64,000 nt of DNA, from assembly GCA_024280835.1 (NCBI GenBank), contig JAJRPJ010000008.1, positions 147,730-211,729 of the forward strand. Direction: 5' to 3'. Source of the DNA: Candidatus Zixiibacteriota bacterium. GTDB taxonomy: Bacteria; Zixibacteria; MSB-5A5; GN15; JACZUZ01. The translations under genes and the position numbers were made by a program. Shown here piece after piece: positions 1 to 64,000 of the stretch (within the stretch, counting starts at the first letter, position 1; each line of letters starts with the position of its first letter). Below the pieces are notes generated by a model. It searched no databases, was not told where the DNA came from, and saw only the letters and a list, made by a program, of their open reading frames with translations.

Positions 1-15
1 TTTCTTTATTATCAA

Positions 16-663
16 CTATCGATGACATCCAGAGCAATCCTTTGGTGGCGCAATATCTTTATGCGCGATAACATTTTTTGCAAACTCTTCCTGATCGTCA
101 GGAGCTACCCAGTCCATTACAGTAACCTGATCTGGACGACGTAAGAACTGCTCTGGCGAGCGATGACAGTCCAAGCACCAAGACATGCTCAGTGGCTCTT
201 TCTGCTCGATTTCTTCCATCTGACGCACATTTCCATGACAGGATTCACATCCAACACCCGCGCGAAGATGCGCGCTGTGATTGAAATAAACATAATCTGG
301 TGACTTATGGACTCTAACCCATTGCAATGGGTTACCAGTAGTAAAACTCTCTAGTACGGGAGCTATCTTTTCACTATTGGGCAGGACCGTAGTATGGCAG
401 TTCATGCAGGTCTCAGTCGGGGGCACTCCAGCTACCGCTGAAGTCTCAACGCCTGTATGGCAATAACGACAATCCATACCCAAATCACCTGCGTGAACCT
501 TGTGGCTATACGCAACGGGTTGTTTTGGGCGATAGCCGACATCGGTGTAGTTCGGGGAAGCATAATACCATATGAAGGCGACACCATTCACCGAGAGAAA
601 CCCAACCGCCAATAAAATGTAGATGGGTAGTTTAAGTGTCCATTTAGGAAATATCTGGGCCAA
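16..663 (-). CDS. Pentaheme cytochrome c (ActA / cytochrome c3-like)
   Basis: A 215-residue protein with one N-terminal membrane anchor (about residues 13-34) and five CxxCH heme sites: CRYCH, CMNCH, CESCH, CLDCH and CSGCH. This matches the periplasmic pentaheme subunit of quinol:cytochrome c oxidoreductase (alternative complex III, ActA-like), which passes electrons from quinol to a terminal oxidase. The start is TTG with only a weak AGAAAG upstream; no earlier ATG exists, and the next Met lies past the anchor. It sits 231 bases downstream of ctaB on the same strand, and further complex genes may continue off the left edge. The family call is strong, the exact complex is inferred. Confidence 0.85.
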   Translation of the reverse strand: MAQIFPKWTLKLPIYILLAVGFLSVNGVAFIWYYASPNYTDVGYRPKQPVAYSHKVHAGDLGMDCRYCHTGVETSAVAGVPPTETCMNCHTTVLPNSEKIAPVLESFTTGNPLQWVRVHKSPDYVYFNHSAHLRAGVGCESCHGNVRQMEEIEQKEPLSMSWCLDCHRSPEQFLRRPDQVTVMDWVAPDDQEEFAKNVIAHKDIAPPKDCSGCHR

Positions 664-894
664 GGTCGGGTAATATCTTTCTAAGCTCTTACTGGCTTTG
701 CTTTGTTTGCCAATTATTTTGCCGCGAGACTGCCTGCAAAACTGCGTTTGAAACTAATATCTTTCGGTACTAACTCTTCATTCAATCGAGTCCAAAATCG
801 CTTTGAGGAGCGTCGCTCAATCAATGCCAGAAGTCAATATTTATTTCTACCCCGAAAAAGTGGCTGCAACTTTCATTCGAATCGCCGCGCCAGA

Positions 895-1761
895 TTAAGA
901 AATCAAACCGACTCCGTCAACAATGATTGCGAAAAACAGTGCAAAAAGATAAATCATCGAGTAAAAAAACAATCCGCGCTCGGCGGCCTCGGTGCGCAAT
1001 TTCATCGTTTCCAAAACCTTCTTCACAAAACATGCCCCCAGAACGATTGCCACGACAGCATAGCCAATGCCAACTCCAACAAAGAGCAACGACAAGCTAA
1101 CTGCAATCACTGCGAAAGTGTAATACAGAATCCAGCGTAAGGTCAGTTCCTCGCCACGAACCACTGGCAACATCGGCATCCCGATTTTGCGATAATCGTC
1201 TTGGCAGAAAAGCGCCAACGCCCAAAAATGGGGCGGAGTCCACAAGAAGACAATCATAAACAAAATCACTGGAGTCAATGTCAGAGTCCCACTAGCCGCC
1301 GCCCAAGCGATAATCGGCCCCATAGCGCCTGCGGCGCCGCCGATAACGATGTTTTGATCGGTGGTTTTCTTAAGGTACAGGGTGTAGAATAGACTGTAGA
1401 AGAGAATAGTGCCCAAAGCCAAGAGCCCACTGAGGATATTGAACGCTAAAGTGAACATGACCACGCCAGCAACCCCAATTCCGATTGAGAAAATGAAGCT
1501 ACTGCGGACTGAGATAAGTTTTTGCGGCAATGGGCGACGTTTGCTTGTCCTAGCCATTTGCGCGTCAATATCGCGCTCAAAACACTGATTGAGCGCATTG
1601 GCCGAACCACCACTGAGATACAGCCCCAACATCACCCAGGCAAACCGCAACGGGTCAGACAATAGACTGCCCTCCATCACCAAAGCCGTCGCGCCAGTGA
1701 ATAGCACCAACAACATGATTGTCGGTTTAGTTAGCTGAATATAGTCTTTAATGTGGGACAT
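895..1761 (-). CDS. ctaB: Protoheme IX farnesyltransferase (heme O synthase)
   Basis: UbiA-family integral membrane prenyltransferase that adds a farnesyl group to heme B to make heme O for heme-copper oxidases. It shows the two Asp-rich motifs: NxxxDxxxD around NQCFERDIDAQM followed by TSKRPLP-like residues, and a second one around DDYRKIGMPMLP, with eight or nine predicted membrane helices. ATG at 1761 (MSHIKDYIQLTKP) is preferred; a GTG five codons upstream at 1776 is also possible and neither has a clear ribosome site. Its position upstream of the pentaheme cytochrome suggests a respiratory operon. Confidence 0.93.
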   Translation of the reverse strand: MSHIKDYIQLTKPTIMLLVLFTGATALVMEGSLLSDPLRFAWVMLGLYLSGGSANALNQCFERDIDAQMARTSKRRPLPQKLISVRSSFIFSIGIGVAGVVMFTLAFNILSGLLALGTILFYSLFYTLYLKKTTDQNIVIGGAAGAMGPIIAWAAASGTLTLTPVILFMIVFLWTPPHFWALALFCQDDYRKIGMPMLPVVRGEELTLRWILYYTFAVIAVSLSLLFVGVGIGYAVVAIVLGACFVKKVLETMKLRTEAAERGLFFYSMIYLFALFFAIIVDGVGLIS

Positions 1762-2222
1762 AGTATGTTTTGTCACTGAATAATCGAATTTAGGTCAACT
1801 TTTGAAAAAGCATCTCATTTACTTATCCTGATTCAACGAAAACCAACAATGAACGAATAGGCTTAGTAGTCTAAATTTTGATTTTTTCAGGTTTCTAAAG
1901 TAGCGCTACTAACACTCAATAAAACGCGGACGAATGTTTTGCATTGCGTCCGACTGGCGGAAACAATAGTATGCCCAATATGGGAAGTCAAGATAATGCT
2001 CGAAAGAATGCGCCTTTCAACAGCGAAATTATCTACTTGCATTATTGTGACGCTCAGAATAGTATTGCCCAAGCCTTTCAAGTAATTGGATGCCATTAGT
2101 ATGCGTAACAGATTAGTAACAATCATGTTATGCTTAACATTCGGCCCCTCTAGAAAGCACGTTTGTGTTGCTCAATAGACGACAATTAGGTTTACGATAA
2201 CATCGACCCCAAAAGAGATGTT
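1762..2222. other. Divergent intergenic region with a palindrome and a hairpin
   Basis: No convincing gene in about 460 bases between the minus-strand ctaB and the plus-strand DUF2231 gene, so promoters for both are expected here. Visible structures are a perfect 12-base palindrome AGTAGCGCTACT at 1899-1910 and a hairpin with arms CGGACG (1927-1932) and CGTCCG (1947-1952), extended by AATG/CATT. The palindrome could be an operator and the hairpin a small terminator or RNA; neither role is shown. A 79-residue minus-strand reading frame at 1887-2126 has no recognisable features. Confidence 0.4.
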
Positions 2223-2849
2223 GTGAAAAAAAGCACAAAGACGACCCGGTTCACAAAGTATGGACTTCGGGGCACCAGCAAAACACTAGCATCTCTTATA
2301 TTGCCAGCTGGCGCTGGGATGGTTCTTTTGGGGATAGTTTTTTCTGTCTTTGGAGTTGATCAAGCTCTGGCTAGTCAGGCCCCAACTGAGGTTTTCGGTG
2401 GCGGCGAGGTTTCGCCGGTGACACGTTTCCTCGGCGGACTGCACCCTCTCTCGGTACATTTTCCGTTGGCCTTGATTTTTGCGGCTTTCGTCTTTGAGCT
2501 AGTTTTTGTCATCGGCGGCGACTCCAAATGGCGAACCAGCGCATTTCATACATTGGCGCTCGGGGCCGTAATCTCACTGGCGACAATTTCACTGGGCTTG
2601 ATGGCCAGCGAAGTCGGGCCATTTCTTGGACCTGATGCAGAATTAGTGGGACTCCACAGAATCTTCGGACTCTTGACCGCGGCTCTGTCTTTAGTGGCAA
2701 CTTATTCTTTAGCCCAAAGCAAAATGCCTGGCAAAGCTCGCGCAAAGAAAGCCAAAACGTTCGAGCTCACCTACCGCATCACCCTCGCCCTAGCAACACT
2801 GACAGTTTTCATTGCTGGCCACTTCGGCGCCGAACTGGCTGGCCTATAA
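2223..2849 (+). CDS. DUF2231 family membrane protein
   Basis: A 208-residue inner-membrane protein. After an N-terminal hydrophobic segment (about 28-50) come four helices typical of DUF2231/COG4244, with the signature LHPLSVHFPLAL near residue 75 and conserved His residues in the helices (LHRIFGLL, AGHFGAEL). Such proteins often accompany cytochromes and may bind heme, but the function is not established. The start is GTG with AAGAG about seven bases upstream. It is a lone plus-strand gene diverging from the ctaB-cytochrome pair, so a respiratory link is only suggested by position. Confidence 0.8.
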   Translation: MKKSTKTTRFTKYGLRGTSKTLASLILPAGAGMVLLGIVFSVFGVDQALASQAPTEVFGGGEVSPVTRFLGGLHPLSVHFPLALIFAAFVFELVFVIGGDSKWRTSAFHTLALGAVISLATISLGLMASEVGPFLGPDAELVGLHRIFGLLTAALSLVATYSLAQSKMPGKARAKKAKTFELTYRITLALATLTVFIAGHFGAELAGL

Positions 2850-2851
2850 AC

Positions 2852-2885
2852 AAAAAAGCCCACCCCAAGTACATGGAATGGGCTT
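2852..2885 (-). terminator. Intrinsic terminator for the DUF4139 gene
   Basis: Inverted arms AAGCCCA (2856-2862) and TGGGCTT (2879-2885). Read on the minus strand, the hairpin is followed by a run of T, as expected for a rho-independent terminator of the leftward gene ending at 3075. The plus-strand side lacks an immediate T run, so it may serve the DUF2231 gene only weakly. Confidence 0.6.
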
Positions 2886-2928
2886 AATCGCTTAGATTTT
2901 TACAAACAATTGATTTCTGCAAACAAAT

Positions 2929-3027
2929 GTCTTTCCCGCGCAGGCGGGAATCCAGAAATCTCAGTTTGGAAAACACAAATAACAGTCAACACTAATAGCG
3001 CTGGATGCCCGCCTTCGCGGGCAAGAC
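2929..3027. repeat. MITE-like element with 27-base terminal inverted repeats
   Basis: Left arm 2929-2955 begins GTCTTTCCCGCG and right arm 3001-3027 ends CGCGGGCAAGAC. The arms match as inverted repeats at 24 of 27 positions, and each arm holds its own small palindrome (CCCGC..GCGGG). The 45-base centre is AT-rich and non-coding. The arm type (TTCCCGC...GCGGGAATCCAG) resembles short palindromic elements scattered in many bacterial genomes. It lies between the converging DUF2231 and DUF4139 genes. Confidence 0.7.
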
Positions 3028-3074
3028 GGTTTTCTAGTATTCAATGATGCAATACTTTGAGTTTATGCTTCTCT

Positions 3075-4772
3075 TCAAATTCCATAAACACCCATCGTCA
3101 CGGGATGCTCAATACGGATTGGAACCAGAACAACTTTTTCTTCACCTGCAGCAAGCGCAATATTCCAAACCACTTTGCTCTTATCCTCAGACTGAATCGG
3201 CAACGGTTCAATTTTCTTGACTTTGACTTTGATTTGTTTGTCTTGGCTCACAGGCAACGGCTCTTCAAGAGTCAGCTCAACACTCTCTGAGCCATTGTTT
3301 GTCAGAGTGATTTTGATTGTTTGATCAATTCGAACTCTGGTTGTATTGCGATCTAGTTTATAGTCAACAATCTCTCTCTTAACCGTGATTGAGTTCTCCA
3401 AGCCAAATGGCAATTCAAATTCCTGCGAAGGTGTCACTAAGTTTGCAATTCGAGCTTTGCCCAAATAATCCGAACCTGCGAAAATCGATACGTCACCTGA
3501 AAGCAATGGAGCGCTTTCCTGATTAGTCAGTGTCACTAATCGAAAAACTCCTTCACGATTCTTGGGGCGGCAAATCAACTCAACCTTTGACTCCAACGGC
3601 CAACTGCCAATTGTAGCCCGAACAGACTTCTCGCCAGAGGGAACGCTCTCTTTGCGTTTGATCTTGAAAGTAGTGGAGTAAGTACCTTCAGTGATTGTCA
3701 CATTGAGTGGCTTAGCAACATTCCTATTATAAGTCTGTTTTGCTTTATTCGAAGTGTATGTCCCACTCAGCGACTCCGCAAACACTTCAATTTGAATTTG
3801 ACTTGTTGAATCAATCATGACATCAGACAAATCGTAGTCACTCGCCCTACCGCCGCGAAGGAATCCACGAGAGCCATATGGCATCAGCTTCCATCGGGCT
3901 AACTCACCGGGACCTGTGCCAGTCGACGGCCTTGAAGTCGAAAGCGTCAGCGAAATATCACTCCAATCCTCGCCAGTGCGTTGGGTGATATCTGCGAGAT
4001 AGTTAAGTTCCACTTTTCCAGAGTTTTCATCCATACGCGCGTCATACAGTGGAGTCCAAGTGGCGCCAGCAATAACATATTGTAACTCAACTGTAACTTT
4101 TCCAGCGCTCTGGAGATTCAAATTGACTTGCAAGTTCAAAGAACTATTGGCGCTGGAAGTTCTAAGTTGGTGTTGCTCTTGGCTCAAGACTGTTAACTCC
4201 GTATTGACTTTAGCAAGTTCAAGAGAAACAATTCGCAAAGAGTCATTGATAGAACGCAGACCATCACTAACGAAAGCATAAGCCGAGCGCCACTGGACAA
4301 TCTCAAGCCCGCCTCTTTCCATTTGCTCGGACATTTTCGTCGTAGCGGTTTTGGAAATAGACAGTAGGAACTTCTTTTGCAGAGCAAAAACTTCCAACCG
4401 ATCATCAATTGCTCGCTTGACTTCATTACGCAGTCGCGCAATCCGCCGCTCAATATCGGCGACTTTCTTATCAGTGGCTTCGGCGTAATATTTCTGCTGG
4501 CGCTCCACCCCAAGCAACGTGATTCCCTCTGGGCCACTGGCCGAGGATCTAAATGACGCACTTTGAGCGCTTAGTGGGATATTTTCAAAAACTAACGCAT
4601 GGTCGCCAGCGCCTAGCTCAAGAGTAGCTGTGCGAGTCACTTGCGCTTGGGTGGGATAGACAGTTACTGAGGTGATTTTTGAATTCAAAACTGTTTCAGC
4701 GGCAAACGTCGCTGAAACGGCGGTTAGAACTACCAGAGACAGAACAGCGCAAATACTGGAAAAGTATTTCAT
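3075..4772 (-). CDS. Secreted DUF4140/DUF4139 protein (mucoidy-inhibitor A-like)
   Basis: A 565-residue protein with a signal peptide (cleavage near AETVL, residue 25), an N-terminal DUF4140 domain (about 30-125: ITSVTVYPTQAQVTRTA), a coiled-coil stretch (about 100-210), and a C-terminal DUF4139 beta domain (about 220-560: QYVIAGATWTPLYDARM, then EDWSDISLTLSTSRP). Family members are cell-surface or periplasmic proteins of unknown biochemical role. Start ATG with GAGG upstream. It is monocistronic by spacing, with a terminator at 2852-2885. Confidence 0.85.
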   Translation of the reverse strand: MKYFSSICAVLSLVVLTAVSATFAAETVLNSKITSVTVYPTQAQVTRTATLELGAGDHALVFENIPLSAQSASFRSSASGPEGITLLGVERQQKYYAEATDKKVADIERRIARLRNEVKRAIDDRLEVFALQKKFLLSISKTATTKMSEQMERGGLEIVQWRSAYAFVSDGLRSINDSLRIVSLELAKVNTELTVLSQEQHQLRTSSANSSLNLQVNLNLQSAGKVTVELQYVIAGATWTPLYDARMDENSGKVELNYLADITQRTGEDWSDISLTLSTSRPSTGTGPGELARWKLMPYGSRGFLRGGRASDYDLSDVMIDSTSQIQIEVFAESLSGTYTSNKAKQTYNRNVAKPLNVTITEGTYSTTFKIKRKESVPSGEKSVRATIGSWPLESKVELICRPKNREGVFRLVTLTNQESAPLLSGDVSIFAGSDYLGKARIANLVTPSQEFELPFGLENSITVKREIVDYKLDRNTTRVRIDQTIKITLTNNGSESVELTLEEPLPVSQDKQIKVKVKKIEPLPIQSEDKSKVVWNIALAAGEEKVVLVPIRIEHPVTMGVYGI

Positions 4773-4880
4773 TGGTCATCACCTCATCTTTGAGTTTTCA
4801 GAGAAACCATTTTCCTGTCGACTTCTCCTGTCGATATTGTCAAATCTTAACTACAGTTGCTTTACCTAAGAAACTTCTAC

Positions 4881-5309
4881 CTAGGAGACATCGACTAGTT
4901 CCAAATCAAAAACCAGAACTTTGCCAGCGAGAGGATGATTACCATCAAGAGTGACTTTATCACCTTCAACTTTAGAAATCGTTACAGGAACTTCCTGACC
5001 GCTATCATTTTCCATAGTCAGCTGTAAACCTACTTCAGGAGTGATATTCTCTGGGAAATCTGATTTGGTGACATCCATAACCATCTCCTCACGGCGCGGG
5101 CCATATCCATCTTCAATAGAGATATTGATAGTCTTCTTTTCATTGACTTTCATTCCCAGCAAGCCGTTTTCGAAGCCAGGAATGACTCCATTGGCGCCGA
5201 GTTCAACTTCCATTGGCTCTTGGCCTTCGGAACTATCAAAAACTGTACCGTCTTCTAGTTTGCCAGTGTAATGGACTTTAACAACACTTCCCTTTGTCGC
5301 TTCGCTCAT
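4881..5309 (-). CDS. slyD: FKBP-type peptidyl-prolyl cis-trans isomerase, SlyD-like
   Basis: A 142-residue cytoplasmic prolyl isomerase and chaperone. The FKBP core (VKVHYTGKLEDGTVFDSS, then GVIPGFENGLLGMKVNEKK) is interrupted by the SlyD insert-in-flap domain (about residues 72-128), followed by NHPLAGKVLVFDLELVDV. The His/Cys-rich metal tail of E. coli SlyD is absent, as in short SlyD forms. ATG start with a GAAGGGAAAG purine run upstream. It stands alone between the DUF4139 gene and the metal cluster. Confidence 0.92.
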   Translation of the reverse strand: MSEATKGSVVKVHYTGKLEDGTVFDSSEGQEPMEVELGANGVIPGFENGLLGMKVNEKKTINISIEDGYGPRREEMVMDVTKSDFPENITPEVGLQLTMENDSGQEVPVTISKVEGDKVTLDGNHPLAGKVLVFDLELVDVS

Positions 5310-5420
5310 GCTTCTTTCCCTTCTCTTTTGTTAATACAACTACATTCTAACTGCGCATATTTCATCTGACTTTGTAAGTCATGTCGAAAAAACAATAAGC
5401 AACTATCTATAAACAAACAA

Positions 5421-5467
5421 TGCGGTTTCGACAATTCGCAAGAAAAACAAGAATTGCCGAAACCGCA
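5421..5467 (-). terminator. Long-stem terminator downstream of the metal cluster
   Basis: Arms TGCGGTTTCGACAATTC (5421-5437) and GAATTGCCGAAACCGCA (5451-5467) form a 17-base stem with one mismatch. On the minus strand it is followed by TTGTTTGTTTA. It lies 28 bases beyond the distal TAG (5495-5497) of the interrupted anchor gene. The transcription unit is therefore still built for the full-length reading frame. Confidence 0.65.
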
Positions 5468-5494
5468 AGAGGTAGCCTGAATGATAATTGCAAG

Positions 5495-5578
5495 CTATTC
5501 GTATTTAATAATATCTGAATATTCACCACTTACTTTCAAAGTGACCGTCATATCCTGCTTGGTTCGGTTTCTCCAAAA
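5495..5578 (-). other. Conserved C-terminal tail of the anchor protein, beyond an in-frame TAG
   Basis: In the same frame as the gene at 5579-6136 and directly after its TAG (5579-5581), the sequence stays open for 27 codons to a second TAG at 5495. It translates to FWRNRTKQDMTVTL followed by KVSGEYSDIIKYE. From memory of this family, the C-terminus reads GWxWRNRT..VTVTL..., so the amber codon sits where a Trp (TGG) is expected. The tail is either lost or reached by readthrough. Confidence 0.7.
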
Positions 5579-6136
5579 CTAACCATGATGACCATCAAAA
5601 GCCGCTTCGAGAATACCTTCATTCCTCTCAAGCGACCCTTTTTCATAGCTATGGTAATCAATCTTTAGCGCCTTTGAATCCGCATGCGCATCAAAATTCG
5701 CACGCCCACCACTCGTCGACCAGCTATAATTTGCCTGAGCGCCTTTCTTCATAACCAGCTTGATTTCTCTGCCCTGATTAGGAGACAAGGTCAGTGTCCT
5801 TTCGTCAGTCCTAGTACCATTTGCTTCCTCTGTGGCAGCAACATCAGAAGTCCTTACTTCAGTTTCTGTTTCTTGCTGCGACTCTTTGTCGTTCTTGAAT
5901 GCATTCTTGGCTGATGTATTCTCGGCTGCCGTTTCTTCGGCCAGCGAGACTTTTATCTCACCCATCTTTAGCAAACCAATGGCTTCGCCAGCGCCAGTTG
6001 GGTCAATGCCATATTCCGCTGGCAAGACAACAGTCACAAGAATCAGCGCCGCTGTACAGATGGCGATGATAGTGGATTCGATGAGTTTGGCCATCGTTGG
6101 CAATTCAGCGGTTTCAGGTATGTTCATGTTTCGCAT
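5579..6136 (-). CDS. HupE-associated transmembrane anchor protein, cut by an amber codon
   Basis: The reading frame has one membrane helix (about residues 20-40 from this start: IIAICTAALILVTVVLPAEY), then GIDPTGAGEAIGLLKMGEIK, a low-complexity linker and a small beta domain (LTLSPNQGREIKLVMKKGAQANYSW...). This is the membrane-anchor family found beside HupE/UreJ genes; its role is not established. ATG at 6136 with GAGAAG upstream is preferred to a TTG at 6202 that would overlap hupE. Translation meets TAG at 5579 right after GHHG, while the homologous tail continues in frame to 5495. It is the third gene of the His-rich/HupE cluster. Confidence 0.75.
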   Translation of the reverse strand: MRNMNIPETAELPTMAKLIESTIIAICTAALILVTVVLPAEYGIDPTGAGEAIGLLKMGEIKVSLAEETAAENTSAKNAFKNDKESQQETETEVRTSDVAATEEANGTRTDERTLTLSPNQGREIKLVMKKGAQANYSWSTSGGRANFDAHADSKALKIDYHSYEKGSLERNEGILEAAFDGHHG

Positions 6137-6167
6137 ATTATCTTCTCGTATTTGTTTCTTGATTAGT

Positions 6168-6884
6168 TTAGGAAATAAAGAATCCCGTAAGTTGGTAACC
6201 AACGAAAATAAATCCGCCGACCATCAGAGCCACATTGGCATTGTAGGCATGACGCATGAAACCCGCGCTACGACGCCAGTAGCCCATAACAATCAGTATC
6301 ATCGCCAACCCCATAATCTGCCCCATTTCGACTCCGACATTGAAAGCCAAGAGATTTGGAATTAGTCCCTCGGATGAAATTTCAAACTCCAGAATCTTGG
6401 TCGCCAAACCAAGCCCATGAAATAGACCAAAAATTAGAGTAGCGACTTTGGTGTTAGGCTGAAATCCAAACCAACGCTGGTAAGCTCCCATATTATCGAG
6501 AGCTTTGTAAACTATCGAAAAACCAATTATCGCATCAATAATGTAGGCATTGACACCAAAATCAAAGATGACACCTGCCAGTAGAGTCACAGAGTGACCA
6601 ACTGCAAACAGTGTCACATAGATGCCGACATCTCTCAGGCGATACAAAAAGAAAACCACACCAAACAAGAACAACAAATGATCATAACCTGTAACCATGT
6701 GTTTGGCGCCCAGATAGATAAATGGAATAATCATCGTCCCTGAGCTTTCTTGAATATATCCCTTGTCGCCATCGGTGACACCATGCGCGCCGGCTTCAGG
6801 TGAAAGCGCCATCAGCAGCGCCAACAATCCCAAGAGAATATAAAGGCCATTTTTGTCTATATTTCTTCTCAGAAAATCAATCAT
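6168..6884 (-). CDS. HupE/UreJ-2 family membrane protein
   Basis: A 238-residue membrane protein with a signal-like N-terminus ending near AGAHG, followed by about six helices. Family signatures are GAKHMVTGYDHLLFLFGVVFF, AVGHSVTLLAGV, FGLFHGLGLATK and FNVGVEMGQ, with conserved His and Asp residues in the membrane that could bind metal. The family is linked with nickel, cobalt or copper uptake. ATG start with GAGGT upstream. It lies between the His-rich protein gene and the anchor gene (31-base gap), suggesting one metal-handling operon; the metal is unknown. Confidence 0.85.
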   Translation of the reverse strand: MIDFLRRNIDKNGLYILLGLLALLMALSPEAGAHGVTDGDKGYIQESSGTMIIPFIYLGAKHMVTGYDHLLFLFGVVFFLYRLRDVGIYVTLFAVGHSVTLLAGVIFDFGVNAYIIDAIIGFSIVYKALDNMGAYQRWFGFQPNTKVATLIFGLFHGLGLATKILEFEISSEGLIPNLLAFNVGVEMGQIMGLAMILIVMGYWRRSAGFMRHAYNANVALMVGGFIFVGYQLTGFFIS

Positions 6885-7031
6885 AGATTTACCTCATAAG
6901 TGAATACGTCAAATAAGAAGAGCGCCATGACTCATGGCTATAATCTTTGTGACAATGTCTTTGTGAAAGTATCTTTTTGAAGATAGCGTTTGCGAAGCTC
7001 TGTATACAGATAACAAAGCCAAAAGCGTGAA

Positions 7032-7475
7032 TTACACTTGAAGAGGTGGGCCGCGAATAATGATGCGAGAAATGGGTGAATCTGCAATGGAGAGAATCTC
7101 CTGAGAGTAGACTTTTGAAAACTCTTCGCTAAAATTCTCAGCCAAAACTTCAGTCGAAAGAAAGAGCTGCCCAAAAGCTGTTTTGCTGACTGAATTTTGA
7201 GTCCGAATTATATGCCAATATGTGTGCTTGTCGAAAGTGTGCTGATGCTCATCAGAAGGTGGGATTTCATCGCTATGCTGATGATTAGAGTCATGATCAT
7301 GCGCAGCTGCATGTGAGCTTGTTTCAATTCCCGATAGAACAACTTGGTGAACATGGTCGTTGTGAATATGATGAAAATGATAGGAAGGAGTCACCTGACC
7401 AAGAGAAAACAACACCAACCAGAGGACAGACTTACGCCAGATGGAGGTAGCTATGGTATTATCTCTATCTTTCAT
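7032..7475 (-). CDS. Histidine-rich secreted protein, likely metal-binding
   Basis: About 147 residues from ATG at 7475 (MKDRDNTIATSIW). An N-terminal hydrophobic segment is followed by a His/Asp-rich stretch with HFHHIHNDHVHQ, HAAAHDHDSNHQH and DEHQHTFDKHTYWH, as in periplasmic metal chaperones or sensors. A TTG at 7517 with AGAAGG just upstream would add 14 residues. No named family is recognised. It is the first gene of the leftward cluster with hupE and the anchor protein, so metal delivery or buffering is the best guess. Confidence 0.65.
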   Translation of the reverse strand: MKDRDNTIATSIWRKSVLWLVLFSLGQVTPSYHFHHIHNDHVHQVVLSGIETSSHAAAHDHDSNHQHSDEIPPSDEHQHTFDKHTYWHIIRTQNSVSKTAFGQLFLSTEVLAENFSEEFSKVYSQEILSIADSPISRIIIRGPPLQV

Positions 7476-7609
7476 GTTGGCAACTTGCTCACTGGCGAAA
7501 TGGAAGTCAATTAACAAAACCCTTCTTGCTCTCCCGATCCAGATTAATTACTTATAAACCCATGCAATAATTTTGTTCGATAGATTAGGAGAGAAAAGGT
7601 TGCTGGGTC

Positions 7610-7644
7610 AATAAAAAAGCGTCAGGCCTATAGACCCGACGCTT
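7610..7644 (-). terminator. Intrinsic terminator of lon
   Basis: Arms AAGCGTC (7617-7623) and GACGCTT (7638-7644). On the minus strand the hairpin is followed by TTTTTTATT, 32 bases past the lon stop. Confidence 0.75.
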
Positions 7645-7675
7645 ATTTGGCAAATACTAATATTCGTGAGAAGCT

Positions 7676-10249
7676 CTAAAGTCGCTTGGCGGCTCGCTTG
7701 AGCTTCGAATCAGAGCTTGGCTTTTGTTTGCCAGTCGACTTGCTACGAACTCTGCTCTTGGCTGTCTTTTTTGCTGTCTTTTTTGGAGCCGCTTTGAGAG
7801 CTTTCTGTCTTGTCGGCTGCTTGGCTGGCTTCTTATCAGAATCCAGTGGTTCGAGAGCCTTGTTGACTACTTCCAAGACATTGTCGCAGAAAACCAATTT
7901 CAAATGTTTACGGATTTCAGTAGGAACATCACGCACATCTTTACGATTGGCCTCTGGTAAAATGACAGTGTTAACACCAGCGCGATAAGCAGCTAGCAAT
8001 TTCTCTTTGACACCACCAATCGCCAGCACTTCACCACGCAAAGTCAACTCACCAGTCATCGCCAAACGAGCTTTGACAGGACGACCAGTAAACAACGAGG
8101 CCAAAGCTGTAGCCATCGCCACACCTGCCGAAGGCCCGTCTTTGGGTGTCGCGCCAGCGGGAACATGAATATGCAAATCATGCTTTTCCCAAGCGTCTTG
8201 ACTGATTTTTAGTTCATCGGCATGAGTGCGAACATATGACAAGGCCGCTTGTGCTGACTCCTGCATGACATCACCAAGTTGACCAGTCAAAGTGAACTTG
8301 TTTGTCCCAGGCATTGAGATTGCTTCAATAAACAAAGTCTCTCCGCCAACCGAAGTCCAAGCTAAGCCCGTCACCACGCCAACTAGCGAAGTCGCCGAGA
8401 CGCACTCCTGAATCTTCTTCGGTGGCCCCAGATATTTCTCGACAAGTTTCTCATCGACAACAACTTTTTTCTTCGACCCACCCGCAACTTTGCGGGCTAC
8501 CTTACGGCAAATTGAAGCAATCTCTCGCTCAATATTGCGCAAGCCTGCTTCGAGAGTGTAACTCTGAATCATATAGCGCAAGGCGCCATCAGTGAAACGT
8601 ATATTCGAGGCAGTCAAACCGTTCTCTTTAACTTGCTTAAGAACAATGTGATTCTTAGCAATCACCAACTTTTCCTGCACTGTATATCCAGACAAACGAA
8701 TGACTTCCATCCGATCACGCAATGCCGAAGGCACAGTATCCAGAACATTGGCCGTGGTAATAAACATCACCTTCGACAAATCAAATGGCACATCCAAGTA
8801 ATGATCACTAAAAGAATTGTTCTGCTCTGGATCGAGAACTTCAAGCAACGCCGAAGAAGGGTCACCACGAAAATCAGTTCCGATTTTATCAATCTCATCA
8901 AGAATAACCAGCGGATTATTTGTACCCGCCCGTTTGATTTCTTGGATAATTCGCCCAGGCATTGAGCCAATATAGGTTCTGCGATGTCCACGGATTTCGG
9001 CTTCGTCGTGCATGCCACCTAGTGACAGGCGCGCGAATTTTCTACCCATCGCACTGGCAATTGAACGACCCAGCGAAGTTTTGCCAACACCTGGAGGCCC
9101 AACCAAACACAGGATTGGACCTTTTTGATTCGGTTTGAGTTTACGCACTGCCAAAAACTCTAAGATACGCTCTTTAACTTTTTCTAGTCCGTCGTGATCT
9201 CTATCAAGAGTCTGTTTGGCTTTGCGCAAGTCTAGCGTGTCCTTGCTAGAAATCTGCCATGGCAATTCAACCAACCAATCGAGATATGTCCGCGAAACTG
9301 TATACTCAGCCGAGGAAGGATTCATACGGCTGAAACGTTCAAGCTCTTTCCTAGCGACTTTTTCGGCTTGCTCGTTCATGCCCACCGATTCGATTTTCTT
9401 TTCAAGCTCTTCGATTTCAGCGCGTTCATCAAGATCACCAAGTTCACGGCGAATGGCTTTGATTTGCTCGCGGAGAATATAGTCGCGTTGGGTTTTGCCC
9501 AATTCTTCGGAGGCCTTGCTTTGAATCTTACGTGAGAGATCAAGCACTTCAATCTCTTTGTTGACCACACTCAGCAAGAATTCCATCCGCGCAGTTGGAT
9601 TAACCAACTCCAGCAATTTTTGTTTATCCTCAACTGGGATATTGAGATTCGAGCCTACCAAATCGGCCAGCTTTGATGGAGTTTCTTGATTGATTGCTGA
9701 AATATACAACTCTTCATTGAGATAGGGAGCCAGATCAACGAGGACTTTGACCTGCTCAAGAAGATTGCGCTGGAAAGCTTCCTGTCTAACTGAACTGGAT
9801 GACTTCTCTGGAATCTCCTCGATAGTCGCTGTCAAATATGGCTCAAACTCAGTGTACTCTTTGACTCGCACACGCGCCAAACCCTGCACCAGAAAACGTA
9901 CAGTGCCATCAGGAAAACGTAGCATTTTGAGGATATTCCCCGAGCAACCAATTTCATATATTCCATCAGGACCGACATTAGTTGCATTCGAGTCACGCTG
10001 AAGAAAAAGTCCGATGCGCGTGCCTTTCATCAAAGCGTCGTCAATCAACTTCGACTGACGTTGCTCGGTAACCACCAAAGGAGCTACCAAATAGGGATAA
10101 ACGATTACTCCCTTAATCGGAAGAATCGGAATTGCTTTCTTGCTATCCTCTTCTGAAAGCGGAGGAGTATCAATCGCATCGGTGACCGCCTGAATCATGA
10201 TCTCATCGATTTCATCAGGACTCATGCGTAAATTCGTCGTATTCATCAT
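7676..10249 (-). CDS. lon: ATP-dependent protease La (Lon) with a lysine-rich tail
   Basis: An 857-residue cytoplasmic AAA+ serine protease. It has an N-terminal LAN domain (about 40-235: IPILPIKGVIVYPYLVAPL), Walker A GPPGVGKTS near residue 385, Walker B and sensor motifs (VILDEIDKIG), and a protease domain with catalytic Ser in GPSAGVAM (about 705) and Lys in GGVKEKLLAAYRAG (about 748). The family ends soon after the protease domain (LEPL here). An extra tail of about 50 residues rich in Lys, Ala, Arg and Ser (KKTAKKTAK, KSRVRSKSTGKQK) follows and may bind nucleic acid. ATG with GAAG upstream. Confidence 0.97.
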   Translation of the reverse strand: MMNTTNLRMSPDEIDEIMIQAVTDAIDTPPLSEEDSKKAIPILPIKGVIVYPYLVAPLVVTEQRQSKLIDDALMKGTRIGLFLQRDSNATNVGPDGIYEIGCSGNILKMLRFPDGTVRFLVQGLARVRVKEYTEFEPYLTATIEEIPEKSSSSVRQEAFQRNLLEQVKVLVDLAPYLNEELYISAINQETPSKLADLVGSNLNIPVEDKQKLLELVNPTARMEFLLSVVNKEIEVLDLSRKIQSKASEELGKTQRDYILREQIKAIRRELGDLDERAEIEELEKKIESVGMNEQAEKVARKELERFSRMNPSSAEYTVSRTYLDWLVELPWQISSKDTLDLRKAKQTLDRDHDGLEKVKERILEFLAVRKLKPNQKGPILCLVGPPGVGKTSLGRSIASAMGRKFARLSLGGMHDEAEIRGHRRTYIGSMPGRIIQEIKRAGTNNPLVILDEIDKIGTDFRGDPSSALLEVLDPEQNNSFSDHYLDVPFDLSKVMFITTANVLDTVPSALRDRMEVIRLSGYTVQEKLVIAKNHIVLKQVKENGLTASNIRFTDGALRYMIQSYTLEAGLRNIEREIASICRKVARKVAGGSKKKVVVDEKLVEKYLGPPKKIQECVSATSLVGVVTGLAWTSVGGETLFIEAISMPGTNKFTLTGQLGDVMQESAQAALSYVRTHADELKISQDAWEKHDLHIHVPAGATPKDGPSAGVAMATALASLFTGRPVKARLAMTGELTLRGEVLAIGGVKEKLLAAYRAGVNTVILPEANRKDVRDVPTEIRKHLKLVFCDNVLEVVNKALEPLDSDKKPAKQPTRQKALKAAPKKTAKKTAKSRVRSKSTGKQKPSSDSKLKRAAKRL

Positions 10250-10430
10250 ATCTTCAATTATCGCAAATCTTAGTTCTTAGGTTTGTTCAACACTCTTGGG
10301 ATTTCTTCGACCTGGTTCAATTGCCAAATCATTCTTCTTCTCCCTACCCAATCTCTCTCAAGAGAGCAGGATAGGTTTATACTAACTATCGACCAAAAAG
10401 CCCATCAGTCAATCGTCTCGGCTGGGGTAA

Positions 10431-11477
10431 TTAGACATTAAAGCGATAATTAATTACATCCCCATCCTGAACCACATATTCTTTGCCCTCAAGACGCATT
10501 TTGCCCTGTTTTTTGGCCTCTACATGAGTCTTGCAGGTCACATAATCATCATAGGCGATGACTTCAGCGCGGATAAAACCACGCTCAATATCAGTGTGGA
10601 TAACTCCAGCGGCTTTTTGAGCAACGCAACCACGGCGAATCGTCCAGGCGCGAGCCTCGATTTCTCCAACAGTGAAATACGGAATCAAACCCAGCAAGGT
10701 ATAGGCTTTTTGAATAACCACATCCACCGCAGGATTGAGAATCCCGAGATCTACAAGAAACTCAGCGCGTTCATCGGCTTCCATCTCGGCCAATTCCATC
10801 TCGATTTTGGCGCAAATTACCGCCACTTCACAGCGATGTGGAGTAACCCTTCCGCTGAATGACTCTTCTATTGCCTTTGCTTCGCCAAGTTTATCCTCAG
10901 CTATATTGATGACAATCAACAATGGCTTAATACTCAAGAACGTATAGCCGCGAATTTCTTTTAATTCGGCGTCAGATAGAGCCAGTTCGATCAACGGACG
11001 CTCCTCTTCAAGGGCCGCCAGACACTTCTTGAGAACTTCCAGTTCCTGCGCGCGATTAGCGGCGCCGCCCATCTTGACTACTTTCTCCAACTTGGGCACT
11101 TGTGCGTCGATCTGTGCCAAGTCATTGAGAATCATTTCGTCAATCGCGTTTTGAATATCAGAATCCGCTTCGCGAGCGCCTGTGAATGAATCGACCGTTA
11201 ACAAGAGCGCATCCATTTGCTTCAATTCGGCGAGGGCTTTAGAGTCAACTCCGCCGCCACTACCGCTTAGTCCACCCGCATCAAGCAATTCAATCTCTGC
11301 GTAGACAATCCGCTGGGCGTCAGCCAAATCGCTAAGCACACTCAAACGTTCATCTGGAACCTTAATAACAGCTCGCTGTAATTTCATCGCAGTAGGTGGA
11401 GTTTCGGTCTTTCCGCAGGCCGCGGCAAAAACTGCGCTCTTCCCTGATTGTGGTAAACCGATAATACCGATTTTCAT
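10431..11477 (-). CDS. ychF: YchF-like GTP/ATP-binding protein (Obg family)
   Basis: A 348-residue P-loop protein related to the ribosome-associated ATPase YchF/OLA1. The P-loop is GLPQSGKSAVF instead of the usual GxPNVGKST. The canonical NKxD is replaced by NIAEDKL, as in the NxxE type of YchF. A coiled-coil insert lies at about 115-175, and a C-terminal TGS-like domain (about 265-348) ends VVQDGDVINYRFNV. The family usually has about 363 residues. The altered P-loop marks a divergent branch. ATG with AAGAGG upstream. Confidence 0.85.
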   Translation of the reverse strand: MKIGIIGLPQSGKSAVFAAACGKTETPPTAMKLQRAVIKVPDERLSVLSDLADAQRIVYAEIELLDAGGLSGSGGGVDSKALAELKQMDALLLTVDSFTGAREADSDIQNAIDEMILNDLAQIDAQVPKLEKVVKMGGAANRAQELEVLKKCLAALEEERPLIELALSDAELKEIRGYTFLSIKPLLIVINIAEDKLGEAKAIEESFSGRVTPHRCEVAVICAKIEMELAEMEADERAEFLVDLGILNPAVDVVIQKAYTLLGLIPYFTVGEIEARAWTIRRGCVAQKAAGVIHTDIERGFIRAEVIAYDDYVTCKTHVEAKKQGKMRLEGKEYVVQDGDVINYRFNV

Positions 11478-11642
11478 CTAATTCTTGCCTCTTGATTGTT
11501 CTCAATAAATAGCTATATCTAGCTAACTCTTAGCTCGCTAGCAATTGCCTGACTAGCAAACAATGCCGCTGGCGGAATATAGCGCAGGACTCCGCTGGTG
11601 CAACTCTTGCTAGGGAAATAATAATGGCTATAAATAGGAAGA

Positions 11643-13103
11643 TTATCTGGACTTGCCGTTGGCTTCTCGCGCTGAGACAACTCGAACGGCGCCAAAGTCA
11701 CGTAGGTCTTCTGCGTATTGGCTGGCATCTCCACGAATTACGACAATCAAATGCGAGGGGGCGAAGATTCTCTCAGAGGTCATGCGTAAATCCGCTTGAG
11801 TCAAGTCGTTGAGCTCGGTCAGCAAAGTGTCATGGCCCTTGAACGAAAGGTCTGCCCGCATCAATTCTGCGAACCTTTCGGTAACATCATGAGCCGTCTC
11901 AAACCCAAGAGCATAGAAACCACGATAGAACTTTTTGCCCTCTTCAATTTCTCTTTTGGAAATTCGCGACTCGCGCAAAACCCGCAAAGTAGACAGCGTC
12001 TCTTTGACCGCATCAACAACTCTATCGCTTGTGCAGTCCATTTGGATTTCCATTAACGTTTGATCGGCAGAAAACGGCATCTCTGCGCGCAGGTTCGACA
12101 CCAAATCTTCAGAGCCAAGCTTTCTCCCGAGAAAAGACAATTCTGGAAAACCAGCCAACAAATGTGAAAGCATCAACTCCGCGCCAAAAGCACGCGTGTC
12201 CTTAGCGCTATCGCAAAGCGCAAAAAAACCAATCTTGGCTCCAGATGCCCCTGGGGTATCCAGCAAAAATAATTCAAGCGAGTCAGTCCTGCGCGCATTT
12301 AACTTAGCAGAGATATCTTTCTCGGGATGTTTATTTTTGTGATACGGCGAAAAAGTCTGACTGATTTCAGTGACATAGTCCTTGGCGCTAACGGCTCCAG
12401 CGGCGACGATAGAAATTCTATCGGGAGCATAGAAGCGCTGATAGAACGCCTTAACGTCCTCTAGTGTAATTGAACTAAGTTGTTCAACGTCACCCAAGGG
12501 AGAGTTTCCATAAGCAACGTCACTGAAAAACTGCTGAAAAGCAAAGTCGGACAATGTAGCGTGTCCTGCATCTTTAGCTTGAAGCGCGGCCGAAACACTG
12601 CGTTGAATCTGCCTTGCAAAAGAGGCTTCTTCAAATCTTTGCTCCATTAACATATCGCGTAACAACCGAGTGCATGAAAGAAGTTCCTTGCGTAAACAAG
12701 TTGCTGAGATTTCTACAGCATCACGAGTTACTTCTATACGCAAACGCACTCCAATAGAATCAATCAGCCGTTGAAACTCTTCGGCCTTGCGAGAGCCTGC
12801 GCCTTGACGTAACATCTGCGCCGTGACACTTGCCAATCCAGATTTTCCATCTGGATCATATTTTGAGCCAGCCCGTACCAAAATATGAAATGAGATCAAC
12901 GGTCTTTCGGACCGTTCAACAATTGAAAGTCTTAGACCATTTTGCACTATTCGCGTTTTTGAATACGGCCGTACTTTGGCAAATGAGCTGGGGACAAAAC
13001 TAGTTACAAGACTCATCAACAATAGGATTGCTCCCAATGAAACAGCCGTCTTGACAATGAAAGTTGTCTTGGTAGAGCTTCTTCTGGAGATTACTACAGT
13101 CAT
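11643..13103 (-). CDS. M16-fold peptidase-like protein, zinc motif absent (second of a pair)
   Basis: A 486-residue secreted or periplasmic protein with a hydrophobic N-terminus (about 18-42). It has the two halves of the M16 fold: N-terminal domain LISFHILVRAGSKYDPDGKSG, then the M16_C domain starting near FYQRFYAPDRISIVAAGAV. Where active M16 enzymes have GLAHxxEH, this one reads GLASVTAQM, so all three motif residues are replaced. It starts 12 bases after its upstream partner and is surely co-transcribed. In known pairs one member is active; here neither appears to be. Confidence 0.85.
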   Translation of the reverse strand: MTVVISRRSSTKTTFIVKTAVSLGAILLLMSLVTSFVPSSFAKVRPYSKTRIVQNGLRLSIVERSERPLISFHILVRAGSKYDPDGKSGLASVTAQMLRQGAGSRKAEEFQRLIDSIGVRLRIEVTRDAVEISATCLRKELLSCTRLLRDMLMEQRFEEASFARQIQRSVSAALQAKDAGHATLSDFAFQQFFSDVAYGNSPLGDVEQLSSITLEDVKAFYQRFYAPDRISIVAAGAVSAKDYVTEISQTFSPYHKNKHPEKDISAKLNARRTDSLELFLLDTPGASGAKIGFFALCDSAKDTRAFGAELMLSHLLAGFPELSFLGRKLGSEDLVSNLRAEMPFSADQTLMEIQMDCTSDRVVDAVKETLSTLRVLRESRISKREIEEGKKFYRGFYALGFETAHDVTERFAELMRADLSFKGHDTLLTELNDLTQADLRMTSERIFAPSHLIVVIRGDASQYAEDLRDFGAVRVVSAREANGKSR

Positions 13104-13115
13104 AAAATATTTACC

Positions 13116-14534
13116 TTACTTCTCATCGTCTGGAGCTTGTTGAGAGTTAGTTGCCTCATGCGGCTCAAGAAATATTGAACTGCGATTTGAAGCTCTCAAA
13201 TATTTTTGAGCGACATTCAGAACATCACTCAAGGAAATGTCATGAATACGCTCGACTCTATCGAGCCAATACATGCCGTCTCCCCAAACTTGAAAAGAGC
13301 GCGCCATCTTAGCGCTTCTGCCCAGAGCGCCGGACCACGAAGTCACGAAACGCGCTTCCATTTGGTTCTTGGCAATTGTCAGATCGGCGCCAGTCAAAGC
13401 GCCGTTTGCGCCATTCTCCAGTTCTTTTAGTAAAGCCGTCTCAGCTTCAGCAAATGTCACTCCTTGATTCAAGAACGCATAGCAATACAAGATACTCGGA
13501 TCAGAGAATTCAGCGACAGCGCCGCCAACGGTAAAACACAAACCCGATTCTGTGACAAGTCGTTGATACAAAAACGATGAACGATTACCAACCAACATTG
13601 CCGAAAGAACTTCCAATGCTAAACGATCTGGGTCGGTCAAACTTGGAGTATGGAAAGAAACAATAAACACTGGTGTCTGCAGCTCAGCGTTAACAGTCGC
13701 TCGACGCTCCTCTGTTTGCTCGGGTTCCGCGAGATAACTATGCTCGGGCTTAGGGGAGCTGGGTATGTCATCAAAAATCTCAACAACTTCTTTCAGCAAA
13801 TGCTTATTTTTGAAATTTCCGACAATGGCGAGTGTCACATTTGAGGGCTGATAGAAACGCCGCATGAACAGACGTACATCCTCTGGCTCAATAGCGCTCA
13901 ACTCCGCCTCTAGACCGTATTCATCGATTCTATATGGATGTGTCGTGTATGACTGCTTGAGTGTTTCTGTAGTCAGGGCTGAATAGATATTATTCTCTCG
14001 CCCAATTGTTCCTTCACGAATAACACTACGCTTGGCGGCTTCGACTGTCTCACGAGTAATCAGCGGATTCTCCAACCTGTCAGCTTCTATCAAAAGAACC
14101 TGACGCAACAAATCCTTGGGGAAGCGAGTTGAGAATGTCGAGTTGTCCTGCCGAACTTGGGAAGAGAAACTGCCACCTGCGGCATGCAACAGTCTCTCAC
14201 GTTCGCCTTTCCAATAACCAAGCGAACCATTATTCATAATCCACTGACAAACCTTCGCCAAACCTGCTTTCCCTGACGGGTCATCACGACCACCTACATC
14301 ATAGAGTACGGTAATCGCTATCAAGGGATCAGACTTATCCTCAAAAGACAAAACAGTAATTCCATTGGTCAAGGTTGAATCGCGCGACCCTTTAGATTTG
14401 TCACGAGGCCTAGGCCCAGCGCTTGCTGATGATACTAGCAAACTAATAAGAACTGCGCACATTATCACTGTAGACAATGTCATAGTAGGCGCTGTCGATC
14501 GAAGCTGTGATTCAGATTTGGTATATGGAAACAT
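13116..14534 (-). CDS. M16-fold peptidase-like protein, zinc motif degenerate (first of a pair)
   Basis: A 472-residue protein with a signal peptide or anchor (about 15-40, ending SASAGPRPR). It is a clear M16 homologue: LIAITVLYDVGGRDDPSGKAG, LIEADRLENPLIT, and FYQPSNVTLAIVGNF opening the C-terminal domain. The zinc-binding HxxEH is replaced in GLAKVCQWIMNNGS (K, Q and W at the ligand positions), so metalloprotease activity is unlikely. Upstream is the barrel-SppA fusion (53-base gap) and downstream the second M16 protein, which suggests an envelope-processing or scaffold operon. Confidence 0.85.
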   Translation of the reverse strand: MFPYTKSESQLRSTAPTMTLSTVIMCAVLISLLVSSASAGPRPRDKSKGSRDSTLTNGITVLSFEDKSDPLIAITVLYDVGGRDDPSGKAGLAKVCQWIMNNGSLGYWKGERERLLHAAGGSFSSQVRQDNSTFSTRFPKDLLRQVLLIEADRLENPLITRETVEAAKRSVIREGTIGRENNIYSALTTETLKQSYTTHPYRIDEYGLEAELSAIEPEDVRLFMRRFYQPSNVTLAIVGNFKNKHLLKEVVEIFDDIPSSPKPEHSYLAEPEQTEERRATVNAELQTPVFIVSFHTPSLTDPDRLALEVLSAMLVGNRSSFLYQRLVTESGLCFTVGGAVAEFSDPSILYCYAFLNQGVTFAEAETALLKELENGANGALTGADLTIAKNQMEARFVTSWSGALGRSAKMARSFQVWGDGMYWLDRVERIHDISLSDVLNVAQKYLRASNRSSIFLEPHEATNSQQAPDDEK

Positions 14535-14587
14535 AGTATTCTTTTGGCGAAAGTCCTTTTTTAGATTAGTCTTTCTTTGAATTAGTC

Positions 14588-17173
14588 TTACTCAACAGAA
14601 ATATCATATGGAAGGCGCATCAAATATTGTGTTTCGGAAAAGTTCTCCGTGTCAAAGCTCTGCGCACCGGCAGTAAGCAATTCGTTCAGAGCTGACTCTG
14701 TGGCTTGGTCCAGTTCAAAATCATTCTCGCCGACTCCTGGAATAAACGCCACCAAACGCCGCAAAGCCCGCAGTGGCGCCAGCAGTGGATTACCGCCGAA
14801 TGAAAACAGAGTTTTTCGTTTGGGGTAGATTTCAACCTGATAATCTTCCAGCCCCGCTTGGTCTGCGGTAGAACGTACAGATTCCCAAAGTCCGCCCAGA
14901 GAATCAACTAAACCGTTGGCCAAAGCCTCTCTACCAGTCCAGACTCTGCCCTCTCCGAGAGCATCAACAGAATCAGCGCTCAAACCACGCTCCTCACCAG
15001 CAATTTCGATGAACCGCTGATACAATTCGCGTAATCCATTTCTGACCTTGAGACGCTCCTTCTCTCTGAAAGGTCTGGCGATTGAATAGAAATCGGCGTT
15101 CTCGCCTTTCTTGATATAAACTTTATTGACCCCTATTTTACTGTAAAGCCCACTCAAATCAGGTTTCAAAGCAAAGATACCGATTGACCCAGTGATAGTC
15201 GCTGGATCAGCGAAAACAGTCTTGGCTGCAGAGGCGATATAGTAACCTCCCGAGGCCGCAACTCCTGACATAGAGACAATCAAAGGACGCGCGTCTTTCG
15301 CCAATTGACTCTGACGGTAAATTAAATCCGAAGCCAGAGCCGAACCACCTGGTGAATTAACCCGCAATGTGAGTCCTTGGACATTAGGATTCGCAAGAGC
15401 CTGAGCGAATCCACGCCCCATACCGCCTGGAGTTATTCCTTTTTTCACAGTGGGATCACCACCAGCGGGGCTGGAGGTAATCAATCCCTCTGCCACAACA
15501 ACAGCAATAGTCGGCCTTGTTCCCCAACTGTCGTACAATTCTCCCTCTCGAACATATTCACGCAATCCCACAGACCGTGACGCCAGAGTCTTTATCTTCT
15601 TTGGAATCTCATCTGGATAAGCCAACAAATCAATCAAGCCCAGCTTTTCGGCTTCGGTCGAAGTATATGGACCGTCATCAATAATCTGCTGAACCTTCTC
15701 TGGCGAGAAATCACGACCAGTAGCTATCCCCTCCACTAATTGCTGGTGCAGATCACCAAGCCAACGGTTGGTCATCTCACGATTTTCCTCTGATGGATCA
15801 TTTGCCATCCATTGTTCGGTCGCGGTCTTGTAGGCCCCGATTTTTTCGGCTTCTATTGTCACACCGATTTTTTCTAGTGTCTTGGCATAGAACGAAAGCT
15901 CAACCCGTAAACCAGTCAGTCCCAGATAGCTTGCCGGTGGGATAATAATTTTGTCGGCGGCGCAGGCCAAATAATAGCTGCTATTAGAAGCCGAGTTGAG
16001 ATAGACATACACCTGTTTGCCATTAGCTCGCAAAACCGCAAAGGCCTGACGTATTTCCTGAGTTTGCGCCCAACTCAAACTATTCGCCCCAACTGTCACT
16101 AGGATATTTTCAATCGACTCATCATCGGCGGCGCGATAAAAACTAGCGATATAGTCATAGAATGTTAGCTTTTGGCGTCCAAAGACTGTCTGTAATGGGT
16201 TTTCATAAATTGAGCCCGAGAGACCAACATGCAGCAAACGTTTTTGCTTTAGAATCGACTCTTGTCTTTCGCTGACTGTTCCAAAATAAGTCGTGGCGCT
16301 TCGAAAGTTATCGTTGCTGGAATGACGACTATGTCCACCTATGAAAGAATGTTCTAAGTTTACTCTGACACCGAATTCGTAATTGTCATTCTCGTTCCAT
16401 GAACCATACAAATCCAAACCACGAGTTGGTGAGCCTGTAGCTCCCAAACGAATCACACCCTCAGAAAAGTTTTGCTTATGTGACAGCGCAATCTCGGCAT
16501 CTAGTGTCAGTCGGCCATCTTTCATCGGACGAATTGCCAAACCATAAACCTGCTCAACCGCTGATTTAATTCCAGCGACCTTACCTTTGTTTAAATTCGA
16601 CCATGTTGCTCCCAGCGACCAATATGGCCCAGAGCGATAAAGCGCCCCAAGATTCCAAGCGTGACGCTTATTGAATTCCAAAGGCCCTTCGCTGACATAG
16701 CGATATGACAAACCGAATTTGAATTTACCATCAGTATCTTGGCCGTAACCAAAAATCTGTTCCTTGTAATCCTTTCCACCAGAGAGATTGGCAAGTTTGC
16801 GGCGCGTGTAGCCGAATCCCCCCAATGATGTGGCTAGTCCCCAATCCTTTGCATACTGAGAAACGCCCGAATTTGGATTGGTGTAATCAAACATTAACAT
16901 TGTAGCGGTGGATTTATTGGCCCCCAAGGCTGCGGGGTTAGTCCAAATTGATTCAGCGCCTGATACCGAAGCGACAAAGCGATGAAAATGCACACCCTCG
17001 GGAAACAATACACGAGGAGTCGCCAATGTATTGACGGCAACGAAACCAACAGCAGCCCCGCAAACAAACAGAATTACAAATGCCGCGAAAAGCGCTCTAG
17101 CGCTAATCGACAAACTAGGTGACGATGTACGCATCAGATTCATAGAAGGTAACTTTCGGTTGTTTAGTTTCAT
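14588..17173 (-). CDS. sppA: Signal peptide peptidase SppA fused to an N-terminal beta-barrel-like domain
   Basis: An 861-residue fusion. Residues about 25-50 are a membrane or signal segment. Residues about 55-300 look like an outer-membrane barrel of the PorV/UPF0164 kind (ESIWTNPAALG, FGLSYRYVSEGPL, WSLGATWSNL). From about 330 on is a double-domain 67K-type SppA (S49). The dyad residues are visible: Lys in KIGAYKTATEQW and Ser in MSGVAASGGYYIA. SppA normally digests signal peptides at the inner membrane; a barrel fusion is unusual and raises the question of location. The gene is followed by the M16-like pair. Confidence 0.88.
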   Translation of the reverse strand: MKLNNRKLPSMNLMRTSSPSLSISARALFAAFVILFVCGAAVGFVAVNTLATPRVLFPEGVHFHRFVASVSGAESIWTNPAALGANKSTATMLMFDYTNPNSGVSQYAKDWGLATSLGGFGYTRRKLANLSGGKDYKEQIFGYGQDTDGKFKFGLSYRYVSEGPLEFNKRHAWNLGALYRSGPYWSLGATWSNLNKGKVAGIKSAVEQVYGLAIRPMKDGRLTLDAEIALSHKQNFSEGVIRLGATGSPTRGLDLYGSWNENDNYEFGVRVNLEHSFIGGHSRHSSNDNFRSATTYFGTVSERQESILKQKRLLHVGLSGSIYENPLQTVFGRQKLTFYDYIASFYRAADDESIENILVTVGANSLSWAQTQEIRQAFAVLRANGKQVYVYLNSASNSSYYLACAADKIIIPPASYLGLTGLRVELSFYAKTLEKIGVTIEAEKIGAYKTATEQWMANDPSEENREMTNRWLGDLHQQLVEGIATGRDFSPEKVQQIIDDGPYTSTEAEKLGLIDLLAYPDEIPKKIKTLASRSVGLREYVREGELYDSWGTRPTIAVVVAEGLITSSPAGGDPTVKKGITPGGMGRGFAQALANPNVQGLTLRVNSPGGSALASDLIYRQSQLAKDARPLIVSMSGVAASGGYYIASAAKTVFADPATITGSIGIFALKPDLSGLYSKIGVNKVYIKKGENADFYSIARPFREKERLKVRNGLRELYQRFIEIAGEERGLSADSVDALGEGRVWTGREALANGLVDSLGGLWESVRSTADQAGLEDYQVEIYPKRKTLFSFGGNPLLAPLRALRRLVAFIPGVGENDFELDQATESALNELLTAGAQSFDTENFSETQYLMRLPYDISVE

Positions 17174-17203
17174 TTTGGAAAATGCAGAATGGGTAATCAG
17201 GCG

Positions 17204-18349
17204 TTAGCGCGCATTTCCACTGATAATAATAGCGCCGCCGTATTTTGCGCGCACAACAATCAAAGCCTCGCCAGCCCCACATTCTGCCTCAATCTTGTTC
17301 TCACGCACATCAATAATTTTATGTGGCAAACTTTCAAAAGTGATGGCTTTGCCGTCTTTTGTGCGCAATGAAAATGTAGCGGACAAATCACGAGAGAATG
17401 TTAACTGAATGTCCTCATAAGAATTGCGCACATCCAAACGAGCGTCCTGCTCAATGCCTGAAAATGTCACATCAATAGTACCACCACTATTCTCTATCCA
17501 GTTGCGATTACCAGTGAGCATGACATCTTGAATGCTAATATCTGCGCGAGCTGTGCGAGCATGCAATGGTCCAGTATAGCGCCGAATATCAATCTTACCG
17601 TCTTCAGTGCGCGCGCGACTGACTCTAACATTCCCTCCCCAATCAGAACCACCAGCAATCTCGATATCAGTCAGAGTAATCTTTGCATTACTCGTGCGAA
17701 CATCGAAACCACCAACTAAGTCACTAACACTAATATACCCATTGCGTGAATCGACACGCACAATTCCCCGCGCTCCAGCAACCTCTACAGACTCAAACGT
17801 TTCATTGATTGTCAATGCAGCCAATGCGCCATTTGAGATAACTTCTAGATTAGGCGCATCAATATTTATTCTCGTCGCCAAAGGCACAGTGACTGTCATT
17901 TCAAGATTCAGCCTCTCGTGTTCAGCAAGAGTCCAAACTGATGGGTCAATGTGAACTGATAAGTGCATCCCCTTATCGGTTGACAGTAACTTCGCCCCAC
18001 CAGTGGACATCATTTCACTAGCTTGCTCTAAATCGTCTGCGCGAAAAGTCGCACTAAGGTCGACACTAATCTCATTAACATCACGGACAATAATCGCAAG
18101 CTCACCAGAAACCGACAGTTTGCCACTAACAGAAATCTCAACATCGCGGCCTTGCTCCAAAGTAGCTTTTTCAGACGGAAGACACATTTGGTAGAACCCA
18201 CTACCAATCGAGCGAGGCTGATCTTGCGCATAGCTGACAGCTCGCCAACTGTATGTCATCGCCAAAGCCAATAAAGTCGCCAAAGCAAAGTATCGAGCAG
18301 AGCGCACATTGCTAAGTGACGAATTACTAAGGCTGTCTTTTTTGTTCAT
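17204..18349 (-). CDS. Secreted DUF4097-like beta-helix protein
   Basis: About 381 residues from ATG at 18349 (MNKKDSLSNSS). A signal peptide ends near SYAQD. The body is repetitive short beta strands (GIVRVDSRNGYISVSDLVGGF, VRTSNAKITLTDIEIAGG, VRNSYEDIQLTF) typical of DUF4097/putative adhesin folds. These are exported proteins of unknown role, often near envelope stress genes. Upstream in-frame starts exist at 18364 (ATG) and 18400 (TTG), none with a good ribosome site. It ends 30 bases before sppA and is probably in the same operon. Confidence 0.7.
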   Translation of the reverse strand: MNKKDSLSNSSLSNVRSARYFALATLLALAMTYSWRAVSYAQDQPRSIGSGFYQMCLPSEKATLEQGRDVEISVSGKLSVSGELAIIVRDVNEISVDLSATFRADDLEQASEMMSTGGAKLLSTDKGMHLSVHIDPSVWTLAEHERLNLEMTVTVPLATRINIDAPNLEVISNGALAALTINETFESVEVAGARGIVRVDSRNGYISVSDLVGGFDVRTSNAKITLTDIEIAGGSDWGGNVRVSRARTEDGKIDIRRYTGPLHARTARADISIQDVMLTGNRNWIENSGGTIDVTFSGIEQDARLDVRNSYEDIQLTFSRDLSATFSLRTKDGKAITFESLPHKIIDVRENKIEAECGAGEALIVVRAKYGGAIIISGNAR

Positions 18350-18373
18350 TGTTCTTGGAAGCATTATTTTTGT

Positions 18374-18389
18374 ACGTAATATTTTACGT
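18374..18389. promoter_or_regulatory. 16-base palindrome upstream of the DUF4097-like gene
   Basis: ACGTAA and TTACGT flank a TATT spacer, giving a near-perfect dyad. It is 25 bases upstream of the preferred start at 18349, so it could be an operator or part of a promoter. It would be coding if the TTG at 18400 were the true start. Confidence 0.3.
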
Positions 18390-18545
18390 TTCTTGATCAA
18401 GATGTCTAAGAAATACTCAAGAGTCGCTAGCGACTCACTCAGTGATAAAAGGTATAATCGGCCTTGGGAAATGCAAGAACAAACTCTCTTGAGCTTCTCA
18501 TCGACATAGAATCATTCTCTACAGTTTAGTTCAAATAATCACAGA

Positions 18546-19424
18546 CTAAAGCTTAGAATCATGGACATATAGACGGTGCATAACTATCGAACCTGCAATA
18601 CTGGCATTCAGAGACTCAAGCAATGGGCTCTGTGAGATTCGGAGTTTCCTGTAAGACATCTCTCTCAATTCAGAGCTGGCTCCGATGCTTTCAGCTCCAA
18701 CAGCAACAGCCAACGAACCTTCTTCTTGACTATGTGTTGAATCGGAAGAATCAGCAGAATCGGAAGCGCCAAACTCGAACCATTTTTCTTCTGGCTCGCC
18801 ATCGACATCGGTCACTAAAAGCCGCAAACCACTATCATCTATTAACGAACGCATTTGCTCTAAGTTGCATGTCATCATCCGACATCCAAATACAGTTCCA
18901 GCGGTTGACCTGATTACTTTGGCGTTGAATGGCTCAACACAATCACCAACTAATAATGTAAGATCAAAGCCAAACCCCAACGCCGATCGAATCAAAGCTC
19001 CAAGATTACCAGGATCATTGATATTCTCAGCCACAAGAACTCTGCGTGACTGACTGGCTTGCTGGAAATCAAACTCAAGCGAAGGCAAATTAAAAACTCC
19101 CAGCAACCCCTGCGGACTCTTGGTCTCAACCAAGCGATGAAAGTCACGTGATGAAATCGTCTCTGTCGGCACGCGTTTGGAACGAAAAGACTCCACCAAT
19201 GCTTGAGAGCGGTCGTTAATGTCTGGCGGATAGAGAAATAAACGCCGAGGCAATTGCCGATGTTTCAAAGCCTCTTCAAGCAGTCGAACTCCCTCAGCGA
19301 GAAACAATTCTTCCTTGCGACGTCCCTTTTTGGTTTTCAGTGAAACCAAACGGTTCAAATCCGCCCTTTCAAGTCGAGCAGAGGAACTGGATTCAACGGG
19401 TAAGTAGCGTGATTTATGATTCAT
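18546..19424 (-). CDS. SpoU/TrmH-family RNA 2'-O-methyltransferase
   Basis: About 292 residues from ATG at 19424 (MNHKSRYLP). An N-terminal substrate-binding domain (KKGRRKEELFLAEGVRLLEEAL) is followed by the knotted SpoU methyltransferase domain: motif 1 NINDPGNLGALIRSA, motif 2 NAKVIRSTAGTVF, motif 3 LRISQSPLLESLNASIAGSI. It transfers methyl from AdoMet to a ribose 2'-OH in rRNA or tRNA; the target nucleotide cannot be told. An acidic Ser/Asp insert (ASDSADSSDSTHSQ) sits before motif 3. A TTG at 19475 would extend the N-terminus by 17 residues. Confidence 0.88.
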   Translation of the reverse strand: MNHKSRYLPVESSSSARLERADLNRLVSLKTKKGRRKEELFLAEGVRLLEEALKHRQLPRRLFLYPPDINDRSQALVESFRSKRVPTETISSRDFHRLVETKSPQGLLGVFNLPSLEFDFQQASQSRRVLVAENINDPGNLGALIRSALGFGFDLTLLVGDCVEPFNAKVIRSTAGTVFGCRMMTCNLEQMRSLIDDSGLRLLVTDVDGEPEEKWFEFGASDSADSSDSTHSQEEGSLAVAVGAESIGASSELREMSYRKLRISQSPLLESLNASIAGSIVMHRLYVHDSKL

Positions 19425-19619
19425 ATACTTTTTCTTTGCTGGTTTTCTTATTGCTTCAACTTGTGCGAGGGACAAATTGTATTCGTTACTTATTCTGTTC
19501 TTGTACTTTTATGATTCTGTATTTCTGTGTTTCTGTCAAATTTAGTTGTATCATGTTTGGCGACGAGGAAGAAGTTTACGAGTCTAGATTAACTAATAGA
19601 CTATCAAGACTCCAAGATA

Positions 19620-22388
19620 ATGGATCAGAAGAACACAATTTCGCATCAAAGCGCTTTATTCTCAGGGTTCATTAACTGGAAAACGTCCCTAGCGTTACCC
19701 CTTGCGCTGGCCATTTTCACAGGTCTCTGGCCGTATTCGTCGACCCTAGCGCAGGATACGACAAAGACGCTGGCTCTGCAACGTAAGTCTGCTCCCGAAT
19801 CAGCCCCAGAATACAAGCGCCGCTGGGGGAAACTAACTTTTAGAGATAGAGAGTTAATCGGCAAACCCCAAGTAGCTCTGGCTTTGTCTGGAGGCGGCGC
19901 CAGAGGTTTGGCGCATATTGGTGTTTTGCGCGCCTTCGAAGAAGCCAATATTGAAATAGTAGCCATTGCAGGTACTTCAATGGGCGGCATCGTTGGTGGT
20001 CTCTATGCTGCGGGAATCACGACAGATAAGATTGAAGCCCTAGCGGACAATGTCAGTTTCAGGTCTCTGTTTTCAAATTCGCCCCGCAGACAATCACTCT
20101 ATCTCACCCAAAGAGAGAATATTGACAAAGCCCTGCTTTCTTTGAGATTCGACCGTGGCAAACCACTAATCCCTACGGGCCTAAGTTCCGCGCAACATCT
20201 CACCGAGATACTCTCACTTTTAACCTTGCGCCAAAACTACGCCGCGGGGGCCGACTTCACAAAACTCTCCATCCCCTTCACCACAGTGGCCACTGACATT
20301 TCCACTGGCGAGGCCGTTGTTCTTAAGCATGGCAACCTCGCCGATGCAATTCGCGCAACAATGGCCTTTCCATTGGCGATTTCCGCTGTCGAAATCGACG
20401 GACGACTGCTGATGGACGGCGGCATGCTTGAGCCAGTTCCTGTGGAATTAGCTAAAGCTCTGTTAGTTGACGGCGCAGATGTCAAAGTCGTCGCGGTCAA
20501 CGCCACCAAACCACTCCTTCCCAAGGGCGCTATTAAAGACCCATTCGATATGGCCACGCAAGTGACAACGATAATGTCCATGCGCGAATTGCGCGAAGAA
20601 TTGGCCCAAGCGGACTATGTCATCACACCGCGTTCCGGCAATAGCAACGGAACCGACTTTAGTCACATATCCGACTTCATCGACCCTGGCTACCACAAAG
20701 CGCAATTAGCCACCAAGGAATTACTTCAAGACCACAATCAAAAACTCATAGCCCAAAACCTCGTAGTTCATAGTTTCACTATCACGGGGGCAGAATCAAA
20801 TTGCGCAGAGTTGATTGACTCGCTTGATGCCTTGCGCGGTGTTGCTGTCTCCCGAGAACGCCTAGATAACATTTTTCAAACTCGCTGGAGTTATGCTGAC
20901 TTAGTGCAATTGGAAATCGAAAGTACGTCATTGCCTCCCTCTGACTCTCTTAAGACAGACACTCTGGAAAAGAAACATATTCATCTTCAAATCAGTCTGA
21001 CACCACAGCCAGATATGGCAGAGATAAGAGTTCAGGTCGAAGACAACCTCGCCAAGCGCCAAGACGCCGCCGAAGATTTTCTATTGCGACGCATCACATC
21101 CTCAGGAACAATCCAATTAGACTCAATCGCCAACTGGACTGTGGACCATCACCGCAACTCCGGAGCCGACCTCTGCGCAGTGCGTGTTTGCCTCTATATC
21201 CCAGAGACAAAGACAATTTACTTACGCATCGACGAAGCCAGGGGCAATAATCTAACTATCAAAGGAACTTCCCGAACTCGTCCAAGTTTTGTACTCGATA
21301 GAATCGGTGGCTTTGCCACTGGTGTTCCTTTTACAATCGAAAGCGCTCGACGCGCCTATCGTGACATCTACGGTTCAGGCCTTTTTGAGCGAGTTTCTAT
21401 TGCGGTGATTCCAACCGAAAATGGCGCTGATGTAGACGTTGTCGTACATGAGAAGAAAACATTGCAATTGCAATTGGGCTATCACTGGGATGATGAATAT
21501 CACAGCGAAGGATACCTAAACGCGATAGAGAGCAATATTCTCGGCATCGGTCTGGAAGGTAGCGCAATGGCACGTTTCGCAGATCGGCGACAACGTTTCA
21601 GCTTGGGGCTACGCACCGACAGAATTTTTCGCACTCATGTCGCTTTCAATTTGAAGGGCTACTCCGAAAAAGTCGATAGGCGAATTCTCGCCCCTGACGG
21701 AATGGAAATTGGTTTCCGCCGTGAAACTCGCTTTGGCGCATCACTGCGCATCGGTCAACAACTTGCACGCTTTGGAATTGTATCCGCGGCCGCAATTGTT
21801 GAACGTGTCGAATCAACCCAACCGTTTGAAATTACGCCAAAGAAATATGACCTACGCAAAATTCAAATCCGTTCACTGGTTGAAGATTTCGATAGAACAT
21901 ACTTCACTCGCCGAGGACGCAAAATATTACTCTCACTTGAATCGGCAGGAAAAATATTCGGTGGAGCCACAGAATACACCAAATGGTTCAGCTCCTTTGA
22001 ATCATATTTTCCACTCACCGAGAAGATAAACTTTCACCCCAAATTCACTGCGACAACTTCGCGAGCCAATCTCCCTGAGCCAGAAAGATTCTACGTTGGT
22101 GGGCTCGGTTCTTTTGAGGGATTTCGAACAGAAGAATTATCTGGTTCAAAGGTCCTACTCATCAACATAGAACTTCGCTATAGGCTACTGCCACGGATTT
22201 ATCTGATTACTCGCTACAATGCTGGCAACACTTTTGGACCAATTGAAGATTTGAATTTTGATAATCTGCGCTACGGCTGGGCGGCACACTTGGGACTCGA
22301 CACACCACTCGGGCCAATAATTTTCGGCTACGGCCGTGCCAGCGAAAGTCGCGACAGAGTTTATTTCGAAGCTGGATTGCGGTTCTAG
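19620..22388 (+). CDS. Patatin-like phospholipase with C-terminal BamA-type barrel
   Basis: A 922-residue outer-membrane esterase of the PlpD/RssA type. After a signal peptide (to about AQDTT, residue 42) comes a patatin domain with oxyanion GGGARGLAHIGVL, nucleophile elbow GTSMGG and the Asp of the dyad in MDGGML. A POTRA-like region follows (about 555-630: FTIESARRAYRDIYGSGLFERV), then a surface-antigen/BamA barrel (about 640-922) ending in Phe (YFEAGLRF). Such proteins autotransport or expose a lipase that cleaves phospholipids. It is one of few plus-strand genes in the left half and has a shared terminator downstream. Confidence 0.93.
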   Translation: MDQKNTISHQSALFSGFINWKTSLALPLALAIFTGLWPYSSTLAQDTTKTLALQRKSAPESAPEYKRRWGKLTFRDRELIGKPQVALALSGGGARGLAHIGVLRAFEEANIEIVAIAGTSMGGIVGGLYAAGITTDKIEALADNVSFRSLFSNSPRRQSLYLTQRENIDKALLSLRFDRGKPLIPTGLSSAQHLTEILSLLTLRQNYAAGADFTKLSIPFTTVATDISTGEAVVLKHGNLADAIRATMAFPLAISAVEIDGRLLMDGGMLEPVPVELAKALLVDGADVKVVAVNATKPLLPKGAIKDPFDMATQVTTIMSMRELREELAQADYVITPRSGNSNGTDFSHISDFIDPGYHKAQLATKELLQDHNQKLIAQNLVVHSFTITGAESNCAELIDSLDALRGVAVSRERLDNIFQTRWSYADLVQLEIESTSLPPSDSLKTDTLEKKHIHLQISLTPQPDMAEIRVQVEDNLAKRQDAAEDFLLRRITSSGTIQLDSIANWTVDHHRNSGADLCAVRVCLYIPETKTIYLRIDEARGNNLTIKGTSRTRPSFVLDRIGGFATGVPFTIESARRAYRDIYGSGLFERVSIAVIPTENGADVDVVVHEKKTLQLQLGYHWDDEYHSEGYLNAIESNILGIGLEGSAMARFADRRQRFSLGLRTDRIFRTHVAFNLKGYSEKVDRRILAPDGMEIGFRRETRFGASLRIGQQLARFGIVSAAAIVERVESTQPFEITPKKYDLRKIQIRSLVEDFDRTYFTRRGRKILLSLESAGKIFGGATEYTKWFSSFESYFPLTEKINFHPKFTATTSRANLPEPERFYVGGLGSFEGFRTEELSGSKVLLINIELRYRLLPRIYLITRYNAGNTFGPIEDLNFDNLRYGWAAHLGLDTPLGPIIFGYGRASESRDRVYFEAGLRF

Positions 22389-22446
22389 TAGTTTTGCTTT
22401 TTTGAGATACTACTATTTGAGACCCAGATAATCTGTTACTAATAAC

Positions 22447-22516
22447 AAAGCGCCCCAAGGGACGCCACTACAAATATGTGTTGCAAAGCTCGTAGTGGCG
22501 TTCCTTGGGGCGCCTT
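22447..22516. terminator. Long bidirectional hairpin between converging genes
   Basis: Arms 22450-22471 (GCGCCCCAAGG...) and 22492-22513 (...CCTTGGGGCGC) form a 22-base stem with one G-T type mismatch and a 20-base loop, extended by CAA/TTG. A T-rich stretch TTGTTTTAATTATTC follows on the plus strand. It separates the plus-strand phospholipase from the minus-strand barrel gene and is probably a shared terminator. The sequence style also resembles the REP-like palindromes elsewhere in the window. Confidence 0.65.
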
Positions 22517-22547
22517 GTTTTAATTATTCTTGTTAGGACAATTCAAA

Positions 22548-23444
22548 CTAATGCTTGTGCAAACCTGGTTTGGGCTTTTCTTCATGACCGAATAGTGTAA
22601 AGCCAGTATTCAAACCAAAAGACAGCGACCATTGCTCTGTCAACTGTTCGCCTACCACAAATTGACGCACAGGAATATCAACTTCCAACCAACCGCGCAA
22701 AGCGCCCTCACCTGACCCCATCAGAATCGCTGAAAGTCCAGGACTAACAGAGAAAATGTCTACGCCTCCCAACGAACTAGTCACCCCAAGCGAATCAGTC
22801 ATCTTGTCCTCTTCTATATGTGTCCAACGAACGCGAAAAATCCCACTGAGATTATCACCGACAATCGGACGTGTCACACCTGCTCGCATACTAAACAAAT
22901 CTCCCGCTTCACGTCCGCCCGACTCTGTTAGTGTCAGTCGTGAATATACTGAAACAAACATATTCGCGCCGCCACCCACCAAAGCCGCCAATGTGGCGCT
23001 AAGCAGTGGATCTACTGTTCCACTAGAGAAATCACTTTGATTATTCTCGGCATTGAACGACCCATTACTGGTCGGCAATGAAGCGCCCAATGCCAATTGC
23101 AGATTTGCTGGTTTGCCGAATATATTTGGTGAAAGAAATACTCGCGGCAAAACCGACAGGTCACCAAATGTAGTTGAGGTGGCATTAACCGCTCCCAGAG
23201 TACCAGATCTTTCAAGTCGAATCAATGGCGCCGAAACAGCGACACTAAGACTATTGGAAAGACCAAAATTAAGATTGAAATTCCCAGTCTGAGAAATTGT
23301 TTCAAAATCTTGCGGATTAGCTATTTCATCGGTTCCTCTGCGGAAGATGTCACGTTTGGAATACCGATAGCTCAGACCAACTTGCAGGTCACCCTTGTGA
23401 ATTACAGTAGTTTCGGATCTGCCGACCGACAGATTAGGAGACAT
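22548..23444 (-). CDS. Outer-membrane beta-barrel, severed from its signal peptide
   Basis: A 298-residue frame beginning MSPNLSVGRSETTVIHKG, with alternating hydrophobic strands and Gly/aromatic turns (LQVGLSYRYSKRDIF, FNLNFGLSNSLSVAVSAPLI, LQLALGASLPTSNGSF) typical of transporter-like or MetA_deg-type barrels. No signal peptide is present in this frame and no ribosome site precedes the ATG at 23444. Directly upstream and in the same frame, two TGA codons (23454-23456 and 23445-23447) separate it from a perfect signal peptide. Either the gene is inactivated, the TGAs are read through, or the assembly has errors. Confidence 0.7.
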   Translation of the reverse strand: MSPNLSVGRSETTVIHKGDLQVGLSYRYSKRDIFRRGTDEIANPQDFETISQTGNFNLNFGLSNSLSVAVSAPLIRLERSGTLGAVNATSTTFGDLSVLPRVFLSPNIFGKPANLQLALGASLPTSNGSFNAENNQSDFSSGTVDPLLSATLAALVGGGANMFVSVYSRLTLTESGGREAGDLFSMRAGVTRPIVGDNLSGIFRVRWTHIEEDKMTDSLGVTSSLGGVDIFSVSPGLSAILMGSGEGALRGWLEVDIPVRQFVVGEQLTEQWSLSFGLNTGFTLFGHEEKPKPGLHKH

Positions 23445-23453
23445 TCAAAGCGC

Positions 23454-23534
23454 TCACTGAGCGCGAAGAGCCGTAGGTGAAAAAGTCCCAAAGGCTAAGA
23501 AAAAAGTCGTGAGGAGTAGGAGTCGCTTGTTCAT
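23454..23534 (-). other. Orphan signal-peptide ORF in frame with the downstream barrel
   Basis: ATG at 23534 opens a 26-residue frame, MNKRLLLLTTFF followed by LAFGTFSPTALRAQ, ending at TGA. It has the charged start, hydrophobic core and AxA-like site of a secretion signal. Two codons later is a second TGA, then the ATG of the barrel frame. All are in one phase, so this was almost certainly the gene's own leader. Confidence 0.7.
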
Positions 23535-23600
23535 AGCTAAGTTGCTTTCGATCTGTTTAGAGGGTTTGAAGTTAAATGTTCATCATGTCGATTTTCGCAG

Positions 23601-23703
23601 GGCAGAACCCAAAGCGGTTCTGCCATTTTCCATTATATGAATCTACGACCAAAAAGTAACTTTTATTTTCATTTGTGAGACGCAGAACCACTTCGGGTTC
23701 TGC
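23601..23703. repeat. Inverted pair of REP-like palindromes (BIME-like)
   Basis: Unit 1: GGCAGAACC (23601-23609) and GGTTCTGCC (23616-23624). Unit 2: GCAGAACC (23682-23689) and GGTTCTGC (23696-23703). The second unit in reverse complement reads GTAGGGCAGAACCCGAAG, close to the first (GCAGGGCAGAACCCAAAG), so the two are inverted copies about 57 bases apart. They lie between the broken barrel gene and the stop of the unknown 593-residue gene. Confidence 0.7.
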
Positions 23704-23723
23704 CCTACATAACTATTCCATTA

Positions 23724-25502
23724 CTAATCTATATTTCTATTTCTACGAAATTCGGCATATTTTGATTCACGGAACCCACTCGAAAGTATAAAGTACAGAA
23801 CCGCTATAAAATCTTTAAGTTCACCATCAAGTGTTCCGTGGTCAGAATTAGCAAAAAGTTCGTACTCATTGATGAAGTGACTCTTGCTAATCTCTGCACC
23901 AGCAGTATCTGTAGCGATAATTGTTTTAACTATGCACTCGATTGAAGGTCTGCCAGATACTAGGGTACCCTCTAGAGTACTCAAGAAATCCTCATCGATA
24001 CTTTTCACCTGAGGCATCGACCTATAATCCTCGTAACTTTCATCTTTTCCATATGGCTCTCTTAGCCGTTGGAAGTAGTAAACAAAGCAGCCAATCATTG
24101 CCTTGATAGAATCTTTAGGATCGGTGAAACTTTCGTGTGCGAATTTATCGTGAAGGTCCATACATACCTCTTTCAAATATGCCATTCTATATGGCCTGTT
24201 TGATGTCCGCAGATACAGCATATCTAACGCAATTGCAGTGTATTCATCTACGGAGTTGCCCTTGTGTTGTACCTCACTTTTGACCCTGGCATCATCTTCT
24301 GTCAGGAGGGTGTATGGACATTGCTTAAACTGTTCATATACGGAACCTTTGCTTCCAGCAATGTTCTTGTGCAAGGTTTGTGTGATAGGAATTAACGTGC
24401 CTACAAAATCATTTGGACCATGCTCCATGCTAGAAGGATGAGTAAGTATGACAAACACATTTGTTCTTCGTTGACCTTCTCTACCACTGGTCGTAAGCTC
24501 ATAATCATACTTCGCAATTCTATAGCCACTATCGGCGGTTAGCCATAATTTTAGAGATTTGTCCACATTCGCTACTTCTTCCCCTTTGTCCGTAGCAATC
24601 CTTTCCTTCGATTCTGGAGATTGTTCTCTTAACCTCACAATCTGCTCCATTATTAGCCCTTGAATCTTTTTAGTATTCTCAATAACACCGTCAGATGTCA
24701 TACCGCAAGCCCCTATTTCGTATTTGACTGAATAAGTCAATAGAGACCTCACCAAGAAATTGTAATGCGCGTCAGGTGAATACAAAATCAGCTCTCGATC
24801 TGCCTTTGATTCAATGAATTTGTTCCAAAAGGCCACTCGGTCTTTCCTCTCGCACTTGCTGTAGAGACCATAAATTGGATTGGCCAATAACAGGCTTGCG
24901 TGCAAGAGGTTTCCTCTTTTCTCTGCCTCTTCCATTGGTTTAAGTAATGCTACTTGAAAGCATTCAACAAAATCTGAAGTTCCGCCACTTGCAGTTACTT
25001 GGGTGTCCACGAGATCTTTGATTATATCTTCTGCCTTAGAGACTGCCATGCTCGATTTCATGGCGCCGAAGACGGTGTATGATAGGCCAGACAACACTAA
25101 TGACAGTTGGAATACTTTATTTTCAAGTATACTCTTTAAGAATAGCCCCTCCCCAGTCTCAAATCGGTGTAATAGCAACTCTTTAAGTACTATGTAAGTA
25201 ATAATAGTAATCGGTACGAAAGCTGCATAAAAAACGTTACGCCAGAGCCTATTGAATAGAGGTTCCGTGTACACATCATCGTGCTTAGAGTTCCAATGTA
25301 AGTACATCAGCCTACCTACAAGTAAAATCAGTAACTTATAAGCGACAAAAACGCACCAAGATTGTACCAGGAATTGCAGTCCCAGAGGAAGGCTTAACCA
25401 AATCCAATACATTCCGAAACCATATAGAAGTGCTATTATAGCAAACCTAATTGGAATTATCCAAGATTGTCTTTGCTTCCAAAACGTCGGGATTCTCGTC
25501 AT
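23724..25502 (-). CDS. Large membrane protein of unknown function
   Basis: About 592 residues from ATG at 25502 (a TTG at 25535 would add 11). The N-terminal third holds four predicted helices (about 20-45, 47-70, 100-125, 140-165 by this start). A soluble region of about 420 residues follows, with LLHASLLLANPIYGLYSK, RELILYSPDAHYNFLVRSLL, TNVFVILTHPSSMEHGPND and a C-terminal helical part. I recognise no family. Base composition is AT-richer than neighbours by eye, it stands alone, and an inverted REP pair abuts its 3' end. A membrane sensor or defence-type effector is conceivable but not shown. Confidence 0.75.
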   Translation of the reverse strand: MTRIPTFWKQRQSWIIPIRFAIIALLYGFGMYWIWLSLPLGLQFLVQSWCVFVAYKLLILLVGRLMYLHWNSKHDDVYTEPLFNRLWRNVFYAAFVPITIITYIVLKELLLHRFETGEGLFLKSILENKVFQLSLVLSGLSYTVFGAMKSSMAVSKAEDIIKDLVDTQVTASGGTSDFVECFQVALLKPMEEAEKRGNLLHASLLLANPIYGLYSKCERKDRVAFWNKFIESKADRELILYSPDAHYNFLVRSLLTYSVKYEIGACGMTSDGVIENTKKIQGLIMEQIVRLREQSPESKERIATDKGEEVANVDKSLKLWLTADSGYRIAKYDYELTTSGREGQRRTNVFVILTHPSSMEHGPNDFVGTLIPITQTLHKNIAGSKGSVYEQFKQCPYTLLTEDDARVKSEVQHKGNSVDEYTAIALDMLYLRTSNRPYRMAYLKEVCMDLHDKFAHESFTDPKDSIKAMIGCFVYYFQRLREPYGKDESYEDYRSMPQVKSIDEDFLSTLEGTLVSGRPSIECIVKTIIATDTAGAEISKSHFINEYELFANSDHGTLDGELKDFIAVLYFILSSGFRESKYAEFRRNRNID

Positions 25503-25600
25503 TTCTTTTGCTACTTCTATAGAAACACTTTTCAATCTCAGTCATCCACTGAATTGAGTATATTTTACCTCGAAACAGTTAACTTGAAACCACAACACCT

Positions 25601-26935
25601 CTATATCTTCATCCGCACAAAATAATCTTTCAACGCCGCAATTACTTTTGGTGAAAGTAACAGTGCGCCTATCAGTGTGGGAATTGCCATCATTGCGAAG
25701 GCTGTATCTAGAACGTTAATAACTGTACCCTGTGACCAAAGAGCCGAGACAAGGATTGAAGCGAGGTAGACATAAATATAATATTGCCCGAACTTACTGC
25801 CGAAAAGATACGTCGAACATTTCAAACTATAATACGAATACGAAATCATCGTCGAGATTGAAAACAGTGTAATCACCAGAGCCAGGACATACTTGCCAAT
25901 ACCGAACATCCCATTATCAAAAGCATTGACCGTCATCACCACACCGTCAGAGCCGCCACCAACCCCAGCAGTCAGAATCACAAGCGCCGTCAATGTGCAA
26001 ACAATATGTGTATCCAAGAATGGCCCAACCATCGCCACCAATCCTTCACGAATCGGCTCTTTGGTTTTTGCGGCGCCATGCGCCATCGGCGCGGTGCCGA
26101 TGCCCGCTTCATTGGAAAACGCCGCGCGTTTGACTCCAGTAATCAGAACAGTTTTGAAAGCCATACCAGCGGCGCCACCGACGACAGCGTCTGTGCCAAA
26201 TGCGCTTGTGAATATCGAAAGAAAAGCCTCTGGAACTATTTTGTAGTTGGCAAAGATAACAATTAGGGATGAGATAAAATAAATCACCACCATCGCAGGT
26301 ACAATTTTTGACGTCACCTGCCCAACACGTTTCACTCCTCCTAAAATCACCGCGGCAACAATCACCATCGAAACAGTTCCTGTAATCCATGAATTAATGC
26401 CCCACTGCGCATCGAGAAGCGAAGCCAGTTGATTGGACTGGAACAACGCCAAACTACCAATCATCCCAAAAACTGCAAACATGACAGCCAACGGCTTGAA
26501 CTTTTTGCCGAGTCCCTCTTCGATGTAATACATCGGGCCACCCTGCTCAACTCCATTTTCGTCAACTTTGCGGTACATAGTCGCCAGTGTGCATGTGAAA
26601 AACTTGGTCGCCATACCCACTGCGCCAGCCACCCACATCCAAAACACAGCCCCCGGCCCGCCAAGAGTAATGGCGATCGCCACACCAGCGATATTACCCA
26701 TACCGATTGTCGCAGAAAGAGCCGAAGTCAAAGCCTGAAAGTGAGTGATTTCTCCTGGGTCGTTTTCATGATCATATTTGCCTCGCAAAATCTGGAATGT
26801 GTGCTTCAGAGCCCTGAATGGTGTAAAACCGCTGGCAAACAGAAAGTAAGTACCAGCTCCAATCAAGAGAACCACCAAGGGCATACCCCAAGCATAATCT
26901 ACAGCGACAGACCAAAAATTATCGAAGGCTTCCAT
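25601..26935 (-). CDS. Alanine/glycine:cation symporter (AGCS family)
   Basis: About 444 residues from ATG at 26935 with AGGGAA seven bases upstream (a TTG at 26953 is less likely). About eleven helices and AGCS signatures: GNIAGVAIAITLGGPGAVFWMW, GGPMYYIEEGLG, FSNEAGIGTAPMAHGAAKT. It imports alanine or glycine with sodium (or protons) across the inner membrane. It stands alone, divergent from the lipoprotein gene at 27145. Confidence 0.94.
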   Translation of the reverse strand: MEAFDNFWSVAVDYAWGMPLVVLLIGAGTYFLFASGFTPFRALKHTFQILRGKYDHENDPGEITHFQALTSALSATIGMGNIAGVAIAITLGGPGAVFWMWVAGAVGMATKFFTCTLATMYRKVDENGVEQGGPMYYIEEGLGKKFKPLAVMFAVFGMIGSLALFQSNQLASLLDAQWGINSWITGTVSMVIVAAVILGGVKRVGQVTSKIVPAMVVIYFISSLIVIFANYKIVPEAFLSIFTSAFGTDAVVGGAAGMAFKTVLITGVKRAAFSNEAGIGTAPMAHGAAKTKEPIREGLVAMVGPFLDTHIVCTLTALVILTAGVGGGSDGVVMTVNAFDNGMFGIGKYVLALVITLFSISTMISYSYYSLKCSTYLFGSKFGQYYIYVYLASILVSALWSQGTVINVLDTAFAMMAIPTLIGALLLSPKVIAALKDYFVRMKI

Positions 26936-27144
26936 GCGAATTCCCTTTTCCAAAGTGTTTTGTTTGAATCGGTGTGATTGTCATATGAGTCTTGTGCTAA
27001 CGGCCAAGAAACCGCTTGACGGCCAGTAGGATGGATTATAACCTCAAGAACGAATAAGACCAAATCGAGGTCATTCGATAAAGTTGCGTATTTCCCAAAA
27101 TGTACTATTATTCGTGCATGAACTATCAATTAACGAAGACTGGC

Positions 27145-28230
27145 ATGAAAAAAACTACTGCTGTCATTTTCTTTCTTACTGCAACATCGCTACTATCTCT
27201 TGCCTCGTGTAAGGATAATCCAATTGATGGCTCCACTTCACCTCTTCCTAAAATAGTTGAGCGCACTGAAGGATATTTTGTCTTCGATACCACCAAAACG
27301 TATTTGGCCCGTCAAATAGACGTCGATCGACCAGGTCTATCCATTGAGGCGAGAAGTGAATACTTTCTTCCTTGGGAAAAGACGCTCGGAGAGCCATTTA
27401 TAGACAATAACAATAACGGAACATATGACCCTGGGATGGACGTTTTTATTATCGCTATTTCACCAGAAAATATGGACCTCAACCGCAATAGTATATACGA
27501 TGGTCCAAGTGATTATTGTAACCCAGGTGTTCCGTTTGATGACATCAACGGGGACGGGATATGCGCTCCCCGATACCCAGAAACAGGGCAACCATATCAA
27601 CAGGGATTGCCATTTGAAGACATCAATAGGAACGGCGTATTTGACATTGACCTAGGATACTCCTATATGATTCAAAAAATCAGATCGCGTCCGACCATCT
27701 TAGACGGAAAGAGTGTTATGCGAAACAAATTCATCGCAGCCAACAAACCTTTCCAATTTGTTTCCGATTCTGGGTACACTTATGAGACGTGGGGACACTT
27801 ACCAAGCAACTTTAACTTGTTTGCAAAGAACGATTTCTATACAACGGATTCTAGTATCAGTTATTACAATATTGGTTTGGATGGATTCATGACATTCGAC
27901 TTACAGAATGTTCGCGAAATTGATACAATGATCATAACTGGATATAGTTTCTCGCAGTTATTGGACACAGTAACAATTGTAATTGAATTTTATGAACATT
28001 TGGGATTCTTGAATGAAGACTTTGATGATCTGCTACATTTCAAATTCTCCAGGGTTCTCCAATACAGTGACCCGATTAAGGGAGTAATAAGCAGGAGACT
28101 ATTCACGGACTATTACTTCGCAAAGGAGTCTGGTCTTCGTGCTATCCGAAGAGAGCATCTCTTTGGCGGCCACTCCCTTACGGTAATAACCGAATGGGAG
28201 CATCCAACACCTACGTCTCTCACACGCTAA
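27145..28230 (+). CDS. Lipoprotein with Asp/Asn-rich calcium-loop-like repeats
   Basis: About 361 residues from ATG at 27145 (MKKTTAVIFFLTATSLLSL) with lipobox LASC around residue 21, so it is predicted to be a lipid-anchored envelope protein. Four DxNxNG-type loops occur between about residues 85 and 175: DNNNNGTYDPGMD, DLNRNSIYDG, DINGDGICAP and DINRNGVFDIDLG. These resemble EF-hand or thrombospondin type 3 calcium loops. The C-terminal half is unrecognised. It has no operon partners and its function is unknown. Confidence 0.75.
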   Translation: MKKTTAVIFFLTATSLLSLASCKDNPIDGSTSPLPKIVERTEGYFVFDTTKTYLARQIDVDRPGLSIEARSEYFLPWEKTLGEPFIDNNNNGTYDPGMDVFIIAISPENMDLNRNSIYDGPSDYCNPGVPFDDINGDGICAPRYPETGQPYQQGLPFEDINRNGVFDIDLGYSYMIQKIRSRPTILDGKSVMRNKFIAANKPFQFVSDSGYTYETWGHLPSNFNLFAKNDFYTTDSSISYYNIGLDGFMTFDLQNVREIDTMIITGYSFSQLLDTVTIVIEFYEHLGFLNEDFDDLLHFKFSRVLQYSDPIKGVISRRLFTDYYFAKESGLRAIRREHLFGGHSLTVITEWEHPTPTSLTR

Positions 28231-28397
28231 TTCTCAAGCAAAAACCACTCTACTCCAAGATTGTTTCTTTAACAATTATCTCAATATAATCACTTTATTA
28301 TCCTCTCAATTGGCGCTAATATATGACTGGTGAGTCGTCTAGGTAAGGTTTGGTTGATAGCTCACAACAACCTATGGCTAAGCAGGGGTACAACACA

Positions 28398-29630
28398 ATG
28401 AAATCAATACCATTAGAATACAGTCTCGATACACAAGCAGTCCATGCTGGCGAATATGTCAATGACACACGTGGCCATGTCGGCCCGATTTTTCAAACAT
28501 CGACATTCGTGTTTTCCGATGCCGCTGAGGGCCGCGACCTTTTCGCCCAAGAAAAAAGCGGCTACATTTACACACGTTTGGGAAATCCAACAGTCAACTT
28601 GATGGAGCGCAAAGTAGCGGCTCTAGAAGGACGAGGTCTCAAACTTAAAGCGCAGGATAAAGGCGAGGACGTCGAAGTCTTTTGCCGCGCTTTTGCCTCA
28701 GGAATGTCAGCCATCTCTTCAATTGCTTTCACCGCTCTCTCGGCTGGGGACCATCTGCTAGCTGATACAATTCTCTATGGCTGCACTAACGATTTATTTG
28801 ATAATCTCTTGCCACGATTTGGAATCGGTGTCGATTTTGTGGATTGTTCAGACCTCAAAGCTCTCGAACAAGCTCTGGCAGAACATCCCAATACAAAAAT
28901 GGTTTTCCTAGAAACCCCAGGTAACCCAACTATGAAACTCTGCGACATCGCAGCTGTCGCCGAACTTTGCCACGACCGCGCCCTGCTAGTCGTCGACAAC
29001 ACATTTGCCACACCAATTCTGCAGCGCCCACTAGAACTCGGAGCCGACATCGTCATGCACAGCGGCACCAAATACCTCTCTGGACATGGCAATGTCATCA
29101 GCGGCTTAGCTATCGGAACCGACCCAGAGTTTTTTAAAAAGATGCACTCACTTCAAATCGATACAGGCGGCGTGCCCTCACCTTTCGACAGTTGGCTCTT
29201 GAACACTGGTCTAAAAACATTACCCCTAAGAATGAAACGTCACTGCGACAATGCTATGGAAGTCGCCAATTTCCTTGACCACAGAAAAGGGATCAGCCGC
29301 GTCCTCTACCCTGCCTGCGAGAGCTTTCCCCAGAAAGAGTTGGCCCAAAAACAGATGGATGGCTATGGCGGTGTAATTGCTTTTGAAGTTGAAGGCGGCT
29401 ATGAGCGCGCGCAGGTGGTTCTGAATTCAACCCGACTATTCAGCCTAGCTGTCTCGTTGGGATGTGTGGATTCATTGATAGAACATCCCTACACAATGAC
29501 CCATGCGGTAGTACCCGATGAAGTCAAAGAGATGCACCAGATAACCCCTGGCCTTATCAGAATCGCTGTCGGCATAGAAGATGCCACTGATTTGATTGAC
29601 GACCTCGACAGGGCGCTAAGCGCTAAATAG
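28398..29630 (+). CDS. PLP-dependent Cys/Met metabolism enzyme (methionine gamma-lyase or O-acetylhomoserine sulfhydrylase type)
   Basis: About 410 residues from ATG at 28398 (MKSIPLEYSLDTQAVHAGE) with AGGGG nine bases upstream; in-frame ATG at 28374 and TTG at 28350 are alternatives. Fold-type I signatures: YTRLGNPTVNLMERKVAALEG, FASGMSAISS, ETPGNPTMKL, VVDNTFATPILQRPLELGAD, and the PLP lysine in HSGTKYLSGHGNVISG. It catalyses gamma elimination or replacement in sulfur amino acid metabolism; exact specificity cannot be assigned by reading. A small GGGCG/CGCCC hairpin follows at 29639-29659. Confidence 0.9.
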   Translation: MKSIPLEYSLDTQAVHAGEYVNDTRGHVGPIFQTSTFVFSDAAEGRDLFAQEKSGYIYTRLGNPTVNLMERKVAALEGRGLKLKAQDKGEDVEVFCRAFASGMSAISSIAFTALSAGDHLLADTILYGCTNDLFDNLLPRFGIGVDFVDCSDLKALEQALAEHPNTKMVFLETPGNPTMKLCDIAAVAELCHDRALLVVDNTFATPILQRPLELGADIVMHSGTKYLSGHGNVISGLAIGTDPEFFKKMHSLQIDTGGVPSPFDSWLLNTGLKTLPLRMKRHCDNAMEVANFLDHRKGISRVLYPACESFPQKELAQKQMDGYGGVIAFEVEGGYERAQVVLNSTRLFSLAVSLGCVDSLIEHPYTMTHAVVPDEVKEMHQITPGLIRIAVGIEDATDLIDDLDRALSAK

Positions 29631-29789
29631 AAACATGAGGGCGTTTTCTAGAAGCGCCCAAAGTTTCTGCCAAATCCTCTGCAACCTCCAATAGATTTGA
29701 GTGTTAAAGTTTGTAGGCTTTTGATTCGCAGGATAGCATTATTCTGCGTATCTTCTGAACAAAGCAATAACCAACACAGGGGCGCTGAA

Positions 29790-30440
29790 ATGAATTACAC
29801 TCAAAGCACATCTTCAAAAAACATAACTAGGTATCCACATAACCGAATTCATTTCCTGTTTACCTTATTACTTTGCCTGATAACGTTGAGCGGATTCTAC
29901 ATTCCACAAAACGCTTCAGCCTTTGGCGGCAAGAAGAAAACTCCCGAAGAACAAAAAATCGAAGATCACAAGAAAGCCGCGAAAGAATACAACAAGGGGT
30001 TGGACAAAGTAGACAACGCACGCAAACATGCTGAAAAATCCGACTCGACTTTTGCTTTCAACTATCGCGCCACACAAAACGCTAAAGCTCGCAAAGACTA
30101 TCAACGCGCACTAGAAAAGTTTGACAAAGCACTCGAATTGAATCCACAAATGCATGAAGCTTATAGCGAACGTGGTTTTTGCTTTCGCAAACTCGGAATG
30201 CTCGACGAATCTTTTGTGTCATACAATTTATGCTTGGACTTAAAACCTGACTATGCCCCTGCAATTGAATATCGCGGCGAGGCGTTCCTAGCCCGCAATC
30301 AACTCGATAGCGCAAAAGTCGCTTTGCTGCACCTTGAGCGACTCACGACAGAGAATGCGAGCGACACAACATACACGCTATACCAAGCGACACTCAAAGC
30401 CGCGATACAACAATACCAATTACTTTTTTTTGAGAAATAG
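29790..30440 (+). CDS. Secreted TPR protein
   Basis: About 216 residues from ATG at 29790 with AGGGG eight bases upstream. A signal peptide ends near ASAFGGKKK. A charged helical linker (about 50-100) is followed by two or three tetratricopeptide repeats: YQRALEKFDKALELNPQMHE, AYSERGFCFRKLGMLDESF, and a third near YRGEAFLARNQLDSAKVALLHL. It probably mediates protein contacts in the periplasm. It converges on the minus-strand gene at 30515. Confidence 0.8.
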   Translation: MNYTQSTSSKNITRYPHNRIHFLFTLLLCLITLSGFYIPQNASAFGGKKKTPEEQKIEDHKKAAKEYNKGLDKVDNARKHAEKSDSTFAFNYRATQNAKARKDYQRALEKFDKALELNPQMHEAYSERGFCFRKLGMLDESFVSYNLCLDLKPDYAPAIEYRGEAFLARNQLDSAKVALLHLERLTTENASDTTYTLYQATLKAAIQQYQLLFFEK

Positions 30441-30514
30441 CTTCGAGAAATAGATGTTTAAAACGCGTCGCGAATTAGCTTTCGAAAAAGAAACGTGTGA
30501 AGCTAACATCCAGA

Positions 30515-31012
30515 CTATTCGGAGCTTGACTCCCGAAGTTCAGCGTCATCACGCGCGGCCTGACGCCAATCGTAGTTCTTCAAATCGTCAGGTGGAGATA
30601 ATCTTGGTGTGGCAATTCCCAACCAACGTTGATACCACTTCCATTTTTTCTTCTCAGCCTTGAGAAACTTCTTCAGTTTGTGGTCATAAACCTGAGCAAA
30701 AGCATCATAGTTTTCGATTTTCAAAATCAAGTATTCAACATTAGCTCGACGCTCCATCGCCCGACGCAGAACATCATAATCTTTGTAATTGAAAATTATT
30801 TCAACCATAGGATCCAAAATCGGACTTGCGAAAATCATTGCTTGGGAAGCAATGTAATTAAACGGACGATGCGCCTCGATGGCAATAATCGCCACTGGTG
30901 TCATCCGCCGCTCAACAATAGTTACCGCCAATGTATCAATCACGCGCTCTTCATCCTCGGGGCGTGGCTCTGGCTTTTTTTCTGAATCCATTGACTGAGA
31001 GAATATACTCAT
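30515..31012 (-). CDS. Conserved hypothetical soluble protein in the larE operon
   Basis: A 165-residue protein of mixed alpha/beta pattern with no signal or membrane segment. Features are an acidic N-terminus (SEKKPEPRPEDEERVID), a beta-rich centre (TLAVTIVERRMTPVAIIAIEAHRPF) and a basic, Trp-rich C-terminal region (KKKWKWYQRWLG). I do not recognise a family. Its ATG overlaps the TGA of the upstream gene by four bases (ATGA), so the two are translationally coupled. It is last in the leftward run from the ribosomal block. Confidence 0.7.
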   Translation of the reverse strand: MSIFSQSMDSEKKPEPRPEDEERVIDTLAVTIVERRMTPVAIIAIEAHRPFNYIASQAMIFASPILDPMVEIIFNYKDYDVLRRAMERRANVEYLILKIENYDAFAQVYDHKLKKFLKAEKKKWKWYQRWLGIATPRLSPPDDLKNYDWRQAARDDAELRESSSE

Positions 31013-31500
31013 TTCTCACTTCCCCCATCTGGCGAACTATCTGATGAATCGCCATCATGACCTAATACATCAGGCGTAATAACTCTCTCAGAGATTATCT
31101 GTAGCACGGCCTCTCTATTAGCGCTGAATGTCATATACAAACCGCGAAAGTTCTCCAAACGCGACGGGCCAATAAATGGCGACAAGAGCACACCGTTTTT
31201 GTCGGTATAGAACGAACGGAACATACTCCATGGACGCGTAAGAGACTGAGTCATGGTTTTGATTGTTACGCCCTCTTTGTTAAAAGTGTAAGTTGTCGGC
31301 AGAAAAAACTTTGCCAGTGATGCAAACATCACCAATCCCGCAATCAAACCAAAGACAGCCGACTCCATATACCAACCACCAGCGATAATACTTACGGCAA
31401 CTGAGCCGACAGCAATTCCAGCTTTGGTAGAGGAACCCTTAAGAGGATGTGACACCCAGCTCAGCAAGACCTCCGGAGCTGGCGCCTCCGTCTCAGGCAT
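31009..31500 (-). CDS. Small membrane protein with a bacterial PH-like domain
   Basis: About 163 residues from ATG at 31500 (MPETEAPAPEVLLSW); a TTG at 31536, overlapping the upstream stop, is an alternative. Two adjacent hydrophobic helices (about 25-65) are followed by a region shaped like a bacterial pleckstrin homology domain (YTFNKEGVTIKTMTQSLTRPWSMF, then VLLSPFIGPSRLENFRG) and a Ser/Asp-rich tail. The function is unknown. It is coupled by an ATGA overlap to the next gene and follows the small gene at 31533-31784. Confidence 0.65.
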   Translation of the reverse strand: MPETEAPAPEVLLSWVSHPLKGSSTKAGIAVGSVAVSIIAGGWYMESAVFGLIAGLVMFASLAKFFLPTTYTFNKEGVTIKTMTQSLTRPWSMFRSFYTDKNGVLLSPFIGPSRLENFRGLYMTFSANREAVLQIISERVITPDVLGHDGDSSDSSPDGGSEK

Positions 31501-31532
31501 ATCAGTATTTTGAGTGGCTTCGTTCAAAACTC

Positions 31533-31784
31533 TCAATCCGCTTGATCTGGTGTACGATAATTATCTTTACGCACTGTTTCCATCATTTCCATCAACTCAT
31601 CAGGCTCAATCAATTTCTTATTGATCAACAACCGCACCAGCGCCTGCTGTGCCAGATTGTTTGAAAGCACCAGTTCATTGAATGAAACTTCACGAGTCTC
31701 ATCACCAATAACCATTTTCATGGCAGTCGCCGAATAATCTTTATCTGATGACTTTTCTTTTTTATTTCGAGAAAAGAGTGTCAT
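31533..31784 (-). CDS. Small conserved hypothetical protein
   Basis: About 83 residues from ATG at 31784 (MTLFSRNKKEKSS), preceded by GCGAGAGC. It overlaps the 3' end of larE by about 20 bases. A basic start is followed by a helical domain, VSFNELVLSNNLAQQALVRLL then INKKLIEPDELMEMMETV. There is no signal peptide or membrane helix. It resembles small helical partner proteins; no function is assigned. Confidence 0.6.
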   Translation of the reverse strand: MTLFSRNKKEKSSDKDYSATAMKMVIGDETREVSFNELVLSNNLAQQALVRLLINKKLIEPDELMEMMETVRKDNYRTPDQAD

Positions 31785-32700
31785 GCTCTCGCCCACTTTC
31801 TTTTTCTGCTACTTCAGTTTCTTGCTCTAATAAGCCGTGCTCTACTAAGTCTTGCCCTGCTGGTAATGCTGATACAGGATTCAATGAACCGCTGCGATAA
31901 CCTTCGAGATCCAGCGCCACGAATCTAAAACCCGCTTCTTTGATTACACGCACGACATCGCCCCGAGTTTCATCACTTTGAATCTTTTGCATATCTGCAA
32001 CTGTCAGCTCCAAACGAGCCACATCATTATGATAACGCACCCGACAACCAGAAAACCCTAACTCCACTAACGCAGACTCAGCGCGATCAATCTGCCGCAA
32101 GATATCTGACGTAATCGCAATTCCATGTGGTACTCGTGAGCTCAAACAAGCCGACGCTGGTTTATCTGCCACGCTCAAACCAGCCAAACGCGCAATAGCC
32201 CGCGCAGTAGGCTTATCGATACCACACTCCAAAAGCGGCGAAACAACCCCAGCGAGTTCAGCAGCCTTGCGGCCTGGGCGATAGTCACTCAAATCAGAGA
32301 GATTGCAACCATCGAAAACCACCGCCAAACTCTCTCGCTGGCGAATAACTTCCAAATCGCTATACAAAGTATCTTTACAGTGAAAACAACGTGTCGGCGA
32401 ATTCTCAGAATATTGTGGATTCGCTAGCTCATCAGTTTCGATGAAACGATGACGCGACTCTGGCAGACCAATAGAAGCCACAAATGTCTTCGTTGCCTCT
32501 ATCTCTCGTCGCGGGAGTGATTCAGAAATCGATGTCACAGCCAAAGTGTTACTTGCTCCCAGTGCCTTGTGACTCGCCCAGAGAACCAAAGCCGAATCAA
32601 GACCTCCGCTAAAAGCAACCAAAGCCGACTGCCTCTGGCTAATAAAGTCCAGCAATTTGTTGGTGAACTCCTGCGCTTTTTTTGAGTTAGTTTCTTTCAC
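31762..32700 (-). CDS. larE: ATP-dependent sacrificial sulfur transferase LarE
   Basis: A 312-residue PP-loop enzyme with SGGLDSALVLWA at residue about 35 for ATP binding and the conserved NSPTRCFHCK segment that carries the sacrificial cysteine. In the known pathway LarE adenylates and sulfurates the pyridinium precursor of the nickel-pincer cofactor. LarB, LarC and LarA are not in this window, so an alternative sulfur-transfer role is possible. The start is GTG without a clear ribosome site. It lies 56 bases after the LpoA-like gene and overlaps the small gene downstream. Confidence 0.88.
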   Translation of the reverse strand: MKETNSKKAQEFTNKLLDFISQRQSALVAFSGGLDSALVLWASHKALGASNTLAVTSISESLPRREIEATKTFVASIGLPESRHRFIETDELANPQYSENSPTRCFHCKDTLYSDLEVIRQRESLAVVFDGCNLSDLSDYRPGRKAAELAGVVSPLLECGIDKPTARAIARLAGLSVADKPASACLSSRVPHGIAITSDILRQIDRAESALVELGFSGCRVRYHNDVARLELTVADMQKIQSDETRGDVVRVIKEAGFRFVALDLEGYRSGSLNPVSALPAGQDLVEHGLLEQETEVAEKESGREHDTLFSK

Positions 32701-32756
32701 TGGGAATTATGCTGAATCCGATAGTGACAATATTGAGCGGTGTCAATTGAACACTG

Positions 32757-34556
32757 TCAATCAGTCTCGATTGCACGAGGTGGGGTCCAAGTAAGTTTCT
32801 TCGGTAGTTTATCAATGACAGTATATAATGACAATTCGCGGTTGACATGTTCGTCGCCAAAAGCAACATTTCCCGAGGCCCCTCTGTGCAGTGTCATTGA
32901 TTCCAAATATCTAGACATAGCCGAAGACGAACGCGCCCCAGTTCTAAGTCCCTCGATAATCATTCGCACTGCGTCATAACCTAAAGCCGCCAATCTATCA
33001 GGTGACTCACCATACCGATCACGATACATCTGCGCAAACGAACGAAAAACAGAATTATCAGAATCCTGTGTGCGCCATGAAGTGAAAATAATATTTTTGA
33101 CATTTTGCAGCGGCATTTCCCAAACACGCGGAGTCGCCAATCCATCGGAGCCAATCAAAGTCGTTCTGATATTGTGATAATTAATCTGTGGGAGTATCAA
33201 CTGCAACTGACGCACAGTCGCCCCAACAAAAATGCAACCAATCTCAACTGGAGCCTCATCAAAATCCAGAGTGTCACCATTCTCACCAATCAAAATTGCC
33301 GTTTCATCATAGGCCCCAAGAAATCTAGTCTTGATACGCTCACCGAAAGCGCCAAAATCAGTGGCGCCTGGAGGGAAAATCTCGAAAGCCACAATCTCTC
33401 CACCGAGTTCCTTGAACCTCTCAGAAAAAGCAGTCGCCATCTCCATATCTGATTCGCTGTTCTGCGCGAGCGCCGCGGCAGTAGTCACGGGTATTTGCAA
33501 GAAGGCATACTCGGCCAACCTCCGACCAATCGTTTGCGGCGAAGGTGTCAATTGAAACATTGTCTGCGATAATTTGGCAAAATTGTTTTGGTTAGCTGCA
33601 GGAGCCAAAGCTGGAAGAGCCGCGCAATTCAATGCCGCAGAAACAGCCACCGCTTCCTCGGAAGTCAGTGGTCCAATCAACGCCAGTGACTTGTCACTCT
33701 CAGCCCGCTGGGCAATTTGCACAGCTTTAGCTGTAGCGCCTTCGGTATCCTCAACTTTAAAATATACAACTGGTCGAGAATCATCTGACGAATAATAATT
33801 GGCCAGATTAGCGCCGCGTTCAATCCGCTTGGCATAACGTTCTAGCTTCCCGCTAAACGGCAAAGCTAATGTCACCGTAGGCAACTTGGATTTACCGCCA
33901 CGAAAACTGTCCGAGCCACGACCAAAATCAGATCCCGTTGGTTTTCCACCAAGCGAAGCAACTAACTCCGCCGCAGACTGTCTTGCGCCAACTGCAGGAA
34001 ATGTCGCCTCTATTAGTTTTTTGAAATCTGGAAGCGAGTCACCATTTTTTTCAGCCATCGTCATAACTGACTGCAGCGACTCAAAGGCAAGCTCTACCAA
34101 GCGTTGATCTTCGGCTAATGCATACGCTCTGGTGTAATCACCAACAGCGCCAGTGGCGTCACTTTCACGCACAGCCAGATTACCGAGAAAAAACCAGCGG
34201 TAAGCGGTATATTCGCTCCCTGAAAAACGACTTATGCCATCAGCAAAGTCGCGCTTGGCATTTTCAAATTGTCCCAGATGATATTTGCTACGCGCTAAAT
34301 TATAAAGCCATGAATCATGACCAGGCGAGGCGGGAAATCTAGCAGCCAAATCAGCAAAGATTGAGGCCGCGCGACTATAACGCCCGTCATTGAGTAACTC
34401 AACAGCGCTTTTTTCTAGACTCGCAGGTGATGACTTCCCATCGGCAGATGCAGCAAAACTCTGCGTCCCTGCCAGCCAGCCAATTAGCGCTATCCCCAAG
34501 CACGCAATCCACACGCGTCTGAGATTCTGATTAACAGTGGTAATGGTCTCTATCAT
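32757..34556 (-). CDS. TPR plus periplasmic-binding-fold protein (LpoA / branched-chain substrate-binding like)
   Basis: A 599-residue exported protein. A signal peptide ends near FAASA (about 37). A TPR region (about 45-165: AASIFADLAARFPASPGHD, NLARSKYHLGQFENAKRDF) precedes a Peripla_BP_6 type I fold (about 225-590: VTLALPFSGKLERYAKRIERG, ALIGPLTSEEAVAVSAAL, TLIGSDGLATPRVW). This order is that of LpoA, the activator of penicillin-binding proteins, although the match is by architecture only. It sits six bases after the DUF151 gene, inside the ribosomal operon. Confidence 0.82.
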   Translation of the reverse strand: MIETITTVNQNLRRVWIACLGIALIGWLAGTQSFAASADGKSSPASLEKSAVELLNDGRYSRAASIFADLAARFPASPGHDSWLYNLARSKYHLGQFENAKRDFADGISRFSGSEYTAYRWFFLGNLAVRESDATGAVGDYTRAYALAEDQRLVELAFESLQSVMTMAEKNGDSLPDFKKLIEATFPAVGARQSAAELVASLGGKPTGSDFGRGSDSFRGGKSKLPTVTLALPFSGKLERYAKRIERGANLANYYSSDDSRPVVYFKVEDTEGATAKAVQIAQRAESDKSLALIGPLTSEEAVAVSAALNCAALPALAPAANQNNFAKLSQTMFQLTPSPQTIGRRLAEYAFLQIPVTTAAALAQNSESDMEMATAFSERFKELGGEIVAFEIFPPGATDFGAFGERIKTRFLGAYDETAILIGENGDTLDFDEAPVEIGCIFVGATVRQLQLILPQINYHNIRTTLIGSDGLATPRVWEMPLQNVKNIIFTSWRTQDSDNSVFRSFAQMYRDRYGESPDRLAALGYDAVRMIIEGLRTGARSSSAMSRYLESMTLHRGASGNVAFGDEHVNRELSLYTVIDKLPKKLTWTPPRAIETD

Positions 34557-34562
34557 ATTAGA

Positions 34563-35102
34563 TTAGAGTGAATATTTACCAAAATCTTCAGGATTCATCT
34601 TACGCAACCGATCTTCGAGCGTCTCGGGGTCATTAGTGATATTCATCCGTTCGGCCTCTTCTTTGTTTTCAGATTTCTCTAAGAAGAACAAATCAGCCGC
34701 CACATAAATCGGAGCGCCAAACTTAAGCGCCATCGCTATTGAATCCGAGGGCCGAGAATCAATTTGGAAATAATTCTTATCCTGCTCCAAAGTAATCATC
34801 GCATAAAACGTTTGCTCGCGAAGTTCAGTGATATCCACACGTGTCACCACAGCCTCAAATGTGCGCAAAGTATCACGCAGGAGATCGTGAGTCATCGGAC
34901 GAGCTGGCCGCAAATCCGACATCTCCATCGCAATCACCCAAGCCTCGGTGTGTCCAATCCAAATCGGAAGCACACGTTGGCCATCTTTCTCCGCATCAAC
35001 AGGCGCCAAAACCACCACAGGTGAATTAGTCGTGGAATCGAGCGCCAAACTGACCACTTTGGCCTTTATTTGATTTGTCGCTACGATTGCTTTACCACCC
35101 AC
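34563..35102 (-). CDS. Bifunctional nuclease family protein (DUF151)
   Basis: A 179-residue soluble protein of the BFN/DUF151 family: KVVSLALDSTTNSPVVVLAP, RVLPIWIGHTEAWVIAMEM, ARPMTHDLLRDTLRTF, and DSRPSDSIAMALKFGAPIYVA. Plant homologues have RNase and DNase activity; the bacterial role is unclear. An acidic C-terminal tail (EERMNI-like to KMNPEDFGKYSL) follows. The GTG start at 35102 overlaps the rplI stop by 22 bases, implying coupled translation. Confidence 0.9.
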   Translation of the reverse strand: MGGKAIVATNQIKAKVVSLALDSTTNSPVVVLAPVDAEKDGQRVLPIWIGHTEAWVIAMEMSDLRPARPMTHDLLRDTLRTFEAVVTRVDITELREQTFYAMITLEQDKNYFQIDSRPSDSIAMALKFGAPIYVAADLFFLEKSENKEEAERMNITNDPETLEDRLRKMNPEDFGKYSL

Positions 35103-35527
35103 AACTTAACGTTGGCAATTACATCGGCTTCAATCTTCACTGGAATTGTGTAAACACCAAGTGATTTGATATGCTCTGGTAAATCGATATCGCGTTTATC
35201 AATCGTCACACCCTCTTTCGCCAACAAATCAGCGACATTCTGGGCGGTAATTGAACCAAAAAGCTTCTCGTCCTCACCAACCCGCGCTTCAGCGGTCAAT
35301 GACAATTTCTCAATACGCTCTTTGATAACCTCGGCAGCCCGACGGCGTTTCTTGTCACGAATACCTTTTTGCGTGGTGACTTCACCAATCGCGCGCAAGT
35401 TTCCACGTGTCGCAGGAATCGCGAGATTACGCGGCATGAGGAAGTTGCGAGCATAGCCGGCTTTGACTTCAATGATGTCACCGGTTTTGCCACGCCCCTC
35501 AACTTCGTCTCTCAAAATTACTTTCAT
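35081..35527 (-). CDS. rplI: Large ribosomal subunit protein bL9
   Basis: A 148-residue protein. The N-terminal RNA-binding domain MKVILRDEVEGRGKTGDII with KAGYARNFLMPRNLA is the L9 signature. A long connecting helix and C-terminal domain (LFGSITAQNVADLL) follow. Length matches the family. ATG with GAGG eight bases upstream. Confidence 0.97.
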   Translation of the reverse strand: MKVILRDEVEGRGKTGDIIEVKAGYARNFLMPRNLAIPATRGNLRAIGEVTTQKGIRDKKRRRAAEVIKERIEKLSLTAEARVGEDEKLFGSITAQNVADLLAKEGVTIDKRDIDLPEHIKSLGVYTIPVKIEADVIANVKLWVVKQS

Positions 35528-35604
35528 TATTCAATCCTCAACTGTAAATGTATCATTATTCAATAGTTAAAGTCCAGACCTACTTACTTGACTCAACTGG
35601 CCAT

Positions 35605-36636
35605 TCAATCGCCAGAAGTCTTTGCCGCTCTGGATAATATTTTACTTCTCAAATCAAAATGCGTGTCACTTATTCCAATAATAGCCAAGAACACTGTCCC
35701 TGGCAAAGCGCTGATTAGAGCCAGCAGATAAAACATCAATCGCATTGTCCAAGTCACCCGAAACCGTCGAAACACAAACTCAACAACAGCAAAGCCAGTG
35801 ATAGAAAACACCAACACCGAGATTAGCAACAAATTATCACAAACACGCTTTATCTCTTCAATGCCCATTGAGTCTGCCAATAACCTTCCAGCGGCAAAGA
35901 CGAACACAAACACCAGCGCTACACGCGGTAGACGCCACTGCGTCAATGTCAACCAATGAAAGTTCCGACTAGTCGCCAATTCAACTGTCTGGCCACTTGA
36001 GAGAACTCGCTCAATTGTCGGCGCCAGATACCAAGTTAAGGTCACTGGCAACAAGGCCTGGATAGCAATCAACGCTGGAGTTAACCAACTCAACGTCTCT
36101 ACCAATCTGCCTATCCTCACTGCATCCAATTCCGGATTGGCCGCCGCCAGCTCGTTGAGCTCATTGAAAATTCCTCCAATGACCTCAGCGCCAAGCGCAT
36201 AAATCAGACCAACCACAATTGCCGAAACCAACGCCATCAACATAAAGGCTGACTTCATACTCGCCATCCAGCGAAATCCCAACGCCAACGCCAATATCGG
36301 CGCCGTCGAAAGAACAATCAACGCAGTGTTAAACTCAGTTGCGGTAGCTGTAAAACTTATCATGGCGCTAGAACCAAGCGCAATAGCGCTCGCGACTAAC
36401 ACAAGCCCCAGCTTGCCCCGAGCGGTTAAACTCAAAACAGCGTAGCTCGATAGAATCCCAGCCACGACATTCAAAATCGGCAAAGGCATAAACACAGGAT
36501 AAAGCAGGATGAAAGCAAACTCCATCCACTCTCTCTTGGCCACATACTTAGAGGGCCTCGTTGATAAATCTGGAGTTCCCTGATTCATCGACGAAGTCAT
36601 ATGTATCTCTGCTTGTGTTTTACCATCTTCAATCAT
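35605..36636 (-). CDS. DUF2232 integral membrane protein
   Basis: A 343-residue protein with about eight helices after a 40-residue hydrophilic N-terminus. Its place between rpsR and rplI and its topology match the DUF2232 (YybS-like) family, whose function is unknown. A typical segment near the C-terminus is FVFAAGRLLADSMGIEEIKRVCDNLLL. ATG at 36636; internal ATGs at residues 13 and 17 are possible starts. Confidence 0.82.
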   Translation of the reverse strand: MIEDGKTQAEIHMTSSMNQGTPDLSTRPSKYVAKREWMEFAFILLYPVFMPLPILNVVAGILSSYAVLSLTARGKLGLVLVASAIALGSSAMISFTATATEFNTALIVLSTAPILALALGFRWMASMKSAFMLMALVSAIVVGLIYALGAEVIGGIFNELNELAAANPELDAVRIGRLVETLSWLTPALIAIQALLPVTLTWYLAPTIERVLSSGQTVELATSRNFHWLTLTQWRLPRVALVFVFVFAAGRLLADSMGIEEIKRVCDNLLLISVLVFSITGFAVVEFVFRRFRVTWTMRLMFYLLALISALPGTVFLAIIGISDTHFDLRSKILSRAAKTSGD

Positions 36637-36682
36637 GTCTTGCCAATCTAGAGACTATTCAATCCTCTATCTAAACGATTCT

Positions 36683-36916
36683 CTATTTGTAGATTTCGTT
36701 AGTGTAAGGCAAAATCGACATGAAACGTGCGCGCTTAATAGCGGTCGCTATCATTCTCTGATGCATCGCTGTGGTGCCCGAGATACGTCTTGGCACAATT
36801 TTGCCACGCTCGTTAACAAAACGGCGTAAGAAACGTTCGTCTTTGTAATCAACGTAGTTGATTTTGTATTCGCAGAGCAAACATCCACGTCTGCGACCTC
36901 TGGTAAATTCAGCCAT
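36683..36916 (-). CDS. rpsR: Small ribosomal subunit protein bS18
   Basis: A 77-residue protein with the S18 core [22 protein letters not shown] and [25 protein letters not shown] CxxC pair (GCLLCEY) near the N-terminus marks a zinc-type remnant. ATG with AAAGGAC nine bases upstream. It is in the conserved rpsF-ssb-rpsR order. Confidence 0.97.
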
Positions 36917-37016
36917 TAGTGACTGTCCTTTCGGTAAATGAGAATACTCTCATATTGTTTATATTTGTTTTCATCTTTGTCATGCGCCCTTGAATTTATC
37001 TTAGCTTTCTGAAAGA

Positions 37017-38198
37017 CTAATCTTCAAGTAAGAATGGATCGAATGAATCTTTCGTTTCCACTAATTCCAATGGCGAATCCGAGCTGGGCTTGGTAGGCTT
37101 CTTGGCTTTATTGTCCTTGACACGGTTGTCCTTGACTGGGGCTTTGCCTTTGGCTTTACCCCTAACACTCTTTTTAGCATCAGCTTTGACAGCGACTTTG
37201 ACACTACTGGTGTCCTTATTTCTGTCTTGACTAACCTCTTTAAGCTTGTCACCATCTTTGACAACTCGACGCGGACGCCTCTCAGGCCGTCTCGAACTTG
37301 TTGACTTTCTATTGCGGCTTGTCGACTGTCTCTGCTCAACGGGCGCCGCGCTTGTTGCCACAGCATCAGTCGCTTTGACGCCTTCCTCTTTCTTCGCAGG
37401 GCGAGACTCCGCTCTACGGCGACGAGGCCTTACGGGTTTATCCGTAGAAGGCGCTGCTGTTGAAATTGCTTCTGCTGGAATTGATTCTGTCGAAATCACT
37501 TCAGTCGAACGCGATGACCGTTTCCGTCTCGCACGAGTCGGACGCGGCTTGCGCTCCTTGTCGCTGACACTAGATACTTCAACATCAGTGCCATCAAGAG
37601 CAGGTTCAACTTTCTTAGAAGCGCTCTTTGCAGAGACAGTCTTTTCAGATCCAATTTTCTCAGAAACGCCCTCTTTAGAAACACCATCTTTAGAAACATT
37701 ACGTTTCTGATTGCGTCTCTGGCGAACAGGAGTCGGTTCTTCGGTAGCAATTTGCGCCACTTCATTACCTGACTCACTACCGCTCTCAGATTTGGCCTCG
37801 GACTTGACTTCTTGCTTAGCGCCTTGCTCAACAAAATCTCTCGCCAAAAACTGAACAACGCCAGCGCTGTCAATTAGCTGAATTCTCTCGGCATGAACTT
37901 CCAAGCGCGAAACCGAACCATGCGCAGGAGGTGATGAGAGTCGACCCTCAACAATGACTTCAGCCCCATTGGTCAGCAAATTCTCACAACTAACCGCCAG
38001 ATGTCCGACCACAAAAACAGAAATCCGAATCGTGGAAATCTGCTTACGCGTCATGTCATCCGAAAGAGTTGGCATAGCAACTGTCAAAGACAGTTTCAAA
38101 GTCGCCACCCCAGACTTGTTAGTCCGAATCGCAGGCAACCGTGAAACTAACCCACTAACAACAACTCGATTAAGAAATGGAAATCTCCGCTCACTCAT
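37017..38198 (-). CDS. ssb: Single-stranded DNA-binding protein with a very long basic tail
   Basis: A 393-residue protein. Residues about 8-112 form an SSB OB-fold (LNRVVVSGLVSRLPAIRTNKSG, ISVFVVGHLAVSCENLL, GAEVIVEGRLSSPP). The remaining 280 residues are low-complexity, rich in Lys, Arg, Ser and Glu, with short repeats (KEGVSEKIGSEKTVSAKS) and many Arg patches. The end, DSFDPFLLED, resembles the acidic tip that SSBs use to contact partner proteins. Typical SSBs have about 170 residues. Position between rpsF and rpsR supports the call. Confidence 0.85.
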   Translation of the reverse strand: MSERRFPFLNRVVVSGLVSRLPAIRTNKSGVATLKLSLTVAMPTLSDDMTRKQISTIRISVFVVGHLAVSCENLLTNGAEVIVEGRLSSPPAHGSVSRLEVHAERIQLIDSAGVVQFLARDFVEQGAKQEVKSEAKSESGSESGNEVAQIATEEPTPVRQRRNQKRNVSKDGVSKEGVSEKIGSEKTVSAKSASKKVEPALDGTDVEVSSVSDKERKPRPTRARRKRSSRSTEVISTESIPAEAISTAAPSTDKPVRPRRRRAESRPAKKEEGVKATDAVATSAAPVEQRQSTSRNRKSTSSRRPERRPRRVVKDGDKLKEVSQDRNKDTSSVKVAVKADAKKSVRGKAKGKAPVKDNRVKDNKAKKPTKPSSDSPLELVETKDSFDPFLLED

Positions 38199-38221
38199 TA
38201 GAAATATTCGTCCTCAAAAAA

Positions 38222-38812
38222 CTAGAGAGTTTCTTCATCAGTTGTAGCGGTTGGAGCCTCTGCCTTGACTGGCTCGGCTGTCTTTGCTTCTTCAGCCGCT
38301 GGCGCCTCGGCCTTTACCTCGGCATCTGCTTTCGGAGCTTCTACTTTTGGAGTATCCGCTTTTGGAGCATCTGCTTTCGGAGCATCCGCTCTTGGGGCAG
38401 CGCCTCTTGGAGCGGCGCCTCTTGAACGCGGACGTCTATCATCAGAATCATCACGATCCCCTGATGGACGACGCTCCTCAGACTCACCACCCATCATCAC
38501 ATCAGTGATGGACTTTCTAAACGGATCGCCATCGTAGCGAATTGTCAACTCACGTAAGTACGACTCGCCAAGCTTGAAATGTTTTTCCAATATCGGCAAA
38601 ACATTCGCATCACAATCATGAATCAAAGTTACATAGTAACCATGAGTCTGACGGTCGATAGCATAAGCCAAGCGACGCGAGCCGATGCGACGTTCACGAA
38701 GAACCTCGCCTTTGTTGGAAGTGATGATTTCGGTGATGGCAGTGACGCTGGCATTGATTGCGTCGTCGCCGATTTGCGGATTTACGATGAATGTCGTGTC
38801 ATAACGACTCAT
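38222..38812 (-). CDS. rpsF: Small ribosomal subunit protein bS6 with an extended tail
   Basis: A 196-residue protein. Residues 1-100 are a normal S6 domain (YDTTFIVNPQIGDDAINASV, RRLAYAIDRQTHGYYVTLIHD, LRELTIRYDGDPFRKSI). The next 95 residues are disordered: an Arg/Asp-rich part, then Ala-Pro-Lys-Ala-Asp type repeats (ADAPKADAPKADTPKVEAPK) and an acidic end. Family members are usually 95-140 residues. Strong ribosome site GGAGG. First gene of the rpsF-ssb-rpsR block. Confidence 0.95.
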   Translation of the reverse strand: MSRYDTTFIVNPQIGDDAINASVTAITEIITSNKGEVLRERRIGSRRLAYAIDRQTHGYYVTLIHDCDANVLPILEKHFKLGESYLRELTIRYDGDPFRKSITDVMMGGESEERRPSGDRDDSDDRRPRSRGAAPRGAAPRADAPKADAPKADTPKVEAPKADAEVKAEAPAAEEAKTAEPVKAEAPTATTDEETL

Positions 38813-38917
38813 ACGTGATCCTCCCTTTGGACATTTAAAAAAGTTATGCTGCGCTATTTTTGGTGCGCCGCGAGTTACGGCCCCGTTGTCTGGTGATTTG
38901 GTTTAGACTAGCTAAAA

Positions 38918-39664
38918 CTAATCGCCAATGGATCCCGAGGCAGGGTTTGACACGTCAGTATTGTACTTTGTACCGATAATATCAAGCGGATTTTTCGAAG
39001 GATTCAATAAAAAATGCTCTGAAAGAATAGCTTCGCAGGCGTCAGCTGCCCGAGAGACAACCGCCTGCTTAAGAGAGGCCTCAGAATCATCAAATTGCCC
39101 CAAAACGAAGCTAATTATCTCTCGATTTGGTGGTTTTGGACCAATCCCGACTCGCAAACGTGGAAAATCCTCCGTTCCCAGCTCTCCAATCAATGATTTG
39201 AGGCCATTGTGCCCCCCATGGGAGCCATTTTTCCGAAAACGAAGCCGCCCTAAAGGCAAATGAAAATCATCGACAACAATGATAAGTTGTTGTGGCACAA
39301 CATCAAATAGCTCAAGAACCCGATTCGCCGCCAAACCAGACCGATTCATCAAAGTCGTCGGCTTCAACAGCATTCCGCCCAAAGCTTCTGACTCATCAAA
39401 CCCATCAGGCTCAACTAAGTCCCTACCACCAAACATTTTACGCAACAAGCTAAATAGGCTAGATTTGCTCTGCGCTCTTGATTTAATAAGGGAATTGGCT
39501 GAGGCCTGATAGAAGTCACCCTTGCCAGGAACAAACTCCCAATTGCGCCGCCGCGCGAGATTATCAACAATATCAAAACCGATATTATGGCGAGAACCTG
39601 CATATTGGCTCCCGACATTGCCCAGACCAACAATTATGAAAGAATCTCTCATAATGGATTTCAT
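38918..39664 (-). CDS. pth: Peptidyl-tRNA hydrolase with an internal insertion
   Basis: A 248-residue enzyme that frees tRNA from stalled peptidyl-tRNA. Signatures: IIVGLGNVGSQYAGSRHNIGF (catalytic His), LLKPTTLMNRSG, VVDDFHLPLG and GSHGGHNGLKS. About 30 extra residues (roughly 57-90, rich in Ser/Lys) interrupt the usual loop before LLKPTTLMN, and the second Asp of the usual DELDLP motif is His. The protein is therefore longer than the usual 190 or so residues. It lies just upstream of rpsF, a common arrangement. Confidence 0.92.
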   Translation of the reverse strand: MKSIMRDSFIIVGLGNVGSQYAGSRHNIGFDIVDNLARRRNWEFVPGKGDFYQASANSLIKSRAQSKSSLFSLLRKMFGGRDLVEPDGFDESEALGGMLLKPTTLMNRSGLAANRVLELFDVVPQQLIIVVDDFHLPLGRLRFRKNGSHGGHNGLKSLIGELGTEDFPRLRVGIGPKPPNREIISFVLGQFDDSEASLKQAVVSRAADACEAILSEHFLLNPSKNPLDIIGTKYNTDVSNPASGSIGD

Positions 39665-39681
39665 AACAAATACATCAAATA

Positions 39682-40377
39682 TCAGCTATCACCAGAGTCA
39701 AATCTATAGCCAACACCACGAATGCTCTTGATGACTGTTGGCTTGGAAGGGTCTTTTTCAAAAATCTTGCGCAATCGCAAAATAAAATTATCAACAGTTC
39801 TAGTCGACGGAAAAGCATTGTAGCCCCAAACACCATCAAGCAATGAATCACGGCTAACAGTTTGTCCGCGGCGCTCATAGAGATATTTGACAACCTGAGC
39901 TTCCTTACGAGATATTGTCGTAGCGCCACCAGGACCACTGACCTCAAGCGTCTGCATATCCAAGTGACAATCTCCAAAGCGAATAATGTCACTCTTTTCT
40001 TCCTTGGCCCCCTGCCAACTAATCCGACGAAAAACAGAGGCAATCCGATGTAGCAGTTCTTCCAAATTGAACGGCTTGGTGATGTAATCATCAGCGCCAA
40101 CCGACAGTCCTTGGATCTTGTCCTTATCGCCGTCACGAGCCGTTAGAAAAATAATCGGAAGATGCGAACTCTTACGTATCTCTTTACAAAGCGAAATACC
40201 ATCCATCCCTGGCAACATTATATCAAGAATCGCCAAATCGAATTCAATCTTATTGAACATTTCTAAGCCGCTGATACCGTCCTGAGCAATGACAACCTCA
40301 TATCCCTCAGCGGACAAATTCATTTCTAGGCCAGCCGCCAAATTCGGCTCGTCTTCAACAACTAGAATACGTCTCAT
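39682..40377 (-). CDS. OmpR-family response regulator
   Basis: A 231-residue protein with receiver domain (acidic pocket VVEDEP, phosphoacceptor Asp in LAILDIMLPGMDG, Lys in YITKPFN) and a C-terminal winged helix (SRKEAQVVKYLYERRGQTVSR, STRTVDNFILRLRKI). It is a DNA-binding transcription regulator partnered with the kinase whose stop overlaps its ATG by four bases. Targets are unknown; the adjacent copper ATPase is a candidate. Confidence 0.95.
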   Translation of the reverse strand: MRRILVVEDEPNLAAGLEMNLSAEGYEVVIAQDGISGLEMFNKIEFDLAILDIMLPGMDGISLCKEIRKSSHLPIIFLTARDGDKDKIQGLSVGADDYITKPFNLEELLHRIASVFRRISWQGAKEEKSDIIRFGDCHLDMQTLEVSGPGGATTISRKEAQVVKYLYERRGQTVSRDSLLDGVWGYNAFPSTRTVDNFILRLRKIFEKDPSKPTVIKSIRGVGYRFDSGDS

Positions 40378-41780
40378 GAGCCACTCTTGGAATTATCACC
40401 ACTGTGGATAGGCAAAGTCAAAGTAACTGTTGTTCCCTTACCCAGCCCCTCCGAGTCAATCTCAACAGTTCCACCATTGGATTCCATAATTCTTCTCGCC
40501 AAATACAATCCCAATCCCGTTCCCTGCCTTGTGCGAGTCAATTCATTGCCCACACGATAAAAACGTTCAAAGACACGCTTGCGCTCATTTTTCTCCAACC
40601 CGATCCCAAAATCCTTGATAAGGATCATAACACAATCACTTTGGCATTTGACTGTCACATCAATCCTCGCTCCAGAATCAGAAAACTTAATCCCATTGTC
40701 AACAGCAATATCCACACAACGAGTCAACTCACCACTGGAAATCCGCGCAACTACCGACTGCCCCAAGTCACTAACATCCAACTTAATTTGAACACTACGA
40801 CCAGAGAGCTCTTCTTGACGAGAGGCAACATAATCTTCCAAGAGCCCTCTTACTTCAACGATCTCAACTTTTCCTTCAGCGCCCAATGCCAACCGACTCG
40901 AACTGCGCCCCGCTTCCAGCAAGTCGTCAATTAGGTAACCCAGCCTGTCGAGATCAGTATCAATCATTGTCATCACCTTGCGGCGATTGGTCTCGCTGAG
41001 CTTGCCCCGCTTGAATCCTTCAATTCCAAGACGCAATGAGGCCAGAGGTGAACGTAACTCATGTGTCACCGCCATCAAAAAATTTTCCTGCATCCGACGT
41101 GACTCTTCAGAGCTTGCCAATGTCCGAAAAATCATCGCCAAACCAATCAATGTCAAAATAACAAAGAAACCACCTTCAGAAAAAAGCATTATCCGAGACT
41201 TGCTCATTTCATCCTGATAGGCGGCAACCTGCTCAGGGTGTGGCCGAAAGTTCCTGCCACCAATTGCTCTAAAGAACGCCGAATCTTGAGGTGGTGGAAT
41301 AAACTCCAAACGCGGATGATAAGCGTCAGCCAACTCACGAGCAATCTCGTAATCAAGAGCCACAGCAATCACTGTTCCGTCTTTGGATATGCGCACACCA
41401 GCATCCACAGCCCGAGTCTTTAGATAATTGGCGGAATTGTACTCAAGCAGTGTGTCATGCTGGCCATTAGTGACAATCAGACGAGCGATAAAGCGATTTT
41501 CCTTAACTTCAAACAACAAACTGTCAACAGTGTGCGCATTCAAGTTTTCAGCATTGATAAGCATTAAATCACGAGCGTCTTGATACTCATGATACAAAGC
41601 CGAAGCCAGTTCAGTCTTACGAGATTGCACATAGGAGAGATAGTCATTGTACCGTGTTTCAATCAATCCAAGATGAAAAACAATCCACCAAGCCAATTGA
41701 ATCACAAACAAAGCCGCCAAAACAATAAAAATAATTAACGACTGACGGTTTACATTTTTGATTCTGCGCCTGCTGAACAT
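40374..41780 (-). CDS. Membrane sensor histidine kinase
   Basis: A 468-residue kinase. TM1 at about 14-38, a periplasmic sensor of about 165 residues, and TM2 at about 205-225. HisKA has the phosphorylated His in AVTHELRSPLASL, and the ATPase domain shows N box VDNGIKFSD, G1 IKDFGIGLEKNERKRVFERF and G2 GTGLGLYLARRIME. The sensor has no recognised fold. It is coupled to the response regulator by an ATGA overlap and lies 73 bases after the copper ATPase gene, possibly co-transcribed. Confidence 0.94.
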   Translation of the reverse strand: MFSRRRIKNVNRQSLIIFIVLAALFVIQLAWWIVFHLGLIETRYNDYLSYVQSRKTELASALYHEYQDARDLMLINAENLNAHTVDSLLFEVKENRFIARLIVTNGQHDTLLEYNSANYLKTRAVDAGVRISKDGTVIAVALDYEIARELADAYHPRLEFIPPPQDSAFFRAIGGRNFRPHPEQVAAYQDEMSKSRIMLFSEGGFFVILTLIGLAMIFRTLASSEESRRMQENFLMAVTHELRSPLASLRLGIEGFKRGKLSETNRRKVMTMIDTDLDRLGYLIDDLLEAGRSSSRLALGAEGKVEIVEVRGLLEDYVASRQEELSGRSVQIKLDVSDLGQSVVARISSGELTRCVDIAVDNGIKFSDSGARIDVTVKCQSDCVMILIKDFGIGLEKNERKRVFERFYRVGNELTRTRQGTGLGLYLARRIMESNGGTVEIDSEGLGKGTTVTLTLPIHSGDNSKSGS

Positions 41781-41800
41781 GAGAGTAGTGTTTCCTATGT

Positions 41801-41860
41801 AGTGTCTTCCAAAACAGTGTCTTACTGAACAGTGCCTTCCAAAGCAATGTCTTTCTAAAC
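41801..41860. repeat. Four tandem 15-base imperfect repeats
   Basis: Units start at 41801, 41816, 41831 and 41846: AGTGTCTTCCAAAAC, AGTGTCTTACTGAAC, AGTGCCTTCCAAAGC, AATGTCTTTCTAAAC. Weaker half units flank on both sides (41787-41800 and 41861-41875). The run fills most of the gap between the copper ATPase stop and the kinase start, and crosses the ATPase stop codon. Confidence 0.75.
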
Positions 41861-44176
41861 AGCCGCTTCCTGATCGAAATCAGATGAGGTTCCGCCGATT
41901 ACATTAAGCCAAGTCAAACGCACAGAATTGCTAACCACTAAGACCGAAGAAAAAGCCATCGCCAACGCGCCGAGCTCAGGTGATAGCTTCAAACCAATCG
42001 AATAATAAAAAACACCAGCGGCAATCGGAATCGCCAACAAATTATATATCAGAGCCCAAAAAAGATTCTGTTTGATAACTCTGAATGTCTGGCGAGATAA
42101 TTCTCGCGCGGCTAACAAATATCGCAAATCAGATTTCAACAAGATAATATCTGCCGCCTGCTTGGCTACATCAGTTCCGCTTCCAACCGCGACTCCAATT
42201 TCGGCTTCCGCTAATGCTGGAGCGTCATTGATTCCATCCCCAACCATCGTCACATGATAACCAACTTTGCGCAAAGCTCGAATCAACTCGCCTTTTTGCT
42301 CAGGACGAATCTCTGATTCAACATGATCAATGCCCAAAGCCCGCGCAGTAGTCTTGGCCGAACGACGATTGTCACCTGTGAACATGAAGACTTTGAGCCC
42401 TTCTTCTTTGAGCTTCTTAATCACTTCTGGCGCCTCGCGCTTAAACTTATCCATCAAAGCAATCAATCCCAACACCTGTCCATCAAGTGACACATAGATT
42501 ACCGTACGGCCTCTATCCATCTCCGACTCAGCAGTGTCTTTGAGTTCCTCAACATCAATCTTGTGATTGTGCATCGCGCGCCCACTACCAATCAAAACCT
42601 CTTTCATCTCACTGACACCCCGCACCCCAAAACCACTGAGCGCTTCAACGTCACTGGCGTCTTTGAAAGTCAACTTCCGCTGACGCACCTCGCGCATAAT
42701 CCCACCAGCAATCGGATGCTCACTATTGTTCTCCACTGTCGCACAGACTTGCAAAACATCCTCTTCGCTATACTCACCAAGTGGCGTAACAAGCACAACC
42801 TCAGGCAGACCATAAGTCAAAGTGCCTGTCTTATCAAAAACAATTGCGTCAACTTTAGTGAATCGCTCAAGAGCTTCGCCGCCTTTGAACAGTATCCCCT
42901 GACGCGCCGCCGACCCAGTTCCCGACAGAACAGCAGTCGGGGTAGCCAGACCCAAAGCGCAAGGACAAGCAATTATCAAAACCGCAATCGGCGCCGAATA
43001 CATCATCACTGTGCGCCCATCACCGCCAAAGAAATACCAAACCACAAATGTTATCACCGCCAGCGCCAAAGCGGTCGGCGCAAAAACTCCTGCAATCCTA
43101 TCGGCGATACGTTGAATCGGAGCTTTCGAATCCTGCGCATCAGAAACCATCTGAATAATACTATTGAGGTAACTCTCTTCGCCCGAATGCGTCACTCGCA
43201 TTTCAAAGACCTTGGCGCCGTTAACCGAACCGCCAATAACCTTCGAGCCCACAGACTTTTCAACTGGCAAAGACTCACCAGTGAGCATTGCCTCATCAAT
43301 CGACGGTTCACCAACTGTAATCTCTCCATCGGCCGGCACTCGCTCGCCAGGACGCACCAACAAGTTCATCCCCACTTGCGCCGCAGCGCTATCGATTTCA
43401 ACCTGCACACCACCAATCACCGCCGTCGCTTTTTGTGGACGTAAATCCATCAAACCAACAATCGCCTTTTTGGCGTTACCACTAGCGCGAGCCTCAAGAA
43501 ACCGTCCCAGCAGCACCAGCATAATAATCACTCCCGCCGCCTCGAAATACAGATGCTCCGAGAGTGGTTGCAAGTCCGTGAAATAGGCTAGTAAATTGTA
43601 AATACTAAACGAATATGCCGCGCCTGTTCCCAGAGCAATAAGCGAATTCATATTCGCGGACTTGTTGCGCAGTTGTGTAAATGCGTCAACAAAAATCCCA
43701 CGACCAGAAACAAACATCATCACTGTCGCCAAAGCCGCCACCACCAAAACCGAAGCAATTTTACCGACATCAATTGGCGCCCCAAGTTCCGCTGGCGGAA
43801 GCATATGCGCCCCGCTGAGCATATTGATGAAAAACAACGGCACTCCCATAAAAGCCGAAATCACAAAGTCGCGCCGAGCCTGATCAGTTTCTGCGCGGAA
43901 ATTGAGAATATCATCCTGCCTACGCGCCTTGGCGCTATAACCCAATTTGTCGACTTCCTTGGCAACTACCTCGACATCAATCAATTTTGGCTGATACTCA
44001 ACCGAGGCCGAACCCATCGCGAAATTAACTCGCACAGAATCCACACCCTCAACTTTGGCCAGCCCCTTCTCAAGTGTCACAGCGCAAGCCGCGCAGTGCA
44101 TACCGCCAATCGTAAATGTAATCTTCTCTAATTCCTGCTTACTCATATTATAGCTACCACTCGAATTTACGTTCAT
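41855..44176 (-). CDS. copA: Copper-translocating P-type ATPase (CopA type)
   Basis: A 773-residue P1B-ATPase. An N-terminal HMA domain with [15 protein letters not shown] is followed by eight helices, the [10 protein letters not shown] transmembrane metal site, phosphorylation site [17 protein letters not shown], and the hinge [15 protein letters not shown] plus the C-terminal helix residues ([29 protein letters not shown]) are typical of Cu+ export pumps. ATG at 44176 or 44146 (MSKQELEK). The two-component pair follows. Confidence 0.94.
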
Positions 44177-44630
44177 AGATTAAACCCAGCCAGCCCAACA
44201 AGACCCCACCAGCAACACAACATAGAGTTCAACAACGAATTAGGCAATGCAGACAAGATTCAGAGACAAAACGGGGGAATTAATAAGAAATATCGTCAGA
44301 GCTGAAAACCTGACAGGGTGGCAGGGACGTTCGTTCCTGTTTCATTGTTCTTGGCTTCGATACTGGGCTTTGTCGTCCACTAGATTATACTGAACTGACG
44401 ATCAATATAGTTATGCAGAAACCGCGACCAAAGGGCTTGTTGATAAAGTCGAATCCTGTTGCGTCGGGTCTTGCGACGGCGCTTCTTGCCGTCGTGTGAC
44501 CCGATGCTTTGCCTATGGAGACGTGTCGGGTCACAATTTTCAAAAAGCGAAATCAAGACCAGACACAACTGGTGGGGTTGATCAACAAGCCCCAAGCAGT
44601 GGGGTGCCCTGACAATTCATTGAAAGACAA
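44177..44630. other. Intergenic region with REP-like hairpins
   Basis: No gene in about 450 bases. It holds a short hairpin CAGGGACG/CGTTCCTG (44322-44339) and the 160-base inverted-repeat element described separately at 44433-44592. The promoter for the copper ATPase is expected near its right-to-left start at 44176, but no clear boxes were assigned. Confidence 0.5.
44433..44592. repeat. 160-base element with 12-base perfect inverted ends
   Basis: GGGCTTGTTGAT (44433-44444) and ATCAACAAGCCC (44581-44592) are exact inverted repeats. Inside, GCGTCGGGTC..CGACGGC (44461-44480) pairs with GCCGTCG..GACCCGATGC (44488-44507), and GTGTCGGGTCACA recurs at about 44524-44536. The element is non-coding and MITE-like. 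It sits just past the 3' end of the unknown gene at 44631. Confidence 0.65.
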
Positions 44631-45965
44631 TCACCTGTTTTTTGTCTTTGCGCGACGCGCCCCTCTATCCGACTGCTCTTTGGCTCTCTTATCTGCTCGC
44701 TCTAGGGTACTCTTAGCGCGAGTTTTTTTCGACACAATCTGTTTCAAGGCCCGAGACTCTTCATTCATAAGTTTGCTCCAGTAGTCATAATGCTTGTCTT
44801 GTGGACCTCGAGTAAATCGTTGATAAACCCTATTGAATACTTCGCCATCTATTCCTGTCACGACAAAAGAGTTCAAACCAACTACCTGCGAACTCAGTTC
44901 TTCTGGATTTCTGATTTCTCTTATACTCCAATCACCGACACCAAGTGAACTTCCTGTCTCAGAGTCAAAGTAAAACCACATCTGAAATCTATCACGGTCT
45001 ATATTGATCTCTTCCTTTTGCAGACCATAGAATTTTTCAGATGGATGAACGAGCGTTAGGAAGGTAATAGTAAAGCTCCTACGCTCGTAGCTACGGGGAA
45101 GCAATTGCACTTGAAAGTCGAATACAGCCCCTTTGGATATCGGTCCACTTAGCGGCGAACCAAGTGGGTAGTTCAAGAGCATTAGTGGGGTGGTGACTTC
45201 AAACAGCAGATTAACACCATCGGGAATGTCTCTAAGCGCTTCTGCTCGGAAATCTATAATTACTGTGTCGGAGACAATGGGCACTTCTGGGGTGATTCTA
45301 GCTTCGAGTTGAAGTGAAGATTGAGGGACTGTTGTGTGATTCACATCGTTTCCACCAAAATACAGTTGAAGGGCACCGGTTCCAAGCCCAGGAATTGCAA
45401 GACTAGAACGTGTCACATCAGTCATTTCCCCGCATTTTCCTATGAATGTAAGTTCTCCAGCCATACCTATTGCATAGCAAAACCCTATGGGGCCAATTTG
45501 AATCTCATTAACTCCAGTTCGCAATGGAGTAAAATCCAACGTCCCAGTAAAACGTTCAACCGGAAGGTCAAAAATTGCCAACGCAATCTCCTGTTTTTCC
45601 ACCCTAACTTTACCAAAATCCGACCTTACGGGAATTGTTCTGTCCAAATGTGTCGTTGGAGAGTTAGGAGGGTTAACTATAATTACGTTATGATAGTACA
45701 TTAGTTTGGTAAGATCATACTTCAATGTGGCTGTTTTGTATAACTCTAGGTCTCCAACAATCTCAAAAGACCCCACCCACTTTTCGTCTTGTACTGGAAG
45801 TGTTCCCCCCCTCAGTGCAGCTCTGGCAGACCCCCAGCCTACACTATCTTCATAATTGTTGACACTGTAATTGACATTTCGAGCTACGAGTCGAGTCGGG
45901 ATAATAGAGAGTATTGCAACCAGTAGTGCAGTATAGGTAAGTGTGACTTTGTTTGTATTCTTCAC
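44631..45965 (-). CDS. Secreted protein of unknown function
   Basis: A 444-residue protein with a signal peptide (cleavage near RLVARNV, about 28). The rest is predicted beta-rich and extracellular, with repeated short strand segments (VEKQEIALAIFDLPVERFTGTL, TVIIDFRAEALRDIPDGVNLLF) and one pair of Cys (GFCYAIG, GKCGEM). The last 60 residues are strongly basic (KKTRAKSTLERADKRAKEQSDR). I recognise no family. It stands alone between the copper ATPase and the oxidase-barrel pair. Confidence 0.75.
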   Translation of the reverse strand: MKNTNKVTLTYTALLVAILSIIPTRLVARNVNYSVNNYEDSVGWGSARAALRGGTLPVQDEKWVGSFEIVGDLELYKTATLKYDLTKLMYYHNVIIVNPPNSPTTHLDRTIPVRSDFGKVRVEKQEIALAIFDLPVERFTGTLDFTPLRTGVNEIQIGPIGFCYAIGMAGELTFIGKCGEMTDVTRSSLAIPGLGTGALQLYFGGNDVNHTTVPQSSLQLEARITPEVPIVSDTVIIDFRAEALRDIPDGVNLLFEVTTPLMLLNYPLGSPLSGPISKGAVFDFQVQLLPRSYERRSFTITFLTLVHPSEKFYGLQKEEINIDRDRFQMWFYFDSETGSSLGVGDWSIREIRNPEELSSQVVGLNSFVVTGIDGEVFNRVYQRFTRGPQDKHYDYWSKLMNEESRALKQIVSKKTRAKSTLERADKRAKEQSDRGARRAKTKNR

Positions 45966-46292
45966 TGTTCTAATCCTATTTAAGAGGCGTCATCTTGCGG
46001 GCGCTAGTATTCCCAATACTCTCGATTGTATAGAAGTATAAGCCCAAAACTGCGGCCTCCAAAACACTATTCTCAATACGACCTAATTAAAGTGTCCAAC
46101 TTTGGGCTGGTGGCCCGTCCGCTCTGCGGCGGGTTTCTAGTAGACAAGCAACACTGAGTACAAATATGAACCCACAATTAACAACTGTTTAACTAGAAAC
46201 CTGCCCCAGAGGGGCAGGCCACCAGTCCTAATCTCGCCGTGGGGTAGGCCACCCTGCCGATATAAACCGTTCACATAGATAACAGTTTACTA
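45966..46292. other. Intergenic region holding an inverted REP pair
   Basis: Non-coding stretch of 327 bases between two leftward genes. Its main content is the REP pair at 46107-46224, plus a third palindromic piece, GGGGTAGGCCACCC, near 46240-46254. Confidence 0.5.
46107..46224. repeat. Inverted pair of REP-like units
   Basis: Unit 1 (46107-46141) begins CTGGTGGCCCG and ends GGGTTTCTAGT. Unit 2 (46192-46224) begins ACTAGAAACC and ends GGCCACCAG, so the two are inverted copies around a 50-base AT-rich spacer. Each has an inner GC-rich hairpin (CCGTCCGCTCTGCGGCGGG and CTGCCCCAGAGGGGCAG). Confidence 0.7.
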
Positions 46293-47504
46293 CTATGGAA
46301 TATATCCATGTTCAAGGTTCAGTAATGACTCACGGTCTCCAAACTGAGAATTGAAAATACGCTCGAGGTTGTAGACGAATCCGACTTGAATACGGAGTAT
46401 GTCTTCTCCAAGAAGGAGCGCTAGATCACCCGTCCGATTTTCGTATAACGCCTGAGTTACCAAGTCGAGGCCGTCTCCGATACGCACTGCGACATTGCCG
46501 ACGACCTGCCATTGATTCGAGACCCTGATAAGATCCGAATAGGTTTTGTATCCACCAGCCAAACTTGCTTGAAAGGCAGGTTGCTCGAGGGTTCTTCTGA
46601 GATAACGTAAAGAGGCATACAACGTTTTTGACTGCGCCCTAGCCAAGTCTACTTCACTCACAAGACTAGTCAACGCTGTCAAACCGTTAGTATACTTCCC
46701 TTGAATCCGAAAATCCCAGAAATTTACAGGGTCAGGATGTATATTTAGTATCGTAGAGGCAATGACATTTACTATCTCCTTGCTACGCCCGACACCAAGG
46801 TGCTTGTCTTCAAGGAAAAACACATTGACCGCGGCGCCGATTTGCTGAATGACACCCCGATTCCAGCGTTGCGATTTTGGAACACGATACTCAAGGTTGG
46901 CGCCGACTGAATTTAATCCGAACTCCTCAACTTGATTTGGAATTGCAAAAACGGATTCTGTGTAGTGTTCACCGTGAGCGGTTAACCGAACACGCTTTCC
47001 AAAAATCCGGGTATACTCAATTACATTTCCAAACTGACTGTCTTCGGTGTTGCTTCCAGTTGCAAAAGGATTCAGTTTGTCTGTAAAACGTAAAGCGTCA
47101 TCATCTCGCAAAGTTGGAAATTCAACTAGCGTTCCTTTGATACGAGAACGTCCGAACTTAATGATGTTATGCCGATTCTCAATCTGGATGAACACCTGAT
47201 GGTAGAACACCTGTCCTAGTTCCGAATCCGCATCAGGAAATTGCATCCCCATAACAAAGCGACTTCGCCAATTGCTGTAGAGCTTCTGTCGCAATCCCAT
47301 CAATAGACCAGAATCAGAAAAATCGCTAACCGCTGATTGAACGCCAGAATTTTCGTTGTCGTAGTTGCCAGAAAACACCCCACGCGCAGCTACTGCGAAT
47401 TCTGGAGTTACTTGACTGAGAGCGTCTTTCGCAACAGATGAAAATACTACCACGCAGATAACTGCGGCCATGTGAATCTTTTTTGCTAGATATTTGCTAT
47501 TCAT
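46293..47504 (-). CDS. Outer-membrane beta-barrel coupled to a multicopper oxidase
   Basis: A 403-residue protein with a signal peptide (to about ALSQV). A run of amphipathic strands follows (FVMGMQFPDADSELGQVFYHQ, RHNIIKFGRSRIKGTL, VQVGFVYNLE-like end), typical of porin or alginate-export-like barrels. The family is not named with certainty. ATG at 47504 lies inside the 3' end of the oxidase gene (overlap 47497-47504), with AAGGTGG upstream, so translation is coupled. A shared role in periplasmic metal oxidation or export is inferred. Confidence 0.75.
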   Translation of the reverse strand: MNSKYLAKKIHMAAVICVVVFSSVAKDALSQVTPEFAVAARGVFSGNYDNENSGVQSAVSDFSDSGLLMGLRQKLYSNWRSRFVMGMQFPDADSELGQVFYHQVFIQIENRHNIIKFGRSRIKGTLVEFPTLRDDDALRFTDKLNPFATGSNTEDSQFGNVIEYTRIFGKRVRLTAHGEHYTESVFAIPNQVEEFGLNSVGANLEYRVPKSQRWNRGVIQQIGAAVNVFFLEDKHLGVGRSKEIVNVIASTILNIHPDPVNFWDFRIQGKYTNGLTALTSLVSEVDLARAQSKTLYASLRYLRRTLEQPAFQASLAGGYKTYSDLIRVSNQWQVVGNVAVRIGDGLDLVTQALYENRTGDLALLLGEDILRIQVGFVYNLERIFNSQFGDRESLLNLEHGYIP

Positions 47505-48714
47505 CAAGGGCCACCTTCGGAAGCATGTTCATCTTTGCCATATCCGCCATTTTCATTCCTGCCATGGGTTTAACCATACGCTCTTCATCTGGCAGGTCTT
47601 CATAAGCCAACACCAGCAGATTACCACCAGGATAGAGTCCGTTGTTGGTTACTCGCCTAGTGTCATGATCATGGAAAGTCCACAAACCCCTGTTCGTGCC
47701 TTCAATCACCATATCCAGCGTTTTTCCGGGGCTGAGCCGCAGGGTGTTCATTTGCTGTGGTTGTGGCAATGGAATACCATCATCACACACCAACCAAAAA
47801 TCGTGACCATGTAAATGGAGATAGTGTTCTTCGGTGCCGGCGTTGATAAGTCTAACTCGGATCTTTTCCCCAGACCGAATTCCCAGATTGGGAGTATTGG
47901 GGTATGAACTACCGTTTACTGTGAACCAATTCGGTTGCGGCAGTTGCGCCGAGGAACGACGATTGGTTAGATATGGAGGTTGATAGCCTTCATCAATCGC
48001 ATTTTTCAACTCCTGCTTTGAATCAAAGAGTGAGAATCTCTTGGCATCGAACCGTCCGTTCTTCATCAGGTATCTGCGCTCTTTCATTCTATCGAGCATA
48101 CCATCTAGCTCATCTCGCAAGAAATTTACATCATGCGCCGAGTAGATGAGCGTATATTCTCTATCATAGTCAAAGCGTTTTTTAATGGGGTCATCATCAT
48201 CTTCAACAATAAGACTGCCGTACATTCCAGCCTGCATATGCAGGAGTGTTCCCCAGTGGCAATGATAGAAGTGTGTTCCATAGGGTTGCGCTTCAAATTC
48301 GTAAACAAACGTTTCACCGGGCATCACTGGCATTTGGGTGACATACGGAACTCCATCCATGCGCCAAGGGACATACATCCCATGCCAATGAATCGTGTGA
48401 TTCAATTCGGTTCGGTTCTCAAAGAGAACTCTCACTTTGTCACCACGCTTTACCCTGATTTCAGGTCCAGGAACAGAACCATTGAATGCCAGCGTATGAA
48501 TGACCATGCCAGGAGCTAGCTCCTGGCGAGCAATATCTATGTAGAGTTTGAACTCTTTAGTATCACCAGATATGGTCGGTTTCAGCGGTTTCGGAAAACG
48601 CTTTGGAGCTACCACACCAGTTTGCGCCAACAGAGGTGTCGCACCCAGAGCCGCTAGTCCCACAGCTCCGGCGGCGACACTACCAGACAGCGCCAAGAAA
48701 TCCCTTCGTTTCAT
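47497..48714 (-). CDS. Multicopper oxidase, two-domain type with Met-rich tail
   Basis: About 405 residues from ATG at 48714 with GGAGAG six bases upstream. A Tat signal MKRRDFLALSGSVAAGAVG shows export in folded form. Copper motifs in order: HWHGM, HCHWGTLLHMQAGM, HLHGHDFW and HDHDTRR. The Cys-His-Met type 1 set lies in the first cupredoxin domain, while the last motif has Asp where laccases have Cys. The C-terminus is Met-rich (MAGMKMADMAKMNM), fit for Cu(I). It probably oxidises Cu(I) or another metal or phenol in the periplasm. Confidence 0.88.
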   Translation of the reverse strand: MKRRDFLALSGSVAAGAVGLAALGATPLLAQTGVVAPKRFPKPLKPTISGDTKEFKLYIDIARQELAPGMVIHTLAFNGSVPGPEIRVKRGDKVRVLFENRTELNHTIHWHGMYVPWRMDGVPYVTQMPVMPGETFVYEFEAQPYGTHFYHCHWGTLLHMQAGMYGSLIVEDDDDPIKKRFDYDREYTLIYSAHDVNFLRDELDGMLDRMKERRYLMKNGRFDAKRFSLFDSKQELKNAIDEGYQPPYLTNRRSSAQLPQPNWFTVNGSSYPNTPNLGIRSGEKIRVRLINAGTEEHYLHLHGHDFWLVCDDGIPLPQPQQMNTLRLSPGKTLDMVIEGTNRGLWTFHDHDTRRVTNNGLYPGGNLLVLAYEDLPDEERMVKPMAGMKMADMAKMNMLPKVALDE

Positions 48715-48801
48715 GAAACTCTCCCCTTTTTGAGCTTTAGTCAGCCCTAGTAAAACGTTACTAAGACTCCCATGTCTCATAGCTATACGCTACAGTCGTA
48801 C

Positions 48802-48843
48802 GCCGAGTTCCGGAATCGCATTTATGCGAAATAGAAACCCGAC
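48802..48843. repeat. REP unit linked to RAYT (copy 1, diverged)
   Basis: 42 bases: GCCGAGTT (48802-48809), inner dyad CGCAT/ATGCG, and AACCCGAC at the right end (48836-48843). It matches the REP at 51504-51545 in order and spacing. It lies three bases before the TAA of a decayed RAYT tail, as in the intact copy. Confidence 0.8.
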
Positions 48844-48846
48844 AAC

Positions 48847-48972
48847 TTACTCACCATAGCGCTCTTCTTCTTTGACTTCTTGATAGAGCCAGTTTTTTTC
48901 ATACATCCCTCGTTCAAAGTAATTATGCAGAGAACTGTATGGGTAGTCAAACGGTTTTTTGACCCGTCCATG
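48847..48972 (-). pseudogene. 3' remnant of a REP-associated transposase (RAYT)
   Basis: About 41 codons translate to HGRVKKPFDYPYSSLHNYF then ERGMYEKNWLYQE and a tail ending EERYGE plus TAA. This matches the C-terminus of the intact RAYT at 51549 (HGLVKNPFDYPHSSLHTYF, ERGMYEKNWRYQE). The homology stops abruptly upstream and an in-frame TAG follows within ten codons, so the rest of the gene is gone. Confidence 0.8.
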
Positions 48973-49000
48973 TATTGCTTGTGGAATTGTCTGCTAATAA

Positions 49001-49024
49001 ATGGGTTCGTTTTGCATATAGGGG
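49001..49024. repeat. Direct repeat copy A (24-base core)
   Basis: Core ATGGGTTCG..GCATATAGGGG, identical at 49566-49589 and 50482-50505. Copies A and C each directly follow a RAYT remnant; only the core and part of the GT-rich flank are kept here. Confidence 0.7.
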
Positions 49025-49073
49025 GGGTGGGATGTGGATGTTATAGTGATTTTGTAGTGATTTTGTTTGGTTC

Positions 49074-49529
49074 TTAGGAGTTGAGGCGTAGGTCGATGTC
49101 TAGCCATTGCATGTCGTTCTTATCGCCGATGTATTCGAGGAGGACGGCTTGTTTGTTGAAGCCAAGTGTTTGGTAGAACGCGATGGCCGTTTTGTTCCAT
49201 GTGGCGGTTTGGACACAGAGGATGCGCGCATTTTGTTCCCTGGCTTTTTTGATAATGAAAGCTATTAAGTCATTGCCGATTCCTTTGCGCCTTTGAGATT
49301 CTGAAACTGCTAGGTGGTCGATCATGTGGATTTGGTTCCAGCGAGGCCCTGAGAGTGAGACAAGGCCAGTGATCTGTTCAGCGTTGTCTACTGAGACGTA
49401 GATTTGGCCTGCGTAGTTTTCGAATTCGTCAAGTACGGTTTGTGTGTCTCGTTCGCCATTGAGGTAGGTATCGAGAATCCTGACTGAATCGAAATCGTGG
49501 CTGAGGTTTAGGGGGCGGATTTCTTGCAT
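49074..49529 (-). CDS. GNAT-family N-acetyltransferase
   Basis: About 152 residues from ATG at 49529 (MQEIRPLNLSHDFDSVRIL). Acetyl-CoA binding motif A is visible as ESQRRKGIGNDLIAFIIKKA (Q/RxxGxG/A), with preceding strand IHMIDHLAV and later ARILCVQTATWNKTAIAFYQTLGF, the usual GNAT end. The substrate is unknown. A TTG at 49565 inside the adjoining direct repeat would add 12 residues. It is embedded in the RAYT/REP patch and may be acquired. Confidence 0.88.
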   Translation of the reverse strand: MQEIRPLNLSHDFDSVRILDTYLNGERDTQTVLDEFENYAGQIYVSVDNAEQITGLVSLSGPRWNQIHMIDHLAVSESQRRKGIGNDLIAFIIKKAREQNARILCVQTATWNKTAIAFYQTLGFNKQAVLLEYIGDKNDMQWLDIDLRLNS

Positions 49530-49565
49530 GGGCGGAAGGTAGGTAGGTTCAATGGTGTTGTGCAA

Positions 49566-49700
49566 ATGGGTTCGTTTTGCATATAGGGGCGTGTGGGATG
49601 TGGATGTTGTAGTGGTTTTGTTTGAGTTTTCGGTTTGGCTTGGTTGTGTTAGTGAGTTGTTTCATCACTTATGGGGGCGGTGGGGAATTTGTGGTGGGTT
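49566..49700. repeat. GT-rich direct repeat copy B
   Basis: About 135 bases similar to 50482-50618 in the same orientation: the 24-base core, then GTGTGGATGTTGTAGTG, GGTTGTGTTAGTGAGTTG and CACTTATGGGGGCGGTGGGG in the same order. Small gaps and substitutions separate the copies. No reading frame of note. Confidence 0.7.
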
Positions 49701-49735
49701 GGTGGAGATTTTGTATGCGTGAAGGGCTGACTAAT

Positions 49736-49753
49736 CCCACCCCAAGGGGTGGG
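49736..49753. terminator. GC-rich palindrome at the end of the 4-TM gene
   Basis: CCCACCCC (49736-49743), AA, GGGGTGGG (49746-49753), followed by GCACCCGTCCTAC. It is nine bases beyond the stop of the leftward gene at 49763. It may act as terminator or be another REP-type unit; no T run is present. Confidence 0.4.
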
Positions 49754-49762
49754 GCACCCGTC

Positions 49763-50218
49763 CTACATGAATAGAATGAATATCCAAAAAACTCCTCCAA
49801 CACCAATCAATAATTGAGTCGCGCCAGAAATGCGCACCATTTTACACCAACGCGGAATTTTGGAGTAATGTCTAAATTTTAGTGCTGTTTCTAAGATTTT
49901 AGCCTGGTCTCTGAAATGATTCCAAAATTTGGTAATTCGTAATTCTATTACAAAGAATACCAAAGATGTCAAAATTCCGATGCTAACTAAGCAAATTCGG
50001 AGGTCACCTGTGATCTTCGGATCACTTGTGAAAATAACTGACATCAATCCAGCGCTAAGAGCGAAGTAGAGTGTTAGTTGAGCAAAGCGCAGTTTGGAGT
50101 AATGACGCATATTCTCCGCAACAATCTTGTATTCCTCAAGTTTGAGTCCGTTTTCTCCGTTGTCCAAATGTGTCTTCTCCCATGATTTAGCGCTAATGAG
50201 CGCCAAGCCATAATTCAT
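49763..50218 (-). CDS. Small four-helix membrane protein of unknown function
   Basis: A 151-residue protein. After a charged N-terminus (about 1-40, KLEEYKIVAENMRHYSKLRF) come paired helices (about 45-63 and 72-92), a charged loop (RITKFWNHFRDQAKILETALK) and a final helix (about 128-150). I recognise no family with confidence; small membrane proteins of this shape occur in accessory loci. It stands alone within the repeat-rich patch. Confidence 0.6.
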   Translation of the reverse strand: MNYGLALISAKSWEKTHLDNGENGLKLEEYKIVAENMRHYSKLRFAQLTLYFALSAGLMSVIFTSDPKITGDLRICLVSIGILTSLVFFVIELRITKFWNHFRDQAKILETALKFRHYSKIPRWCKMVRISGATQLLIGVGGVFWIFILFM

Positions 50219-50378
50219 AGTTAAGGTAGTTCTGCGCTCCCGACTTTTTTATTTCCTTCATCAGCTTTGAGTCAATTGAGCTGTCTGTTATCAGAGACAT
50301 CAGGAGCGTATGGCTCCTAGCCAACCTACCTGGTTCCTGAAACCGAGACGAACGTACCGGCCACCCAGCCCAATCCTA

Positions 50379-50459
50379 TTCATACAATCCCCACTCAAAG
50401 TAATTATGCAGAGAACTGTGAGGATAGTCAAACGGATTCTTGACAAGGCCGTGTTTTGC
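50379..50459 (-). pseudogene. Second 3' remnant of a RAYT gene
   Basis: 27 codons read AKHGLVKNPFDYPHSSLHNY then FEWGLYE, nearly identical to residues AKHGLVKNPFDYPHSSLHTY and FERGMYE of the intact transposase at 51549. Both flanks diverge at once. No REP unit remains on its downstream side. Confidence 0.8.
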
Positions 50460-50481
50460 TTGTTGAGCTGTCTGCTGACAA

Positions 50482-50618
50482 ATGGGTTCGTTTTGCATAT
50501 AGGGGGTGTGGATGTTGTAGTGATTTTGTTTGGTTGGCTCAGTTTGGTTGTGTTAGTGAGTTGTTTCGTCACTTATGGGGGCGGTGGGGATTTTGTGGTG
50601 GTTTGGTGGGGAATTTGT
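50482..50618. repeat. GT-rich direct repeat copy C
   Basis: Counterpart of 49566-49700 in the same orientation, directly following the second RAYT remnant. It begins with the same 24-base core and ends with GGGGGCGGTGGGG and further GT-rich sequence. Confidence 0.7.
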
Positions 50619-50670
50619 GCAATGGGTGAGAAGAAACATCGGAATGGATTATGCGAGAGAGATGTTAATT

Positions 50671-51420
50671 TCAAGGCCAATCAGGCAATTTGGATTTAGC
50701 AATAATTCGTAATATAAAAGGAGTCGATAGACAAATTACAGCTATTGCGAGGGGTAACATACCTGGAAGCGACTCGAAGATACCTGAACGAGCAATAATC
50801 AGCAACATGGGGATTAGTCCATAGGTGTAAGCATAGATGTAGAGCGTTTGCTTAGCATTAGTAGGAAGCTTTCTTATGATGCTCCAAGTATGAATTTCTT
50901 TATCGTAAAATAAATGGAAGCTGTAAGAAGACCCTTTGTCAATAACTCTGTAGCTCTTGAATGGGAAAATTGGGACATACAATATAATGCACCATTCCGT
51001 AGTCAAATATGACCCATCAGGCAGGAAATCTCTCTTACCATGAAATTGGGTTCCTATTCCAAAAAAATTATCTATCTTTGTTATCATAGCAGTGTCTAGT
51101 ACGCTGTGCTTCTTTTCGTTAATTTCAATTCTATCCGAATTGTTTTGCCTCTTTCTCGCTTCAGCTGACCTACGTAACCATTTTGCCTTTTCAGTAGCCA
51201 GATATGAGGATGTAGTCTCTAAGTCTTCATCTGAATAGGGCTCTCCTAGGTCCATCCCATTCTTAATCAACCAGCTCCTATAGGTATCAACGCTAGCCTG
51301 AGAGTAATCTGCAGGAATTTCAATGAAGACTTGACGACATGAGCTACACTTGTACTTTTCACCGTATCCCTTCGCATACACTTCTTTGTTACAATTTGGA
51401 CAATTAAACTTGATAGCCAT
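50671..51420 (-). CDS. Zinc-ribbon membrane protein of unknown function
   Basis: A 249-residue protein. An N-terminal zinc ribbon (CPNC at residues 8-11, CSSC at about 26-29) is followed by a helical charged region, a conserved-looking segment GIGTQFHGKRDFLPDGSYL with TTEWCIILYVPIFPFKSYRV, and two C-terminal helices (about 195-215 and 220-242). The segment with GxGTxxxGKR and W..PxFPxKSYR recurs in other bacterial membrane proteins as I recall, but no function is known. ATG with GGAGAG upstream. Confidence 0.75.
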   Translation of the reverse strand: MAIKFNCPNCNKEVYAKGYGEKYKCSSCRQVFIEIPADYSQASVDTYRSWLIKNGMDLGEPYSDEDLETTSSYLATEKAKWLRRSAEARKRQNNSDRIEINEKKHSVLDTAMITKIDNFFGIGTQFHGKRDFLPDGSYLTTEWCIILYVPIFPFKSYRVIDKGSSYSFHLFYDKEIHTWSIIRKLPTNAKQTLYIYAYTYGLIPMLLIIARSGIFESLPGMLPLAIAVICLSTPFILRIIAKSKLPDWP

Positions 51421-51503
51421 TTTGCTCTCCCATAAGTGTTGAACTATTGTTCCACGTGTACACTTCGACTAGATTTGTAAATCACAAATTACGCAGATCG
51501 TAG

Positions 51504-51545
51504 GTCGGGTTCCGGAGTCGCATTCATGCGATGTAGAAACCCGAC
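51504..51545. repeat. REP unit downstream of RAYT
   Basis: 42 bases with outer arms GTCGGGTT/AACCCGAC and inner arms CGCAT/ATGCG. It ends three bases before the TAA of the transposase and is inverted relative to the REP at 52056-52097, with a few mismatches. Confidence 0.9.
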
Positions 51546-51548
51546 ATT

Positions 51549-52070
51549 TTACTCACCGAAGCGCTGTTCATCTTTGTCTTCTTGATAGCGCCAATTTTTT
51601 TCATACATCCCTCGTTCAAAGTAAGTATGTAGGGAACTGTGAGGATAGTCAAACGGATTTTTGACAAGTCCGTGTTTTGCAGGATTGTAATGGATATAAT
51701 CTAAATGACGATTCAAATCTTGCTCGTCACGGATGACATGCTCCCAAAAACGGTTTTGCCAGACTTTGCCAGAGCGGACTTTGTCTCTGATTTGTCTTGA
51801 GAAGGAGATTTTGAAGGCGTGCATGACTTTTGAGATAGTTTCGTTCTCTAAGGTAAGCATTATGTGGAAGTGGTCTGGGAGGATTACCCATGCGTCTAGG
51901 GGGCGACTTTTCCAGCATTGGTGAAACAAGGATGTGTTTTCGGCTAGTAGTGGTTCTCTGTTGTTGGTTATTGCTGTTATGAAATATGTGGCTCCTGGTA
52001 GGTTATGTCTGCGTAGGGTTTTCATTTGTTGGTTGTGTTTGTTTTTTGGGGAGATGTCGGGTTTCTGCAT
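51549..52070 (-). CDS. REP-associated tyrosine transposase (RAYT, Y1_Tnp/IS200-like)
   Basis: A 173-residue HUH single-strand transposase. The HUH motif is DHFHIM (residues about 65-70) and the catalytic Tyr lies in HLDYIHYNPAKHGLV. Further family marks are NLPGATYFITAITNNREPLL, KVWQNRFWEHVIRDEQDL and FDYPHSSL. The first ATG (52070) lies within the 5' REP; a second in-frame ATG at 52025 (MKTLRRHNLPG) is also plausible. The gene is bracketed by inverted REP units, the classic RAYT arrangement in which the protein mobilises REPs. Confidence 0.93.
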   Translation of the reverse strand: MQKPDISPKNKHNQQMKTLRRHNLPGATYFITAITNNREPLLAENTSLFHQCWKSRPLDAWVILPDHFHIMLTLENETISKVMHAFKISFSRQIRDKVRSGKVWQNRFWEHVIRDEQDLNRHLDYIHYNPAKHGLVKNPFDYPHSSLHTYFERGMYEKNWRYQEDKDEQRFGE

Positions 52071-52097
52071 CGCATGAATGCGATTCCGGAACCCGAC
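52056..52097. repeat. REP unit upstream of RAYT
   Basis: 42 bases with arms GTCGGGTT/AACCCGAC and inner CGCAT/ATGCG. It is the inverse of the unit at 51504-51545, followed by CTACGG on the outer side. The transposase ATG at 52068-52070 falls inside it. Confidence 0.9.
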
Positions 52098-52129
52098 CTA
52101 CGGTTTTGAATCCGTACATACACTCTTGT

Positions 52130-53611
52130 TTATAGGTACTTTTTGAATCTTTCGGCTATGGTTTGTTTTACTTCTTCGGTCATTATTATGTCGGTGGGCC
52201 ATTCTCTGGTGTAGCCTTCTTCGGGCCAGTGGCGGGTGGCGTCTATGCCCATTTTGTGGCCGACGGCGTTCATTTCGCCAGCGTGGTCTAAAATATCTAC
52301 TGGGCCTTGGACAATTTCTATGTCACGTTTGGGGTCGACATTGTTGCCCCAGCGCCACATGACTTCATCGACGTTTTGCACATCGGTTTCTTCATCAACC
52401 ACGACAATATATTTGGAGAGACACATTTGGCCTGTGCCCCAGATTTGGTGCATGACTTTGCGGGCGTGATGTGGGTATTCTTTTTTGATTTTTAGGAATA
52501 AGAAGTTATGGAAATTGCCGAACATGGGCATGTTGTAGTCAATCAATTCGGGCATTTGGATTTTTAGCAAAGGTAAGAACAAGCGCTCGGTGGCTTTGCC
52601 AAGGTAATAATCTTCTTGTGGTGGTTTGCCGACGATGATGGTTTGGTAGACGGGATTCTTACGGTGGGTGATGGCTGTCACATGGAAGACAGGGAACTCG
52701 CCAGCGAGTGAGTAGACGCCAGTGTGATCACCAAATGGTCCTTCGGTGCGGCGCTCTTCGACATCGACATAACCTTCAATCACAAAATCAGATTCGGCGG
52801 GGACGCGTAGGTCAACGGTTTTGCACTGGACCATGCGGACGGCTTTTTTGCGAATGAATCCAGCGACTAACATCTCGTCCATGCCTGGAGGTAGTGGCGC
52901 TGTGGCGGAATAGGCGCAAGCAGGGTCGCCGCCGATTGCGCAGGCGACTTCGATACGTCCGCCTTTTTGTTCGTATTTGCGGAAATTGAAGGCGCCGTCA
53001 TGGTGCGGGTGCCAGTGCATGCCAGTTGTGTTTTTGTCGTAGACTTGCAGGCGGTACATGCCGCAGTTTTGCACGCCAGTGTTGGGGTTTTTGGTGAAGA
53101 CTTGGGGCATGGTGATGAAACGACCTGCGTCATCGGGCCAACATTGAATCACGCCGAGTTTGAAGATGTCGATCTGGTCGCCTTCGAGGACGACATCTTG
53201 GCAGGGCGCGGAGTTGACCATCTTGGGCATATTGCTGGCGGCTTTGGCGAGGACGGGAAGCTCTTTGAGCTTTTCCATGGTGGACATGTATTTGCGGGGT
53301 TTGACTAGATCTGAAAGTTCATCTGCGATATTTTCGAATGATCTGCCGCCAAAGGCGATGTTCATGCGTTTGAATGAGCCAGTTGAGTTGATTAGCACGG
53401 GAAAGTCTGAACCCTCGACGTTTTCGAAGAGCAGGGCTTTGCCGCCGTAGTTTCCCTGGGCGTCGCGCATTTTTGAATGACGGTCGGCCATTTCGGCGAT
53501 TTCGAGGATGGGTGAGATTGGCTCGGAGATGCGGAGTAATTCGCCCTCGGCCTCTAGCTCACGGATGAAGTCCGCGAGGTTTTCTATATTGTATGATTTA
53601 TTTGTGTTCAT
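52130..53611 (-). CDS. ubiD: UbiD-family decarboxylase (quinone biosynthesis)
   Basis: A 493-residue prenylated-FMN-dependent decarboxylase. N-terminal LADFIRELEAEGELLRI, then GGKALLFENVEGSDFPVLIN, the RRTEGPFGDHTGVYSLAGEFP segment with the catalytic acidic residues (E..R..E region), and the C-terminal MNAVGHKMGIDATRHWPEEGY. It probably decarboxylates an aromatic precursor in ubiquinone or menaquinone synthesis; no UbiX is nearby to narrow this. ATG at 53611 without a strong ribosome site. Confidence 0.9.
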   Translation of the reverse strand: MNTNKSYNIENLADFIRELEAEGELLRISEPISPILEIAEMADRHSKMRDAQGNYGGKALLFENVEGSDFPVLINSTGSFKRMNIAFGGRSFENIADELSDLVKPRKYMSTMEKLKELPVLAKAASNMPKMVNSAPCQDVVLEGDQIDIFKLGVIQCWPDDAGRFITMPQVFTKNPNTGVQNCGMYRLQVYDKNTTGMHWHPHHDGAFNFRKYEQKGGRIEVACAIGGDPACAYSATAPLPPGMDEMLVAGFIRKKAVRMVQCKTVDLRVPAESDFVIEGYVDVEERRTEGPFGDHTGVYSLAGEFPVFHVTAITHRKNPVYQTIIVGKPPQEDYYLGKATERLFLPLLKIQMPELIDYNMPMFGNFHNFLFLKIKKEYPHHARKVMHQIWGTGQMCLSKYIVVVDEETDVQNVDEVMWRWGNNVDPKRDIEIVQGPVDILDHAGEMNAVGHKMGIDATRHWPEEGYTREWPTDIIMTEEVKQTIAERFKKYL

Positions 53612-53663
53612 GTCGGTAAATATACGCCAGAGAGGCCGAAGCGCAACTGGGTGGGGCTGAAGC

Positions 53664-53702
53664 GCAAAAAAAAGTGGGACTCTCGATTTGAGAGTCCCAC
53701 TT
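53664..53702 (-). terminator. Strong intrinsic terminator of the subtilisin gene
   Basis: Perfect 13-base arms AAGTGGGACTCTC (53672-53684) and GAGAGTCCCACTT (53690-53702) with a 5-base loop. On the minus strand it is followed by a run of eight T. It lies 26 bases past the protease stop. Confidence 0.9.
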
Positions 53703-53727
53703 CGATAATAACCACTTCAAGAAGATA

Positions 53728-56655
53728 CTACTTGATAGTCACGTTTGATGTATCTGAACCACCTGAGGTCGAAGTCACAGTGACTGTGGCTGGAGCTGAG
53801 TTTACTCCCGTGATTTTCAATTCCCAACGATTCTTGCTGGCCTTGAAGGTCATTTGGCCGTAGCCAACCACGCTCAAGACTGCGTTTGGATCGTCAGTTG
53901 TTGCGCGAACATCCAACTTCTGTTTGCGACCGTCATACTGTGCTTTGGTGATTGTGACGACGTCGCCACCTCCACCGCCGCCAGTGATGTCAGCAGAAGT
54001 AGTCGCTGAACCTGTGGCGCCTTGGTCGTCGGTAACTGTTAGCGTGACGGTATAGTTACCCGTTGCGCTATAGGTGTAGTTCGGATTCGCGGCGGTACTT
54101 GTTCCGCCGTCGCCGAAGTCCCAACTGTAACCGACAATTGTTCCGTCTGGATCAGAAGCACCAGCGGATGAGAACGAGACTGCATTGCCAAGTGTGGCGC
54201 TGTATGGGCCATTGACGCTAGCAGTTGGCGCCTGATTGCCACCACCACCGCCAGTGATATCGGCAGAAGTTGATGCAGAGCCTGTAGCTCCTTGGTCGTC
54301 AGTAACCGTTAGCGAGACAGTATAAGTACCTGTTGCGCTATAGGTGTAGTTTGGATTCGCGGCGGTACTTGTTCCACCGTCGCCGAAGTCCCAACTGTAA
54401 CCGACGATTGATCCGTCTGGATCAGATGACCCAGCGGATGAGAACGAAACTGCACTGCCAAGTGTGGCGCTGTACGGGCCATTGGCATTGGCTGTCGGGG
54501 CTTGGTTACCGCCACCGCCGCCTTGAGTGACTGTTACAGCTACGCTCGGTTTGTACCGTGTGCCATTATTGTCCTTGATTTCACCTTTCCAAGTCCAATC
54601 AACCAAATTGGAAGGCAGGCCGCTCAGTGCAAATGCAGCGGTCCAGGTTCCATCGCCATTATTCGTGAAGTTCACACGAATTCTGGTACCGTTGGCGTCT
54701 CTCATTTCCCAACGCTCTCTGCTCATGTTGGTGAAGTCAACTTGGTCGCTCCACATCTTCATGTACATCGTCTCGCTAACGTCGAATGTACGATCGTCGG
54801 TCGAGAGGTCAGCATTTCGCGAAAGGATGAATCCTTCGCCAGATGGTGGCGGAGGTGGAGGTGTGTTGGCTGTGATGTATCCAACCTTTGTCATGGTGTT
54901 TGAACCATTGGCATTGGTTGCGATCATTGAGACATCGTATGAGCCAGCGTTGGCATATGTATGTGATGGGTTTTGCGCGGTTGAAGTTGCGCCATCACCA
55001 AAGTTCCATGACCAACTGGTAGGTGCGTTGGTTGAAAGGTCACTAAAGCTGACTGCCAAAGGAGCGTCACCAGTTGTTGGACTTCCAGAAAAATCAGCTG
55101 TTGGTGGGTTCGTATTCGGAACTGTGATAGTCGCAGTAGTCGAATTTGAACCTGTTGCGCTTTGGTCATCAGTGACTGTCAATGAGACACTGTATGAACC
55201 AGCGGCGGAATAGGCATAGCTCGGGTTGGCTGCGGTACTTGTGCCGCCGTCGCCGAAGTCCCAACTGTAGCCAGTGATTGTTCCGTCTGGATCAGATGAG
55301 CCAGCCGACGAGAAGGAAATGTTGTTTCCGACTAGAGCGCTGTATGGGCCATTGGCATTGGCGGTTGGCGCTTGATTGACAGGTGGGCCAACGTTTGTTG
55401 CGGCATCGGCGTTAACCAAACCGAATCCGAAATTGTTGTCACGTCCAGTAGCGCCGATATCGGTTGCTGTTGATGTCAACTGATTACGAACTGCTGAAGC
55501 GGATGTAAACTGACCTGTTGACCAGATGAGCGCCACTACTCCAGCGACGTGAGGTGTTGCCATACTTGTGCCGTCTAGTGTGGCATACTGACCATTCTTA
55601 TAAGTCGAGACAATTCCCACACCTGGGGCAGTGACTTCAACTTCTGGGCCTTTGTTGGAGAAATTCGCCAGATTGTTTCCTTGGTCGACAGCCGAGACAG
55701 CAATTGTCGAGGAATACTTAGCAGGAAATCCAACGGGACCACCAAAGTCATTTCCAGCCGCGGCACAGATTACAACACCAGAAGCGTAGGCGTTGTCGCA
55801 GGCGGTTTGAAGCGCGTTCGTGCCGATTGAGGCGCCGAGAGACATGTTGACAACATCCATTCCATTTGCAGCAGCCCAATCAATTCCGGCGACTACATTG
55901 GAGAATGTTCCGCTACCGGCTGCATCAAGCACTTTGATACCATAGAGACTGACAGATGGGGCCACGCCAATAACACCAATACTATTGTCGATAGCGCCGA
56001 CGGTACCTGAGACATGCGAACCATGACCGTTGTCATCCATTGGATCATTGTCATTGTTCACATAGTCGATACCGCTGACATAGTTTGCCGCAAGGTCTGG
56101 GTGACCGTGGTCGATTCCGGTATCAATGATTCCAACTTTTACTCCAGAACCTTTTGTTCCACGAGCATGAGCGGTTGGCGCATTGACTGCGGTTATGCCC
56201 CACGGAACAGTTTGGGCAATCATGTGCACAGGTCTATCTGGCTCGATGTAATCGACACTAGGGTCGTTCATCAGGAGCTGATATTGACCTTCGGTCAATT
56301 GCGCGGAGTAGCCATGTATAACAGAGCTATATACTTTTTGTGGTACGACACCCGCGATAAGGGCGGACTTTGTGATGTCCTGCTTTACGCGTTTGAAGAG
56401 ACCGTTGTGTTTCTTACCAATTTCACTTGTTGTTTTTAGGACGACTATATACTGCCCAGGGATGACATTGGGATCATCGATTTGCTGTCCAATTGAGGTG
56501 TTGGATTGGCTGGTCGGTTCAAGTGGTTGTTCTTGAGAACATCCATAGATGCCGAAACTTGCCGCCAATAGAAGGAATGTGAATACGCTTGAAGATAAGC
56601 GAAGAAACGAGGTGGATCGTTTCTGCGTAATTCTTAGTGAATAACGTTGACGCAT
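53728..56655 (-). CDS. Subtilisin-like serine protease (S8) with I9 propeptide and four PKD domains
   Basis: A 975-residue exported protease. The N-terminal hydrophobic segment ends in a lipobox-like GIYGC (about 39). An I9 inhibitor propeptide (about 65-140: GQYIVVLKTT) is followed by the S8 domain: Asp in GIIDTGIDHGHPDL (about 177), His in NGHGSHVSG (about 210), Ser in GTSMATPHVAG (about 362). PKD domains lie at about 425-510, 515-595, 715-800 and 805-890, each with SWDFGDGGTST or similar. An unrecognised domain fills 600-710. Strong AAGGAGAA ribosome site. Confidence 0.94.
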   Translation of the reverse strand: MRQRYSLRITQKRSTSFLRLSSSVFTFLLLAASFGIYGCSQEQPLEPTSQSNTSIGQQIDDPNVIPGQYIVVLKTTSEIGKKHNGLFKRVKQDITKSALIAGVVPQKVYSSVIHGYSAQLTEGQYQLLMNDPSVDYIEPDRPVHMIAQTVPWGITAVNAPTAHARGTKGSGVKVGIIDTGIDHGHPDLAANYVSGIDYVNNDNDPMDDNGHGSHVSGTVGAIDNSIGVIGVAPSVSLYGIKVLDAAGSGTFSNVVAGIDWAAANGMDVVNMSLGASIGTNALQTACDNAYASGVVICAAAGNDFGGPVGFPAKYSSTIAVSAVDQGNNLANFSNKGPEVEVTAPGVGIVSTYKNGQYATLDGTSMATPHVAGVVALIWSTGQFTSASAVRNQLTSTATDIGATGRDNNFGFGLVNADAATNVGPPVNQAPTANANGPYSALVGNNISFSSAGSSDPDGTITGYSWDFGDGGTSTAANPSYAYSAAGSYSVSLTVTDDQSATGSNSTTATITVPNTNPPTADFSGSPTTGDAPLAVSFSDLSTNAPTSWSWNFGDGATSTAQNPSHTYANAGSYDVSMIATNANGSNTMTKVGYITANTPPPPPPSGEGFILSRNADLSTDDRTFDVSETMYMKMWSDQVDFTNMSRERWEMRDANGTRIRVNFTNNGDGTWTAAFALSGLPSNLVDWTWKGEIKDNNGTRYKPSVAVTVTQGGGGGNQAPTANANGPYSATLGSAVSFSSAGSSDPDGSIVGYSWDFGDGGTSTAANPNYTYSATGTYTVSLTVTDDQGATGSASTSADITGGGGGNQAPTASVNGPYSATLGNAVSFSSAGASDPDGTIVGYSWDFGDGGTSTAANPNYTYSATGNYTVTLTVTDDQGATGSATTSADITGGGGGGDVVTITKAQYDGRKQKLDVRATTDDPNAVLSVVGYGQMTFKASKNRWELKITGVNSAPATVTVTSTSGGSDTSNVTIK

Positions 56656-57270
56656 TGGAACTTCTCCTTCAAATCAAAAAAAGTTAGTTACTCTTCTGCC
56701 AAACCAAAATGACCTTTGTGAATCGCACTTACACAATGGTCTTCCAAGTTGGTAGGTATGTCAATCTACTCTCACCTCTAGGGCTCCACCAGCGCTTGAG
56801 AGAAGCATCAGCAAAGATGCATGTCAAGGCACACCGATTTTGCGCTACGATAAGAGCAAGATAAATAGCATAAGCGCTATGTTGTTGGAGGCTGTTGAGC
56901 CCCAAGTTTCATTTATCACCTCCTGTCTACAGATTTGGCGCCGAACTGACGCAGTTTCATCTATTAACATATAGCAAAACACAATAGCGAACGCGGGGTT
57001 GAAGACTATCAGCCGCGGTCAGTATCCAAGGTATCAATTTGAAATTTGATAATATCTCTTCACGTCACAACTTAGCGCAGTCTAATCAGAAGCGCAAGTA
57101 AATTGACTTCGTTGGCCAAAGAATGTCAACGTCGAGGCCAGTAAAGTGGATCATGGCGCTATATATTTATTTACAACATTTAGCTCCATTTACGTGTATA
57201 CATGTTTGTCGGTTTGGTTCAATTGAACAATCATGTACTATTGACCACTCACTAGTCTTCCGATATATAA
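56656..57270. other. Long divergent intergenic region
   Basis: About 615 bases between the leftward protease and the rightward DUF2953 gene, expected to carry promoters for both. Contents seen: an 11-codon ORF with a perfect ribosome site on the minus strand (56877-56912) and a small dyad ATAGC..GCTAT (56865-56880). No DnaA-box cluster or tRNA was found. Confidence 0.5.
56877..56912 (-). CDS. Possible 11-residue leader peptide
   Basis: Minus-strand ATG at 56912 is preceded by AGGAGGTGATAA, the best Shine-Dalgarno sequence seen in the window. It encodes MKLGAQQPPTT then TAG. It lies about 220 bases upstream of the protease start on the same strand and overlaps a small dyad. Either a regulatory leader, or the ribosome site of a gene that has been lost. 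Confidence 0.3.
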   Translation of the reverse strand: MKLGAQQPPTT

Positions 57271-57948
57271 ATGAGTATGGAACTGAACTCTACTATAATA
57301 ATAATTGTACTGTTGGGAGTATTGGTAGCGCTAGTTTTGGGACTGGCTTGTGTTCCTGTGCGTTTGCGCATTTGGCTGGGGACGGACGTTAAGAAGTTGA
57401 CGGTTAAGTTTTTGAAGTACACTATTATCGATAGTGATAGTCCGCGAAAGTCTTCGGGTGGAACCAAAAAGAAGGAAAAAGCGTCTGAATCTCAGGCTAA
57501 GAGCGACATGGAAGATGCTGACAAAAAGCCGCCTGTTTCACTTTCTGAGCGCTGGGAGAAATTTTTGCGGTTTGTTGATATTGCTCCGCAGATTGCTCGG
57601 GCTGTGCTTGGGTTTACGATTCGGTTGGTGAAGAAATTGAATTTACGGGATGTGGCTGGGAGTGTTGCTGGTGGTTTTTCCGATCCTGCTGATACAGGGA
57701 TGGCTTTTGGGGCGCTTTATGCAATCTGGGGCGCGGCTCCATGTCTACAATCTCGGATTTCGGTGCAACCAGATTACCAAGCTGAACGTATTACTTACGA
57801 CTTACATGGGGCAATCAGCCTTCGGCCGATTGCCTTGGTTTGGCCGACAGCGCGGTTGCTTTATGACTTGCCTAAGCGTGAGTTGGTGAAGATGATTCGT
57901 GAGAGTCGTCGGAAACGTAGAAAAGCAGAAGCTAGCAAGAATGAATAG
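57271..57948 (+). CDS. DUF2953 family protein
   Basis: A 225-residue protein with an N-terminal membrane helix (about 8-30, IIIIVLLGVLVALVLGLACV), a charged linker (KKKEKASESQAKSD) and a C-terminal domain with GMAFGALYAIWGAAPCLQSRI, as in DUF2953 (YtfI-like) proteins. This family is usually paired with GerW/YtfJ, which is indeed the next gene. The function is unknown. ATG at 57271, or a second ATG two codons on. Confidence 0.75.
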   Translation: MSMELNSTIIIIVLLGVLVALVLGLACVPVRLRIWLGTDVKKLTVKFLKYTIIDSDSPRKSSGGTKKKEKASESQAKSDMEDADKKPPVSLSERWEKFLRFVDIAPQIARAVLGFTIRLVKKLNLRDVAGSVAGGFSDPADTGMAFGALYAIWGAAPCLQSRISVQPDYQAERITYDLHGAISLRPIALVWPTARLLYDLPKRELVKMIRESRRKRRKAEASKNE

Positions 57949-57981
57949 ACTATTTACATAGAAGTTTTAGACAGGAAGTCG

Positions 57982-58059
57982 ATGAATCGGACTTTAGTAG
58001 ATAAATATCAAGCAGTTTGCGCTAAGAGCCGATTAAAGAATATAGCTACTATGCAGTGA
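57982..58059 (+). CDS. Possible 25-residue small ORF
   Basis: ATG at 57982 with AGGA five bases upstream encodes MNRTLVDKYQAVCAKSRLK and six further residues before TGA. It lies between the DUF2953 and gerW genes on the same strand. No homology is recognised; it may be chance. Confidence 0.2.
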   Translation: MNRTLVDKYQAVCAKSRLKNIATMQ

Positions 58060-58100
58060 CAAATTGCAGTGGCTAATAGAACCACAGGGAGTGAAATAGT

Positions 58101-58565
58101 ATGGCGAACAATGTTGTTGAAATAATTGAAGGAGTTGTCGGACAACTCAGAGATATAGCCCGTACAGAATCTATTGTCGGGGAGCCGATTACAGTTGGTG
58201 GTAAGACCTTGGTGCCGATTATTCGGATTACTGTTGGTTTTGGCGCAGGTGGCGGCGAAGGTAGCGACGACAAAGATCGTGGCGGATTTGGCGGCGGCGG
58301 TGGCGGCGGAGCCAAAGTTGAGCCAGCGGCGTTTATTGTTATTGATGAAAGTGGTATTTCGTTGCTTCCCGCTCGTCCAGGGACGATTGATAGTCTGGTG
58401 GAGGCGATTCCGACTGCGATTGGCAAATTGGGGAAAATCGCCCAGAAGTTATCCTCAGACTATAAGTCGTCGAAAAAGTCGGATGATGGAGCTAGTTCTG
58501 AGTCATCGGACTCGGCTGATTCTGAATCCGCAGACTCTTCCACTGCATCTGAATCTTCCGATTAG
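58101..58565 (+). CDS. GerW (YtfJ) family protein
   Basis: A 154-residue protein. The N-terminal helix VVEIIEGVVGQLRDIARTESIVGEPI is followed by the typical GKTLVPIIRITVGFGAGGGEG, a glycine-rich loop, and KVEPAAFIVIDESGISLLP, all GerW hallmarks. The last 40 residues are a Ser/Asp-rich tail. In Bacillus the family acts in spore germination; in Gram-negative genomes its role is unknown. GGAGTG ribosome site; transcribed with the DUF2953 gene. Confidence 0.9.
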   Translation: MANNVVEIIEGVVGQLRDIARTESIVGEPITVGGKTLVPIIRITVGFGAGGGEGSDDKDRGGFGGGGGGGAKVEPAAFIVIDESGISLLPARPGTIDSLVEAIPTAIGKLGKIAQKLSSDYKSSKKSDDGASSESSDSADSESADSSTASESSD

Positions 58566-58573
58566 TCATGAGT

Positions 58574-58613
58574 TAGCTCCCCAGACGTCTCTGATGTAAG
58601 GCGTCTGGGGCTA
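58574..58613 (+). terminator. Terminator of gerW
   Basis: Arms CCCCAGACG (58579-58587) and CGTCTGGGG (58602-58610), extended by TAG/CTA, nine bases after the gerW stop. A short GTTTCTC follows rather than a long T run. Confidence 0.6.
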
Positions 58614-58939
58614 GTTTCTCGTGTAAGTTAGTGTTATTCACTGCCTTAAATGGCCTGCACCTGCCTGTAAGCTGAGTCAGAAGCTTTTTCCGAAACTATC
58701 CTACTATATACTACTGTAGATTTTCAATCCTCCTTGCTCATGGAAGAAAACCTTTCTATATTCGACGCTGAGCTTAGGAAGTGGCCGAGCAGTAAGATGT
58801 TCGAGTTGTTTCTTGAGGCAGTTGGCTGGATTTTGAGAGTGGATATTTACGCAAGGGATTGTGTCTGGATATTTGGGCTGGCTGTTCAGAATTTGAACTT
58901 TTAGACGATTATGTAAATGGAGGATTGAGGATTTTGGCC
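58614..58939 (+). other. Intergenic region upstream of yajC
   Basis: About 325 bases. The yajC frame is open leftwards to 58859, but its extra 27 residues look non-conserved. No other gene seen. The TATACTACTGTAGATTTT stretch near 58710 could be part of a promoter. Confidence 0.35.
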
Positions 58940-59326
58940 TTGAATCTTATTTTTGGGACTCTTGCGAGTCCGCAGTTAGCTGTTAGCTCATTCTTGAGTA
59001 ACCCACTGTTTAGCAACCCACTTTTTGCGCTTGGCGCAGGAGCTGACGGAGCGGCTGGCGGTGGCGGGATGATCGCCCAGTTTGGTTTTTTGATACCGCT
59101 GTTTTTGATTATGTATTTTCTGATGATCAGACCACAGCAAAAGAAACAGAAAGAACACAAGAATATGCTCGACGAGCTGAAGAAGGGCGACAAAGTTGTC
59201 ACTTCAGGCGGAATGTACGGCGACATATTCGCGTTTAATGAAAAACGTGATTCGGTAGTTCTAAGAGTCGGTGAAGTCAAACTTGAGTTTCTCAAGAGCG
59301 CGATTTCATCCAAGGTGAAAGACTAA
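58940..59326 (+). CDS. yajC: Preprotein translocase subunit YajC
   Basis: About 128 residues from TTG at 58940, chosen because GAGG lies nine bases upstream; the frame is open to 58859. One membrane helix (IAQFGFLIPLFLIMYFLMI) is followed by RPQQKKQKEHKNMLDELKKGDKVVTSGG, the YajC signature. It associates with SecDF in protein export, but secD and secF do not follow here. A short dyad AGCGCTTCT/AGAAGCGCT overlaps the stop (59326-59344). Confidence 0.9.
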   Translation: MNLIFGTLASPQLAVSSFLSNPLFSNPLFALGAGADGAAGGGGMIAQFGFLIPLFLIMYFLMIRPQQKKQKEHKNMLDELKKGDKVVTSGGMYGDIFAFNEKRDSVVLRVGEVKLEFLKSAISSKVKD

Positions 59327-59466
59327 GCGCTTCTTAGAAGCGCTGTTCACCATTTAGAGTGACACGAGTCATATAAGAATTAACTTACGCATTTGGGTCT
59401 TTGGAAGAAGCCGTTGATGTGTGAAGAAGTTGTTTAAAGGCAAAAGATTTTAGGAGAGTAGTAGTT

Positions 59467-59979
59467 GTGGCTGTATTGCCAATCGTCTTATATGGAAATC
59501 CAGTATTACGCGAGAAGTCGCGAGCTGTCGAGGCGATTGATCGATCCACGAAAGATTTTGTGGCGGACTTGATCGCCACGTTGAAAGACGCAGAAGGGCT
59601 CGGATTAGCGGCCAATCAGGTTGGTGTAGCCAACCGAATTTTCCTAGTGGACTTATCGCCGCTTGAGCCATCCGAAGAGATTCGTGTATTTATCAACCCG
59701 CAGATAATCGAAACATCTGGTGAACTGGAATATGAGGAAGGCTGTTTGTCTTTTCCTGAGATGTTTCACCTGATTACACGCCCAGAGTTTGTGACAATTC
59801 GGGCGACAGATTTGTCGGGAGAAGAATTTGAAATCAAAGCCGATGGAATATTGGCCAGAGTGATTCTACACGAAAATGACCATATCGACGGAAAACTGTT
59901 TATCGACTACATTACGCCGATGGCGCGAGAAATGATTAGCGGCAAGCTGAAGAAGCTCAAAGCCGCCAGCGCCGCATAA
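59467..59979 (+). CDS. def: Peptide deformylase
   Basis: A 170-residue metalloenzyme that removes the formyl group from new proteins. All three motifs are present: GLGLAANQVG, EEGCLSFPE and the metal site HENDHIDG (HExxH). Length matches the family. GTG start with AGGAG about ten bases upstream. It heads the def-fmt-rng group. Confidence 0.96.
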   Translation: MAVLPIVLYGNPVLREKSRAVEAIDRSTKDFVADLIATLKDAEGLGLAANQVGVANRIFLVDLSPLEPSEEIRVFINPQIIETSGELEYEEGCLSFPEMFHLITRPEFVTIRATDLSGEEFEIKADGILARVILHENDHIDGKLFIDYITPMAREMISGKLKKLKAASAA

Positions 59980-60423
59980 GGGTGAGTAGTTAGCAGGATA
60001 AAGCAGTGCGGTCTAGAGACAGCGCGTAGAGCGCAATTATTATCAAGAGTGATTGTCCTTTGTGATTATTCAACTGTATGAATATAGTGTGATTGATCAG
60101 GATAATTAGCCAGCCACAATGAAGAAGGACATCACCAGCGTATTAACGCTAGGACATTTGACGCATTAGAGTCAATTTGATTGTTTTTTCAAATCTCTCC
60201 ATTATTGAACAACAGAATTAGCAATTCTGCCTCGGCAACTTAGACACACATCACCCAAAATCTCTCGAAGCTTCAAGGCGTCATGGATTATTTTTTTGTT
60301 TTCTGCTGCTTGTTTGTGCGCGAGTTTGTCTGTGCGCGGTAATACAAGGCGTAGCGAAAGAGAATATCTGTGATAGAGAAGTAAGAAACTTTCGTTAAAG
60401 TTCCTTACTTCGGATTTATTAGT
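59980..60423. other. Intergenic region between def and fmt
   Basis: About 444 bases without a credible gene. The clearest feature is the 14-base-arm hairpin at 60379-60410 described separately. A 96-codon minus-strand frame (60202-60492) ends in CLSCRGRIANSVVQ but overlaps fmt and has no other support. Confidence 0.4.
60379..60410 (+). promoter_or_regulatory. Hairpin just upstream of fmt
   Basis: AAGTAAGAAACTTT (60379-60392), loop CGTT, AAAGTTCCTTACTT (60397-60410), one mismatch. It ends 13 bases before the fmt ATG, which has no visible Shine-Dalgarno sequence. It may be a terminator from upstream or a translation control element. Confidence 0.4.
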
Positions 60424-61398
60424 ATGCCATTGAAGATTGTCTACATGGGCACCCCCAGTTTTGCGACTTCTGCGCTGCAGGATTTGACGCAATCACGCCA
60501 TTCTGTGGTGGCGGTTGTCACTGGTCCAGATATGCGCTCAGGTCGCGGACGGCAGTTACGTCCGACTCCAGTTAAGGAATTGGCTTTGCAATTGGGTTTG
60601 CCAGTTATGACACCTTCATCATTGAAGAGCCCTGAGTTTGCTGGTGAGTTGAGCGAGTACGACGCGGACATCTTTGTGGTGGTGGCTTTTCGGATTTTGC
60701 CGCGTTCGGTGTATTCAGCTCCGCGACTCGGTTCAATTAATTTGCATGGCTCGCTTTTGCCGCTTTATCGCGGAGCAGCGCCTATTCAGAGGGCTTTGAT
60801 GGATGGCGCAACCGAGACGGGGTTGACGGTGTTTTCATTGGCAGACAAAGTCGACACTGGTGGAACGGTTTTGCAGCAGTCTATGGCAATTTTGCCAGAG
60901 GACAATTTTACTAGTTTGTCAGCTAAAATGGCAGCAGAGTCTGGAGCGCTTTTGATTGAGGCACTGGACCGAATGGAAACTGGGAATGTGAAATTGGTAG
61001 CTCAGGACAATTCTCTGGCGACATCTGCGCCGAAGATTGTGTCGGTTGATAGATTGATTGATTGGAGCACAAGTTCGATTGCGATTGTTAATCAGATTCG
61101 CGGTTTAGCGGAGACACCAGGCGCATACACAACATGGCGCGGCAAACGTCTAAAAGTTTTAGGCGCGCGAGTTTTGACCGAAGAAGATTGCGAGAAAATC
61201 CAGTTACGCCAACCATTGGCTGTTGGAGAAGTGACGATCGCAGGTAAGAAAATTTGTATTGGGGCTGGTAATGGCTCCAGACTTGAATTAAGCGCCCTTC
61301 AACCAGAGGGCAAAAAGAAAATGATGGCTGTAGATATTATTAATGGACAATTCCTTCGCGATGGCGAACGATTGGGTGATGACGCCGAAAGCGTATGA
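60424..61398 (+). CDS. fmt: Methionyl-tRNA formyltransferase
   Basis: A 324-residue enzyme that formylates initiator Met-tRNA with 10-formyl-THF. N-terminal IVYMGTPSFATSAL, the SLLPLYRGAAPIQRAL catalytic segment preceded by INLHG, DTGGTVLQQ, and a C-terminal OB domain (PGAYTTWRGKRLKVLGA). Length is as usual. ATG at 60424. It overlaps the RNase gene by four bases (ATGA), so they are coupled. Confidence 0.96.
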   Translation: MPLKIVYMGTPSFATSALQDLTQSRHSVVAVVTGPDMRSGRGRQLRPTPVKELALQLGLPVMTPSSLKSPEFAGELSEYDADIFVVVAFRILPRSVYSAPRLGSINLHGSLLPLYRGAAPIQRALMDGATETGLTVFSLADKVDTGGTVLQQSMAILPEDNFTSLSAKMAAESGALLIEALDRMETGNVKLVAQDNSLATSAPKIVSVDRLIDWSTSSIAIVNQIRGLAETPGAYTTWRGKRLKVLGARVLTEEDCEKIQLRQPLAVGEVTIAGKKICIGAGNGSRLELSALQPEGKKKMMAVDIINGQFLRDGERLGDDAESV

Positions 61399-63122
61399 AT
61401 CAAGAAACATCGATTCAAAGCAAATCGATTCAAAACACATCGATTCCAGAAGTGTCTACAGCTACGCGCTCTAAGAAAGTAGCGCAAAAAAAGAAAGAAG
61501 CGTTCAGCGCCAAGAGGGACACAAGTCCCCGTGCGCAGAGGACGCAAGGAGAAACAAAAGTGAAAAGAGAATTACTAATTAATGTGGGAGATTTTGAAAC
61601 CCGCATAGCCCTGCTGGAGGACGACCGTTTGGTTGAGCTTTCAGTTGAGCGCCCAGAAAATGAGCGCATGGTAGGCGATATTTACAAGGGCAAGATTTCC
61701 AAAGTCTTGCCTGGTATGCAATCGGCGTTTGTGGATATTGGTCGCGATAAAGCGGCGTTTTTGCATTCGTCGGATATGGGACATTTGCCGCGCGATAAGA
61801 ACAGTTCTGAGGAGCTTGAGGTTAGTGACGGTGGCGATGATGTTAGTGATAGCATTGTTCGCAAGGGTAAACGTGTCGCGATTGAGCGTGCGCTCAAAGA
61901 TGGCCAAGAAATTTTGGTTCAAATTATCAAAGAGCCGATCTCGACTAAAGGTCCACGAGTTTCGACGGATATTTCGATTCCAGGTCGTTATGTAGTGATG
62001 GTGCCTGATAGTTCTGGAGTTCGTGTTTCCAAAAGGATAAGCAGTTGGGGTGAGTCGCGTCGTTTGCGATCGATTGTCGAGCCGATGCGTCCAGAGGGAT
62101 TTGGGCTGATTTGCCGCACTGAATCTGAAGGCGCGTCTGAGAAAGAGCTTCTGGCTGATATCAAGCGTTTGTTGAAACAGTGGGAGACGTTAAAACAGAC
62201 GATTGACACTAGCCCTGTTCCCGCTTTGATACACAAAGAGCAGGATATGGCTCTATCGATAGTCCGAGATGTTATCAATGAGTCTATGGATCATATTGTG
62301 ATTGATGATCGCCGTGAGCATCGCCAATTGGTTGCTTACGTGCGTCAAATTGCTCCGCAATTGCGTGATCGGATTGAGCTTTACAAAGGTGAGACACCGC
62401 TATTTGATAAGTATGAAGTTGAGCGCGAGCTTGAGAAAATGCTTGATCGGCGGGTTTGGATAAAGAAGGGCGCTTATCTGATTATTGACCAGACTGAGGC
62501 GATGTTGACGATTGATGTTAATACTGGCAGGTTTGTTGGCAAGAAGGATCAAGAAGACACAATCTTTCGCACCAATATTGAAGCGGCCAAAGAGATTGCG
62601 CGTCAGTTGAGGTTACGAGATTTGGGTGGTTTGATTGTTTGTGACTTCATTGATATGTATAGCCGCGACAATCGCCGCAAGCTTTATGAGACATTCAAAA
62701 AAGAATTAGCCAAAGATCGCGCCAAAGGCGCTGTTAATCCTGTTTCGGAATTTGGTCTAATTGAATTGACGCGCCAGAGAGTGCGTCCGTCGTTGGTGCA
62801 AGCATTTTCTGAGCCGTGTAGTTGTTGCAGTGGTTCCGGTCGTGTGCTTTCCAGAGAGACTATGCGCGCTAAGATTGATCGTTGGTTCCAGAGGGCGCAT
62901 CAGGCGCGTCAGTATCGTGATTTCCATTTGGTGGTCAATCCATCTCTGGCTGATTCATTAGTTGGTGATGGTGAACCTGGCAGTAATCGCTTGCGGACCA
63001 TTATGAAGCAAAATAGTGTCCGTGTAAATTTGGTGAGAGACACACTTATTTCATTGCAGGAATTCAAAGTCTTTGAAGCTGATAAGAATGTTGAAGTTAC
63101 TGAAAAATATCAGAGCGTCTGA
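61395..63122 (+). CDS. rng: Ribonuclease E/G family protein
   Basis: A 575-residue endoribonuclease. An S1 domain (about 85-180: MVGDIYKGKISKVLPGMQSAFVD) is followed by the RNase H-like and 5' sensor regions, the Mg site in TIDVNTGRF and LIVCDFIDMYS, and a zinc-link Cys pair in PCSCCSGSGR. The first 55 residues are low-complexity, with a thrice-repeated ACATCGATTC-type DNA motif. A GTG at 61560 in frame, preceded by AAGGAG eight bases upstream, opens at VKRELLINVGD, the usual N-terminus. It may be the main start. Confidence 0.94.
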   Translation: MNQETSIQSKSIQNTSIPEVSTATRSKKVAQKKKEAFSAKRDTSPRAQRTQGETKVKRELLINVGDFETRIALLEDDRLVELSVERPENERMVGDIYKGKISKVLPGMQSAFVDIGRDKAAFLHSSDMGHLPRDKNSSEELEVSDGGDDVSDSIVRKGKRVAIERALKDGQEILVQIIKEPISTKGPRVSTDISIPGRYVVMVPDSSGVRVSKRISSWGESRRLRSIVEPMRPEGFGLICRTESEGASEKELLADIKRLLKQWETLKQTIDTSPVPALIHKEQDMALSIVRDVINESMDHIVIDDRREHRQLVAYVRQIAPQLRDRIELYKGETPLFDKYEVERELEKMLDRRVWIKKGAYLIIDQTEAMLTIDVNTGRFVGKKDQEDTIFRTNIEAAKEIARQLRLRDLGGLIVCDFIDMYSRDNRRKLYETFKKELAKDRAKGAVNPVSEFGLIELTRQRVRPSLVQAFSEPCSCCSGSGRVLSRETMRAKIDRWFQRAHQARQYRDFHLVVNPSLADSLVGDGEPGSNRLRTIMKQNSVRVNLVRDTLISLQEFKVFEADKNVEVTEKYQSV

Positions 63123-63134
63123 TTAGCTAGGAAT

Positions 63135-63785
63135 ATGGAATACGAAGTCAAATTGGATTTAGGTGATCAGGCGAAGTACGAGCGTTTGGTGGCTTCACTA
63201 GGAACTCCGCAATTTGAGATTCAGCAGGAGAATTATTTTTTTGACACAAGTGAAGGCCATCTATTGGAATTGCACTGGGCTTTGCGAGTTCGGACGATTA
63301 CGAAAGTCGGAGCAGAGAAGTCTCTGGATTCGACTTCGGCTGAGATTACTTTCAAGGGCCCACAAGAAGGCGATGGTGAACTTAGCGCCCGCAGTGAGAT
63401 CAATGCTGAACTGCCTTTAGCAACAGCTACTGCAGCTATTGCCGGTGGATTCGACTTGACCGTTTTGAAGCTCGAGCCCATTGAGGCCGTGCGCAAGCTG
63501 ATTGGTGAGAGTAAGTTGATTCCGTTAGTATCTTTTAGGAATCGCAGGATAGTTTTTGATATGCGTCCTGACTGCGATTTTCCTCTGGAAATTGATATGA
63601 CTACCTTCGGAGAAGGTTCTGTACGTTACGAATTGGAAATGGAGTTTCCAGAGCGCATTGAAAGTGATTTGGCTCAGGCCACGGCCTATATTAAAAGGCT
63701 TTTTGAGAGTTTGGATATTCCATATCTCGCGCAACCAATGAGTAAATTCGCAGTAGCCCTGCAAAAACGTTCGCTTTTGAGATGA
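63135..63785 (+). CDS. CYTH domain protein (triphosphate tunnel enzyme family)
   Basis: A 216-residue protein. It begins MEYEVKLDL, the ExExK signature of CYTH/class IV adenylate cyclase-thiamine triphosphatase tunnels, with NYFFDT and LRVRTI strands, FKGP, and MSKFAVAL at the C-terminus. These hydrolyse or cyclise triphosphates; the substrate cannot be assigned. It lies 12 bases after rng and is probably the last gene of the def-fmt-rng operon. Confidence 0.88.
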   Translation: MEYEVKLDLGDQAKYERLVASLGTPQFEIQQENYFFDTSEGHLLELHWALRVRTITKVGAEKSLDSTSAEITFKGPQEGDGELSARSEINAELPLATATAAIAGGFDLTVLKLEPIEAVRKLIGESKLIPLVSFRNRRIVFDMRPDCDFPLEIDMTTFGEGSVRYELEMEFPERIESDLAQATAYIKRLFESLDIPYLAQPMSKFAVALQKRSLLR

Positions 63786-64000
63786 ACCGAGTCCGCGGTT
63801 GCTATGTATAAGAGCACAACTATGTATAGAACACAATCGGCCGACATAAGGATTAGAGTTTTGAACTGATTTGTTCAACGGACCTGTCCTCCAGAATTGG
63901 TTGGATGAGCCATTCTAGTTCCAGAGCTTTAATGAGATTAACAAGTAGTAAGATAACAATGGATAATAAACTAAACTTCCTCACAGGTCTTTGAGAGTTA
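63786..64000. other. Right-edge intergenic sequence
   Basis: About 215 bases after the CYTH gene without a recognisable gene or clear terminator. The short ATG frame near 63959 closes after 11 codons. Confidence 0.4.

Follow-up and report, generated by a model that had tools for sequence, protein, structure and literature searches.

A tnpAREP gene between inverted, GTAG-tagged REP hairpins in a Zixibacteria genome

The closest described system is the REPtron of E. coli (TnpAREP/yafM, PDB 4er8; group 2, subclass 2.2), in which unlike REPs, Y and Z2, both of them parts of BIMEs, flank the tnpAREP gene (PMC2817692). REP families often exceed 100 copies (PMC2817692). In vitro, GTAG, an unpaired bulge and two bases of the lower stem matter to the E. 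coli TnpAREP, and the upper stem is needed while its sequence is not (PMC8266576). RAYTs are described as low in copy number, little alike from copy to copy and vertically inherited (PMC6006769, PMC8049555), and as domesticated (PMC8049555). Two other kinds of element also carry a Y1 transposase: the TIRtrons or TIRYTs (Di Nocera 2013, PMC3733652), whose gene lies between long inverted repeats, and the IS200/IS605 insertion sequences, which have subterminal hairpins and a guide-like tetranucleotide.

We analysed a stretch of 64,000 nucleotides from a Candidatus Zixiibacteriota bacterium (the whole of it is called the window here), and observed a tnpAREP gene framed by two REP units. The features are listed below.

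51549..52025, minus strand: tnpAREP (RAYT) gene, 158 aa, Y1/HuH transposase (NF047646, 136 bits; Y1_Tnp; 4er8; start as in homologues)
51549-51551, minus strand: tnpAREP stop codon
52070, minus strand: start of the mechanically called open reading frame of tnpAREP
51504..51545, plus strand: REP unit 3' of tnpAREP; foot GTCGGGTT/AACCCGAC, internal loop, upper stem GTCGCAT/ATGCGAT
51500..51503, plus strand: GTAG tag (guide tetranucleotide) of the downstream REP
52056..52097, minus strand: REP unit 5' of tnpAREP, inverted; upper stem ATCGCAT/ATGCGAT
52098..52101, minus strand: GTAG tag of the upstream REP (CTAC on the plus strand)
51500..52101: probable complete REPtron, tag to tag, 602 bp, from its 49-nt terminal inverted repeat
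48802..48843, plus strand: degenerate solitary REP of the same family; tag GTAC, foot with two mismatches

The full inverted repeat around tnpAREP, tags included, was 49 nt long and 96% complementary, with its arms 506 nt apart and GTAG on the outer side of both REPs. The first-pass annotation had described 42-nt units in opposite orientation around the gene, and these are present, exact for the arms it gave, at 51504-51545 (plus) and 52056-52097 (minus). Its interval of 51504-52097 was right for the units and left out the tags at 51500-51503 and 52098-52101; the 602-bp extent from tag to tag agrees with the unit duplicated in a related genome (G044, see below). The 3' unit had been said to end three bases before the stop codon, but the gene is on the minus strand and the unit begins 3 nt after it. 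An ATG does lie inside the 5' unit (52068-52070), as had been noted; it is probably not the start, since homologues begin at the ATG at 52025-52023 (MKTLRRHNLPG...).

When folded as single-stranded DNA, both units formed an 8-bp foot, an internal loop and an upper stem (z = -3.8 and -4.5; 0 shuffles were equally stable). A scan of the window with the REP pattern, allowing up to three mismatches, gave three matches against 0.13 expected, namely the two REPs framing tnpAREP and the degenerate unit at 48802-48843. Elsewhere in the window, positions 53728-56655 encode a subtilase with an inhibitor I9 propeptide and several highly similar PKD domains.

The reading of the protein as an intact RAYT transposase was borne out. 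It scored 136 bits against the NCBI REP_Tyr_transpos model NF047646 (cut-off 80) and was over the cut-off for Pfam Y1_Tnp, and the sole solved relative found for it was the E. coli TnpAREP (PDB 4er8, E 4.4e-24). The HuH motif (DHFH) and the catalytic-tyrosine motif (YIHYNP) were intact. The GTAG-contact residues named for the E. coli protein (PMC6006769, PMC8266576), i.e. W94, Q95, E100, H101 and R104, were identical in the stretch WQNRFWEHVIR of the 4er8 alignment. The window protein ends in FGE; among full-length relatives of more than about 38% identity, nearly all have F/YGE at the C terminus. In the tail of the E. coli TnpAREP, G160 and E161 contact the last two bases of GTAG (PMC8266576), and we infer that the FGE tail is their equivalent. 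Subclass 2.2 motifs have been tabulated as DHLH, WE and YIHYNP (PMC6006769); the window protein has DHFH and YIHYNP, and the tabulated W motif may correspond to either W of WQNRFWEH. The GTAG-contact residues, the C-terminal GE and a long REP interrupted by a bulge or mismatches are group 2 features, and the element is most likely a complete REPtron of the group 2 type (subclass 2.2-like). The earlier description of the system as complete and probably active can be kept for completeness; present activity of the window TnpAREP is plausible, judged by its uninterrupted reading frame and its conserved residues. The window REPtron is single-copy, and no recent duplicate of it was found. A horizontal gain of the window tnpA from outside the family was not established, as a clade joining it with same-family homologues was not rejected (p-AU 0.27).

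The window element thus resembles the E. coli REPtron in its protein family, in its GTAG tag with matching contact residues, in its long REP with an unpaired section and in the position of the gene between inverted REPs. It differs in its foot (GTCGGGTT, not that of E. coli), in having tens of units and not hundreds, in its two ends of one type (E. coli has Y plus Z2), in a lineage outside Proteobacteria-type hosts, and in the whole-REPtron copies found in its relatives. A TIRtron or TIRYT was ruled out: the ends here are GTAG-tagged REPs, whereas TIRtron ends are unrelated to GTAG REPs (PMC3733652). An IS200/IS605 insertion sequence was rejected as well, the protein scoring 24.5 bits against the NCBI IS200 model NF033573 (cut-off 55); unlike in that family, the hairpins are mutually inverted and REP copies are scattered.

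We then looked at the REP units beyond the window. The genome that contains it (3.3 Mb in 20 contigs; G000) held 19 palindromes with exact TCGGGTT/AACCCGA arms, compared to one for the reversed control, and about 25 units at up to three mismatches, occurring singly and as inverted pairs. The further copies on which the first-pass annotation had staked its claim therefore exist. A genome of the same genus (a sister species, G001) had about 48 units of the window type. The roughly 25 units seem few for a REP family, and we counted this against the best explanation.

Across about 70 units from these two genomes, the foot was near-invariant (GTAG-GTCGGGTT-CCG...AGA-AACCCGAC, with the next base nearly always A), whereas the upper stem occurred in 49 forms and was paired far more than shuffled letters. 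A set of 17 distinct units, all equally long, showed no variation in the foot, and two-sided changes in six of the seven upper-stem pairs. Pairing of the upper stem in these units reached 99.6% of cells (90.1% in shuffles, 26-49% when slid). The rows had been selected for an upper stem of 7 bp, and this inflates the pairing percentage; the two-sided changes do not arise from it. Because the foot is fixed and the upper stem covaries, the CGCAT/ATGCG dyad is one variant (of the 49) of a stem whose sequence is free. The recognition sequence, which had been taken to be the 42-nt unit, should probably be read as the tag, the foot and the internal loop, and the freedom of the upper stem agrees with the in vitro work on the E. 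coli TnpAREP. Class-wide, the strict foot-plus-loop pattern was present in 39 of 132 genomes, with quite different upper stems (reversed control, 0). The outer eight bases do not suffice as a diagnostic: the Sedimenticola/Nitrospirae REPtrons (L093, L117, L118), which carry GTCGGGTTAGC...GTAACCCGAC, have the same tag and outer eight base pairs as the window, but an inner AGC...GT in place of CCG...AGA and proteins only 40-48% identical.

The foot was inherited together with the protein clade. We read the GTAG hairpins at the ends of 78 tnpAREP genes from this genome and its relatives. The GGGT foot was found at 16 genes, all in one clade of 19 (support 99/98), and at none of the 59 outside. 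The three remaining members, missed by the automatic reading, carried altered versions of the same foot when read by eye, so that foot and clade coincide in 19/19 inside and 0/59 outside. On the tnpAREP tree, three foot-type changes were needed, compared to 14.6 with shuffled labels. The feet of the sister groups were GTCGAAA, GGCAG, GTCAGGA or GTCAAG.

The occupancy of REP sites also differed between the two species, so that neither finding that the first-pass annotation had named as refuting it (no further copies, or every site occupied in all relatives) applies. At all four G001 sites where both flanks could be aligned, the unit was absent from the matching site in G000; these four are all the testable sites, and the comparison is between species and does not distinguish gain from loss. 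At a fifth place, both species had units. In the reverse comparison (G000 units against G001 sites), conservation of the flanks was too low for an alignment. The UbiD gene beside the window REPtron is kept in G001, where no transposase follows it, with synteny on one side only.

Movement of the complete element could be seen in relatives. In G044 (a single contig), two REPtrons of the GTCGAAA type, at C1:108-765 (L076) and C1:903441-904098 (L211), were 99.7% identical over 658 bp with unrelated flanks, and their identity ended 7-11 nt outside the GTAG tags. As judged from the alignment, this pair is a recent duplication of the whole unit, with breakpoints just outside the tags, in a relative that has another foot type. 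In G052, REPtron units 90% alike were found at two places. A REPtron of G032 (L080) and one of G052 (L217), which belong to two different genera, were 92% alike and had unrelated flanks; the UbiD gene, by comparison, reaches only about 80% between members of a single genus. This suggests horizontal movement, with contamination possible in these draft genomes as in G044. Since near-identical or 90-92% alike copies sit in unrelated flanks, whole REPtrons have most likely moved in this order.

These results bear on the alternative that has survived best, i.e. that the transposase is domesticated and housekeeping-like, the REPs are static terminators or mRNA stabilisers, and any movement is ancient. 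The published description of RAYTs fits it. The units are intergenic and their RNA forms fold well. No known RNA family in Rfam matched across 48500-53000. Of the eight tnpAREP genes in G000, seven score above the family cut-off; leaving the window gene aside, five have clear counterparts in G001, and synteny of the flanks was seen for at least one of these (L171/L176). However, neither the window tnpAREP nor the GTCGAAA-type gene L172 had a G001 counterpart in the tree, REP sites differ between the species, and a whole REPtron has moved recently in G044. We therefore regard this alternative as unlikely.

The seven tnpAREP genes of G000 besides that of the window (L172-L178; contigs C3, C6, C7, C8 and C10) are highly divergent, and most have inverted palindromes of their own.

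Two group-2-like genes of G001 (L169, L170) were absent from G000. When units and genes were compared, G001 was found to hold its roughly 48 window-type units without a gene of the window clade, and so that gene is not required for keeping them, a point that we counted against our main reading. G000 likewise had eight exact GTCAAG-type units (C6, C10, C11, C12, C13, C14 and C18), and the matching gene was found only in G001; both genomes are drafts, 96-97% complete, and a missing gene could sit in a gap. Each of the two species thus retains one kind of REP for which the transposase was found in its sister alone.

Neighbouring units were arranged in a regular way. In G000 and G001, 19 of 21 neighbouring pairs were head-to-head, with GTAG outside and typically 20 nt apart. 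We assigned the hairpins to types, partly by eye, for these 19 and two further pairs. Exactly one type A hairpin (TCNCATTCATGNGA-like stem) was present in 20 of these 21 head-to-head pairs, and none had two. The probability of such unlike pairing by shuffling was 2.5e-5, or 2.5e-4 without likely local duplicates; pairs copied from one another are not independent. The pairing of A with non-A is a trait shared with E. coli, where REP pairs join the unlike kinds Y and Z. Both ends of the window REPtron are of type A and are separated by half a kilobase. In our own reading, two equal hairpins 20 nt apart would form an unstable long palindrome.

The pairs also speak to a somewhat less probable alternative, in which the element is an insertion sequence that has terminal inverted repeats and travels chiefly as one piece, the scattered REPs being left over from its ends or formed as by-products of them. 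The anatomy of the window REPtron from tag to tag would suit this, as would the near-identical copies in G044 and the 90-92% alike copies in G052 and G032/G052. But REP units far outnumber REPtrons and mostly stand in regular pairs about 20 nt apart without gene remnants, the pairs join unlike types while the two ends of the window REPtron are alike in type, and as a rule there is one gene per foot type in each genome. We consider this improbable. Lastly, intergenic palindromes are common, but chance or unrelated hairpins or terminators beside a stray transposase gene are ruled out by the three matches against 0.13, the 19 palindromes against one in the control, and the tie between foot and clade.

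Our main reading, to which we give a probability of about 0.85, is that the element is a REPtron in which a group-2-type TnpAREP gene has its own REP hairpin on either side, the two copies being inverted and their tags facing outward. When such a site becomes single-stranded (e.g. at a replication fork), each REP unit would fold into a hairpin. TnpAREP would bind the GTAG tag, the lower 8-bp stem and the adjoining unpaired CCG/AGA, with an upper stem that must exist and may have any sequence. The tyrosine of YIHYNP would then presumably cut near the tag, and cleavage could lead to REPs and REP pairs being copied or moved to intergenic sites and, occasionally, to movement of the complete REPtron. 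The cleavage chemistry and the part played by single-stranded DNA in this scheme, like activity of the window copy today, are conjectural.

Every part of the window REPtron is already known, and the element is of a known kind. A broader proposal, which we put forward tentatively and at somewhat less than even odds, is that the group-2 REPtrons of this lineage are undomesticated and move whole within and between genomes, that each protein clade reads a foot of its own, conserved across the class, that short-spaced pairs must be of unlike types, perhaps owing to the instability of a perfect long palindrome, and that REPs outlive their transposases. The lineage offers a natural experiment in recognition, in which one protein clade goes with one fixed foot and dozens of free upper stems. 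The sister clades have other feet (as given above), and swapping feet would put the code by which TnpAREP reads them to the test. The ends of the element can be told from the near-identical pair in G044, which bears on how REPs and REPtrons spread. Finally, a species pair that shares REP types and not the matching transposases provides a test of whether REPs survive the loss of their enzyme.
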